A DNA stretch of 40,304 nt from a virus. The stretch lies in IMG/VR virus record IMGVR_UViG_3300017963_000137, positions 1 through 40,304 of that record; one strand, given 5' to 3'. Shown piece after piece: positions 1-40,304 of this stretch. Under the pieces are notes generated by a model. That model made no database searches. It had not been told where the DNA came from and saw nothing but the letters and a program-made list of their open reading frames with translations. The stretch's first letter is position 1; each line of letters starts with the position of its first letter. Position numbers and translations under genes: made by a program.

Positions 1-123
1 CCCTGGCGTTTATCGGTGCCGATGGTAAAAAGGTGGTGCGGAAAAGTGTCGGGCCTCGGAGGGTGCCGGCGCGGCCGTTCCTGAGACAAACCGAGGGCGA
101 CATGTCAGAGCATAGAAAAAAGA
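1..123. repeat. Terminal direct repeat, left copy (circular overlap)
   Basis: This stretch is identical, base for base, to 40182-40304. A gene reads straight through the join, so the simplest explanation is that a circular or circularly permuted genome was assembled with both ends overlapping. The unique genome length would be 40,181 bp. A true short terminal repeat of the virion DNA is possible but less likely, because the repeat lies inside a coding gene. Confidence 0.95.
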
Positions 124-158
124 TTTTACGCTGGCTGCTGCTCGGGCGAAGCTTCTAA
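1..158 (+). CDS. Virion morphogenesis protein gpG-like, C-terminal part
   Basis: This is the end of the gene that begins at 39818 and continues over the circular join. The frame has codons starting at base 3 and stops with TAA at 156-158. On the circle the full protein has 173 residues. The tail of the protein is rich in arginine and lysine and includes VGPRRVPARPFL, the typical end region of Mu gpG-like proteins (phage virion morphogenesis family). See the entry at 39818 for the rest. Confidence 0.85.
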   Translation, partial: LAFIGADGKKVVRKSVGPRRVPARPFLRQTEGDMSEHRKKILRWLLLGRSF

Positions 159-163
159 TTCCC

Positions 164-481
164 TTACAATATATCTGCGATAGCATCGTCAATTGAAGGC
201 AACTGCCGGTCGGTAAGGTTTTTCCCCATTGTTCTTTTCTTGAAAAGTTCCCTCAGATTGCGACGTTTCTCCCGGGTGCCCAGGTCTTTGTCCTTTTCCA
301 TTGCATGGCTGAGGGCGGAAGTTATGAGTATATGGTCGTCGGGGTCTATGTCGTAATTAGTAGTTCCGTCGGTATAGCGGTATAATCCCGCATCAGTATA
401 TCCCAGGTATTTTATCGTGGGCGGTTCTTCCAGGGTGGTTTTGTGGGGCTCTGGTTTCGGGTTTGCATCAGTGAGTTTCAT
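164..481 (-). CDS. Hypothetical protein, 105 aa, last gene of the leftward early operon
   Basis: I do not recognise a family. The protein is soluble and charged, with a Tyr/Thr/Asp-rich middle (about residues 25-50) and a basic helix (about 65-85). Its start codon overlaps the stop of the 54-residue gene upstream by 14 bp, which suggests translational coupling. Its stop lies only 5 bp from the stop of the converging gpG gene, so the late and early transcripts should run into one another here. No terminator hairpin is visible in the gap. Confidence 0.6.
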   Translation of the reverse strand: MKLTDANPKPEPHKTTLEEPPTIKYLGYTDAGLYRYTDGTTNYDIDPDDHILITSALSHAMEKDKDLGTREKRRNLRELFKKRTMGKNLTDRQLPSIDDAIADIL

Positions 482-632
482 GTTTCTTTTTCCTTTCGTC
501 GGTGATATATAGTATCTGTTTTTCGCACAGCGCCCAATCCTTGTTCATCCATTTAAAGGGATATTTCAGGCAGCCGGTTTCGCAATCTAGCTGGTGGTTA
601 TCGCAATAGATGTTGGGGCATTTATTCGGCAT
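468..632 (-). CDS. Small Cys-rich protein, 54 aa
   Basis: The frame gives a 54-residue protein with cysteines at positions 5, 10, 17, 21 and 36, a spacing that could hold a zinc ion. It has a basic C-terminus with a KKKH run. The start lies inside the last codons of the upstream 53-residue gene and the stop overlaps the next gene, as in the rest of this packed operon. No clear Shine-Dalgarno sequence precedes the ATG, so coupling to the upstream gene would have to drive its translation. The function is unknown. It could be a zinc-ribbon regulator or an inhibitor of a host protein. Confidence 0.5.
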   Translation of the reverse strand: MPNKCPNIYCDNHQLDCETGCLKYPFKWMNKDWALCEKQILYITDERKKKHETH

Positions 633-783
633 CTTGTTTTATAAAATTGAACTTCACATAGGTGAACATGAAAATAAACTGTATCCCGAATTTCCAGCCG
701 TCGGGGGCCATGTCCAGGCCGAAGCCGAAAAAGATATAATTAAAATTGTTGTGTACTTCGATTCGATCTTCGACTTCATTCAT
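622..783 (-). CDS. Small hydrophobic protein, 53 aa
   Basis: The protein is rich in Phe, Asn and Ile and has no recognised domain. An aromatic C-terminal half (about residues 29-48) might associate with a membrane, but it is not a clean transmembrane helix. The start overlaps the upstream stop as ATGA, and the stop overlaps the next start, so the gene fits the overlapping series between 164 and 1524. Support is mainly from position and frame continuity. Confidence 0.45.
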   Translation of the reverse strand: MNEVEDRIEVHNNFNYIFFGFGLDMAPDGWKFGIQFIFMFTYVKFNFIKQDAE

Positions 784-974
784 GGTTCGCCCCTAAGTTC
801 ATGTCGTGTATATAAAAGGCCGTCGTTGTGAAAATAGCTTACTGCATAGAGTGTGAGTGTCCGGTTTAAATTGGTTCGAATATCTATAATTTCCCTGTGT
901 ACTTCGCGCCATTCACTAGGCTTGAACCACCAGTAATAATAAAACCGCATATATTTAAAAACGGTTTTTATCAT
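780..974 (-). CDS. Hypothetical small protein, 64 aa
   Basis: The ATG at 974 is chosen because it forms an ATGA overlap with the upstream stop (971-973) and has an AAAAGGG ribosome site upstream. A TTG two codons earlier would add two residues. The N-terminus is aromatic and basic (a YYYWW run near residues 12-16), followed by a helical charged segment containing EWREVHREI. No family is recognised. It may be a peripheral membrane protein. Confidence 0.5.
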   Translation of the reverse strand: MIKTVFKYMRFYYYWWFKPSEWREVHREIIDIRTNLNRTLTLYAVSYFHNDGLLYTRHELRGEP

Positions 975-1183
975 TTGCAATGTTCCCTTTTAATTTTCGG
1001 ATGAGTATAAAACGTCGTGTCTTGAAATATCTCTCTACAAACCCCGCGCAATTCATCCCAGAAAAGGACCGAATTGTATACATCGTTTTTTATTTCCTTC
1101 TCGCGGTCCATCAGGTGTTTGAAAAATACGATAAGCAAAACCCAGATGGTGAGGATATATAATATTTTAGCTGTACATCTCAT
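971..1183 (-). CDS. Small single-pass membrane protein, 70 aa
   Basis: The ATG at 1183 overlaps the stop of the VRR-NUC gene as ATGA. A GTG two codons upstream is an alternative. Residues about 7-24 (ILYILTIWVLLIVFF) form one strong transmembrane helix, followed by a charged segment of about 45 residues. An N-terminal anchor with a short extramembrane tail occurs in inner-membrane spanin subunits and in many small phage membrane proteins. The candidate holin and endolysin lie less than 1 kb upstream in the same operon, so a lysis role is possible but unproven. Confidence 0.55.
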   Translation of the reverse strand: MRCTAKILYILTIWVLLIVFFKHLMDREKEIKNDVYNSVLFWDELRGVCREIFQDTTFYTHPKIKREHCK

Positions 1184-1524
1184 AAACACCCCCGGCAGTT
1201 CTCAGTGATGTAATCGCGGACAGCCTGCCAGCACCGGGCAACGAGGTAGTGACCACCTTTGGATTGGATGTTGTACTCAAATTCCTTTTGGTGATCTGAT
1301 TGTACCGACCGGGGATTATTGGGGAGTTTAACTTCTATCCACAAATTAACCCCGTGCTTTATTGCGTATAAGTCGGCAAGCCCCTTGTGGCACCCGAGGC
1401 CCTGCTGCATTCGGACGACATACCACCCACAATACTGCAGCCACTTACGGATCCCGTTGAGGACTTCCGTTTCCGGCTTCTGCTTTCTTTTTTGCTTGAC
1501 AAAACTCAATTGTTGCCCTTGCAT
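1180..1524 (-). CDS. VRR-NUC domain nuclease
   Basis: This 114-residue protein matches the stand-alone phage VRR-NUC family, a branch of the PD-(D/E)XK nucleases that act on branched or flapped DNA. Visible signatures are an N-terminal ETEV (Glu20), the GLADLYA segment (Asp51) and EVK (Glu64-Lys66), followed by a C-terminal helix. A basic linker precedes the domain. The start at 1524 has a strong AAGGAGG site 7 bp upstream. In related phages such nucleases sit with replication genes and are thought to process replication or recombination intermediates before packaging. Confidence 0.85.
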   Translation of the reverse strand: MQGQQLSFVKQKRKQKPETEVLNGIRKWLQYCGWYVVRMQQGLGCHKGLADLYAIKHGVNLWIEVKLPNNPRSVQSDHQKEFEYNIQSKGGHYLVARCWQAVRDYITENCRGCL

Positions 1525-1603
1525 TATTTACTGCCTCCTTTCCTTCCGCGACGGCCTTCATCCTCGCCAGGGTGCGGGTGATATTATCAGGGGCCGGGGT
1601 CAT
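1445..1603 (-). CDS. Possible small overlapping protein, 52 aa
   Basis: An open frame starts inside the last codons of the endolysin gene and ends about 80 bp inside the VRR-NUC gene in another frame. It fills the only gap (1525-1586) in this part of the operon. The predicted protein is helical and Ala/Lys-rich. No good ribosome site precedes the ATG and the overlap is long for a real gene, so this is tentative. Confidence 0.3.
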   Translation of the reverse strand: MTPAPDNITRTLARMKAVAEGKEAVNNARATIEFCQAKKKAEAGNGSPQRDP

Positions 1604-1874
1604 ATTCTACATGGAAGTGGGTCGGGTGTTCCACGACATCGAACATTCCGCCGAGGGATCTTTGTATATCCGCCTTGAGGACTTTCGAAGTTTTGCGTAT
1701 ATCGAAAGCCCTACCCCATGGGTGAAACGATCCCGGCATGTGGGTGCCGTCGCGCAATGCAGTAACGAATACATCCCGTGCCTTGCTGGCATACAGCTTT
1801 TCTATTTTCCTTAGTGCTTCAGCCGTTTCAAACTGCAGCTCACCGTGTGTTCCTTGTTTGTACCAGATAGTCAT
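1587..1874 (-). CDS. Peptidase M15-type endolysin
   Basis: The 95-residue protein carries the metal-binding signatures of the M15/Hedgehog-fold peptidases: S-F-H-x-x-G-R-A-F-D at residues 49-58 (His51, Asp58) and E-x-x-x-H-x-H at 82-88 (His86, His88). Such enzymes cut peptide cross-links in peptidoglycan and act as phage endolysins. It is short, so it probably holds only the catalytic core. There is no signal peptide, so it needs a holin. The 56-residue two-helix membrane protein immediately upstream, overlapping it by ATGA, fits that role. The ribosome site AAAGGAGG is strong. Confidence 0.8.
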   Translation of the reverse strand: MTIWYKQGTHGELQFETAEALRKIEKLYASKARDVFVTALRDGTHMPGSFHPWGRAFDIRKTSKVLKADIQRSLGGMFDVVEHPTHFHVEYDPGP

Positions 1875-2041
1875 TGTCGATCCTCCTTTGATTTAAGTAA
1901 AATATTTATTCCTATCACCAGCAGCACCACCCCGGCAGCTCCCTGCCATCCGAAATAATGCAATAGGTAATAGACACCCGCTCCGCTTATAACAGCGGAA
2001 ACAAACGCCCTGAGAATTGTCCGTAATATCCAGGATTTCAT
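1871..2041 (-). CDS. Candidate holin, 56 aa with two membrane helices
   Basis: The start at 2041 overlaps the stop of the methyltransferase gene as ATGA; longer upstream starts would run far into that gene. Two hydrophobic segments are visible, at about residues 10-30 and 36-50, joined by a short turn containing GWQG, with a charged C-terminal tail. Small size, two helices and direct coupling to the endolysin gene are typical of class II holins, which open the inner membrane at a set time. Holins diverge too fast for family assignment by eye, so the call rests on topology and context. Confidence 0.65.
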   Translation of the reverse strand: MKSWILRTILRAFVSAVISGAGVYYLLHYFGWQGAAGVVLLVIGINILLKSKEDRQ

Positions 2042-2526
2042 ATATCTTTCTTCCAATCCCAGTATCCATAGCCGGTCAATTTCCCATCCCAGACATTTAT
2101 CATACACTCCTTTACGTGTGGATATTTCTCACCCTCAAAAGTAATGCGACCCCGTAAAATCAGGGTGAGAGCATTACCTTCGACATAATCCCGATACCAG
2201 CATGTGCCCGTATCCGCAAGAGTAAGGGAAACTATTCTGGCTCCCAGGCGGGATTCGTCTCTGCATTTTTTCATCCATGGACCAGTACCGGAGAAACCAG
2301 GATTGAGCCAGAAGTATCGGCCGCCACATCCCTCATATTCCTTTTGCCAAAGATGCCAATCTTGTTTAAAAGAATCTGAGAAGCTTCCGTCTAGTTGATA
2401 ACCAAAGTTTGAAACTGCGCGGCTGTTTTCATGGGTCGCAGCGAGATCAAACCATAATTGCCACCGATTATTTACGGCTTCGATAAATTCCATCGGGGTA
2501 ACGTGGTCCTGCCTACCTTTTTTCAT
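2038..2526 (-). CDS. Phage Dam-family DNA N6-adenine methyltransferase, variant active site
   Basis: The 162-residue protein follows the phage Dam family (DNA N-6-adenine-methyltransferase). It opens with TPMEFIEAV, then FDLAA (residues 26-30) in the place of the AdoMet-binding DPCA motif, then WLNPGFS (74-79) at the catalytic position, and ends with an RGRITF strand and a late VW motif. The catalytic loop is normally NPPY; here it is NPGF, so the second proline and the aromatic tyrosine are changed. Phe can replace Tyr in some methyltransferases, so activity is possible but should not be assumed. It may protect phage DNA from restriction, perhaps alongside the Mom-like enzyme. Confidence 0.75.
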   Translation of the reverse strand: MKKGRQDHVTPMEFIEAVNNRWQLWFDLAATHENSRAVSNFGYQLDGSFSDSFKQDWHLWQKEYEGCGGRYFWLNPGFSGTGPWMKKCRDESRLGARIVSLTLADTGTCWYRDYVEGNALTLILRGRITFEGEKYPHVKECMINVWDGKLTGYGYWDWKKDI

Positions 2527-2663
2527 CTTTTTTCCTTTTTTTCGGTTTCCTTTATTTTCCTTTGTGCCCGCTCCAAATTCTTTAATAAGTGCCCGGGCTT
2601 TGCATCTACAGCGCCACCCTTCCGCATGGATTCTATAATTTCGGTTTCAAATGTCTTGCCCAT
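2523..2663 (-). CDS. Small basic protein, 46 aa
   Basis: This short gene fills the space between the helicase loader and the methyltransferase genes. Its start overlaps the loader stop (TAATG) and its stop overlaps the methyltransferase start (ATGA), so it is coupled at both ends. The protein is rich in Lys and Glu with a probable C-terminal helix. No domain is recognised. The tight double overlap is the main evidence that it is real. Confidence 0.55.
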   Translation of the reverse strand: MGKTFETEIIESMRKGGAVDAKPGHLLKNLERAQRKIKETEKKEKR

Positions 2664-3379
2664 TATACTTTCAGCCTGTAGTCATCGCCAGTTAGTTTTA
2701 TCACGATCCCAGAAGCCAGCCGGGAAGCAATTCGATCACCGATTTTTTTGGATACATCCTCAAGGGATAAATTGGAAGTGATAATCGTCGGGAAACAGTG
2801 AGCATATCTAGAATCAATTATGGTATACCATGATTGAATAGCATAATCCGAAAGGCGTTCAATTCCAATGTCATCAATAATTAATATATGGCCGCGGGTG
2901 TATTTATTGAGGACGAATAATTCATTTTCCTGGATCTTTTCAAAACTTGCTTTAAGTTCATTTATGATTTGATAGGCAGATCGAAAAAGCGGTGCATCCA
3001 TTTGGGTCAATGAGATCTTGCTTACTAGCGCAGCCGTTAAGTGCGTTTTGCCGCTTCCCACGCTTCCGGTAATGAATACTGATTCGGTTAATACTTCAAT
3101 GCTTTTTAATTTATCTACAGCCTTTTTATTTTCTGGAGAAACTTCATAATTATCAAATGAACAATTTATATATCTTTGTGGGAAACCGTGTGCCATTAAA
3201 TATTCGGCTGGGTATGTCTTTCTATTGTGTAACCGGCTACAATCATCAGAACAGAATGCGGTGCGATTCTCTAAACACTCCCCTTCCAAATACTGGGGCT
3301 TTTCTTTTCCACAATAAAGGCACCCAGATTCATCCGAGGTGTGCATATTTTCCGGTTTTTCCTTGTAACAAGTTTCCAT
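2663..3379 (-). CDS. DnaC/IstB-like AAA+ helicase loader
   Basis: This 238-residue protein should load the host replicative helicase onto the phage origin. It has an N-terminal Cys cluster (C20-x2-C23 and C43-x3-C47, a probable zinc site), Walker A GSVGSGKT at 105-112, Walker B LIIDD at 166-170, a sensor-I segment TIITSNLS and an arginine-finger region DRIASRL near the C-terminus. The start at 3379 is supported by GGAGG about 10 bp upstream, although it lies 50 bp inside the preceding gene. A second ATG at 3346 is possible. It is paired with the DUF1376-type protein, as initiator and loader genes are in many phages. Confidence 0.88.
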   Translation of the reverse strand: METCYKEKPENMHTSDESGCLYCGKEKPQYLEGECLENRTAFCSDDCSRLHNRKTYPAEYLMAHGFPQRYINCSFDNYEVSPENKKAVDKLKSIEVLTESVFITGSVGSGKTHLTAALVSKISLTQMDAPLFRSAYQIINELKASFEKIQENELFVLNKYTRGHILIIDDIGIERLSDYAIQSWYTIIDSRYAHCFPTIITSNLSLEDVSKKIGDRIASRLASGIVIKLTGDDYRLKV

Positions 3380-4091
3380 GGTTTCTTTCCTCCAGGGTTA
3401 AACGATCCCATTGTTTGCGTAGTTTGTCGGGGCTTAAAATGTTTTTACACCAAAAATGGTGGTTGACGGCAGTACTAATTTTTTCCCGGATTTGATCTGG
3501 TGTCCTTTTATCAATTCTGATAATTTTATCCATTGCTTTGGCCCAAACTTGGAGGTTAGGGGTTTTCATATCTGGGTTTAGTTCTTTGAGTTTTTCAAAA
3601 AAGAATTCTGATAAGATAAAAGGTTCGGACGTGAGTTCGAACACTCTTATATTACTTCTGGTTTCTGGTTTATGGTTTATAATATGGGCATTTTTTTTGA
3701 TGCCGTTCGCTATGCCGTTCGGCATGTTTTTTTCTGGTTTATCGCTATGCCGTTCGGCATCCTTTGACCACCGCGCTTCGGCCCCTTTTTTGGCGTTTTC
3801 AGCGTTCTTTTCGCATTTTGCCATATATTTATCAATTTCAATTTTAACCCTTTTGTGGGTTATGGTTCCGTTCTCTATTTGGAAAAAAAACGAAATTTTT
3901 TTGAACTTTTTTTGCCATTTTTTTGGAGAAATTTTCAAACTTTTTCGCAGTTTTTCTTCCGAAATTTTTCCGAAATTGAGATAAAGGTAGTCCAGGCAGA
4001 GGTTGTAGAGGCCGTGATCCTCGAGTTCCAGGTGCCCCGTATCGGCGAGATAATCTCCTGGGTATCGCTTATAGTACGGTTTTCGTGGCAT
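3330..4091 (-). CDS. DUF1376 (YdaU-like) phage replication protein
   Basis: The first 75 residues match the DUF1376 family: KPYYKRYPGDYLADTGHL, then ELEDHGLYNLCLDYLY. The middle is a charged linker with EKNAENAKKGAEARWSK, a sequence type common in this family. The C-terminus carries a replisome-organiser-like segment (DQIREKI.., HHFWCKNILSPDKLRKQW). Such 253-residue proteins are thought to bind the origin and hand over to a helicase loader, here the next gene, which it overlaps by 50 bp. The ribosome site before 4091 is weak, and the transcript begins with a folded leader (4127-4217), so translation may be regulated. Confidence 0.85.
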   Translation of the reverse strand: MPRKPYYKRYPGDYLADTGHLELEDHGLYNLCLDYLYLNFGKISEEKLRKSLKISPKKWQKKFKKISFFFQIENGTITHKRVKIEIDKYMAKCEKNAENAKKGAEARWSKDAERHSDKPEKNMPNGIANGIKKNAHIINHKPETRSNIRVFELTSEPFILSEFFFEKLKELNPDMKTPNLQVWAKAMDKIIRIDKRTPDQIREKISTAVNHHFWCKNILSPDKLRKQWDRLTLEERNHGNLLQGKTGKYAHLG

Positions 4092-4126
4092 TCAAACTTT
4101 CAAAGCCGCCCCGGCTCTGCCGGTGA

Positions 4127-4217
4127 CCTGCGTTAAAGGAGAACCGCCTACCGCTTACGCTGAATAGGAACCGGGGCGACCGGAATCAGTTTTAAAGGTG
4201 AAATGCTCTAACGCAGG
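4127..4217 (-). ncRNA. Structured 5' leader RNA ahead of the replication genes
   Basis: A perfect 9-bp inverted repeat (CCTGCGTTA at 4127-4135 and TAACGCAGG at 4209-4217) closes a region of about 91 nt. Inside, CTGA/TCAG and CCGG/CCGG pairs can form a second hairpin, and a further CCGGC/GCCGG hairpin lies at 4111-4123. The element starts about 12 nt after the start expected from the promoter at 4236-4264 and ends about 35 nt before the DUF1376 start codon. It could be a regulatory leader, a small RNA, or part of the origin. It does not fold as a tRNA. Confidence 0.45.
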
Positions 4218-4235
4218 CATTTTTCGCATAATTCA

Positions 4236-4264
4236 AGTATAAATATTAAAATCCAGCATTTCAA
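4236..4264 (-). promoter_or_regulatory. Sigma70-like promoter for the replication module
   Basis: On the minus strand TTGAAA (4264-4259) is followed after exactly 17 bp by TATACT (4241-4236). Transcription should begin near 4229 and run leftward through the folded leader into the DUF1376 and DnaC-like genes. The region from 4092 to 4276 holds no gene. Confidence 0.65.
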
Positions 4265-4276
4265 GCGAAATCAGAA

Positions 4277-4741
4277 TTATTCATCGAAAAGCCCGGTCTG
4301 TCCCTTGAGCCCCTTGAAATAGCTCTCTGCCTGGGCCTGCAGCTTCTCCAGCGCCGTAATGCAGCCTTTGGGGAGCAGTTTATCGGGATCTTCTTTGTCG
4401 CCCTTATATGGCGCGGAAAGCCGGTAGGGGGTAACCAGCAGCAGGTTTTCCTTTTCCCCACTGAGTTTCTTCCTAGCGAACATCTGAGCCCCCATAGTTT
4501 CGTTTTCGCCGGAATATTTGAAATGCACCCCGATCATCTGGATATTTTGGGTAGCCACCCCGGAAATCTCGCAGAGTTCCAGGACGTATTTTTTCAATCC
4601 GTTCATGGCATCGAAAAAAGCCTGGGCCGGCTCCGCGTGGTATTTCACGTCTATGGTGTCGGGGCCTTTTTCGGTCCGTGATACTTCGGCGACGACCTGG
4701 TATTTTTTCCCGCCGATGATTTTACATTTTAGAATTTTCAT
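4277..4741 (-). CDS. Hypothetical phage protein, 154 aa, recombination cluster
   Basis: The family is not recognised with certainty. The protein begins with beta-type sequence (MKILKCKIIGGKKYQVVAEV), followed by a helical middle and a Lys-rich C-terminal helix. It ends in GQTGLFDE, resembling the short motifs by which proteins bind the DNA sliding clamp (Q-x-x-[LM]-[FL]), although spacing and context are not decisive. It may work with the recombination or replication proteins on either side. The start is preceded by the AAAGGCTCA leader shared with five other genes. Confidence 0.65.
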   Translation of the reverse strand: MKILKCKIIGGKKYQVVAEVSRTEKGPDTIDVKYHAEPAQAFFDAMNGLKKYVLELCEISGVATQNIQMIGVHFKYSGENETMGAQMFARKKLSGEKENLLLVTPYRLSAPYKGDKEDPDKLLPKGCITALEKLQAQAESYFKGLKGQTGLFDE

Positions 4742-4765
4742 AATGAGCCTTTCTGTTGAAATTGA

Positions 4766-4927
4766 TTAAATGGGTTTTACAAATCTATTGCGAGCAGTAT
4801 CAAAAAGATATCCAAAGGCCCCGCAATAAAGAGATATTAAATCTTTACATTCCTGAATCTTTCCCGATTCAATTGCGATATCGAGCAACTTTTTTAATTC
4901 CGGTTCTGATAAGTGTACTACTTTCAT
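4766..4927 (-). CDS. Small hypothetical protein, 53 aa
   Basis: An ATG at 4927 follows directly on the stop of the upstream gene and has an AGAGGTGA ribosome site. The protein has a charged helical N-terminal half (SEPELKKLLDIAIESGKI) and an aromatic C-terminal half (LYCGAFGYLFD). No family is recognised. The stop lies just before the AAAGGCTCA leader of the next gene. Confidence 0.55.
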   Translation of the reverse strand: MKVVHLSEPELKKLLDIAIESGKIQECKDLISLYCGAFGYLFDTARNRFVKPI

Positions 4928-5278
4928 TTATTCACCTCTGTTTTCATCTTGGGATAAGTATCCCCCTATTGCATAACACTCTGGAGAGCCTTCATATTCA
5001 TCATGGTTTTTAATTAATTCCCTCATCTCCTCCAGTTTCTTTTCCTGTTCCTTTTGTTTCCTCCCACCCATTAAAACAGCTTGATAAAGCCCATCATTTT
5101 GTTCTAATAGTCTTTGAATTTCTTCATCCTGATCCCGGTAGAGGGATAGGAGTTGGGATTTTAGTTTTGCCATATTCTGAACATGTCTATATTGTTCCGT
5201 ACCCGTGGTGGATTCAACTGCACCCACAGTATGTCTAGTGTACTCATCCAACAACTCCCGCACCTTATCCTCACTCAT
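4928..5278 (-). CDS. Coiled-coil hypothetical protein, 116 aa
   Basis: Residues about 35-90 have long runs of Glu, Gln, Lys and Leu in heptad-like spacing (IQRLLEQNDGLYQAVL, then KQKEQEKKLEEMREL), which predicts a coiled coil. The start overlaps the upstream stop as ATGA and has an AGGAGG site. No catalytic motif is visible. It could be an oligomeric adaptor; the function is unknown. Confidence 0.6.
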   Translation of the reverse strand: MSEDKVRELLDEYTRHTVGAVESTTGTEQYRHVQNMAKLKSQLLSLYRDQDEEIQRLLEQNDGLYQAVLMGGRKQKEQEKKLEEMRELIKNHDEYEGSPECYAIGGYLSQDENRGE

Positions 5279-5715
5279 CCTGACCTCCTAGCCAATGCAG
5301 ATACAAGCATTAAAACCTCGTTTTGAAGATTTGCTTTAAAGGGTACGTTTTGCGCCCATAAACAATTCCCTTGAGGTATACCATAAACTTTTTTAATCCT
5401 CTTACCATTTACATGCAACAATCCCCAGTTTGTATCATTAATGTCTTCTTTTTTAATTATTCCAGGTTCACAGAGATAAAACCGCCAGTTACCCATACCA
5501 TAATCTTTTCTGCGAAACCACTTTTTTTTATCTTTTAAAAAATCTGCTTTGGATGTCTTGCATTCAATTAATATTGATATCCCCGACCTCCACCCGATAG
5601 CGTCTGGTGTTTCGCTAACGCTCGTAACCAGTTCTGTCAAAACCACCCTGCAACCCACACTTTTTAACCACCTCTGAGCGCGACACACCAAATCCGCATG
5701 GCTCAGTTTACTCAT
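5275..5715 (-). CDS. PD-(D/E)XK nuclease-like protein
   Basis: The protein (146 aa) has an N-terminal helix (HADLVCRAQRWLK) followed by TPDAIGW and ILIECKTSKADF, an arrangement of Asp then Glu-x-Lys that is the core of PD-(D/E)XK nucleases. Small proteins of this sort are common in phage early regions and usually lack annotation. It could process DNA during recombination or attack host DNA. The fold is inferred from the D...ECK motif alone. The ribosome site is AGGAGG and the gene couples to its downstream neighbour. Confidence 0.65.
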   Translation of the reverse strand: MSKLSHADLVCRAQRWLKSVGCRVVLTELVTSVSETPDAIGWRSGISILIECKTSKADFLKDKKKWFRRKDYGMGNWRFYLCEPGIIKKEDINDTNWGLLHVNGKRIKKVYGIPQGNCLWAQNVPFKANLQNEVLMLVSALARRSG

Positions 5716-5876
5716 GCTGACCTCCTGTTAATCCATACGCTCAGTGGAATCCATGTATTACTTTTTACTAGGCAGTTATCACATATAACATTATCTGAGT
5801 ATTTTGATTTTCTAATTTTTGTTGAAGCACAAAATGGGCATGGGGGAAGCTCTTCATCCTTCTCTTGCTTACTCAT
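5712..5876 (-). CDS. Lar-like zinc-ribbon protein, 54 aa
   Basis: The start at 5876 is chosen over an upstream codon because AGGAGG lies 5 bp before it and it overlaps the upstream stop (ATGA). The protein has CPFC near the N-terminus, a second CDNC pair and a W-N-R-R C-terminus, a layout seen in the Lar (restriction alleviation) family of small phage and prophage zinc ribbons. Lar of the Rac prophage modulates type I restriction, but most members are untested. It is adjacent to a second protein of the same type. Confidence 0.6.
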   Translation of the reverse strand: MSKQEKDEELPPCPFCASTKIRKSKYSDNVICDNCLVKSNTWIPLSVWINRRSA

Positions 5877-6040
5877 CCTGACCTCCTGTTCCAAGATTTA
5901 ATCCACTTTCCTACTATCCAATACTCTTGCTCACCCGCTAAAAAACAATCATCTTTATGGTAAACAACATAGTCACCGTCATAATATTTTGGTATTGCTC
6001 CGCAAAACGGGCATTTTTTTATTTCTTCTGGCTTATTCAT
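5873..6040 (-). CDS. Lar-like zinc-ribbon protein, 55 aa
   Basis: The start at 6040 has AGGAGG 8 bp upstream; longer starts would overlap the upstream gene in a poor frame. It has KKCPFCGA at about residues 8-15, a later HKDDC and a C-terminal W-x-x-S-W-N-R-R, which is the standard Lar-like pattern (CPFCG...W(N)xR). It is probably a zinc-binding early protein, possibly against restriction. It is a tandem relative of the downstream gene, though the middle parts differ. Confidence 0.62.
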   Translation of the reverse strand: MNKPEEIKKCPFCGAIPKYYDGDYVVYHKDDCFLAGEQEYWIVGKWIKSWNRRSG

Positions 6041-6197
6041 GGGGTTCCTCCTGGGCTTTATAGGCACAATCAGCGCAAATCCACGACCTCTTATCACCTA
6101 TGTAATTTGTTTCGCAGTTTCGGCAAAAACAGATATATTCTCCAGGTGCCCACCCACCCTTTTGTGGCCGTTCATCAACATTTTGTTTTAGTCTCAT
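6033..6197 (-). CDS. Third small zinc-ribbon-like protein, 54 aa
   Basis: The ATG at 6197 follows AAGGAGTGAGGGT. The protein carries two Cys pairs, CFCRNC and CADC, about 20 residues apart, and ends in acidic residues. The paired CxxC motifs predict a zinc ribbon, but the Lar-type CPFCG and WNRR are missing. Its end overlaps the start of the Lar-like gene. It is the first of three consecutive zinc-ribbon genes. Confidence 0.6.
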   Translation of the reverse strand: MRLKQNVDERPQKGGWAPGEYICFCRNCETNYIGDKRSWICADCAYKAQEEPHE

Positions 6198-6201
6198 ACC
6201 C

Positions 6202-6525
6202 TCACTCCTTGTCTTTAATCGTGGTCACTAAGGCTTTCCACATTATGTCCGGGGGGGTGGTGTGGAAAAACCAATTTTCACAAAACGGATTCCCAAATGA
6301 TTTGAAACCTCGTAAGAATTTTAAATATGTTACTCTCTCTATTATACCCATCCTCCCAAATATCTCCGCCCATTGGGCATAGGTGGCTTGCTTGGGGTCT
6401 TGGGGGTTGTAATCAGAAATATATATATGAGCAGCAGGATTTTTTCTTTTAAAACCACAAGACACGGGGCAATACGTCCACCCCATCCACTCAGCTACCA
6501 TCCGCTTGTCATCTTCCAGGGTCAT
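6202..6525 (-). CDS. Hypothetical protein with ABA-sandwich-like N-terminus, 107 aa
   Basis: The start has a good AAAGGAGA site. The N-terminal VAEWMGW segment, followed by a short insert and a DPKQATYAQWAEIF stretch, resembles small phage proteins of the ABA-sandwich type, which commonly begin with a [KR]-x-A-E-W-[ML]-G-W motif. Their function is unknown. The C-terminal half is aromatic. The assignment is suggestive only. The 79 bp downstream of this gene hold no convincing gene. Confidence 0.5.
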   Translation of the reverse strand: MTLEDDKRMVAEWMGWTYCPVSCGFKRKNPAAHIYISDYNPQDPKQATYAQWAEIFGRMGIIERVTYLKFLRGFKSFGNPFCENWFFHTTPPDIMWKALVTTIKDKE

Positions 6526-6604
6526 TGTCTGTCTCCTTTCCTTTATTGGTTGTCTTTGGTCCGCTCAAGCGGGACTTCCTTCTCATCACTTTTAATTTGA
6601 CTTT

Positions 6605-7243
6605 CTATCCTTCAGGAAAATATTTAGATACTTGAATGTGCCGGTCTTTTACTCTCTCATCCTTCATTACTTTTCTTGGTCCCATCCTAAAAAGATTAGA
6701 GGCAAGGTTTAATGCCCCCCCATATTGCGCACCAGATAAACCAAAATTCTTTATGGTTTTGTTTTCAAAAGAGTGTTTTTCAATTTTATCTCGATCTTTC
6801 TTCCAGCCTTCAGTGCTCTCCCATTTTGAGTGGTCATAGTTCTCACTTAACATGTGCCTTAAAATCTCCGCTGCTGTAATTTGAATTGCTTGCTCATATC
6901 CTGGGCCTATGCCACCCATCTCAATAGACCAAACCCCCTTACCAGCATCCCATCTGTCAAGCCAGTCTTGAGCATCCTTACCATAAAGAGTTATTGCTTG
7001 GTATTCTTTTTCCTCTTCAGTGGTGCGGTAATAGACTTTCTTTCCATCAATAAACAGCCCCCTAACAGGATGGCCCATGCCCTTACCATAAAACCTTGCC
7101 GTCATACCAACCTTTGGCTCTACCGGAGAATCGGAGGGAACAAAAAAACACAGGCATTTGTCATGTGTTATTGTCCAACCTTCACCACATTTTTCAACCT
7201 TCTCTATTTTGTGGTCTTTAAATTCTGTGTCTTTTGGATACAT
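6605..7243 (-). CDS. Hypothetical protein, 212 aa
   Basis: No family is recognised. The N-terminal 65 residues look like a small beta domain (GEGWTITHD, then a hydrophobic FFVP stretch and PKVGMTARFYGKG), followed by a charged helical part containing YRTTEEEKEYQ and a Gly/Asn-rich C-terminus. The first part resembles small phage domains often fused to others in early operons. The start is supported by AAGGAG. The gene sits in the early block between the SMC-like ATPase and the zinc ribbons. Confidence 0.6.
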   Translation of the reverse strand: MYPKDTEFKDHKIEKVEKCGEGWTITHDKCLCFFVPSDSPVEPKVGMTARFYGKGMGHPVRGLFIDGKKVYYRTTEEEKEYQAITLYGKDAQDWLDRWDAGKGVWSIEMGGIGPGYEQAIQITAAEILRHMLSENYDHSKWESTEGWKKDRDKIEKHSFENKTIKNFGLSGAQYGGALNLASNLFRMGPRKVMKDERVKDRHIQVSKYFPEG

Positions 7244-7268
7244 ATCTACTCCTTGTTATTGGTTGTCC

Positions 7269-7358
7269 TCATTTTGGGTGGGTAGTGGCAGGGGTCCATT
7301 TCCCTGAATCCTCAGTGCGCACCAGAGGTATTGCCATCGCCACACTACCCGTTTTCAT
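7269..7358 (-). CDS. Possible 29-aa peptide gene
   Basis: An ATG at 7358 is preceded by AAAGGATAAG, and a short frame runs to 7269 between two accepted genes. The region also contains an 8-bp inverted repeat (GGGTAGTG at 7280-7287, CACTACCC at 7343-7350), so it could instead be a structured spacer. Evidence is weak. Confidence 0.25.
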   Translation of the reverse strand: MKTGSVAMAIPLVRTEDSGKWTPATTHPK

Positions 7359-7361
7359 CAC

Positions 7362-7526
7362 TTATCCTTTACCATCCCCCGCCCAGGTTTGATAATATTT
7401 GCGCTTGATTATTTTCCACTTCATTTTGAGCCTTTCGATGGAGCCGACCCAGGGAGTTTTTAACATTGCCAGATGTCGTTGCACATTCCCCGGGCCGGCA
7501 AACAAATTCAAAGTTTTAACTGTCAT
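7362..7526 (-). CDS. Small basic protein, 54 aa
   Basis: The ATG at 7526 lies 11 bp inside the end of the SMC-like ATPase gene; a start at 7586 would overlap it by 71 bp and is less likely. The protein is strongly basic (KMKWKIIKRKYY) with an NLFAGPGN segment near the N-terminus. It might bind nucleic acid, but no domain is recognised. Confidence 0.45.
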   Translation of the reverse strand: MTVKTLNLFAGPGNVQRHLAMLKTPWVGSIERLKMKWKIIKRKYYQTWAGDGKG

Positions 7527-8802
7527 TTTTGGTTGTTTTGGAATTAGTTTTCTCGGCCTCACCTCCTTTCGGTTGTTTGATTTCACCCTCTTCGATATAT
7601 ATTCCTACTGTACCGGACTCATCCACTTTTTCGATCCATACCTGGTAGTCGTTATCCTTGGCAAGTTCGCTGATGACTGCCATTGAATCGCTATCAAGGA
7701 GCGAGCCATCAGTTATTCTGAGAACTTTTAGTTTAGGGTTTAAGGCCATGGAAACCGACAACCCCACTTTTATTTTCTCTGCTGCTGAAATCTGTTCCAG
7801 GGGGATCCCGTTGAATTCTACGACACCATCACCGATGGAAAGCCCCTCTATTGGAAAGGTAGCGTTTTTCAGGGCCTCGGCTTTTGCTTTTATTATCCCC
7901 TCCAATTGCTTTGTCTGGGTTTCATAAAGCTCTGAATATTTGTCGGCCTCCTTTTTGACTTCGGAATAAGCTGCGTTTTCTCTATACATCCGGTTTGCCG
8001 TGTCTAGGCTGTCAATCTTTCGCCGGACTTCCTCCTCGTCTTTGAGTATACTGCCCTCCAGTTCTTTCTTGAATTGTGCAAGTTGATCCTCACCCTGTTT
8101 AATATGCTTTTTTATTTCCTGGGCCTCTGCCTCCAGGCGTTCCAGGGTTTGACGGCTCGTTTTTATGTTGGTTTCAAGGTTGCCGGCGACGTTGGCTTTT
8201 TCCTCGATCTTCCGGTTGTGTTCCCGGACGGCATCCAGCTCGTCAAACAAATCCTTGCTATTTACCTCTCTCTCCGGGGCGTCCTTATGCAAGGACATGC
8301 CAGAAAGTTTTGCTGCAAGTGGTTTGCTCTGCCTGCCGGTATCGGTGCGTTCCTGGTAAAGCCTTTGGTATTTGCTGTCGAACTCCTCAATATTAATATT
8401 AACCAGGTTTGCCAGAATATCGGCCTGTTCTTTGGGCTTCCGGTTTATAAAATCCATGGGATCGAATGATATTTTTCCGACGATGTTATTAAGAAACGTC
8501 TGGGGGGATCTTTTAATGTCGCCATCCTTGGTTACAATAGTAAGGTATGTACCTTTTTCATTAAACGTCCTGGTAATGACGAATTCCCCGCAATCAATTT
8601 CAACCCGGGCGGTTTCTTCGCCGTCGCGGATCGGCCTCCCCGGGATAGCATCCTTACCGGCAAAGGCATATAGGATACTGTCGAGAATTGAAGTTTTCCC
8701 CGAACCGTTTTTTCCTGTCAGGGTGACGATATTGTCAGAGGGTGTTATTTCAACAGCCTTAAGCCGTTTTATATTTTCTGAAGTCAATTGAATTATTTTC
8801 AT
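7516..8802 (-). CDS. SMC/RecF-like AAA ATPase of the recombination cassette
   Basis: The 428-residue protein begins like SbcC, Rad50 and RecF: a first strand, then Walker A GKNGSGKT at 30-37 and an RDGEETARVEI strand. The middle (about 150-300) is a coiled coil. The C-terminal lobe has an AAEKIKVGLSVSMAL segment in the signature position and LRITDGSLLDSDSM where Walker B would be. The usual Asp-Glu pair is replaced by a DG...LLD pattern, which I believe is typical of this phage subfamily. It lies directly downstream of the RecT-like and exonuclease genes and probably assists DNA end processing. It has the AAAGGCTCA leader. Confidence 0.85.
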   Translation of the reverse strand: MKIIQLTSENIKRLKAVEITPSDNIVTLTGKNGSGKTSILDSILYAFAGKDAIPGRPIRDGEETARVEIDCGEFVITRTFNEKGTYLTIVTKDGDIKRSPQTFLNNIVGKISFDPMDFINRKPKEQADILANLVNINIEEFDSKYQRLYQERTDTGRQSKPLAAKLSGMSLHKDAPEREVNSKDLFDELDAVREHNRKIEEKANVAGNLETNIKTSRQTLERLEAEAQEIKKHIKQGEDQLAQFKKELEGSILKDEEEVRRKIDSLDTANRMYRENAAYSEVKKEADKYSELYETQTKQLEGIIKAKAEALKNATFPIEGLSIGDGVVEFNGIPLEQISAAEKIKVGLSVSMALNPKLKVLRITDGSLLDSDSMAVISELAKDNDYQVWIEKVDESGTVGIYIEEGEIKQPKGGEAEKTNSKTTKNDS

Positions 8803-8823
8803 TGTGAGCCTTTCTTTTAATGG

Positions 8824-9654
8824 TTATTCTGGAATTTTATCCCCTGTTGCCAGGTCGTAATCGTTATCAGTGAATAGTGCCTGCCGGACCTTTTCCTTCT
8901 CTGCCTGGGTAACGGCAAGCCCCTTGCCCAGTTCCGCAATGCAGACAGCTTTCAAAAAGTCCTCATCGCTGAGGGCGCTGTCAACATCCTCGCGGGCTCG
9001 CTTTACCTCGTCGATGAGTTCGAATCGTACCAGGGCCGGGGCAGCCGAGGCAATCCCATTCTGGATGGTAAAGTCGTCCTCGCACTGCAGGCCGGTAATC
9101 CCCATAGCTTTTTTCAGGGCATGAGTTTCGGCGACCTTCTTTATCATGTCGGCCGGGTGGGTCTGCCAGGGCCCTGGCCGGCTGAACTTCTTGCAATACG
9201 TTTTGAAGTCCACCAGCTCGATGGTAGGTTCCCCGCCTTTCCGGAATACCATGGCCCAGGCCCCGACGATCTCCCCCCGCTTTGCCACGTCCAGGGTGGT
9301 GATGTTGTGGGTGATATGCTTCCGGGCCGGGTCGATGCTGAAATCGTCGTTCACCCGGATTTCACAGGAACGGATCCCCCCGAAGTATGGGTTTTTCTGG
9401 GCTGCCTTTAGGAATCCGTCGCGGCCGGCAAACACCAGCAGATTCTTTTTATTGTCCTTGTAGCACCAGATCTCTTTCATAAAGGGATTTAAATCGACGG
9501 ACTTGCACACGTTCAGGAAATAGGCGAGCTCCAGGTTTGTAGTATTTTTTGCCACCGTGCTTTTGATGATAGCGACGTGCTCCGGTTTCATGTCCACCGT
9601 GTCGCTGATTTTAACATCCTGGATGGTTGTCGGGATAATCAGATCGTCTGCCAT
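8824..9654 (-). CDS. RecT/Bet-family single-strand annealing protein
   Basis: The 276-residue protein matches the RecT family (lambda Bet-like branch). Recognisable blocks are LAYFLNVCKSVDLNPF, a FAGRDGFLKAA segment, GEIVGAWAMVFRKG and the WQTHPADMIKKVAETHAL block with KKAMGITG. Such proteins bind single-stranded DNA and anneal it to complementary strands, often the lagging strand. It is translationally coupled (TAATG) to the exonuclease that would produce its substrate. The C-terminal 70 residues are acidic and variable. Confidence 0.92.
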   Translation of the reverse strand: MADDLIIPTTIQDVKISDTVDMKPEHVAIIKSTVAKNTTNLELAYFLNVCKSVDLNPFMKEIWCYKDNKKNLLVFAGRDGFLKAAQKNPYFGGIRSCEIRVNDDFSIDPARKHITHNITTLDVAKRGEIVGAWAMVFRKGGEPTIELVDFKTYCKKFSRPGPWQTHPADMIKKVAETHALKKAMGITGLQCEDDFTIQNGIASAAPALVRFELIDEVKRAREDVDSALSDEDFLKAVCIAELGKGLAVTQAEKEKVRQALFTDNDYDLATGDKIPE

Positions 9655-10520
9655 TATTCACCCTCCTCAAGTACCCTTTTGATCTCCCAGAAGGGAACAT
9701 CAATCGGCTCGACCAGGTTTGAATAGCCGTTCTGCAGCTGCGGGTCCGTGTCCATATAATCGGCAAACCGTCGCAAGGCGACTTTATACAGGTGATGCCC
9801 AGTTTCCAGCGATTCCGTGCCCAGGCCATACACCGCGCACCCAAAGGGACGGCAGTTCTCTGCTGTAATGAAGCAAAACGCCTGCCGTTGTTTGTTCAGC
9901 GCCTCCCAGCCGTCAACGTACATTGCCGCCTGGATATGATACCCATAATTTGCGATATCCTTGGAAAAACTGGATTTACTGGCGTTTTTCGTAGTTTTCA
10001 GGTCCGAAACGCTTTCCTTGTCTACCATATCGAGCCGGCCCTTGCAGGGGATCCCCGTATCCTCGTCATGCCAGACAATGGAAACCTGTTTCTGGGATTC
10101 CGCCACTATCCGGGCAGCAGCCTCATTTTCCCGGATTGCCTGCCCGATAAGCCGGGCGACGTCCATCTGTTCCAGGGTGACCGGGGTAATTCCCTCGGCT
10201 TCCATGTCCTCAATCATCTTTTTCGCCGAATTCAGGCGGGTGGAGAACGGTTTCATAATCCCCTTGGCATCCGGGGCCGTGGCCGGCAGCACCCCGAAGC
10301 GGTCCATGGCCCGGGGCTCCAGGATGATAGCATCCACCAGGGAGCCGATTATCATGGGATCCGAGGGTTTGTGCTCCTCGTCCATGGCGTGTTTCAGGTG
10401 CTTCGCGCTCCGCAGGGCAGGCCCTACCATGTGCGAGCTGAAAGCATCCCAGGCGAGATATTCGTCCAGGGAAATGCCCTTATAAACCCCGGGCTCGGGT
10501 ACTTTTTTCATTTTATCCAT
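9654..10520 (-). CDS. RecE/lambda-exonuclease-like PD-(D/E)XK nuclease (DUF3799 type)
   Basis: This 288-residue protein has the pattern of the RecE C-terminal/DUF3799 exonucleases: YLAWDAFSSH near the N-terminus, GSLVDAIILEP at 59-69, GRLDMV with Asp164, then the catalytic DLK at 173-175 and YHIQAAMYVDGW with Gln197. Such enzymes degrade one DNA strand from ends and hand the other to RecT. In the family the first block is usually G-x-x-x-H-x-x-x-L-E-P; here the histidine position is Asp63, which may be a family variant. The start at 10520 has TGGAGGA upstream. Confidence 0.88.
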   Translation of the reverse strand: MDKMKKVPEPGVYKGISLDEYLAWDAFSSHMVGPALRSAKHLKHAMDEEHKPSDPMIIGSLVDAIILEPRAMDRFGVLPATAPDAKGIMKPFSTRLNSAKKMIEDMEAEGITPVTLEQMDVARLIGQAIRENEAAARIVAESQKQVSIVWHDEDTGIPCKGRLDMVDKESVSDLKTTKNASKSSFSKDIANYGYHIQAAMYVDGWEALNKQRQAFCFITAENCRPFGCAVYGLGTESLETGHHLYKVALRRFADYMDTDPQLQNGYSNLVEPIDVPFWEIKRVLEEGE

Positions 10521-10626
10521 TTGATTCCTCCAGAATTGAACGTAATGTGGGTAATTTCAATTTTCCGCCAGGATCTCGGCCTCAGATAAGCAAAGACACG
10601 CTGAAGCCGGGAGGGCGGGAAATCGG

Positions 10627-10782
10627 CTAAGAATGCGTTTCTGATGCTCCATCAATTTTTAAATATTGCTTCACGGCCTGTTCTATCAGGTGGCTGCGGG
10701 TGCAAAGCTGCCTTTTTCGCTCATTATCGAGCTTTTCCAGGATTTCAGGGTGAAACATTACCGGAACTTGCTTTTTTTCCAT
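10627..10782 (-). CDS. Ribbon-helix-helix regulator, 51 aa
   Basis: The start at 10782 follows AAAGGGGA; a longer start would include the promoter. The protein has a short strand (KQVPVMFHPEI), a helix (LEKLDNERKRQL) and a turn then helix (RSHLIEQAVKQYL), the fold of Arc/CopG/MetJ DNA-binding proteins, which act as dimers. It is the first gene behind the leftward promoter and lies beside the divergent rightward promoter, so it is the best candidate for an early transcription switch and for repression of its own operon. No other repressor is visible. About 106 bp between it and the exonuclease gene hold no gene. Confidence 0.75.
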   Translation of the reverse strand: MEKKQVPVMFHPEILEKLDNERKRQLCTRSHLIEQAVKQYLKIDGASETHS

Positions 10783-10810
10783 AAAAAATCCCCTTTCGGT
10801 TGTTATTTTA

Positions 10811-10839
10811 ATTTTAAATATAAATCGTAGAAATGTCAA
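10811..10839 (-). promoter_or_regulatory. Leftward early promoter
   Basis: On the minus strand TTGACA (10839-10834) is followed after 17 bp by TAAAAT (10816-10811), a near-consensus sigma70 promoter. It should drive the regulator, recombination and replication genes. The -10 element overlaps one copy of the motif TTTAAATAT (10813-10821). Confidence 0.8.
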
Positions 10840-10899
10840 ATAAAAAAAAAGTATTTTTCATATTGACGCTCGTATAAAATATATTTAAAATTTAAATAT
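10813..10899. promoter_or_regulatory. Candidate operators for the ribbon-helix-helix regulator
   Basis: Three copies of the 9-mer TTTAAATAT (10813-10821, 10881-10889 inverted, 10891-10899) lie in the divergent promoter region and overlap both -10 boxes. Ribbon-helix-helix proteins bind short repeated sites such as these. The region is AT-rich, so some copies may arise by chance, but their position on both promoters argues for operators. Confidence 0.45.
10863..10891 (+). promoter_or_regulatory. Rightward early promoter
   Basis: TTGACG at 10863-10868 and TAAAAT at 10886-10891 are separated by 17 bp. Transcription should start near 10898, so the ATG at 10898 would be at the very 5' end, and the ATG at 10934 is the better start for the first gene. 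Two copies of the TTTAAATAT motif lie on or beside the -10 (inverted at 10881-10889, direct at 10891-10899). Confidence 0.8.
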
Positions 10900-10933
10900 G
10901 AACTTCACAACAACCACTAACCGGGAGAACAAA

Positions 10934-11155
10934 ATGAACCAGACAACGATCAAGCCTACTCTTAAGGACATGCCGGATGGTACCTTTTTCGTAAACCCTC
11001 TGAACTATTATAAAATGCAACTGGCATCCCTGATAGTCCGGCATATTAAAGCGGTACGCCCTGAATACTACAAACCCGCCATTTTGATGGAGGTTAAAAG
11101 GTATCTGGACAAGGGCGACCATTACGAGGAAATCCTGAAGCGGTTTTACGTTTAA
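10934..11155 (+). CDS. Hypothetical early protein, 73 aa
   Basis: The start at 10934 is preceded by CGGGAGAAC. An in-frame ATG at 10898 coincides with the expected transcription start and has no ribosome site. The protein is a small helical, charged protein (LASLIVRHIKAVRPEYY, then EVKRYLDKGDHYEEI). It is the first gene expressed from the rightward early promoter, a position often used for proteins that modify host functions. No family is recognised. Confidence 0.6.
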   Translation: MNQTTIKPTLKDMPDGTFFVNPLNYYKMQLASLIVRHIKAVRPEYYKPAILMEVKRYLDKGDHYEEILKRFYV

Positions 11156-11177
11156 TCACCCACACCCCGGAGGACTT

Positions 11178-11456
11178 ATGCAAGTAATAACCATCCCCAT
11201 TGACTTTATCATCGAAAACGACGGCGAGGAGATCACGGCTGTCCGTTTCGGAGCCCACACCAAGGGCGAGCACGGGGAAAATAAAAACATCGCCGACATT
11301 CTCCCGCAGGCGGATTTCGACGAGCTGGAAAAACTATGCAATTGGTACCCGGAGCAGCCGGCAGAGACTAAGGAAGATATCGAAGCCGCCCGGGCCGACT
11401 ATATGCTGGATCAAATGAAGGACGAGCAAATGGAAAGGAAAAGTTATGCCGACTAA
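11178..11456 (+). CDS. Hypothetical early protein, 92 aa
   Basis: A strong CGGAGGA site precedes the ATG. The protein starts with a beta-hairpin-like segment (VITIPIDFIIENDGEEITA) and continues into an acidic helical part ending in KDEQMERKSY. It is acidic overall, as many phage inhibitors and DNA mimics are, but that is only a general resemblance. Function unknown. Confidence 0.6.
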   Translation: MQVITIPIDFIIENDGEEITAVRFGAHTKGEHGENKNIADILPQADFDELEKLCNWYPEQPAETKEDIEAARADYMLDQMKDEQMERKSYAD

Positions 11457-11625
11457 AATTACAATCCCATTCGAGGCACTGGCTGAAAACTGCAGTTCCC
11501 GCCTCACCGAATTCGACAACGGCTCCGTGGAACGCTGCGGAATATCTGTAATGGACTGCTGCGAGGATAATGCCGAGCAGTGCCCTATCGTGGCCCAGCA
11601 TGGCGAAGAAATTGCCCAGGACTGA
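11446..11625 (+). CDS. Cys-rich early protein, 59 aa
   Basis: The ATG at 11446 overlaps the previous gene by 11 bp and has a GGAAAGGAAAAG site. The start resembles that of the previous protein (MPTKITIPFE against MQVITIPIDF), so the two may be related. Six cysteines are present, including an adjacent pair (MDCCED), which suggests metal binding. It just misses a 60-residue cut-off but fits the operon well. Confidence 0.55.
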   Translation: MPTKITIPFEALAENCSSRLTEFDNGSVERCGISVMDCCEDNAEQCPIVAQHGEEIAQD

Positions 11626-11773
11626 GTTCGAAGCCTGGTGTCGCCGGCAGTGGCAAATAGCCCACGAAAAGCGCAACCAGGTCCGGCACCCGGATAAAAT
11701 CGACTATTGGTTCAACAGGTGTGAATTTTTCAGAGAGATTTTAAGTAAATTAACAGGAAAGGAAAAACTATGA
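11600..11773 (+). CDS. Small basic protein, 57 aa
   Basis: The preferred start is the internal ATG at 11600, because the frame upstream lies entirely inside the previous gene. No strong ribosome site is visible, so it probably relies on coupling. The protein is helical, basic and aromatic (EFEAWCRRQWQIAHEKRN, then YWFNRCEFFREIL). Function unknown. Its stop overlaps the next start. Confidence 0.5.
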   Translation: MAKKLPRTEFEAWCRRQWQIAHEKRNQVRHPDKIDYWFNRCEFFREILSKLTGKEKL

Positions 11774-11952
11774 TCAATCATATCGAAATAGAAAAAGATC
11801 CGAATTGGAAGTTCCGCCGGCAGGCAGGCCGAAAGAAATTTCGCGACTGTATTGGGAAGTTGTCAGTCTCAAAAGGCACAAATCCGGAATTTGTTGCCCG
11901 GCTCATGCAGGCAAGGCCCCACACTCTAATTGTCGATGGGGAATATATATGA
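11770..11952 (+). CDS. Small basic protein, 60 aa
   Basis: The ATG overlaps the upstream stop (ATGA) and has an AGGAAAGGAAA site. The protein is basic (FRRQAGRKKFRDC) and could bind nucleic acid. No family is recognised. The gene is coupled at both ends. Confidence 0.55.
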   Translation: MINHIEIEKDPNWKFRRQAGRKKFRDCIGKLSVSKGTNPEFVARLMQARPHTLIVDGEYI

Positions 11953-12146
11953 GGGAATTAATCGACAAGCTACTCGCAAAAAATCTGATTTCTATCGCCA
12001 CGGCGGACGTGATTATCGCGGAACATGAAAAAGAAAAAGCCAAATATGCCGAGGATATTTCCAGGCTCGCCCAGGAGAAAATAAAGCTCCAGGAGGCCGG
12101 CGCGAAAATACTCCAAAACGTCGAACAAGTATTAAAGGAGATCTGA
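11949..12146 (+). CDS. Coiled-coil protein, 65 aa
   Basis: The ATG at 11949 overlaps the upstream stop as ATGA. A frame extended upstream would only duplicate the previous gene. Residues about 25-62 (EHEKEKAKYAEDISRLAQEK and on) form a clear amphipathic helix with heptad spacing. It may oligomerise or bind a partner. Function unknown. Confidence 0.55.
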   Translation: MRELIDKLLAKNLISIATADVIIAEHEKEKAKYAEDISRLAQEKIKLQEAGAKILQNVEQVLKEI

Positions 12147-12149
12147 ATT

Positions 12150-12611
12150 ATGTATATTAAAATCACCCTATTATTGATCCTCATCCTTCTGGTATCGTGT
12201 GCCGATGAATCCGGGGATATTCTTTCGGTCTCTCCCGGGCCGAGCGTAGAACCGGACACGGCCACGGTGCCAGAGGACTCCACCACCCCGCCGGATACTA
12301 TCACAGAACCAGAGGACACGACGGCCACGCCCGACACCTCATTCTATGTCCGGATCCGGAATAGTACAAGCCAGCATTTCGACTCTATTCTGGTATATGA
12401 GGATTATATGTACCGGGACATTGCACCCGGGGACCTCACAGACTACCAGGAGCACGAAACCATGGAGAATTTTGTCTTTATGGAGTTTTATATCGGCCCG
12501 GATATTCTCAGCTTATATGAGTCCGGGGCCTGGTGTGACGGCTTCGGGAAAAACACGTTTGAGCTTTATGAGGATTCGGGAATCGCTTTCCGCTGCATTA
12601 CTGAGCAATAA
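12150..12611 (+). CDS. Lipoprotein, candidate superinfection-exclusion factor
   Basis: Residues 1-17 are a lipoprotein signal: a short basic start, the hydrophobic run LLLILILLVS and the lipobox Cys17. A Pro/Thr/Asp/Glu-rich linker of about 55 residues follows, then a domain of about 80 residues with Tyr and acidic residues and two cysteines (WCDGFG, FRC) near its end. The mature protein should be attached to a host membrane by its lipid. Phage lipoproteins made early, such as those of T5 and some Bacteroidota phages, often block receptors or lysis from within. It ends the rightward early operon, and a terminator follows directly. Confidence 0.7.
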   Translation: MYIKITLLLILILLVSCADESGDILSVSPGPSVEPDTATVPEDSTTPPDTITEPEDTTATPDTSFYVRIRNSTSQHFDSILVYEDYMYRDIAPGDLTDYQEHETMENFVFMEFYIGPDILSLYESGAWCDGFGKNTFELYEDSGIAFRCITEQ

Positions 12612-12615
12612 AAAA

Positions 12616-12637
12616 GCGGGGGCCTGGATTCCCCCGC
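12616..12637. terminator. Rho-independent terminator between converging operons
   Basis: A 7-bp GC stem (GCGGGGG / CCCCCGC) with an 8-nt loop is flanked by an A run on the left and by CTTTTAATTTT on the right, so it can stop transcripts from both sides. It lies 5 bp after the lipoprotein stop and about 60 bp beyond the end of the leftward structural operon. A weaker hairpin (GGAGA/TCTCC) lies at about 12663-12690. Confidence 0.85.
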
Positions 12638-12698
12638 CTTTTAATTTTGCGTTCAATTTATAGGAGATCTTTATTATAAAATTATTCTCCCCTGCGTG

Positions 12699-13028
12699 TC
12701 AATTACCATTTTCAAGGGCTTCCAGGACGGCATTGCTCGCTTTCTTTTTTGTCCGCATGGATTCAGCCTTTTCCCTCACTTCCGGCAGGGCCATCAGGAG
12801 TTCAGAAATCGCCACCATGTCATTATGGCGCTGCTGATCCAACTCCTTTTTTACCTGCACGATGGTGTCGTTTATCTCTGTTTTTACCGAGTCCTCCACC
12901 ACCCAGTAAATGGCTTTCTGGCCGAAAACGACAGCTCCCCCTATGCTGCCTCCCCCGAAAATAGCGGCCACGAGCAGCCATGCTGCATGTAGTTCCTGGA
13001 TTTTCGCGATTATACCCTTTTTACCCAT
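12699..13028 (-). CDS. Membrane protein with coiled-coil tail, 109 aa (holin or spanin-like)
   Basis: The ATG at 13028 has an AAAGGAT site; an upstream GTG is less likely. After a basic N-terminus (MGKKGIIAKI) a transmembrane helix is clear at about residues 15-35 (AAWLLVAAIFGGGSIGGAV), followed by a charged helical domain. As the last gene of the tail operon it is where many phages put lysis genes. It could be an inner-membrane spanin (Rz-like) or a one-helix holin. No outer-membrane partner is recognised nearby. Confidence 0.6.
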   Translation of the reverse strand: MGKKGIIAKIQELHAAWLLVAAIFGGGSIGGAVVFGQKAIYWVVEDSVKTEINDTIVQVKKELDQQRHNDMVAISELLMALPEVREKAESMRTKKKASNAVLEALENGN

Positions 13029-13082
13029 AGTATAAAATCCTTTCAGAACCACTTACAATGGTCCGCATTCACATTTTGTGAA

Positions 13083-13523
13083 TTATTTCTCTGGCAGTGC
13101 TGGAGGGGTTTCATATTTCTCCGGGGAAGCGATATTTTCGAATATTTCAGGGAAATTGGCAATCACACCCAGGGGCCTTTTCTCCGCAGGGATAAGCTCC
13201 CAACCCTGTTTCAGGAATTTCAGGTCGCTGTCGTCTACGATAATAAAGTCGTCGGTATCCGTGACATTGTTACAAGCGGCCACGAAATTCATGCAGCCCA
13301 TGGCCTCGTCGAATTTTGCCTTTGTGCCCTTGGCATTCATCATAATTTTGAGGACGTTGAGGTATTGCTGCCTGGTATTTACCTCTACATCGACAAAATC
13401 CTCATTAAGTTTCTGCCCGGTCGGATTGGCCGGGTTTGTATCCGGAACAATAGTGGTTTTTAATTCCTTGCCCGTGTAAGTGGCATCGGCAGCCGGCAGT
13501 TTCAGTTTAAATTGTGGTTTCAT
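13083..13523 (-). CDS. Hypothetical protein in the tail-fibre region, 146 aa
   Basis: No family is recognised. The sequence is soluble, with an acidic FIIVDDSDLKFLKQGW segment, two Cys in the middle and a Pro-rich C-terminus. Position after the fibre gene suggests a fibre accessory, a structural protein or an assembly chaperone. The start carries the AAAGGCTCA leader, which also precedes unrelated genes. Confidence 0.6.
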   Translation of the reverse strand: MKPQFKLKLPAADATYTGKELKTTIVPDTNPANPTGQKLNEDFVDVEVNTRQQYLNVLKIMMNAKGTKAKFDEAMGCMNFVAACNNVTDTDDFIIVDDSDLKFLKQGWELIPAEKRPLGVIANFPEIFENIASPEKYETPPALPEK

Positions 13524-13552
13524 AATTGAGCCTTTCTTTTAATGGTTTGGGT

Positions 13553-13978
13553 TTAAATATCCTCAGTATTGCTGAGGCTGGGATTTTCTTTCAATTGATT
13601 ATAGCACGTTTCGAAGGGGTTCTCGCCCTCGTTATATTCGGCCATGCCACGGCCCAGGGAGTCCGGAAGTCCTTTAATTCTATTTCCTGAAGCACCCGTG
13701 CATTCAATAGGATACACCAGAGCGAGAAAGGCTTCCTTTACGAGTTTATTTTCAGAACGCTTCGGGCTCATTTTCGCCGGGACTATTTTTTCCGGCTGGA
13801 TCACATTGCCGTCGTCGTCGCGTTCTTCCTCGATAGTATAGCCATCTTCCAACACTTCCGGAGGGATTATTTCGCGTTTATAAATTGGCGCATGCTTTTT
13901 CATTTTGATACTGGGAATTTTAAGGACCGCCCCCTCAATGGTCATGTCGGGAGTACTGATGTCTGTTTTTATCGCCAT
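13553..13978 (-). CDS. Hypothetical protein in the tail-fibre region, 141 aa
   Basis: The start has a good AAAGGAGA site. The N-terminal 40 residues are beta-like, and an acidic turn (EEERDDDGN) follows, then a basic segment (KMSPKRSENKL). No family is recognised. It is cotranscribed with the fibre gene 36 bp upstream and with the 146-residue protein downstream. The two may work as a pair. Confidence 0.6.
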   Translation of the reverse strand: MAIKTDISTPDMTIEGAVLKIPSIKMKKHAPIYKREIIPPEVLEDGYTIEEERDDDGNVIQPEKIVPAKMSPKRSENKLVKEAFLALVYPIECTGASGNRIKGLPDSLGRGMAEYNEGENPFETCYNQLKENPSLSNTEDI

Positions 13979-14014
13979 GGGAATCTCCTTTCTTTTATTA
14001 ATAAATATAATTTA

Positions 14015-16234
14015 TCAAGTGCCGCCAACACATACCAGACTAAGGGTAACGTTTTCGATTATGATGTTATTGGTGTTTGTTGCATTCCAGCACCAGAGCT
14101 CAATAGTATCATTTGCAGCTAAGTCAATAAGGCCGGAAATAGAGAGGGATCCTGTATCGCTTCCGCCCCCGCTCAGTGACCGTTCTACAATGCAGTTAGC
14201 AAATTCCGTCGCCCCGTTGTTTTTCCATACTGAAAAGCCCATGGTGTAAGCTGATCCGCCAGTACTGGTGCAAGAAATGGAAACAGTACAGAGATACATT
14301 CCGGCTGTTGCTGTTATGTGATCATTGGTGTGGTCCGGGGTCATGCCGTTGCTCAAGCCATTCGCATCGAAGCTCGTTACCTGGACTTTATTACCCTTCC
14401 CGGATGAGGAAATTGTAATGGTGTCCGTCACTTCAGAGGCGTATATTTCCCCGAAGTATAGGCCATCTCCATCACTGTTAAATGTTAAATCTCCATAAAC
14501 ATCTACTTTGGCTGAACCTGGTTTGAGATTTAAGTTTGCATCCCCCGAATTTATTTCAATTGCATCGGTGCCGGTGCCGGCCTCCAGCTTTACAACGCTG
14601 TTTCCGCTGTCATAGGTTAGCATGTGGTTTTCGCCGGTATCAAGGAAAATAATATTGTCGTCCTTCAGGTTTATATCGCCATTAAGCCCAACATCCCCGC
14701 TTTCCACCAATATGGCCCAATTATTTGCCCCCTCCGTAGGTGCTCCGGTAATTAAAAGGGTACTGGCATCGGTAATTGTGTCTGTACCTTTAGTGATACT
14801 CGGTTCATCAAGAGTAAGTTGTGAAACGTGAGCTATGGTTTCAGAATTACTCTGTGTAGTCATGGCCCCAGAAAAATAACCAATACTTTGTATATTAGTA
14901 TCACCATTGGCTGCTGTTATGGTTGTTTCATAAAACAAACCAAAAGTTTCGGAGGCTCCCCCACCACTAGTAAAAGGACCAGAAATTAAATATTGAGCCC
15001 AATTTTTTGGAGTATTTGTCCCAAGGGTGTGGGGGCCATCACCAACCACCTCAAGATTTCCCCCTATCTGTACATCCCCACTATCCACAAGAATTGCGTA
15101 ATTATTTGTTCCCTCTGTCGGAGCACCAGTGATATTTAATGTTGATGCATTTGTTATTGTATCAGTCCCTTTTGTTATGTTAGGCTCATTCAATATAAGT
15201 TGTGCTACATCCCCAATTGTTTCAGAGTTTGATTGTGTGGTAATACTTGTGGCCATAATGGCACCAGATTGTTGTGTGATATCTCCATTGGCAGCGGTAA
15301 TTGCAGTACTAAGCGCGTAACCATGGGTAGAAGATGACGCTCCTCCAGAAGTAAAACTCCCCCTTTGCCATAATTGAATATTATTTTGAGCATCCCCACC
15401 AATCGCGTGTGGCCCCGTACCTGCTATTTTAATACTTTGTCCATCATCAATTATTAGAGCATCCTGTAAGCCAGTATCGTCAGATGTTTGTATAGTAATC
15501 TTACCAGGTACAGCATCAGCATCCGGCCCGGCATCTCCCTCAAACAAAACCCTCACAGCGTTTCGTGCGGTTCCTCCTGTATCCACTCCCAAGGCTTGTA
15601 TCATTCCCAGTCCTTCACTTGCAGCAGTGGCGGAAAGGGTGTTGATTGTGGCGCTAGCAGACTTCTGTAAAACCAAAGTGGATTTGTGGGCGGCTGTTGT
15701 GCTCCAGGTGCTTATTTCCAGTTCGGCGGGTGAAGCGCTATCAGATATTTCTAATTCTCGGCCTGGAGTATCGTTTCCTATACCGACATTCCCAGAACCA
15801 TCTATAATCATGTTAGAGGTAGTCCCATCCTGGAAATAAATTGAGTGTCCGGAACCAGCCCTCAAATAAAGATCGTCCAGGTTTGTATTGCCGATATATA
15901 TATCATCCCCACCGTCAACAGTTACCACGTCCCGAACGGTCGCACCTGCATCGGTAAACTGCAGAGCATCGGCATTATTAATCTGGATGTTAGATACATT
16001 GGTAATTTCGAAATCCCCGGTATCCCAATCGGCGGTAAGCTGAACGGAACCGTCGGCTTTAAGGAAATCCCCTGAATCAATGGCATCGAAATACTTCATA
16101 TTGCCATCAGCGAGGCGTTTAACCGCGAGCCGGTCGTTAGTGGTTTCATACCCGAATTGCCCGTTGATTAATTTCGTCGGCAGATTTGCAAGGGTGTCAA
16201 ATACTCGGATGATATCTTTATTTTCATTAGCCAT
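14015..16234 (-). CDS. Tail fibre / receptor-binding protein with C1q-like tip
   Basis: The 739-residue protein should form the trimeric fibre that touches the host. The N-terminal region (about 1-60, LINGQFGYETTNDRLAVKR) is a common phage fibre head. The shaft is repetitive and beta-rich and contains two diverged copies of a block of about 120 residues, each with an ITAANGD segment, TQSNSETI, an EP-x-I-TKGTDTIT segment, ITGAPTEG and an ILV-(D/E)-SGDV ending. The last 140 residues, with TAGMYLCTVSISC and WKNNG, look like a C1q/TNF-type jelly roll, probably the receptor-binding tip. The start at 16234 overlaps the tail-tip stop (TAATG). Confidence 0.82.
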   Translation of the reverse strand: MANENKDIIRVFDTLANLPTKLINGQFGYETTNDRLAVKRLADGNMKYFDAIDSGDFLKADGSVQLTADWDTGDFEITNVSNIQINNADALQFTDAGATVRDVVTVDGGDDIYIGNTNLDDLYLRAGSGHSIYFQDGTTSNMIIDGSGNVGIGNDTPGRELEISDSASPAELEISTWSTTAAHKSTLVLQKSASATINTLSATAASEGLGMIQALGVDTGGTARNAVRVLFEGDAGPDADAVPGKITIQTSDDTGLQDALIIDDGQSIKIAGTGPHAIGGDAQNNIQLWQRGSFTSGGASSSTHGYALSTAITAANGDITQQSGAIMATSITTQSNSETIGDVAQLILNEPNITKGTDTITNASTLNITGAPTEGTNNYAILVDSGDVQIGGNLEVVGDGPHTLGTNTPKNWAQYLISGPFTSGGGASETFGLFYETTITAANGDTNIQSIGYFSGAMTTQSNSETIAHVSQLTLDEPSITKGTDTITDASTLLITGAPTEGANNWAILVESGDVGLNGDINLKDDNIIFLDTGENHMLTYDSGNSVVKLEAGTGTDAIEINSGDANLNLKPGSAKVDVYGDLTFNSDGDGLYFGEIYASEVTDTITISSSGKGNKVQVTSFDANGLSNGMTPDHTNDHITATAGMYLCTVSISCTSTGGSAYTMGFSVWKNNGATEFANCIVERSLSGGGSDTGSLSISGLIDLAANDTIELWCWNATNTNNIIIENVTLSLVCVGGT

Positions 16235-19200
16235 TATTGTGCTCCCTCAGTGATTGTATCGTCGCCCTGATCTCCGCGCTCCGTAATAGTATCCGGGGCA
16301 TCACCAGTTTCAATTATTAATCCATATTCCTCAATGTCCGCCGGTATTAATACGGCTTCAATTATCATTTCACCGACAGCCGGCCGTATCTTGATTTTAC
16401 TTATATACCCGGTCCGGTTCACGTCGTTGGTGTATTTCTGATCGTTAAAGGTAATGGGATCCCCTAATTCAAGCTGAATATTTGTAGCATTTATCGGCAA
16501 AGCATATTCGACAATATCCTTCTGCCTGGTAGCCCATTCCACAAGATTCTGCATGAGGTACATGGCAGCATTCCCAGTACCCCCGGTTCCCGTTGCGAAT
16601 TCGTCATTATCCGGATACCAATGGCAGCCCATCCGAAGGGGATTAATCGCCAGCGTTCTATCATAACTCGCTTGGCAAATCTCCCAAAGGCTTTTTGCAA
16701 GTGAGTAATTGTTCCCGAAGCCTCCAGCATATTCGGACCAGGCCGGCACTCCTGTCGTGTGGGATTCCAAGGTCGTCGCCGTTGAATATGAGCCTTTTGA
16801 AATATTGAAAATGTTGTCGAATTCTGTATATATTGATTTTCCATCGGAAGAAACGGCAACAATGACTGCAAAGGGAATTTGCTCTCCGGTATTGGCAGTA
16901 AAACTTATGTATATTCCGTTGGCTGCCCACCCCGATTGATCCGTGGAATAGCTGAACCGAGCCCGCCACCGGCTGCCTACCTGATCAATAGGAGGGCTCA
17001 CCCTTGCAGAAGTAAAATTAGCACTCCTGTCGGTATCGGTTCCCGTTGAGACACCTGCCCCCGGAAATGAAGCCTGATCCGTTTTGGTAATGAATATTGA
17101 TTTATCAAAATCCCCACGCCCTGGGTTTTCGTCGAACATTACCGTAATGTCATTGTATACCTTAGAAATCGGACTTTTTTTCCATGATAGAATTCCGCCT
17201 GATAGTATTGTGCTTTCGTCATGGGTCGCCACTGAGGTGCTGTCGTCGCGCCAGGCTTTCACTCCGCGCTTACCGTCCCGGGTAGGATAGATAATTAGGA
17301 ATGCCTGCTGGGCTAATTCCTTCAGATACTCATTAGATTTTTTCCGCTCCCGTATCTGCCGGCCGGTTCTCCAAAGAGCCCGCTGAGCCAGCATATTATT
17401 ATAGTCAATATCGGCCGAGGCAATACCGTCATAAGTCTCCATTATTAAACGGATTGTATTGTATACGCTGTTGGTTTCGGCAGTAGAATATTTCTCGCCC
17501 TTGATTTTTGTAAATAAATCCTGATTTATAATGTTGACATTTTTCTCACCTACGAAAGCTATTTCTTTTACCTTGATGGTAATGGTAGAAGCTGCCCCGA
17601 CCTTCTGCGATGTATTTGATATCTGGAGTAATATTTTAGGGTAGCCCCTGAGTACAGTATCATTAGAAATTACGCTTTGGATTTCCAGGTCTTGCCGGTT
17701 ATCAAGGAACTGAGCGTTTGCAGTATCGGGATCGTTATAGTGAACTTTGGGAATTAAATACATATCCTCGGTTTCGCCATTGTCGATGGTGGCCGTAAAT
17801 AACTGCTGATTGACGAGTACCGCTGTTTCGCGCCCCAGAACATCTATCAGCCATACCAGGAGTGTTCCGGTCACGTCGGTGTCGTCCTGATTGGTACCGA
17901 TATTCCAATCTGCAATCATATATACCCGGTCGAAATCAGCCCGCACTAGCTGGGGGGGGATGTCGCATTTATACTGCCATAGAATGTTGGCAACATCGCT
18001 GTCAGCCACCGTTACAACTATCTCATAATCCGTGTCGAAGTCATTATCCCTCAGATCTTCCTCGTCGCCGCTGGTGCTGCTGAGGGTATAATTAGCGATA
18101 ATGCTCCGGGCCTCGATAATTTGAATACTATCCGGTGCAATGGTAAACAGGGTCCGAATAGAACCGTCCATGTCCAGGGACCTTGCCACGATTTCCATGC
18201 CGGGCAGCTCGCTGAGAATATCGTCGAGGCTGGTTTTATTCAGCACGTCCGAAGCGTTTACCCATGTCTCCAGGTCTTTATCGAAGTAATTGAGTATGGC
18301 CCGCTGCCCATTGGTATCGGTCATAAACTCGGTTATATCGTCGTTTGAAACTACAAAGGAAGCAGTAAAAGTAACGATTTCAAAATACCAGATCGTCGTA
18401 CTAGTATCGGCATCGGGATTGTTTCCGAGATCGTTGGCGCTCGTGGGATCCGTGTCGAACCAATCCTCCAGTATAAACTCGGTGCGGTAAAGCCTTGATG
18501 GGTGGCCGGCCGTCGCTGTAGCTGTATGGGACTGAATACGAAACGATTCCCCGTTCCCGCCGATGACGTTCCGCATATAATAGCCTTTTAATTCATTGGC
18601 ATCAAAAGTCATTCCAGGGGTATAAAGGCTGATAAATCTGGAAGCCTTGTTATATGCCAGGAGCGGGGCGACGGTTGACTGTTTTCCTTGATAATCGCAT
18701 AAGACTACCGGGTCATTTGATGAAAATAGGTTGAATAATTGTGCCCGCTTTACATCTCCAATAGCAACGGGAATGGTTTTGCCCACGGCGTTTTCGTTTA
18801 CCCGGGGGAAATTCTGTTTAGTTATTTCTACCGGGGGCAGCGGCTTGTGCAGGGCTTCCCAGTTATCCTTACAAATGAATTTATAAATCGTTTCGGTATA
18901 CTGGATTTCCTTTACTACTCCGCTCCATACCTGGTATGAAACGTCAGCAATAAAAATGTATACATCGATCTTCCGGTTAATTACATAATAGTCATTGCTC
19001 TCCAGGGTATTCCAGAAAAGGCTCGTGTTATCGACTTCAAATTCAAACCCGGACAGGCTGCCATAATCGCCATTTACCAGGATGTCCACCATTCTATTCG
19101 GCTGTCCAATTCTCTTTAAGTCGGTGAGGATCCCTTCCTTCCAGGTTTTGCTCGCAGGCGCATCCCCGGAATATCCGCTGCCGGCGTACCCCGGGATTCC

Positions 19201-19302
19201 GGTCACCCAGTAGAAAATACCTGAGTCCAGGCCAATACTCGCATCGGTGTCGCTTGTCGCATCCGATATGTCCAGCACTATCCCGATATTATATTGGCTC
19301 AT
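16234..19302 (-). CDS. Tail tip / central tail protein, 1022 aa
   Basis: The ATG at 19302 is chosen because it overlaps the upstream stop as ATGA; a TTG at 19341 would extend into the upstream gene. The protein is large and beta-rich. An N-terminal part contains VNGDYGSLSGFEFEVDN and a SGVVKEIQY segment, as in tail proteins that form hub-like rings, and the C-terminal part has NATNIQLELGDPITF and a GYISKI strand typical of tip proteins. It lies between the distal tail protein and the fibre. No enzymatic motif is seen. It probably forms the tip that anchors the fibres. Confidence 0.75.
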   Translation of the reverse strand: MSQYNIGIVLDISDATSDTDASIGLDSGIFYWVTGIPGYAGSGYSGDAPASKTWKEGILTDLKRIGQPNRMVDILVNGDYGSLSGFEFEVDNTSLFWNTLESNDYYVINRKIDVYIFIADVSYQVWSGVVKEIQYTETIYKFICKDNWEALHKPLPPVEITKQNFPRVNENAVGKTIPVAIGDVKRAQLFNLFSSNDPVVLCDYQGKQSTVAPLLAYNKASRFISLYTPGMTFDANELKGYYMRNVIGGNGESFRIQSHTATATAGHPSRLYRTEFILEDWFDTDPTSANDLGNNPDADTSTTIWYFEIVTFTASFVVSNDDITEFMTDTNGQRAILNYFDKDLETWVNASDVLNKTSLDDILSELPGMEIVARSLDMDGSIRTLFTIAPDSIQIIEARSIIANYTLSSTSGDEEDLRDNDFDTDYEIVVTVADSDVANILWQYKCDIPPQLVRADFDRVYMIADWNIGTNQDDTDVTGTLLVWLIDVLGRETAVLVNQQLFTATIDNGETEDMYLIPKVHYNDPDTANAQFLDNRQDLEIQSVISNDTVLRGYPKILLQISNTSQKVGAASTITIKVKEIAFVGEKNVNIINQDLFTKIKGEKYSTAETNSVYNTIRLIMETYDGIASADIDYNNMLAQRALWRTGRQIRERKKSNEYLKELAQQAFLIIYPTRDGKRGVKAWRDDSTSVATHDESTILSGGILSWKKSPISKVYNDITVMFDENPGRGDFDKSIFITKTDQASFPGAGVSTGTDTDRSANFTSARVSPPIDQVGSRWRARFSYSTDQSGWAANGIYISFTANTGEQIPFAVIVAVSSDGKSIYTEFDNIFNISKGSYSTATTLESHTTGVPAWSEYAGGFGNNYSLAKSLWEICQASYDRTLAINPLRMGCHWYPDNDEFATGTGGTGNAAMYLMQNLVEWATRQKDIVEYALPINATNIQLELGDPITFNDQKYTNDVNRTGYISKIKIRPAVGEMIIEAVLIPADIEEYGLIIETGDAPDTITERGDQGDDTITEGAQ

Positions 19303-20039
19303 GGATCCACATCCCGCGCAAAGGTTATATTCAAAAGCCAATCCCGGTAATTTACCCGGCCCTGATCATTCCATTTAATCACCTTACAATTGAATGGCCC
19401 GGACCCCTCCCGTTGTCCGTAAGGCTCATCCACGCCAATGGAAGGGAAGCTGATTGCCGCTGTCCGGGCCGTAGTCAGTAAATACCGTCGGATGGCCTTC
19501 ATTTCGTCCTGAGTCTGTAAAAAACGTGCCTGGAAAACCCCCGGATCTGTCTGTCCGTCGAGATAATTGCTGGTACCGTCCAGAGTGAATTGCTTTATCA
19601 TGTCGAAGTCAGAGGCGGCTATATATCGAAAGTCAGCGAGCCTCAAGTCTGCAATACTGGCGGATCCGGTATAAGTCGGAGAAGGGAGCCGCAGTTTCAT
19701 CGCCATTGAGAACTGTCCGAAGGACACCCGGCGCGGCCGGCCGTAATCGACAACTGAGACAGTGAGGGATCCGGAGTAATCAATATCAGCACCGAAAATC
19801 TCCTCCCCGGTTCCGCAGTCAATAGAAAATGTTTCGCGGTTACTGTCGAGAACGGTTTCGAGGTCGTTTAATTCCGTCTCCGGGCCTTTGAATACAATAC
19901 TGCTCTCGATGATATCTTCAGAAGCGCCCCGGTCGTTACCCTTCCAAAATCCATTTGCCACCTGGATCCATTTTATGGCCGGGCGGGTGTTGGGCCGGTA
20001 ACCCCATAAGGTGTATACCGTGGAGCCGTCCCAATCCAT
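19299..20039 (-). CDS. Distal tail-like protein, 246 aa
   Basis: The gene directly follows the tape measure gene, the usual place of a distal tail protein in siphoviruses. The sequence is beta-rich with a Trp/Tyr-rich start, a VSFGQFSMAMKLRLPSP segment and a C-terminal NYRDWLLNITFARD strand. Such proteins form the hexameric ring at the tube end that joins tube and tip. The identity rests on order and general character rather than on a clear motif. Confidence 0.6.
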   Translation of the reverse strand: MDWDGSTVYTLWGYRPNTRPAIKWIQVANGFWKGNDRGASEDIIESSIVFKGPETELNDLETVLDSNRETFSIDCGTGEEIFGADIDYSGSLTVSVVDYGRPRRVSFGQFSMAMKLRLPSPTYTGSASIADLRLADFRYIAASDFDMIKQFTLDGTSNYLDGQTDPGVFQARFLQTQDEMKAIRRYLLTTARTAAISFPSIGVDEPYGQREGSGPFNCKVIKWNDQGRVNYRDWLLNITFARDVDP

Positions 20040-22166
20040 TTATAAAACCCCGAGATTATGTGCCTCGACTAATTGATCGGCAAATTGGCGCTGCTTTTCT
20101 TGGATGGTCTCGCCTATCAGCTCCGCCGTTTCCGGAGTGGCATTCCCCTGGATAATTATCTGGGTATCCCCGAAGGTAACCCCGCCGATGGCATTATTAG
20201 GAATCACCGTGCCGGCCCTGTCCGGGACAAATATCTCCGGGCCGCGTTCGCCCACCAGGGCAGGTTCTCCGACAGCCGGGCGGCCACCCCCCTGGAATCC
20301 TTTTATTGTCTGGGCAGCCACCAGGCCAAGGGATGTGAGCGCCTGGGCGCTTGTCAGGGCATTAATAGGCTGGGCCGGTAAGAAACCAAGCTGGGCATTA
20401 TTCAGGGCGATAGTGCGCTGCCAATTGACGAAAATCTCTGCTGCTGCGATGGCCTTGGTAAGCAAAAAAGCCTGCCGGCCATTATCGGAAATCTCATTGA
20501 AAAGGGAAACGGACGTGCGGGCCAGGGCGAGCCGAGCATCGGATTTCTTCCGCTCGATTGCGAGTTCTGCTTCGGCTGCCGCCTGGACTTTTTTCAGATT
20601 TTCTTCGAATGCTTCCTGCTCCAGCCGGAATTTTTCTTGCAGGCGCTCCAGCTCCCGGGCATCCATTTCGCGCCTCATTTCCTCGGCCCCCTGCAGTTGC
20701 ATGAGCTCAAAGGCCCGGGCATCCTCAAGGCGCTTTTTCGTGTCATCAACCTGTTTTTGTTCGGTTTCCGTGACTTCTTCCTTGACCTTTTTTACTTGCT
20801 CCAGCTTTTGAATCTGAGCATCCAAGCCGGCTATGATTGCCCCCACATTGCTTTCCTCACGGATAAACCCTTCCCCTGCCAGGCCCTGAATCTTTTCCAT
20901 TTCCCGCCGAATCTGTTCCGATTTCTGGACATCCTGTTCTGCAAGAATGGTAAGAGTGCGGCCGCTGGTTGTTTCCCGCATAGCATCCCGGATCTGTTCT
21001 ACTTCCCCCCGCAGCCGTTGAATATTGAGAGCCGCATCCCGGACCTTCCGGACATCCCCAATATTTTGGAGGAAATCGGTGCCCCCAATACTATCTGCCC
21101 GGCGCTCCAGTATTGCTAAGGCCCCTTCCAGGCCGAGCAGGGCAGCTGTCATCCCCGCGATAATCGGATTCATGGCTGATAGTTTCAACGACATGGCAGT
21201 GATCGCAGTGGTAACTGCCTGTATTTTAGAGATTGCAAATACCACAAAAAATGTTTTTCCGGCTGCAATCAGGAGATCGACGTTTTCCGTTGCCCAGGCC
21301 ATTGCCTCGCTTGCGGCCTCCAGGAATTTGATAATGGCATCCCGGCCCCCGGAATTCAACAGCTCTTTACGGAAATTGAAAAAAGACGTTTCAAGCCGGT
21401 TTATTTGCCCGGTCATCTTCTCAGCGCCCACGAGCGCCTGTTCCCCGTAAGTTTCCCGCATTTCCTTTGCGAGCTTGGGAAGCAGATCCTCGGCCAGTAC
21501 CTGGCCCTGCTCCAGCATTTTATTGAGTTCCTGGGTGCTGATATCCATGGCCCTCGCTGCCATGATGAAAGCGCCGGGGATACGCTCACCCAGCTGCCCC
21601 CGGAGTTCTTCAGCCTGTACGTTCCCCTTGGAAACCATCTGCTGGAAAGCATTCAAGGCCCCCCGGGTTTCGTCGGCACTGAGTCCCAAGGCCCCGGCTG
21701 CCTCGGCCGTCGCCAGGAATATTTCCCGGGTTTGGGCTCCCTCAATGGACGTCCCTTTCGTGGCTGCTGTCAGCTTTGCATAATCCTCGGAAACTTTCTG
21801 CAGGCTGAGTCCGAGCCGGTCGGCCTCCTCCTCAATAAACTCGAACTCCTCACGGGCTTTCTCAGCGGAGCCGGTACCTACCTCCAGGGCATTGAACACC
21901 TTCACTGTACTTTTTTCTGCTGCCACCATGGCAGAAACAAAGCGCCCGGTAATAAAGGCCGAAAGGGCAGTAAAAGCCACCCGGGCAGTATTGGCCCCTG
22001 TCTGCATGCGGTCGAAAGTCTTGCCACTGGTGTTTTTTAGCTTATCGAATGAATCGTTTATTGCCTCATTCCGGCCCTTTATGGCATTTGACACCCGCCG
22101 GTACGCCTGGATCAACTGCCGTTCCCGCAGGGTGAGGGTAACTTCGACTTTATTCCGATCTGCCAT
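20040..22166 (-). CDS. Tail tape measure protein, 708 aa
   Basis: The N-terminal 260 residues match the phage tape-measure N-terminal domain, with LSADETRGALNAFQQMVSKG and VQAEELRGQLGERIPGA, the segment shared by these proteins. Hydrophobic stretches follow at about residues 290-350, then a long coiled coil (about 390-570, rich in Glu, Arg, Lys and Ala). Near the end is ALVGERGPEIFVP, a well-known tape-measure C-terminal motif. At 0.15 nm per residue it would predict a tail of about 100 nm. The start overlaps the upstream frameshifted frame (TAATG). Confidence 0.93.
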   Translation of the reverse strand: MADRNKVEVTLTLRERQLIQAYRRVSNAIKGRNEAINDSFDKLKNTSGKTFDRMQTGANTARVAFTALSAFITGRFVSAMVAAEKSTVKVFNALEVGTGSAEKAREEFEFIEEEADRLGLSLQKVSEDYAKLTAATKGTSIEGAQTREIFLATAEAAGALGLSADETRGALNAFQQMVSKGNVQAEELRGQLGERIPGAFIMAARAMDISTQELNKMLEQGQVLAEDLLPKLAKEMRETYGEQALVGAEKMTGQINRLETSFFNFRKELLNSGGRDAIIKFLEAASEAMAWATENVDLLIAAGKTFFVVFAISKIQAVTTAITAMSLKLSAMNPIIAGMTAALLGLEGALAILERRADSIGGTDFLQNIGDVRKVRDAALNIQRLRGEVEQIRDAMRETTSGRTLTILAEQDVQKSEQIRREMEKIQGLAGEGFIREESNVGAIIAGLDAQIQKLEQVKKVKEEVTETEQKQVDDTKKRLEDARAFELMQLQGAEEMRREMDARELERLQEKFRLEQEAFEENLKKVQAAAEAELAIERKKSDARLALARTSVSLFNEISDNGRQAFLLTKAIAAAEIFVNWQRTIALNNAQLGFLPAQPINALTSAQALTSLGLVAAQTIKGFQGGGRPAVGEPALVGERGPEIFVPDRAGTVIPNNAIGGVTFGDTQIIIQGNATPETAELIGETIQEKQRQFADQLVEAHNLGVL

Positions 22167-22519
22167 TATTTTTTCATGCTCTTATAAAGTGCTGCATTTG
22201 TCTCGGATATTTCCCGTTTCCGTTTCATATAGGTTTGATTAACCAGATCACAGTATTCCACAACCGCCACGAATTTTGCCGGCTGGTCAATGATTCCCCC
22301 GCTCACAGGCCATATCTGATGGAGTTTCAGCCAAGTATATGCCCGGAATAACTCGCCCCCAGAAGCCGTTAAATAAGCCTCTGGGACCGCTTCCGCTCTC
22401 AAGAATCCTTTCCAGTTGCATAATTGACATTTCGCTCCAAAACAATGGGGGCAGATTCCTAGCCAGCCGTCGTCATCCCATTTGACGTGCCCATAGAATA
22501 TAGCCGCTAGGATTCGGAG
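22166..22519 (-). CDS. Tail assembly chaperone, -1 frameshift extension (T part)
   Basis: This frame has no ATG at its start and joins the upstream 138-residue gene by -1 slippage at A AAA AAC. The first new codon is CTC at 22519. The extension is 117 residues, so the fusion is 252 residues. The new part contains a short cysteine cluster (CPHC...CQLC) that may bind zinc, followed by a helical region ending in ALYKSMKK. In lambda the equivalent protein (gpGT) recruits the tape measure and tube proteins. The annotated open part beginning with TTG at 22402 is not a separate gene. Confidence 0.85.
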   Translation of the reverse strand, partial: LRILAAIFYGHVKWDDDGWLGICPHCFGAKCQLCNWKGFLRAEAVPEAYLTASGGELFRAYTWLKLHQIWPVSGGIIDQPAKFVAVVEYCDLVNQTYMKRKREISETNAALYKSMKK

Positions 22520-22923
22520 TTTTTTGACTCCTCCTCGTCAACCTTTCCCCCGTTAATTATTGCCATACCCACATGGGTGCGAGCTCGTTTTTCGATTTTC
22601 AGCAGGCAAGATTTTTTCCAGGGGTAGGTATTTCCTATCAGGGGTTTTCCGGAATTATCCCGCTCCATGCTGATATTTTTACCGTTTTCGTCCGGCAGAT
22701 TCGTAATCCCCATGAGGCCGACGTGCAGGGCAAGATTGCTCTGGCTGCCGAGTTTCATGTTGATATCCCCCCCTTTTTTCATGGCGGATAGGCTGTCATC
22801 GACAAGTTCCTCCTCTGCCAGGGTGAGTACTTTACAGTGGAAAATGGTCTGTTCCTCTGCGGGAAGGTCTTTTTCCCACGGGCAAACCACGTCGTAATTT
22901 GCTTTCGGGTTTATCTGTTTCAT
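22507..22923 (-). CDS. Tail assembly chaperone, zero-frame protein (G part)
   Basis: This 138-residue protein lies between the tube protein and the tape measure, where lambda-type chaperones are encoded. It begins with a short beta part and has LTLAEEELVDDSLSAMKKG, a helix-rich central region and an acidic end (GGKVDEEESKNSES). Ribosomes that do not slip at 22519-22525 stop at 22507. The start carries the AAAGGCTCA leader. It probably helps the tube protein polymerise around the tape measure. Confidence 0.8.
   Translation of the reverse strand: MKQINPKANYDVVCPWEKDLPAEEQTIFHCKVLTLAEEELVDDSLSAMKKGGDINMKLGSQSNLALHVGLMGITNLPDENGKNISMERDNSGKPLIGNTYPWKKSCLLKIEKRARTHVGMAIINGGKVDEEESKNSES
22519..22525 (-). 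other. Programmed -1 ribosomal frameshift site
   Basis: The minus strand reads TCA AAA AAC TCC, with the slippery heptamer A AAA AAC in the correct zero frame (codons 133-135). Slippage puts ribosomes in the frame that stays open to 22166. The zero-frame stop lies only three codons later. This is the standard way siphoviruses make a small amount of a long tail chaperone. Confidence 0.88.
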
Positions 22924-22947
22924 TTTATGAGCCTTTCGGTTAATTGT

Positions 22948-24102
22948 TTAGAAATAAATGAATTCGATCTCGTCCTCGGCGCTGGTAGCCTGCCCGGTGC
23001 ATTTGAATTCCACGGACATCATAAGGATTCCGTCCACGTCCTGGGGGCTTATGGACATTACCTGAGCATAATCCTGGAAAAACCAGAACGTTTTCCCGGC
23101 TGCGGTGCCGATACGGAAAAGATTCTGCATTTTCGTTTCCGCATCCATGAGGGCCGGTATATCCAGGGTGCCGGTCGGCAGTTGCTCGAAAAGAACCGTC
23201 CACACGGGATCCCGCTTGGTAATCCGTGCGCTGATAAATCCGGTGTCTGTCGCATTTGCATCCTTCCGGAGAACCACATTATTCCCGAAATCTATGCTTA
23301 CTGAGTGCCATACCGGCGTTTGTCCGTTGATGGTAAGGGAAGCATTTTGAAGGATTGCCGGCTGCTCGTTATTGTAGGAAATCCCGGTAAGGAGTGCCAG
23401 GTCGTCCGTGCTATGCCTCGGCCCCTGCATGGTGAAATCCCAGAAACCGCGCTTGGAACTTTCGACCGTCATCACCAGGTTACCCATCACCCCGGTGGCC
23501 GCCCGGTTCGCGCCGTCCTGCTGGAGCTGCATGGAAATCGTTTTCTGATTATCAGAAGTGGGTTTTCCGCGGCCCCCCGCATCGGATACGGCACTGCTGG
23601 AAGTTGCTGTCGCGCCGGACGTGCCTCCCGTCAGCGTTTCCGCATCCTGGAGGGTGCCGGTGCCGGCCACATGATAAAGCTGTCCCGCTGCTGCCAGGGC
23701 GAGTTTACAGGTGCCCGTATTGGCCGATTCATCGGTAATGGTTTCATTCCGCTGGAAAGGTCCGCCGTTGACGGTTCCCACGGTAATCTGTTTCAGGGCA
23801 TCGATAGTAATCCCGCACCCCTCCATAAATGCCAGCTGCTCCAGGTCAGAGGTAACGGTATCGGCTGTATTTACTTCTGAGCGGAAAGTATAGCCGAGCG
23901 ATTTTTCGCCGGATACCAGGCCCAGGGGTGTCAGGGAACCGCGAGCAATGTCCCGATCCTCAGTGGGATAATTAACGTCGGCGTTGGCCCCGGCAATGAC
24001 CCGCATAGTGGCGTTAGCTGCTGCAAGGGCTTCAAAGCTGCCTGCAGTGGATTCGACTTTGCCGGCGATTACTAACTGTCTTGTAAGTTTGGGAACTCCC
24101 AT
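22948..24102 (-). CDS. Tail tube (major tail) protein, 384 aa
   Basis: Position directly before the frameshifted chaperone genes is that of the tube protein. The sequence is a long beta-rich protein starting with GVPKLTRQLVIAGKVES, with an inserted Gly/Thr/Ala-rich part (about residues 140-185) containing TGGTSGATATSSS and a C-terminal block with DVDGILMMSVEFKCTG. Many tube proteins carry such an inserted or added surface domain. It should assemble in hexamer rings. The start follows AAAAGGAGA. Confidence 0.75.
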   Translation of the reverse strand: MGVPKLTRQLVIAGKVESTAGSFEALAAANATMRVIAGANADVNYPTEDRDIARGSLTPLGLVSGEKSLGYTFRSEVNTADTVTSDLEQLAFMEGCGITIDALKQITVGTVNGGPFQRNETITDESANTGTCKLALAAAGQLYHVAGTGTLQDAETLTGGTSGATATSSSAVSDAGGRGKPTSDNQKTISMQLQQDGANRAATGVMGNLVMTVESSKRGFWDFTMQGPRHSTDDLALLTGISYNNEQPAILQNASLTINGQTPVWHSVSIDFGNNVVLRKDANATDTGFISARITKRDPVWTVLFEQLPTGTLDIPALMDAETKMQNLFRIGTAAGKTFWFFQDYAQVMSISPQDVDGILMMSVEFKCTGQATSAEDEIEFIYF

Positions 24103-24114
24103 GATTTTCTCCTT

Positions 24115-26274
24115 TTATGCGTGATATGGATTGTCTTTAAGTCTCCGATGGTGAAATAAATAATTCAATAGTATGGTGGTAGGATAGGAGGCGACAGGGC
24201 GGTAATTAAACCGGCTCCCCAGGTATTCAGCTTCCTTGAGGCCCAGGCCGTTCAGCGTGTTGTAATTATCGTAAAACATTTTTGTCATGTCGCTGCGGAC
24301 CTGCATTAATGTTTTGTCCAGGTCCACGCTGCTTTCGGGCATCACCTCAATATCTACTGGTGTCATGCTTTCATAAAACCCGATGGTGGCTTCCTCGTCG
24401 TCGTCGTCGCTTAAATACTCCTCAGTAGGATAATGCAGAAATACTGCGGGATAGGTGGCCGTTTCGGGATCGAAGTCATCGACGGAACCGTAATCGAAAT
24501 TATATCCGCCCCCCGTGGACATGGCTGCAATGAGTGTTTCAATCTGATCCATGATAGCATTGAATATCGGATTACTGCCCGGGGTAAACGCGGTGCTGGG
24601 GGGAGTGTCGGCATCGGCGGAAGTGTCCACCGTGTAAAGGTCGTCCATTATCCGGCGGTATTTCAGGGACACCCGCACGACAACCTCGATGGGATAGCTG
24701 GTGTCATTGTGGAAAATCATTTCCGTATCGGTGAAATCGTACTGGATGAGGCCGACGGTTTTCAGCGTATTCTGAAAAGATTCGAAAAAGAATCCCCAAT
24801 CCTGGATTATTTGCTGGGCTGTTTTCGTCAGGTCCGCCGTGGTGGTCGCCAGGGTCCGGATAGTAATCTCGGTGCGCTCTGACCGTCTGTCCACCACGTC
24901 GAAAGCATTCTCCAGATCTTCCTCGTCCGGGTATTCCAACAGAACGGCAGGATAAAGCCTTGTCTCTGGATCGTAGTTGTTTATGGATCCATAATCCTGG
25001 CTGAATCCCTTGGATGTGAGCATATAAGTATTAATGAGATCACGGATTTTATTTACAATGAGAGTGTAAATCGGAATGTTGGCCGGGTCATTAATCTGCC
25101 CGACTCCGCTGAGGGTAATTGCCCCCAGGGTAATTGCGCCGGTTCCGGTAATATCAATGGCGACGGTGCCCGTACCGCTCAGTGTAACTGCTCCGATGGT
25201 GATGGCCCCGGTGCCGGTAATGGTGGAGGAAACCGTCCCGGAACCACTGACCGTAATCGTGCCGACTGCAATCGTTCCAGTACCGACGTGGTGAATGGAG
25301 CCGACACCCGCAACTGTAACGGCTGCCAGGGTAATCGATCCCGTGCCCGTGATGGTAGATACTACGGTGCCGGAACCTGAAACGGTAACGGCTCCTATTG
25401 AGATCGCCCCAGTGCCTACATGATGTATCTTACCGGCACCCGAAACAGTTATGGCTCCAATAGTGATCGCGCCGGTCCCGGTAATTACCGCCGAGGTGGC
25501 TTTCGTAATTACAGGTCCCTTTCTAAGCAAAAGTTTAAAAGGGTTTGCCCATAATTCTTTAACGTCCTTGGCCGTTAGTTCCCTCCGCCACATTGCCGTT
25601 AAAGCAATCTGCCCATTTCCATAAAATCCGCGATAGGCTGCTATTTCTACATCCTGGGTCTGGTTTTCCATGGCGACATAAGAGCCACCACTGAAATTTG
25701 TATCATCTACCCTGCTGCCGTCGAGATATATTTTAATGCCGGTATCTGCGGCACTTCCGTCATAAGTCCCGACAATTAATATCCAAGTCCCCTCCATTCC
25801 AGTAACGGCAGTATTATAATACCGTCCACGGTAGCCGGCAGTAGAACCGTCCATTATGCTGAAATAGATTTTATCATCCCCTGCAGTCTGCAGTAAATAT
25901 TCCCTTGTGGTGGTGGCTATCGTGTACTTACTTACAAAACCGAACCGGGTGGCATCGTCCATATTTACCAGGGTAGCAATGGAAAAAGGCTGATCAGTTG
26001 TTCCGTCACCAAATGACAAAAGGGCATTATCTGGAATTGTATGTACATCTGAAGATCCGTTATAATCCCTGGCCCATCCATACTTTGACATTACTGGACT
26101 CGTGCCCGTGGGAACGGCAATGAGTTGCTGGTTTCGTCGTACTGCATTAAAGAGAGATTTGTCCGGTGAGAGGACCGGGGACCATAAACCGACTATATTT
26201 TTCCACAGGTGCGGAAACTTTGACTCACTCATCGAGCGGGCAAAGCCCCCTTTCCATGTCGGTTTAATTATCAT
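24115..26274 (-). CDS. Chimeric tail protein: LamG-like domain, short repeats and a duplicated tail-completion-like domain
   Basis: This 719-residue protein has three parts. Residues about 30-240 look like a LamG/concanavalin-A jelly roll (FSIATLVNMDD, GTWILIVGTYDG, IKIYLDGSRVDD). Residues about 265-395 are six short beta repeats with GTGAIT-IG-A-(I/V)-T-(V/L)-SG. The rest holds two copies of one domain, about 398-555 and 570-719, sharing FxxDYGSxxxxDPET, then YPAVxLxYPxEE and a C-terminal YRR/HRR strand. The second part of each resembles small tail-completion proteins. It lies beside the tube gene, so it is probably a virion protein that exposes carbohydrate-binding or decoration domains. 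Confidence 0.7.
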   Translation of the reverse strand: MIIKPTWKGGFARSMSESKFPHLWKNIVGLWSPVLSPDKSLFNAVRRNQQLIAVPTGTSPVMSKYGWARDYNGSSDVHTIPDNALLSFGDGTTDQPFSIATLVNMDDATRFGFVSKYTIATTTREYLLQTAGDDKIYFSIMDGSTAGYRGRYYNTAVTGMEGTWILIVGTYDGSAADTGIKIYLDGSRVDDTNFSGGSYVAMENQTQDVEIAAYRGFYGNGQIALTAMWRRELTAKDVKELWANPFKLLLRKGPVITKATSAVITGTGAITIGAITVSGAGKIHHVGTGAISIGAVTVSGSGTVVSTITGTGSITLAAVTVAGVGSIHHVGTGTIAVGTITVSGSGTVSSTITGTGAITIGAVTLSGTGTVAIDITGTGAITLGAITLSGVGQINDPANIPIYTLIVNKIRDLINTYMLTSKGFSQDYGSINNYDPETRLYPAVLLEYPDEEDLENAFDVVDRRSERTEITIRTLATTTADLTKTAQQIIQDWGFFFESFQNTLKTVGLIQYDFTDTEMIFHNDTSYPIEVVVRVSLKYRRIMDDLYTVDTSADADTPPSTAFTPGSNPIFNAIMDQIETLIAAMSTGGGYNFDYGSVDDFDPETATYPAVFLHYPTEEYLSDDDDEEATIGFYESMTPVDIEVMPESSVDLDKTLMQVRSDMTKMFYDNYNTLNGLGLKEAEYLGSRFNYRPVASYPTTILLNYLFHHRRLKDNPYHA
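25100..25485 (-). repeat. Six tandem coding repeats of about 63 bp
   Basis: The tail protein contains six consecutive units of about 21 residues with consensus GTGAITIGAITVSGxG followed by a short variable joint. The joints alternate, KIHHV or SIHHV in some units and VVSTIT or VSSTIT in others, which implies duplication of a two-unit block. They probably fold as stacked beta strands and act as a spacer between the LamG-like and duplicated domains. They are in frame, so copy number can change without breaking the gene. Confidence 0.9.
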
Positions 26275-26825
26275 TGAATCTCGTCAGTAATGGGTATAAG
26301 CGCCACAAACATTTCAACGGCATCCCCTTCGAATGCCTGGCCGCCCTCATTTTTTACTACCGGCATCCCATACCGCTCTATGTTGGTAAGGATTCCGACT
26401 TCCTGATATTGAACAGTAGTCGCGGCATCAGCCGTGCAGATTAAATTCCCGATGTGTTCAAGCTGTAAAACAGAATCAGCAAGGGAATCGCCGGCAGTCC
26501 CAGTATAGGCGGCATCAGAGCCGGAACACCCGCCCGGGTTTACCTCGGCAGCCGTGTTTTCCGGGGAGGCTGCCCAGTAGAGCTCTACCAGCGCCCCGCT
26601 CGCGGGGGCCACATCGAATTCAATGCCGACTAATACCTTGTATTGCCTTGCCCGGGTAGCCCCGAGATCGTCCTTTGCCCCCTGCCGGGCAGCGCCATTG
26701 CCGAGGCTGGTTAAATCGAGCTGTGCCGTCCTGGTGAGAACTCCGCCGGAGGTAGGGTCTACATAATCGGTTGAATCTGCCCAGACAAAGGCCGTAGATG
26801 TTTTTTGCAGAACTTCGTTTGCCAT
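26271..26825 (-). CDS. Hypothetical virion protein, 184 aa
   Basis: The protein is rich in Ala, Gly, Thr and Asp and predicted to be beta-rich, like phage decoration or tail proteins (VLVGIEFDVAPASGALVELYW). It has no recognised family. Its stop overlaps the chimeric tail gene start (ATGA), so the two are probably made together. A tail-associated role is inferred from the context only. Confidence 0.6.
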   Translation of the reverse strand: MANEVLQKTSTAFVWADSTDYVDPTSGGVLTRTAQLDLTSLGNGAARQGAKDDLGATRARQYKVLVGIEFDVAPASGALVELYWAASPENTAAEVNPGGCSGSDAAYTGTAGDSLADSVLQLEHIGNLICTADAATTVQYQEVGILTNIERYGMPVVKNEGGQAFEGDAVEMFVALIPITDEIQ

Positions 26826-26835
26826 GGGGATCCCC

Positions 26836-27135
26836 CTATGTTAAGTCGGCGATTAAGTCGTCGATGGCCGTATTGACGTTATTCTGGACGGCAGCATCGT
26901 TTGCATTCTGGATGGTGCTCACACTCTGGTCTTTATTGGCAACCAGGAGGGACCATATAATTTGCCCTTTGAGTCCATTCGGGTTTTGAATTTTTTCCCG
27001 CGCCCATTCCTTTTGCCCAGTAGTGCTCGCGCCGTCGTCGATTACAGCCTTGCATTTTATCGCGATTGCCGAGGTAATTTTATTTAGGATATTGCTGTCT
27101 TGCCTGAGTTCATACAATTCGGTATACGTTGCCAT
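26836..27135 (-). CDS. Hypothetical structural-operon protein, 99 aa
   Basis: A small helical protein with INKITSAIAIKCK-like hydrophobic stretches near the N-terminus (SNILNKITSAIAIK) and a conserved-looking REKIQNPNGLKGQIIWSLL centre. It has no recognised family, but proteins of this kind recur in tail regions of phages with short intergenic spacing. It is 1 bp from the next gene upstream. Confidence 0.55.
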   Translation of the reverse strand: MATYTELYELRQDSNILNKITSAIAIKCKAVIDDGASTTGQKEWAREKIQNPNGLKGQIIWSLLVANKDQSVSTIQNANDAAVQNNVNTAIDDLIADLT

Positions 27136-27136
27136 G

Positions 27137-27418
27137 TTATTCTCCGGTTACTTTGTTTAAAACGCCGTTGGCTATTTGCTGGGGATCCGCAGTAATACCG
27201 CCGGTTCCCATTATTACCCGGTCGCCGTATTTTGATTTCACTGCTTTGATTACCAGGTCAAGCCCCTCGACAGCCTGGGCCTTTGCCTCGTCGGAATAAT
27301 CGTTTTCCCTGATGTAGTCCACCATCTTGACAAGGGTGGTAATGAAATCAACGGAAATCTCAAATTCCTTTTTTACCTTGAGGGGTATGTTTATCTGGGG
27401 TAATTTATTCGGATTCAT
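27137..27418 (-). CDS. Hypothetical structural-operon protein, 93 aa
   Basis: The protein is small, with a basic and hydrophobic first half (KLPQINIPLKVKKEFEI) and helices after. It has the AAAGGCTCA leader directly before its ATG. It lies between head-tail connector genes and the tail genes. No family is recognised. Confidence 0.55.
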   Translation of the reverse strand: MNPNKLPQINIPLKVKKEFEISVDFITTLVKMVDYIRENDYSDEAKAQAVEGLDLVIKAVKSKYGDRVIMGTGGITADPQQIANGVLNKVTGE

Positions 27419-27436
27419 TTTGAGCCTTTCTATTGT

Positions 27437-27619
27437 TTACGGTTTGATTGCATAACCTCCAAGGGCATGGAGCCGCGCCTGCAGTTCTGTATATATCTGT
27501 TTTCCTTTGCGGATTATAACATTCGCTTCCGCTATAATTTCCCTTTTCGCTTGCAGGTCTGCGGAGATTTCTGCCATCTTCTCTTTAATTTCATTGATTT
27601 CTTTTAAGCTATCCGACAT
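27437..27619 (-). CDS. Small coiled-coil protein, 60 aa
   Basis: The first 50 residues form an amphipathic helix (LKEINEIKEKMAEISADLQA). It is a possible assembly or scaffolding peptide. No family is recognised. The start follows AGGGGGAT. Confidence 0.5.
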   Translation of the reverse strand: MSDSLKEINEIKEKMAEISADLQAKREIIAEANVIIRKGKQIYTELQARLHALGGYAIKP

Positions 27620-27628
27620 AATATCCCC

Positions 27629-28003
27629 CTATGAAGCTGGCACGGTTACGGTGAGAGAAGAAATCGAAACGGTATCACCGGCAGTAATCGAAGTGCTGGA
27701 AAGATTAATATCAGCTCCAGAATCCGACACATCGCCGGTGATGACGTTTGAGCCTGCACCGTCTCTCAATTCATATTCAGCAGCCGTTCCGGTATTGTCG
27801 GCGCTGGTGTCGTCGCTTATGCTGTTAGCAGTTGCCACCCCGGCAGCAGCGGCCCCGAAGGCTGGATTAGATAGTGCCAGGACTGCCAGGACCGTGCTCA
27901 TTGAAGTGGTGCCGATACGGAGATCCCCGGGGGCACTTACATCACAAAGATCGACGATAGCATCGCAAGCGGCGTTTCGAGCTGCAGTTGTCAATGTTGC
28001 CAT
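27629..28003 (-). CDS. Ala/Thr-rich virion protein, 124 aa
   Basis: The N-terminus (TLTTAARNAACDAIVDL) matches a widespread but little-characterised small phage structural protein that lies between head-tail connector and tail genes. The C-terminal 60 residues are rich in Thr, Ser, Asp and Gly with alternating hydrophobics, as in beta-sandwich decoration domains. The start follows ACAGGAGTAA. Function unknown. Confidence 0.65.
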   Translation of the reverse strand: MATLTTAARNAACDAIVDLCDVSAPGDLRIGTTSMSTVLAVLALSNPAFGAAAAGVATANSISDDTSADNTGTAAEYELRDGAGSNVITGDVSDSGADINLSSTSITAGDTVSISSLTVTVPAS

Positions 28004-28006
28004 GAT

Positions 28007-28519
28007 TTACTCCTGTCCTCTTAAGTATCTGACCCCGACGGTCGCGGTGTCGGTATTGCTCATTTCATCGGGCGCGGAAAATACAAACCTGAGCGAATCG
28101 CACCTTTTTATCTGAAGTTCGCGTCGGCCATACCCGGTGGAATTCGTATCAAGGGTATATGAAGTCACCATCGAGTCGGCACCATAGGGCTGGTTTTCGG
28201 TGTAGTCCGTTCCATATAACCAGGCGGCGACCCCGCCGTCATAGCAGCCGACATCTATCTTGAAACTCGACGAATCCGACTGAGCTTTTGCAAGTGTATA
28301 AACAAAAATATTCGACTCATATTTAGCCGTCCAGATTGGCTTGCTGGTATCGGTAGCTACCGACTTCCAAGCCCCCGATCCGCTCGTGTCAATATCGAGG
28401 GAATCGTCTCGCACCCGCAGGCCGGAATATCCCTCGCTGTTTAAAATCTGGGTATAGCTCGGTCCATCCAGTGAAAACACCAAAGCCGAGAGAAAAAGGA
28501 TTATTAAAAAATATTTCAT
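28007..28519 (-). CDS. Exported protein with signal peptide inside the structural operon, 170 aa
   Basis: Residues 1-17 (MKYFLIILFLSALVFSL) are a typical Sec signal peptide or membrane anchor, which virion proteins normally lack. The mature part is beta-rich and acidic, with Asp/Ser/Thr and Tyr clusters and two Cys (VGCYDGG, IKRCDSL) that could form a disulphide in the periplasm. Its start overlaps the gp37-like stop. It may act outside the cytoplasm, for example in superinfection exclusion or as a host-surface modifier made late. Confidence 0.65.
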   Translation of the reverse strand: MKYFLIILFLSALVFSLDGPSYTQILNSEGYSGLRVRDDSLDIDTSGSGAWKSVATDTSKPIWTAKYESNIFVYTLAKAQSDSSSFKIDVGCYDGGVAAWLYGTDYTENQPYGADSMVTSYTLDTNSTGYGRRELQIKRCDSLRFVFSAPDEMSNTDTATVGVRYLRGQE

Positions 28520-28971
28520 TGGAATGCCTCCACTTCTGGGTAAGTATGTTCAAAAACTATCTCATATTCCCAGACGCCCTCGTCATAATCGACGAAACCA
28601 TCGCTTATGGGATACATCATGGAAATATTGGTGTGGGCCTGCCCTTCTATCGTATACCCGGTAAGCGCCTCCCGGATATTCTCAAGATAGGTATAAACGC
28701 CCTCAGTCGATTTGGTATGGCTGAAAAGATTGCGGTAAAAGATGGTGAAGATCCAGCGCGCCCGGCGCTCCTGGGAAATCTTCTTTTCCCTCAGTGGCTT
28801 TTCCTGGGGAACGCCCTCATAGACTGAACGATCATACCTGATAAGGATTGCGCCCTCCTTATGCAGTAGCTCGTATTCCTTCGGATCATCGGGAAAGGCT
28901 TCTATCCTAATTCCGGATATTGCCCCCTCCAGTTTGGTCTTTAGGTTCTGTTCTGCTGCTAGTATATCCAT
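28516..28971 (-). CDS. Mu gp37-like tail-completion protein, 151 aa
   Basis: The order (gp36-like, gp37-like) and the sequence fit the Mu gp37 family: an N-terminal helix (EQNLKTKLEGAISGIRIEAFPDDP), GAILIRYDRSVYEG, a FTIFYRNL strand and VWEYEIVFEHTY at the end. Such proteins close the head-tail joint or terminate the tail tube. The function in this phage is inferred from family and order. Confidence 0.75.
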   Translation of the reverse strand: MDILAAEQNLKTKLEGAISGIRIEAFPDDPKEYELLHKEGAILIRYDRSVYEGVPQEKPLREKKISQERRARWIFTIFYRNLFSHTKSTEGVYTYLENIREALTGYTIEGQAHTNISMMYPISDGFVDYDEGVWEYEIVFEHTYPEVEAFQ

Positions 28972-28977
28972 CAGGCA

Positions 28978-29409
28978 TTATATAAACTTATCAAGCTCGT
29001 CGTCGGTATATGTTTGGTCGTCGCTGTCTTTGTTTGCCCGCCAGAATGTTCCTTGGGATGCGACACTATCGTCGTCATCTATCTGCAGGGAGTGTTCCGC
29101 TATCTGTTTTAATTTTTCCAGGGCCTTTTCGTAATTGTCCTTTACCTGGGAGTCCTCGGCATGGGTACGCCTGTCAAATAGGTATTTACTGGCAACCTGA
29201 ATTGACAATGTTTTGACCATTGCCGGCACTGGAGATATGGGAACGGAGTGCTGCTGGCGGAGGTATGAATTTATGAAGCTGTCGGCATTGGCAATGGTCT
29301 CAGTTAGTATAGATTGATCAATGGTCGTACCGTCGGTGTCGTCCGTTAGTTGTGCGACAGTATCCGACGATAGTGCATTGATGATATCCGTACTAACTGA
29401 GTATGCCAT
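28978..29409 (-). CDS. Mu gp36-like head-tail connector (DUF1320), 143 aa
   Basis: The protein has the DUF1320 pattern: MAYSVSTDIINALS, then an Asp/Thr-rich turn and ANADSFINSYLRQQHSVPISP, followed by a helix with AVASKYLFDRR-like sequence (QVASKYLFDRR). These proteins form a connector ring below the portal. An acidic C-terminal tail (DSDDQTYTDDELDKF) follows. It lies just after the capsid gene, as expected. Confidence 0.8.
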   Translation of the reverse strand: MAYSVSTDIINALSSDTVAQLTDDTDGTTIDQSILTETIANADSFINSYLRQQHSVPISPVPAMVKTLSIQVASKYLFDRRTHAEDSQVKDNYEKALEKLKQIAEHSLQIDDDDSVASQGTFWRANKDSDDQTYTDDELDKFI

Positions 29410-29418
29410 GCCATGGAA

Positions 29419-30432
29419 TCATGTGGTATGGGTGTCGGTGAAAAGATACCCGGCATTGGTGGTGAGCTGGGTAGCTCCGAGATATTCCTGAGTCTCGAAG
29501 AACCAGCAGTCCCGGTCATTATCCCACCAGCGTTTTGTGTACCGCTTGGGTCCGCTGGGAGTATTGAACGGCCGCCAGTTGCTCGACCCTGCCATCATGC
29601 TCTTGCGAGTGGGCGCGGGCGGGTAGTAATAGACGAATGCCTTACCCTTGGTTCCGCCCCAGATGGAAGCATAAGTGAAATCGGTGCCGGCTGCTGCCTC
29701 GTTGGCAGTGTTATAAATCGAGCGGGCAACGATCACTTTTTCGATGGTGAGCAGGTTCGCGAGCATTTCTTCGGTGATTACCAGGCCCGGAGCATTCCGC
29801 GCCATATTGCTGGTATAGGACAAAGGCCCGGTGACTTCATCCACCCTGATCACTCCCTGGAAGGTAATATCATCCATGAGCAGGCGGATATTTGTGCGAT
29901 CAATACCAGCTTTCTGCAGGGCATTGATAGCCTTGTCCACGTCGGTCAGGAAGGTATTGCCGGAAGTGGCAACCCATTTCGCATCGGCATCTTCACCAGA
30001 GGCATTTCCATCTTCCCAGGCAGAGGAAGGAGATGTCACGGCGGAAGCAACGAGGAGTTCCTTGCGGAGATCCAGCTTGTCGGCATTCCACTCGACTTTT
30101 TCCTGCTGCTGGCTTACGGGAGGAGTCAAGAAATTGGTGATACCCTCTTCCTGGAGATCTTCCTTGGTAAGCTGTGCCTTGTTCGCGTACTGCTTGCAGT
30201 CCACGTCCACGGTGCTGAGCTTCCAATCACTCACGGGTGTTTTGTCGCCAGGTGCCCGCTGTCCAGCGGTATCCCTGAAGGCATCGCCCCGGTTATACTT
30301 CGTCATTTTTGCTTTGTCAGTGGGTAGCTTGATGCTCGGGAAAACCTCATCAGCCACATAGGACTTGTTTCGCCATGCAAGGGACGCGTCCTGTACGTGC
30401 CCTCTAACTACTTGTGCAACGACATCTGGCAT
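29419..30432 (-). CDS. Major capsid protein, 337 aa
   Basis: The protein is the likely HK97-fold capsid subunit. It has a start (MPDVVAQVVRGHVQDASLAW) and a middle with DKTPVSDWKLSTVD, LRKELLVASAVTSPSSAW and DVDKAINALQKAGI, in the style of Mu gpT-type and related capsid proteins of about 330 residues. Context (protease/scaffold, 100-aa protein, decoration protein, capsid, connector) supports it strongly. No clear delta-domain is visible, so a separate scaffold from the upstream gene should guide assembly. The start follows AAGGAGGACA. Confidence 0.88.
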   Translation of the reverse strand: MPDVVAQVVRGHVQDASLAWRNKSYVADEVFPSIKLPTDKAKMTKYNRGDAFRDTAGQRAPGDKTPVSDWKLSTVDVDCKQYANKAQLTKEDLQEEGITNFLTPPVSQQQEKVEWNADKLDLRKELLVASAVTSPSSAWEDGNASGEDADAKWVATSGNTFLTDVDKAINALQKAGIDRTNIRLLMDDITFQGVIRVDEVTGPLSYTSNMARNAPGLVITEEMLANLLTIEKVIVARSIYNTANEAAAGTDFTYASIWGGTKGKAFVYYYPPAPTRKSMMAGSSNWRPFNTPSGPKRYTKRWWDNDRDCWFFETQEYLGATQLTTNAGYLFTDTHTT

Positions 30433-30443
30433 GATTGTCCTCC

Positions 30444-30815
30444 TTACGCTTTAATCGCTATGTTAGAAAGTTGAATTTCGACGAGATCATCGGTGTTGCC
30501 TGCTTTTACGCAAATGCCGAAGGTGTAGGAACCGCTCGCTGCCGCGATTGCTTTTCCGTCTCCGTCGGTGCTTACCTGATCATTTTCATTGAGAACCTTG
30601 CCTGCCTGGACGATGGCCTTGCCACCGTTGGCAATCGGCATTATCGAGGCGCTGTCGTCGGTATTGACGGCCCGCTCATTAATGCCAAATGGCAGATCCA
30701 CGATTGAAGTCGGCTCGGTGACCTTGCCGTCGGTATCCATGATGACTACCCGGCGGGCATTAATCACGGCAGCCGCGACTTTCGTTTCTTTTTGAATAAC
30801 ATTTTCAGTAACCAT
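30444..30815 (-). CDS. Capsid decoration protein, DUF2190-like, 123 aa
   Basis: The beta-rich sequence with VVIMDTDGKV, INERAVNTDDSASIMPIANGG and VLNENDQVSTDGDGKAIAAA is like the DUF2190 and related cement proteins that bind capsid faces. These are placed next to the major capsid gene, as here. It should stabilise the expanded head. The start overlaps the upstream stop. Confidence 0.75.
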   Translation of the reverse strand: MVTENVIQKETKVAAAVINARRVVIMDTDGKVTEPTSIVDLPFGINERAVNTDDSASIMPIANGGKAIVQAGKVLNENDQVSTDGDGKAIAAASGSYTFGICVKAGNTDDLVEIQLSNIAIKA

Positions 30816-31117
30816 CAGTTACCCTCCTGTGTTTGATTTGGAATCGTTTTTTCAAATTCGTCAAGATTTTTTTTGCGCTGATCGTTTTCTTCGGCGATTT
30901 CTTCCAGGCCCTCGTTTTGTTCGTCGGCCATTTCCAGCACTTCGGGAAGATCGGATTCATCCTTTACAAATCCCTTGAGATACTTTTCAAGGTCGCCGGG
31001 CTTCCCTTCAGTCCTGATGCGGTGAACTTCCCACGCGATAGGCTCTTTTTGTTCCGGCAGGATAAGCCCCTTATTTAAAAGGGGATGGACAAATACCAGA
31101 TCCTCATTGAGAGCCAT
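30815..31117 (-). CDS. Hypothetical acidic head-region protein, 100 aa
   Basis: The protein starts with beta-like sequence and ends in an acidic coiled-coil-like helix (about residues 62-95, EVLEMADEQNEGLEEIAEEN). It lies between scaffold and decoration genes, so an assembly role is plausible. No family is recognised. Confidence 0.6.
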   Translation of the reverse strand: MALNEDLVFVHPLLNKGLILPEQKEPIAWEVHRIRTEGKPGDLEKYLKGFVKDESDLPEVLEMADEQNEGLEEIAEENDQRKKNLDEFEKTIPNQTQEGN

Positions 31118-31120
31118 CTG

Positions 31121-31720
31121 CTATCCCTCCTGGGAACTGAAGTTGTGTTCGCCGTCCTGGTTCAGGTCGGGGTTTTCTTCCAGAACCTGCTGCGAAGCCT
31201 GTGAAAAACTCAGACTCGGATCGGCTTTCAATTTTTCCTGTACCTTTTCCCGGAGGGTATCCGTGGTGGTACGGGGAGCCGGTTCCTTGCCGTCGTCGAA
31301 ATTCTGGTTTTCCGGGAACTGCGGGTTTTTCTTCAGGGACTCCATGTAATGTTCCCTGGCCGGCTGCTTCACCTTCTGCTTGGTTTTCTCGTCGGTGAAT
31401 TCGAAATCACCCTGCCCGCGCCGGAGCTTCAGGTTGTAGAGTTCTTCTTCTTTTTTGGCCGGGGCAATCCGGCGTTCTTTGATCATGGCCTCGACGAGAT
31501 CCCAATCTTCCTTGTCGAGCCGGGTTTCCTCGTCCTTTTCCATCTGGGCGACGAGTTCCTGGTGTGCCTTGTCGGAGTCGTTAAACTTCTTTTCGAAGTC
31601 GTCTCTCTCTGCCGTGAGGGTGTTGACCTTTTCCTTTTCGGCGGCCATATCTGTTTCCAGGCCCGTGATTTTCCCCTTGAGGGTGTTTACTTCGGCCTGC
31701 AGTTCTTCAATAGTTGGCAT
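31121..31720 (-). CDS. Nested scaffold protein from an internal start (Mu gpZ-like), 199 aa
   Basis: Inside the protease gene an ATG at 31720 (residue 212 of the long protein) has GGAGGT 6 bp upstream (31727-31732), as strong a ribosome site as any in this genome. The product would be the coiled-coil part alone, beginning MPTIEELQAEV, with long helices and an acidic/basic C-terminus. In Mu, the scaffold gpZ is made from an internal start inside gene I in the same way. This gives extra scaffold without extra protease. Confidence 0.75.
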   Translation of the reverse strand: MPTIEELQAEVNTLKGKITGLETDMAAEKEKVNTLTAERDDFEKKFNDSDKAHQELVAQMEKDEETRLDKEDWDLVEAMIKERRIAPAKKEEELYNLKLRRGQGDFEFTDEKTKQKVKQPAREHYMESLKKNPQFPENQNFDDGKEPAPRTTTDTLREKVQEKLKADPSLSFSQASQQVLEENPDLNQDGEHNFSSQEG

Positions 31721-32353
31721 GGTGTTACCTCCATTTTGTGAAAAATTGGTTTTGATTTTGTTTAAAATATCCGTGAAAGCTGGCATGGCCTCGGGATCGT
31801 CGTCGGTGGCGTTTTTAAGGTCATCCACTCGCCACTGGGGGATAATGTCGTCGGCCTTTTCCATTCCCTCGACCTCTATTAACCAGTCCCGCATTGATTG
31901 CAGCACCTTGCCGATACCCCGAATATCGAATGAATCGTGGAAGTTAAACGTCTCAAAATCCCCGGAATCGTTGAATTTAAAGGCTGTCAGCCCCTCCACT
32001 GCGGGAAAATTGGTAAGGCCCACATGGCGTAAAACCCCTTCAGAAAGCGAGATAGAGACGTTTTTCCAGGCTTTCCCGATTAAGTCCTGGGCCTTGTCGG
32101 CGATTTCACCTATCTCCCCGAAAAGCCTGGTGGCTGTCCCTTCACCCTCTGTCCATACCTTTTCAAGCCATGCGAGGGCCGGGGTGTCACCCTTGGGGTG
32201 TCCCGGGACGATGGGCACGGCATTGCCTTTGCTATTCAGCTTGGTGACGTTTGAGAAGGTGCGAGCGATTCCTTTTACCTGGTCGCCGGTGAAGGTATGG
32301 GTTTTGCCTGAAGCATCAGTCCATGTCCCGGCGCGGAAAAGTTCTTTCTTCAT
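31121..32353 (-). CDS. Mu gpI-like prohead protease with C-terminal scaffold, 410 aa
   Basis: Residues 1-165 match the phage Mu I protease family: GTWTDASGKTHTFTGDQV, then VPIVPGHPKGDTPALAWLEK (with a His-containing block), a GEIGEIADKAQDLI segment and the VSISLSEGVLRHVGLTNFP block (Ser104 or Ser106 as the likely nucleophile). Residues 212-410 are a coiled-coil scaffold. The protease cleaves scaffold and head proteins during maturation. It is the first gene of the leftward structural operon, about 70 nt after the promoter, and its ATG follows ATAAGGTAAT. Confidence 0.88.
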   Translation of the reverse strand: MKKELFRAGTWTDASGKTHTFTGDQVKGIARTFSNVTKLNSKGNAVPIVPGHPKGDTPALAWLEKVWTEGEGTATRLFGEIGEIADKAQDLIGKAWKNVSISLSEGVLRHVGLTNFPAVEGLTAFKFNDSGDFETFNFHDSFDIRGIGKVLQSMRDWLIEVEGMEKADDIIPQWRVDDLKNATDDDPEAMPAFTDILNKIKTNFSQNGGNTMPTIEELQAEVNTLKGKITGLETDMAAEKEKVNTLTAERDDFEKKFNDSDKAHQELVAQMEKDEETRLDKEDWDLVEAMIKERRIAPAKKEEELYNLKLRRGQGDFEFTDEKTKQKVKQPAREHYMESLKKNPQFPENQNFDDGKEPAPRTTTDTLREKVQEKLKADPSLSFSQASQQVLEENPDLNQDGEHNFSSQEG

Positions 32354-32430
32354 ATTACCTTATACATAATAATATAGTGATACGTTAATTCTGTTTTTAA
32401 AATAAGGTTCTTCGCATTGCTGTTTTTCCT

Positions 32431-32459
32431 AATCTATCATGCCTGAATCATAATGTCAA
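32431..32459 (-). promoter_or_regulatory. Leftward structural-operon promoter
   Basis: On the minus strand TTGACA (32459-32454) is followed after 17 bp by TAGATT (32436-32431). It should start transcription near 32424, about 70 nt before the protease ATG. Its perfect -35 means that the structural genes could be read by host sigma70 polymerase unless repressed. Confidence 0.75.
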
Positions 32460-32491
32460 GAATAATCGTATTGATGCCCGATATTTTTCCC

Positions 32492-32520
32492 TTGTGCATT
32501 GTGTTAAATTAATGTAGAAT
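32492..32520 (+). promoter_or_regulatory. Rightward late promoter
   Basis: TTGTGC at 32492-32497, a 17-bp spacer and TAGAAT at 32515-32520. It is weaker than the leftward partner because two of the six -35 bases differ from consensus. It should drive the ParB-like to gpG genes. The 219-bp gap between 32353 and 32572 holds no gene and is AT-rich. Confidence 0.6.
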
Positions 32521-32571
32521 AATTAAAAATAAACATGTTAAATTCGTTTTTAATTCAGAATAAAGGATCGC

Positions 32572-33066
32572 ATGAAAGTTACTGATAGGCTCATCTCAGA
32601 ACTCAAGGCAAGCGAATACAATCCCCGGAAAATATCGGACAAGGCACTGGAGGATTTGAAGAAATCCCTGGAAACTTTCACGGCCGTGGAGCCGATAGTC
32701 ATAAATTCCAACCCACAGCGCAAGGATATCGTCATAGGAGGCCACCAAAGGCTCAAGGCAGCCCAGTTACTCGGCTGGAAAAAGATGCCGTGTATCGCCG
32801 TGGATTTGCCCCTGGATAAAGAACGGGAACTCAATATCCGGCTGAATAAAAACGCCGGGGAGTGGGATTGGGATAAATTGCTGGAATTTGAAGTTGCCGA
32901 CTTGATTACATTCGGATTTGAGGAAGGGGAACTCGGAACCGGGCCGGACTTTGAACCAGTGGGATCAGAAAGTCAAGGAAAACTGGATGAACTACAGCCA
33001 AAATTAATCAAATGCCCAAAATGTGGAGAAACTGTTGATATCCGGCACTGCTCAGCTAAAAGTTGA
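32572..33066 (+). CDS. ParB/Srx-like domain protein with zinc-ribbon tail, 164 aa
   Basis: The N-terminal 100 residues match the ParB-like nuclease/DNA-binding domain: LKASEYNPRKIS, an EPIVI strand and the VIGGHQRLKAAQLLGW box (GGHQR at 56-60). In many phages this domain is fused or linked to a DNA methyltransferase, with the same ELNIRLNKNAGEWDWD segment. Here it ends in CPKC...C (Cys148, 151, 160) and is followed, with a 44-bp overlap, by a Mom-like enzyme instead. It may target the modification enzyme to DNA or use CTP as other ParB-fold proteins do. The ribosome site is AAAGGAT. Confidence 0.83.
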   Translation: MKVTDRLISELKASEYNPRKISDKALEDLKKSLETFTAVEPIVINSNPQRKDIVIGGHQRLKAAQLLGWKKMPCIAVDLPLDKERELNIRLNKNAGEWDWDKLLEFEVADLITFGFEEGELGTGPDFEPVGSESQGKLDELQPKLIKCPKCGETVDIRHCSAKS

Positions 33067-33748
33067 TTTTTGTACACCTATGGCATCAGATTATGCCTGT
33101 AAAAATTGGCATTATTCAAAGCGGTCTCCATTCGGTAAAAATAATAAATTTGGGGTTTGGGAAAATGGAAAATATATCGGATGTATAATTTATGGATATT
33201 CAGCAACCCCAAATGTTGCCAAAGGATTGGGTTTACTTCAGAATGAAATTGTAGAATTACAGCGTGTGGCGCTTACTAAACATATATCCCCAGTATCCAA
33301 AATTGTCGCTATTTCTATAAAACTTTTAAAAAAATATTCTCCGGGATTAAAATTAATAGTTTCGTTTGCAGATGTAGATCAGAATCACCACGGCGGGATA
33401 TATCAAGCTGGAAATTGGATTTATACGGGAATAAGCATGGAAAATGTAAAATCCGGTTATATAGTACGGGGTAAATATATGCACTGCCGATCTGCAGGAA
33501 TGAAAGGCCGAAATACTCTTGAATGGGTCCGAATGAATTTAGATCCAAAGGCAAAAAATTTTATTACAAAAGGCAAACACCGATATTTAATGCCATTAAA
33601 AAAGAATATAAAACAACAATACATAAAATTATCAAAACCATATCCCAAGCGCCAGCCGAGTGAAACGGGCTCCGGGAACCACCCGGAGAAAGGCGGGGTA
33701 GATCCGACCCTGGCGCTCCAGCCTGCAAAAGCCTGCCAATCAGGGTAA
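33023..33748 (+). CDS. mom: Mom-like DNA adenine hypermodification protein
   Basis: The protein is clearly similar to phage Mu Mom and its homologues. Shared blocks are VDFCTPMASDYACKNWHYSK, GVWENGKYIGCIIYG, EIVELQRVALTKHISPVSK and LIVSFADVDQNHHGGIYQAG. Mom (a GNAT-like enzyme) converts adenine to N6-carbamoylmethyl-type adenine in DNA and blocks many restriction enzymes. The conserved NWHY and FAD-x-x-x-x-H-H-G blocks, where catalytic or metal-binding residues are proposed, are intact. The start is uncertain: GTG at 33023, or TTG at 33035 after GGAG. The gene is much more AT-rich than its neighbours. The last 35 or so residues (from about SETGSGNH) come from a GC-rich folded segment. Confidence 0.9.
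   Translation: MEKLLISGTAQLKVDFCTPMASDYACKNWHYSKRSPFGKNNKFGVWENGKYIGCIIYGYSATPNVAKGLGLLQNEIVELQRVALTKHISPVSKIVAISIKLLKKYSPGLKLIVSFADVDQNHHGGIYQAGNWIYTGISMENVKSGYIVRGKYMHCRSAGMKGRNTLEWVRMNLDPKAKNFITKGKHRYLMPLKKNIKQQYIKLSKPYPKRQPSETGSGNHPEKGGVDPTLALQPAKACQSG
33648..33717 (+). ncRNA. Cloverleaf-like folded element overlapping the end of mom
   Basis: An 8-bp inverted repeat (AGCGCCAG at 33648-33655, CTGGCGCT at 33710-33717) encloses a CCG/CGG hairpin, a perfect 7-bp hairpin (CTCCGGG at 33670-33676, CCCGGAG at 33682-33688) and a weaker GGCGG/CCGAC arm with one mismatch. The whole resembles a four-arm junction of 70 nt. It lies just before the small terminase gene. It lacks the T-loop and anticodon rules of tRNA. 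It could be an RNA element, a packaging signal, or DNA recognised by the terminase. Confidence 0.45.
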
Positions 33749-33750
33749 AA

Positions 33751-34137
33751 ATGCCGAAAAACAGCACATCATGGAAACCAGGACAGTCCGGTAACCCGGC
33801 AGGCAGGCCAAAGAATACCCGCTATTTTTCCGACGTGGCAAAGGAACTGCTTACCGGGAAGAAAATAGATGTCACCTGGACAATAACCGATGAAAAAGGC
33901 AATAAAAAGACAAAACGCCTGAACCTGGAATCATCCGAAAAAACCAATTACGGGATTGCTGCCGCCCTGATCGTGGAAGCTGTCAAAGGCAACGTGCAGG
34001 CAGCCAAGGAGCTGATCGACCGGGTAGAGGGCAGACCGAAGCAAGCCGTAGAAATGTCCGGGGGCCTGGGCCTGGGCGACATGAGCCTGGACGAGATAAA
34101 GGAACTACTTGCAGAAGTTAGAGCCCGAAGAACTTGA
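33751..34137 (+). CDS. Small terminase-like protein (DUF5681 type), 128 aa
   Basis: The N-terminus has STSWKPGQSGNPAGRPK, the signature of the DUF5681 family often found just before phage large terminase genes. The middle is basic and strand-rich, and the C-terminus has IVEAVKGNVQAAKELIDRVEGRPKQA, a helical DNA-binding type region. The gene lies directly before and overlaps the large subunit. It should recognise the packaging start and stimulate the large subunit. The role is inferred from family and order. Confidence 0.75.
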   Translation: MPKNSTSWKPGQSGNPAGRPKNTRYFSDVAKELLTGKKIDVTWTITDEKGNKKTKRLNLESSEKTNYGIAAALIVEAVKGNVQAAKELIDRVEGRPKQAVEMSGGLGLGDMSLDEIKELLAEVRARRT

Positions 34138-35605
34138 GCGCCTGGAATGTGGCCTCGAATTGGAGCTTTTAAAACGCGACTGCCAAAATTCCCTCTATTC
34201 CTTCCTTCGCACCTTCTGGAAATACTTCGATGAGTCGCAATTCGTCGATAATTGGCACATAAAATACCTCTGTGACCTGGCCCAGGATATCATAATGAGG
34301 GCAATCAGGGGCGAGCCGAAGGACAAGGATCTCATCGTCAACGTGTCCCCGGGCACCACGAAATCGGGTATTTTCTCGGTTATGCTGCCGGCCTGGTCCT
34401 GGACGGTGGCCCCCTGGTTCCGCTGGATTACCGGCAGCTTTGAAATGGGCTTGGCCACGTTCATGGCGACGAAAAGCCGGGATATAATCCGATCTGACCT
34501 TTACCAGCTGCTTTTCGGCGACGTGTTTCACGTGAAACCGGACCAGGATAATAAAACCGAGTACCACACGAATAAAACCGGAGCCCGGAAGGTATGCAGC
34601 ACCGGCGGCAGTATCGTCGGATTCCACGGCCACGCCCTTTTAATCGACGATCCCCTGAATCCGAAGGATGTCCTCGGGGCCTCGGAAAACATGAAAAAAA
34701 CCGTAAATAACTGGTTTGACGGTGTTCTCCCCACCCGGAAGGTGCATAAGCGCACCACCCCGACAATCCTGGTAATGCAGCGCCTGGCGACGGACGACCC
34801 CACGGGGCACCTCCTGGAGAAAAAGCGGGACGAGATAATGCACATCTGCCTGCCGGGAGAGCTCACGGAACTGGACAATGTGAAGCCGCCGGAACTGAAA
34901 AAACACTACCAGGGCAATCTCTTCGACCCGGTAAGGCTCGGCCGGCCGGAACTGGCGGAACTGAAAACCGACTTGAGAGCCAAGGGATACGCCGGGCAGA
35001 TACTGCAACACCCCAGGGCAATCGAGGGAACCATTTTCAAAAGGGCCTGGTGGCGCTATTTCGACGTTTTACCCTCCGGTCCGCCCATCCGGAAAGTACA
35101 GTCCTGGGATACGGCATTTAAAAAAGGCAAGGAAAACGCCAAAAATGCCATGATTTACTTCTATCAATACCAGACCGGTTTTTACATCACCAAGGTATTT
35201 TCTGAGCACCTGGAGTTCCCGCAACTGGACGAGCAGATCCGCATGGAATACAACGCGGACCCGTGCCATGCCCTGCTGATCGAGGACAAGGCGAGCGGAA
35301 TTTCCCTCATCCAGACATACCAGCAAACCACGACAATGCCGGTAATTCCGGTTAATCCATGCGGGGATAAGGAAGCCCGGGCCAATGCCAGCACCCCAAA
35401 CTTGGAGGCGGGTAACGTATATTTACCCCGGGGGGCACCATGGGCAGCCGAGTTCGTGGAGATATTTGCAGGCTTCCCGGATATTGAGTACAAGGATTTA
35501 ATCGACTGTTTCAGCCAGTTTTTTCAATGGATAACCGATAAACCAAGCGGGGTACCACAAATTAAATCAAGGAGAACAAGAAATGTCACACTCGAAGGGT
35601 GGTAA
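34109..35605 (+). CDS. Terminase large subunit, 498 aa
   Basis: This is the DNA-packaging motor and nuclease. The ATPase half has a variant Walker A PGTTKS at 81-86, Walker B LLIDDP (177-182), and a coupling region LVMQRLATDDPTGHL. The nuclease half has QSWDTAF (Asp334), LLIEDKASG (Asp393) and KDLIDCFSQF (Asp462/465), the RNase-H-like acidic set. The start is a TTG at 34109 with AAAGGAAC upstream, 29 bp inside the small subunit gene. No change in key residues is evident apart from the Walker A variant. Confidence 0.93.
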   Translation: MQKLEPEELERLECGLELELLKRDCQNSLYSFLRTFWKYFDESQFVDNWHIKYLCDLAQDIIMRAIRGEPKDKDLIVNVSPGTTKSGIFSVMLPAWSWTVAPWFRWITGSFEMGLATFMATKSRDIIRSDLYQLLFGDVFHVKPDQDNKTEYHTNKTGARKVCSTGGSIVGFHGHALLIDDPLNPKDVLGASENMKKTVNNWFDGVLPTRKVHKRTTPTILVMQRLATDDPTGHLLEKKRDEIMHICLPGELTELDNVKPPELKKHYQGNLFDPVRLGRPELAELKTDLRAKGYAGQILQHPRAIEGTIFKRAWWRYFDVLPSGPPIRKVQSWDTAFKKGKENAKNAMIYFYQYQTGFYITKVFSEHLEFPQLDEQIRMEYNADPCHALLIEDKASGISLIQTYQQTTTMPVIPVNPCGDKEARANASTPNLEAGNVYLPRGAPWAAEFVEIFAGFPDIEYKDLIDCFSQFFQWITDKPSGVPQIKSRRTRNVTLEGW

Positions 35606-37130
35606 AAGAGGGCCGGGCAGGCCACGGAAAGAAAAGCCTTTGGAATTTCAGGAGCGGTTCCGGAGCCGGCGGCCGGTAAGGAATGATCCCTACACCCGGG
35701 AGACTTCCTGGGATACTCAGTACATGGATTCGATATTGCCGGACCCGGACGTGATCCTGGAAAAGCTCGGGCTCTCTGCCGATGAGGCTTACCGGAATAT
35801 CGAGGCCGACGGACACCTCACCAGCGTGAAGGATTCCCTGCTGTCGTCCGTGAAAAAGCTGGAATGGGACGTGGTGACGGACAAGGGGAGCGAACGGGCC
35901 GCCCGGGAGATAAAAGCAATCCTTGAGGATTTCGACATGAATCAATTCTATTCGGATGTTTTCCGGGCCAAGGGCTGGGGGATGTCTCCCATCGGGGTTA
36001 CCTGGGATAGCAACGGCTCGATAATTTTCCCGAATAAGCTGGAGGCCAAGCCGGTCCGGTATTTCGAGTATAACAATGCCAACGAGCTCCGCTTTCTGAG
36101 CAAGGGCCACATGGGGATCGGGGAACCGATAAAGCCGATGACCCTGCTGGTGGCAAGGAATGAGCCGGACTTCGATAACCCCTATGGGGTGAAGTTGCTC
36201 TCGAAATCTTACTGGTATGTCACCTTCAAGCGCAATTCCCTCAAGTGGTGGAATAAATTCATTGAGAAATACGCCATTCCCTGGCTCCTGGTAAAAGTGC
36301 CCCCCAACACCAGCACGACGGTAATCGACGAAGCCCTGGAAAATCTGGGGAACCTCCTGCAGGACGGTATCGGCTCGGTGCCGGACAATAACAGTGTAGA
36401 GGCCCTGGATCTGAAGGATAAAGGGGTATCTGCGGAATTATTCGAAAAATTCAATTATACCATGAACTCGGAGCTTTCGAAAACATGGATTGGGGGCACC
36501 CTCACAACTGAAGTGGGGGATAAAGGCACCTATGCAGCCAGCAAAACCCACATGGAGGTAAAGGACGACAGGCGCGACGACCTCCGGGATCTGATCGTGG
36601 AAACCATGAATGAGCTCGTAACCTGGATAAATCAGCTTAATTTCGGGGGGCTGCCGCCTAAATTCAAGATGTTTCAAAAAACCAGCGTTACCAAAGAGGA
36701 AGCGGAAATCGACGGTATCCTCGCGGAGAAAATGGGGTTTAGGCCCAGCAAGGAATATTTCGTCAATAAATACGGCAAGGATCCGGCGGAGTTCGAACTG
36801 GAAATGGTATCGACCCCGGGGGCCGTTCCCCCAGAGATAGGTCCGGATGCTTTCACGGCTGAATTCGCTGCGAAAATAAGCCAGTTCAAAGACCAAGCGG
36901 CGCTCGACCGGGCCATGCGGGATCTGCCTGCGGACAAGCTGCAGGCCCAGATAGAAGGGCCTTTGAATCCCATTATCCGGATGCTCCGGAAAGCGGAAAA
37001 TTACGAGCAGGCCCTGGGGAACCTGGTGGAAATGTTCACCGATATGAGCATGAGCGAGGCAGAGAAAAATATTAACCGGGCCATTTTCGCGGCCGAGGCA
37101 TGGGGGCGAATTGTCAACACGGAAACATGA
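35583..37130 (+). CDS. Mu gp29-like portal protein (DUF935), 515 aa
   Basis: The portal dodecamer forms the DNA gateway at one head vertex. The sequence matches Mu gp29-type portals: a start region with YTRETSWDTQYMDSILPDPD, GHLTSVKDSLLSSVKKLEWDV, then KAKGWGMSPIGVTWDS-like sequence (FRAKGWGMSPIGVTW), PYGVKLLSKSYWYVTFKR and a DLRDLIVETMNELVTW segment. The first 20 residues are very basic with GPGRPRK (10-16), like an AT-hook. It overlaps the terminase gene by 23 bp and has AAGGAGAAC upstream. Confidence 0.92.
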   Translation: MSHSKGGKRGPGRPRKEKPLEFQERFRSRRPVRNDPYTRETSWDTQYMDSILPDPDVILEKLGLSADEAYRNIEADGHLTSVKDSLLSSVKKLEWDVVTDKGSERAAREIKAILEDFDMNQFYSDVFRAKGWGMSPIGVTWDSNGSIIFPNKLEAKPVRYFEYNNANELRFLSKGHMGIGEPIKPMTLLVARNEPDFDNPYGVKLLSKSYWYVTFKRNSLKWWNKFIEKYAIPWLLVKVPPNTSTTVIDEALENLGNLLQDGIGSVPDNNSVEALDLKDKGVSAELFEKFNYTMNSELSKTWIGGTLTTEVGDKGTYAASKTHMEVKDDRRDDLRDLIVETMNELVTWINQLNFGGLPPKFKMFQKTSVTKEEAEIDGILAEKMGFRPSKEYFVNKYGKDPAEFELEMVSTPGAVPPEIGPDAFTAEFAAKISQFKDQAALDRAMRDLPADKLQAQIEGPLNPIIRMLRKAENYEQALGNLVEMFTDMSMSEAEKNINRAIFAAEAWGRIVNTET

Positions 37131-37131
37131 A

Positions 37132-37341
37132 ATGTCGCCGGACTGCTGGTGCAGGCCCCGGGTGCAGCGGGTCTGCCTTGAGTGCCTGGAAATGGATCCC
37201 GCCTGCTGGCTTTGCCAGGGGGAAGGGTGGATCGATGTCGCGCCGGAAGATATCGACAGCACCGACGAGCAAATGGTAATAATCCACGAAACCGGCCACC
37301 AGCTTTTAACCCATTGGTATCATGCCAGAACAATCCATTAA
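37132..37341 (+). CDS. Small Cys-rich zinc-binding protein, 69 aa
   Basis: The ATG at 37132 lies 1 bp after the portal stop. Six cysteines (CWC, CLEC, CWLC) with a CxxCxGxG-like segment (CWLCQGEGW) suggest a DnaJ-like or treble zinc knuckle. An acidic segment follows. It overlaps the gpF-like gene by 20 bp. Its place between portal and gpF is unusual. It may be an assembly chaperone. Confidence 0.6.
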   Translation: MSPDCWCRPRVQRVCLECLEMDPACWLCQGEGWIDVAPEDIDSTDEQMVIIHETGHQLLTHWYHARTIH

Positions 37342-38062
37342 CCTCAGTGCCGTAATAGGGCTCAAGCCGGCTGATGCCATCCGGTTTTTCCGTTCAAAGG
37401 GTTTTGCCATTACCTGGGATTGGCAGCAGCAGTTAAAAGTAAACCACGCGACGACGTTCACCGTTTCCAAAGCCATGAGGATGGACATCCTCCAGGATAT
37501 CCGGGAAATGCTGCAAAAGGCCCTGGACGACGGCATTACCTACCAGCAATTTTTAGAGGAGTTAGAGCCCCGGCTCCGGGCAAAAGGATGGTGGGGCCGG
37601 CGCGAGGTAACGACGGAAACCGGGAAGCAGGTAGTCCAGCTAGGATCCCCGCACCGGCTCGCCCTTATCTACCGGCAGAACACGCAAAGCGCCCTCAATG
37701 CCGGCCGGTTCAAGGCTTTCCTTGACAATGCCGACAAGCGCCCATTCCTGATGTATGTAGCCGTGAGGGACGACCGGACTACCGCGATATGCAAATCCCT
37801 GGACGGACAAGTCCGGCCCGTGGGAGATCCTTTCTGGAACACCTATGCCCCCCCGAACCACTTCGGATGCCGTAGCCGGCTGCGGCCGCTAACAGCAAAG
37901 CAGGCAGAGAAATTCATAAAGTCCGGGAAGGGGAAAATCCAGTTCGACGGCACACCCACGGCCGAGGGTTTCGACATAAACCCAGCGGAACAGTCTTTTC
38001 TCATTGACGGGTCCAGGTATGACCGGGATATATGGGAGAAAGGCGAAACATTACAACCATAA
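37322..38062 (+). CDS. Mu gpF-like head morphogenesis protein (MuF domain), 246 aa
   Basis: The protein has the MuF order: an N-terminal helix with KPADAIRFFRSKG, a middle with LALIYRQNTQSALNAGRF and RPFLMYVAVRDDRTTAICKSLDG, and the C-terminal APPNHFGCRSRLRPLT motif that marks the family. It is a minor head protein bound to the portal and may be ejected with DNA. No extra effector domain is fused to it. Confidence 0.9.
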   Translation: MPEQSINLSAVIGLKPADAIRFFRSKGFAITWDWQQQLKVNHATTFTVSKAMRMDILQDIREMLQKALDDGITYQQFLEELEPRLRAKGWWGRREVTTETGKQVVQLGSPHRLALIYRQNTQSALNAGRFKAFLDNADKRPFLMYVAVRDDRTTAICKSLDGQVRPVGDPFWNTYAPPNHFGCRSRLRPLTAKQAEKFIKSGKGKIQFDGTPTAEGFDINPAEQSFLIDGSRYDRDIWEKGETLQP

Positions 38063-38077
38063 ACAAAAGGCTCAACC

Positions 38078-38680
38078 ATGAAAATGATCGTAGTAGGAAA
38101 CGGAAACATAATGCGTCCACAGGGACATTTAATAAATATGTTCGACACGGTTGTCCGTGTTAGTGGGTTTCAGATAAATGGATATGAATCACTTGTGGGG
38201 ACGAAAACCGATATTGTCAGTGTGGGCCGTCCGGAAAAACTCGATCCGCTCCCGCCTAAAATATGGATCGGCAATCCCTATGGTGTGAGTGCCATTCCGG
38301 AAGGTATAATGAAAAAGGCGTTCCCCGATGGCTGGGAGTCTAATTCCAATGAATGTATAAAAGACACCTACGATTTATGCGGATTCGATCCAAAGGTGAA
38401 CCACCCTACCCTGGGAATGCTTACCATTATCATGGCGGTTAATTTCGGTTCTCTCTTTTATGAAAAACCTATATACGTTACTGGGTTTGAATTTGGGCAT
38501 GAAGGATGGCCACGATATTATTACGATAAAAAACCCTGGAAAAATACACCGGATAATCATCACAAGCCGGATGTTGAAAGAACGGTTTTAAAAAAATTAA
38601 TTGCCGACGGTCATGTCGAATATCTTCACATGCACGATGTAATTCTCCTTGAGGAAGATAATTCGGAGAGGTTAAATTGA
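38078..38680 (+). CDS. GT29/sialyltransferase-like glycosyltransferase, 200 aa
   Basis: The sequence starts with a nucleotide-sugar-type loop IVVGNGN and a VRVSGFQINGYESLVGTKTDIVS segment, in the way of GT29-like transferases (DxVxRxN then GTKTD), and continues to HPTLGMLTIIMAV and PIYVTGFEFG, equivalent to the second sialyl motif. These features suggest use of a CMP- or similar sugar donor. The substrate is unknown: virion proteins, DNA or host surface glycans are all possible. It has the AAAGGCTCA leader and lies in a head-gene operon with a second glycosyltransferase. Confidence 0.75.
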   Translation: MKMIVVGNGNIMRPQGHLINMFDTVVRVSGFQINGYESLVGTKTDIVSVGRPEKLDPLPPKIWIGNPYGVSAIPEGIMKKAFPDGWESNSNECIKDTYDLCGFDPKVNHPTLGMLTIIMAVNFGSLFYEKPIYVTGFEFGHEGWPRYYYDKKPWKNTPDNHHKPDVERTVLKKLIADGHVEYLHMHDVILLEEDNSERLN

Positions 38681-39825
38681 ACGCCAAAGTCGAATGTTTG
38701 AGTAAAAAAATCGGCACCACCCGGGGGCCGGTGAGGGAATGCGATGGCCGGCTGTCGGTGGTGATGATAGTCAAGGATGAAGCCGACAACATGGAGGGGG
38801 CACTTTCTACTTTTATCCCCTTTGCCGACGAGATAATCATAAACGACACGGGCAGCACCGACGGCACCATCACAAAAGCCATAGAAGTTTTTACCGCCCT
38901 GGATTACAATAATTTCCGTATTATCAAATCTGCCTGGCAGGAGGACTTCAGCCTTGCACGAAACCAGGCGCTGAGCTGCGCCCACTGCTCATGGGTAATA
39001 TGGCTTGATGCCGACGACCGGATCCCTACTTCGGAAGTGGAGAAAATAAACAAGCTGAAAACCGCGCCCTGCGACAGGTTTTTTTCCTTTAAGCTGGTAA
39101 ACATTCACAGCGGCCTGCCCATCGGTAGTTCGTGTTTTCAAACAAGGATGTTTCCAAATCATGGGGATATGAAATGGCAAGATCCGATCCATGAACAGAT
39201 AATTTATGCTTGCGCCGAGCTGGGCCTGCATAATAAAGCCGTCCCGGTTACTATACACCACTGGGGATACAATGATGAGGACGGCCGGCGCGGGAAAGCA
39301 GAGCGCAACATGAAGCTCATGGAAAGGCTCGATGTATATGAGCAGATACCGGCTAAAATGATGATGAAAGCAAATTCCTATTATCAGTTAAAACGATATG
39401 AGGAGGGGATTGAACTGCTTAAACGGTTATGGGCATATCCGGACCTTAATCGCATTGATTATGATCTATGGTATACCGTGCCGGCTGAAATCGGCATGGG
39501 ATATCTGAAACAAAAAGAATATGAAACCGCCATCGAGTGGTATGATAAAGCCCCCGAGACGAGCCTGGAGGCAAATTACTGGAAAGGTTTCTGTTTCTAT
39601 CGCCTAATGAAGTACAAAGAATGTGTGATCTGGTTTCAAAAAGCCATCGAATGCAAGGAGCCGGTAACAAAATGCACGACCGATTTTCACACCTGTCGGC
39701 TTAACGCCTATAATTTCCTCGGCCAGGTGTTGTCGGGCCTGGGGGAGTACAAAACCGCAATAGATATTTACCACCGGATGCACGAACTTTACCCAGGAAT
39801 TAAAATACAGCCAGAAGATGACTAA
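38677..39825 (+). CDS. GT2-family glycosyltransferase with TPR-like tail, 382 aa
   Basis: The start is a TTG at 38677 overlapping the upstream stop (TTGA), with GGAGAGG 7 bp before. Residues about 25-200 are a GT-A fold: LSVVMIVKDEADNM, the NDTGSTDGT loop at 56-64, the DADD motif at 111-114 (divalent metal and nucleotide binding) and a HHWGYNDEDGRRGK acceptor-side block. The rest, about 210-382, is helical with repeated Tyr/Ala pairs and looks like TPR units, as in SunS-like protein glycosyltransferases. It may glycosylate a virion or host protein. It overlaps gpG by 8 bp. Confidence 0.88.
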   Translation: MNAKVECLSKKIGTTRGPVRECDGRLSVVMIVKDEADNMEGALSTFIPFADEIIINDTGSTDGTITKAIEVFTALDYNNFRIIKSAWQEDFSLARNQALSCAHCSWVIWLDADDRIPTSEVEKINKLKTAPCDRFFSFKLVNIHSGLPIGSSCFQTRMFPNHGDMKWQDPIHEQIIYACAELGLHNKAVPVTIHHWGYNDEDGRRGKAERNMKLMERLDVYEQIPAKMMMKANSYYQLKRYEEGIELLKRLWAYPDLNRIDYDLWYTVPAEIGMGYLKQKEYETAIEWYDKAPETSLEANYWKGFCFYRLMKYKECVIWFQKAIECKEPVTKCTTDFHTCRLNAYNFLGQVLSGLGEYKTAIDIYHRMHELYPGIKIQPEDD

Positions 39826-40304
39826 GATTACCGGACATATCGACGAGAAGAAATTTAACCGGATAATCCGGCGGCTTGCCACAAATGCCCGTAATACTGC
39901 CCCCCTCATGCGGGAGATATCCCAGGATATGCTCGATAATGTGGAGGAGAATTTCGACCGGCAGGGGCGGCCATCATGGAAACCGCTGCGGCCCAGTACC
40001 ATTGCACAACGCGAGGCCCTGGGGAAAGCTGGAAAGATCCTGCAGCGGGACGGACACCTCGCAAAGTCGGTAAGTACAAATTACGACCGTACGTCGGCTT
40101 CGGTAGGGACTAATTTAATTTATGCTGGGGTGCATGAATTCGGCCACACCTTTCCGGCCATGAGGCCCAGGAGAAAAAAGGCCCTGGCGTTTATCGGTGC
40201 CGATGGTAAAAAGGTGGTGCGGAAAAGTGTCGGGCCTCGGAGGGTGCCGGCGCGGCCGTTCCTGAGACAAACCGAGGGCGACATGTCAGAGCATAGAAAA
40301 AAGA
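39818..40304 (+). CDS. Virion morphogenesis protein gpG-like (N-terminal part to the join)
   Basis: The ATG at 39818 overlaps the glycosyltransferase stop. The sequence (ITGHIDEKKFNRIIRRLATN, a helix, then SWKPLRPSTIAQR, GKAGKILQRDGHLAKSV and VGTNLIYAGVHEFG) matches the phage virion morphogenesis family to which Mu gpG belongs. These are head-tail joining or tail-completion proteins. The gene continues at base 1 and ends at 158 for a total of 173 residues. This continuity is the direct proof of circularity. In Mu, G follows F directly; here two glycosyltransferases are inserted. Confidence 0.9.
   Translation, partial: MTKITGHIDEKKFNRIIRRLATNARNTAPLMREISQDMLDNVEENFDRQGRPSWKPLRPSTIAQREALGKAGKILQRDGHLAKSVSTNYDRTSASVGTNLIYAGVHEFGHTFPAMRPRRKKALAFIGADGKKVVRKSVGPRRVPARPFLRQTEGDMSEHRKK
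40182..40304. repeat. Terminal direct repeat, right copy
   Basis: Identical to bases 1-123. It lies in the gpG-like coding sequence. It should be removed once when a circular map is drawn. Confidence 0.95.

What the first reader, a model, noticed from the sequence alone, without database searches (positions are those of the whole stretch)
33023..33748. AT-rich Mom-like hypermodification gene coupled to a ParB-like protein
The Mom-like gene overlaps the ParB-like gene by 44 bp and has visibly lower GC than its neighbours. In related phages the ParB-like domain accompanies methyltransferases; here it accompanies Mom and has a zinc-ribbon tail. The pair could be a targeted DNA-protection system: ParB-like targeting plus adenine hypermodification. 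In Mu, Mom needs Dam-dependent control; here a Dam-like gene sits in the other operon.
Basis: partly seen in the sequence, partly recalled or inferred. Interest (0 to 1): 0.65.

Follow-up and report, generated by a model that had tools for sequence, protein, structure and literature searches.

The report
Phage ParB–Mom cassette with embedded tRNA-Gly

Summary
In detail: 33023-33748 encodes a true Mom-family enzyme (Pfam PF25680, 151 bits), much more AT-rich than its neighbours and overlapping a ParB-like gene. The pair is no accident. Almost every Mom of this clade (130 of 133) has a ParB-like gene with one distinctive C-terminal tail (DDQGxLD...CPxCGxxF) directly upstream. The same ParB core, fished without reference to Mom, sits upstream of, or is fused to, other DNA-modifying enzymes (methyltransferases, TET/JBP oxygenase, glycosyltransferases, ABC-GNAT). 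Its tail class follows the enzyme. So ParB looks like a general partner and the tail like an enzyme-specific dock.

The GC-rich end of Mom (33649-33720) is also a cloverleaf tRNA-Gly-like gene: GCG...CGC acceptor, U73, CCA, NCC anticodon. It covaries strongly, occurs in all three frames relative to Mom, is found in 58 of 68 Mom clusters, and nowhere but at Mom ends in 664 kb searched, control loci included. Mom's known product is a glycinamide-adenine, so I propose that glycyl-tRNA is the donor: tRNA-dependent DNA modification. Donor and docking are inferred, not shown. Dam- or Com-type control is not supported.

The parts
32572..33066 (+). ParB-like protein, 164 aa: NTP-binding ParB/Srx fold core (about residues 1-120)
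   Evidence: PF02195 E 7e-11; PHROG 620/498; sequence match to solved Spo0J/Noc/ParB CTPases E 7e-14; AlphaFold mean pLDDT 87
32950..33063 (+). Mom-specific C-terminal tail of the ParB-like protein, FEPVGSESQGKLDELQPKLIKCPKCGETVDIRHCSAKS, with a CxxC zinc knuckle at 33013-33024
   Evidence: Alignment A3 of 45 tails: F, L, C, P, C invariant; tail profile hits only beside ParB-type Moms in 3-7 Mb genomes; two-strand knuckle predicted
33023..33748 (+). Mom-family DNA adenine hypermodification enzyme; most likely start TTG 33035 (GGAG at 33025-33028)
   Evidence: PF25680 151 bits; AlphaFold pLDDT 88, best PDB match Mu Mom 8bv8, E 4e-11; the serine mutated in 8bv8 (S124) and the H-Y, E-L-R, D and Y positions shared by all Moms are present
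33649..33720 (+). tRNA-Gly-like cloverleaf overlapping the 3' end of mom: acceptor GCGCCAG/CUGGCGC, U73, CCA; anticodon-type loop GAACCAC (ACC); T-arm with a bulged A
   Evidence: Covariance model R1, window not in training: 46.3 bits, E 5e-10 in the whole window; covariation in relatives
33001..33643 (.). AT-rich segment (34% GC): ParB zinc tail plus Mom domain
   Evidence: Likelihood change-points
33751..34137 (+). DUF5681 protein, probably terminase small subunit, next gene in the operon
   Evidence: PF18932 E 6e-14; directly upstream of the terminase large subunit 34109-35605
34109..35605 (+). Terminase large subunit
   Evidence: PF17289, TIGR01630, PHROG 38
2038..2526 (-). Dam-like adenine methyltransferase in the other operon (no link to mom shown)
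   Evidence: PF05869 E 3e-10

Best explanation
The locus is a three-part phage DNA-hypermodification cassette. (1) Mom (GNAT fold) adds a glycine-derived group to adenines of phage DNA. (2) The tRNA-Gly-like RNA encoded in the last ~72-100 nt of mom is charged by the host's glycyl-tRNA synthetase and hands the glycine to Mom; it is a dedicated carrier rather than a decoding tRNA. (3) The ParB-like protein is the DNA-handling partner: an NTP-binding ParB-fold core that loads on or slides along phage DNA, with a C-terminal motif plus zinc knuckle that recruits Mom. The product would be the glycinamide-adenine known from phage Mu, which blocks restriction enzymes. Shown here: the identity of Mom and of the ParB core, the partner-specific tail, the conserved covarying tRNA-Gly-like element and its link to Mom. 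Inferred: charging, glycine donation, loading, recruitment, and protection from restriction.
For: Mom. Pair: 88/88 loci in the first set; over all fetched loci 130 of 133 ParB-type Moms have ParB plus the tail, and 0 of 11 divergent Moms (Mu, Proteus, Listeria, Polaribacter and others) do. In 399 Bacillota genomes the tail profile gives 4 strong hits, all directly upstream of the 4 full-length Moms found independently (one is a seed genome). ParB as generic partner: a Mom-blind sample with one ParB core gives 42 fusions to N6/N4 MTase, 20 knuckle-tailed ParBs before C5-MTase, 12/12 DQG-knuckle ParBs before Mom, and knuckle-less ParBs before TAGT, Tet_JBP, D12 MTase and ABC-GNAT. tRNA-Gly-like: all 20 pairs form in all 15 sequences, 13 pairs with changes on both sides, 70 double-change cells versus 20 in shuffles, slid structures 34-46% paired; 46 model hits in 664 kb, every one at a Mom 3' end, none in the non-Mom control loci or the 8 divergent-Mom loci without ParB; glycine anticodon NCC in 51/54 versus 4.6 in shuffles; G1-C72, C2-G71, G3-C70, U73 and CCA, the known glycine identity set; present in all three frames relative to Mom (31/14/7), so not a peptide motif; annotated as tRNA-Gly next to Mom in two sequenced phages. 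Chemistry: Mu's base is a purin-6-yl glycinamide (Swinton 1983, in the reference list of PMC4461284). Precedent from general knowledge: GNAT-fold Fem transferases take glycine from dedicated non-decoding tRNA-Gly in staphylococci.
Against: 10 of 68 Mom clusters (phiEf11-like, Paenibacillus/Lysinibacillus, Enterobacterales prophages and others) have no such element at the Mom end, and the one contig read whole has no tRNA that ARAGORN or model R1 can see; they, like Mu, would have to use host tRNA-Gly. No ParB-Mom complex, charging or donor was tested. Mom's model resembles acetyl-CoA GNATs as well. The window's own element lacks U33 and a normal D-arm and is called by neither ARAGORN nor the Rfam tRNA model. 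The tail could equally bind RNA or mediate ParB dimerisation.
Confidence: 0.55

Rival explanations
1. The tRNA-like element has nothing to do with Mom chemistry: it is a helper tRNA-Gly for translation, a decayed tRNA gene, an attachment site, or an RNA-processing signal that happens to lie after mom.
For: Many phages carry tRNAs; two members look like normal decoding tRNAs: L072 (RF00005, 41.7 bits) and Dropshot tRNA-Gly(ccc) on the opposite strand.
Against: Nearly all are glycine types, and they occur only at Mom ends, with no such element at the ends of other ParB-linked enzymes. U33 is missing in about two thirds, which argues against decoding. Compensatory changes show selection, not decay. 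It is full length, lies among late genes and differs between phages, unlike an att site.
Confidence: 0.3
2. The ParB-like protein is a regulator rather than a DNA-loading partner: like DndB it limits expression of a toxic modification enzyme, or like Mu Com its zinc tail controls translation of the overlapping mom gene.
For: DndB, a ParB-superfamily protein, is reported as an ATP-dependent negative regulator of phosphorothioation (PMC10853773); Mu com overlaps mom by 80 nt in the record and Com is a zinc-finger translation activator.
Against: No structured RNA at the junction (mean z +0.14 versus -0.48 and -0.44 in controls). In some loci a ~66-aa gene separates ParB and mom, yet the tail is kept. 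The same core is fused to MTases in 42 loci, which fits a working subunit better.
Confidence: 0.25
3. The ParB-like protein is a nicking nuclease or nucleotidase directed at host or competitor DNA, Mom protecting phage DNA (a restriction-modification-like pair).
For: A ParB-methylase fusion of Bacillus cereus nicks DNA non-specifically (cited in PMC5512222).
Against: The tail class follows the type of modifying enzyme, which a free nuclease would not need; canonical ParB folds act as NTP switches (PMC12704722).
Confidence: 0.12

Closest known systems
Phage Mu com-mom (Mom structure PDB 8bv8)
   Same: Same enzyme family and fold, same conserved residues; a small zinc-binding protein is encoded upstream and overlaps mom
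   Different: Only 23-25% identity; Mu has Com (full CCCC zinc finger, no ParB core), an RNA translation-inhibition structure and no tRNA-like element; the window's Mom lacks Mu's ~30-residue N-terminal extension
ParB-MTase fusion proteins of phages (PHROG 498; PMC12704722)
   Same: Homologous ParB core tied to a DNA-base-modifying enzyme
   Different: There ParB is fused; here it is a separate protein with a Mom-specific zinc-knuckle tail. Mom and TAGT neighbours turn up in no passage of that survey read here ('Mom' occurs 0 times in its text)
Enterococcus phage phiEf11, Arthrobacter phage Wyborn, Microbacterium phage Dropshot, Salinibacter phage B2_17 ParB-Mom genes
   Same: Homologous overlapping or adjacent gene pair (39-50% identity in Mom); Dropshot and B2_17 are annotated with tRNA-Gly beside Mom, and the Wyborn Mom end matches model R1
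   Different: phiEf11 has no tRNA-like element at the Mom end; in Dropshot the tRNA-Gly is on the opposite strand
Fem-type glycyl-tRNA transferases and the non-decoding tRNA-Gly of staphylococci (general knowledge)
   Same: GNAT-fold enzymes using glycine carried on a dedicated tRNA-Gly
   Different: They act on peptidoglycan; no sequence relation to Mom was tested

Membership tests
Mom family (PF25680) | Profile match over the whole domain above the curated cut-off | tested here: met
   151.4 bits versus cut-off 27.1, positions 2-202 of 202
Mom family (PF25680) | Residues common to all Moms, including the serine mutated in 8bv8 (S124) | tested here: met
   H58, Y59, E108, L109, R111, S124, D149, G156, Y159 of the 241-aa Mu protein are all kept in the window
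Mom family (PF25680) | Converts adenine to N6-carbamoylmethyl (glycinamide) adenine in DNA | not testable with these tools
   Needs nucleoside mass spectrometry
ParB/Srx superfamily | ParB N-terminal fold | tested here: met
   PF02195; solved ParB/Noc/Spo0J matches E 7e-14 with alignment A2; confident model
Chromosome-partitioning ParB | HTH DNA-binding domain and C-terminal dimerisation domain | tested here: not met
   164 aa; TIGR00180 matched only at 40 bits, cut-off 58; no HTH hit; ends in a zinc knuckle
Mu com-mom regulatory system | Com-type CCCC zinc finger upstream of mom | tested here: not met
   The tail has a single CxxC on a ParB core
Mu com-mom regulatory system | Stable RNA structure at the mom start | tested here: not met
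   Junction z +0.14 over 57 loci, window +1.3
Mu com-mom regulatory system | Dam-methylation-dependent transcription | not tested
   A Dam-like gene is present, but GATC sites before the operon were not examined
tRNA-Gly | Cloverleaf with conserved base pairing | tested here: met
   Model R1 46.3 bits in the window; covariation in 15 relatives. The window's D-stem is imperfect in the model alignment
tRNA-Gly | Recognised as a canonical tRNA by ARAGORN or the Rfam tRNA model | tested here: not met
   Window: none; relatives L072, L004 and L110 are recognised by one or the other
tRNA-Gly | Glycine identity: C35 C36, G1-C72, C2-G71, G3-C70, U73 | tested here: met
   Read in the window sequence; 51/54 relatives NCC
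tRNA-Gly | Charged with glycine | not testable with these tools
   Needs an aminoacylation assay

The most novel reading that the evidence does not exclude
Momylation is tRNA-dependent DNA modification: Mom is a GNAT-fold aminoacyl transferase that moves glycine from glycyl-tRNA to the N6 of adenine, the glycyl adduct rearranging to glycinamide. These phages encode a dedicated non-decoding tRNA-Gly inside the 3' end of the mom gene, plus a ParB-fold DNA partner that docks Mom through an enzyme-specific zinc tail.
Probability: 0.5. Interest if true: 0.95.

Novelty: new variant of a known kind. Interest (0 to 1): 0.85.

Why it matters
The donor of Mom's glycinamide group has been unclear since the 1983 structure of the base (general knowledge; one review read here still suggests glycyl-CoA, PMC7824862). 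A glycine-type tRNA-like gene overlapping the end of mom in phages of many phyla, and at no other ParB-linked enzyme, points straight at glycyl-tRNA and makes the question testable in one in-vitro reaction. It would join tRNA biology to DNA modification. Separately, the ParB survey shows one NTP-fold protein serving as partner of many chemically unrelated base-modifying enzymes with tails matched to the enzyme, which suggests a common loading mechanism behind many phage anti-restriction systems and a way to predict new ones.

Tried and rejected
1) Mu-like translational control: folding the ParB-mom junction in 57 loci gave no structure beyond chance. 2) 'GGxxPTxxLQ' at Mom's C-terminus as a protein motif: rejected, because the same DNA is read in three frames in different Moms and folds as a tRNA, and the peptide is predicted disordered (residues 211-235, pLDDT below 50). 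3) Tail and Mom exchanged as one module between ParB cores: distance correlations are inconclusive (partial r: core-tail 0.44, tail-Mom 0.40, core-Mom 0.24), though the window's GC break lies at the tail. 4) The zinc tail as general to all phage ParBs: half right; knuckles also occur before C5-MTases, but the DQGxLD motif goes with Mom. 5) Natural ParB-Mom fusions: none found. 6) Close relatives of the window's own ParB: none in IMG/VR. 7) A first, automatic alignment of 34 tRNA-like elements misplaced the 5' half; the 76-nt class, aligned without gaps, was used instead. 8) Catalytic residue numbering recalled from memory did not fit the record's 241-aa numbering, so only residues read from alignments are cited.

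Full report
What is there. The reported gene is real. ORF 33023-33748 is a Mom-family protein with a full-length Pfam match far above cut-off and a PHROG match. Its predicted structure is confident and its best solved match is phage Mu Mom, 8bv8. Positions shared by all Moms compared, including the serine mutated in the Mu crystal, are present. Upstream, 32572-33066 encodes a 164-aa ParB-like protein. The genes overlap by 44 bp if Mom starts at GTG 33023, but the better start is TTG 33035, with GGAG six bases upstream (32-bp overlap). The Mom domain is the most AT-rich 594-bp stretch of the window.

The pair is conserved. The closest annotated Moms (Enterococcus phiEf11, Arthrobacter Wyborn, Microbacterium Dropshot, Salinibacter B2_17) all have a ParB-like gene overlapping mom or next to it. 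In the 80 best IMG/VR loci and in most bacterial genome hits (Yersinia, Serratia, Paenibacillus, Nitrosomonas, Ignavibacteria, Desulfobacterales, Planctomycetes and others) the same holds. Over all fetched loci, 130 of 133 Moms of this clade have ParB plus tail, and none of 11 divergent Moms does. What is known of Mom control in Mu (Com, Dam) concerns that other branch.

The tail. The ParB proteins end in F-x-P-G-x-E-D-D-Q-G-x-L-D...C-P-x-C-G-x-x-F, then stop within about 4-18 residues. This tail is more conserved than the ParB core (51% against 38% mean identity; Mom 54%). A profile of it gives one hit (two in the genome with two Moms) in each of eleven 2.6-7.2 Mb genomes, always at the ParB-Mom locus, and none in the two genomes whose Mom lacks ParB. 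In 399 Bacillota genomes it gives four strong hits, all directly upstream of the four full-length Moms found independently with PF25680; three weak hits are elsewhere, one of them a ParB before a C5-methyltransferase. In 399 Pseudomonadota genomes it hits only the seed.

The ParB core is a general partner of base-modifying enzymes. A scan with the ParB of Moraxella phage Mcat8, which precedes and overlaps a C5-methyltransferase, did not involve Mom. The loci fetched with it and with one further ParB fall into classes: 42 ParBs fused to N6/N4 MTase; 20 of 21 stand-alone ParBs with a plain knuckle tail lie before a C5-MTase; all 12 with the DQG tail lie before Mom; 17 without a knuckle lie before other enzymes. 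Pfam names those tested as TET-associated glycosyltransferase, Tet_JBP oxygenase, D12 N6-methyltransferase, ABC plus GNAT, and a Mu-type Mom. The tail class therefore follows the enzyme. The published ParB-fold survey reports phage fusions with MTases, and the word 'Mom' does not occur in its main text (PMC12704722). The 2013 genomic survey of modification systems, which may mention ParB, was not held.

The hidden third part. Mom's last ~30 residues are GC-rich in DNA and predicted disordered in protein. Other Moms of the clade show 'GGxxPTxxLQ', or quite different peptides encoded by the same DNA in another frame. That DNA is a cloverleaf. In a 76-nt class it follows tRNA numbering exactly: acceptor 1-7/66-72, D-stem 10-12/23-25, anticodon stem 27-31/39-43, T-arm with a bulged A, U73, CCA. 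All 20 pairs form in all 15 sequences aligned; 13 pairs show changes on both sides; 70 double-change cells against 20 +- 3 in shuffles; slid structures pair only 34-46%. Acceptor pairing was used in finding these elements, so the independent evidence is the D and anticodon helices: the anticodon stem was 97% paired at fixed positions against 61% in shuffles. The anticodon is NCC (glycine) in 51 of 54 elements against 4.6 expected; U33, needed for normal decoding, is often absent. A covariance model trained without the window finds the window's copy at 33649-33720 with E 5e-10. In 98 sources (664 kb) it finds 46 copies, every one at a Mom 3' end, in all but one case on the coding strand, and none in loci of other ParB-linked enzymes, of Mu-type Moms lacking ParB, or in a whole Enterobacterales prophage. 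58 of 68 Mom clusters have it. The exceptions are mostly prophages of Enterococcus, Paenibacillus/Lysinibacillus and Enterobacterales.

How it most likely works. Mu's modified base is a purin-6-yl glycinamide (Swinton 1983, via the references of PMC4461284). A glycine-type tRNA tied to the mom gene suggests that glycyl-tRNA is the donor: Mom, a GNAT-fold enzyme, would transfer glycine to adenine N6 and the adduct would rearrange to glycinamide. Fem transferases with dedicated non-decoding tRNA-Gly are a precedent (general knowledge). ParB would load on phage DNA in an NTP-controlled way and hold Mom by its tail; by analogy the fused MTases need no tail. Donor, charging, loading and docking are inferences. 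Moms without the element, including Mu's, would use host tRNA-Gly.

What is not supported. No structured RNA was found at the mom start, so a Mu Com-type mechanism is unlikely. The Dam-like gene exists but nothing links it to mom. Whether the phage DNA is modified is unknown. Sequence alone cannot exclude that the tRNA-like RNA does something else, although its glycine identity and exclusive link to Mom make coincidence unlikely.

Limits. Loci from IMG/VR are partly redundant; numbers are given raw and clustered. E-values of the covariance model are rough. Preprints and subscription papers on Mom's donor could not be searched, so part of the mechanism may already be known to the groups working on Mom.

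Noticed in passing
L009, L011, L012, L014, L018, L020, L026, L033 between ParB and mom: A conserved small ORF (~60-75 aa, ...NHEQKNKNILSRFD...) sits between ParB and Mom in some loci; unknown function.
   Followed up: no
L166, L168-L170, L190, L197: ParB-like proteins overlapping ABC-ATPase plus GNAT enzymes (PHROG 11143), with their own conserved C-terminal tail; a predicted but uncharacterised base-acylation system.
   Followed up: partly
L174, L188, L198, L209, L212, L227, L230 and L220: ParB-like proteins overlapping TET-associated glycosyltransferase genes, and in L220 a Tet_JBP oxygenase; suggests ParB partners in 5hmC-type hypermodification.
   Followed up: partly
L127, L237-L240: Tandem array: ParB-N6/N4-MTase fusion, two knuckle-tailed ParBs, then a C5-methyltransferase.
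   Followed up: partly
L225:2850-3650: A Mu-type Mom behind a ParB with a quite different tail, yet with the same tRNA-Gly-like element at its 3' end.
   Followed up: partly
L008, L041: Two Mom genes in tandem behind one ParB.
   Followed up: no
L111:4625-4697: Clostridia Mom with a tRNA-like element carrying glycine acceptor features but apparently a minimal anticodon arm (possible 3-nt loop).
   Followed up: no
window 38078-39825: Two sugar-transferase-like genes (weak GT29-like match; GT2 plus TPR, PHROG 13126 beta-1,4-glycosyltransferase) downstream of the head genes, AT-richer than the head genes; may be a cargo module.
   Followed up: no
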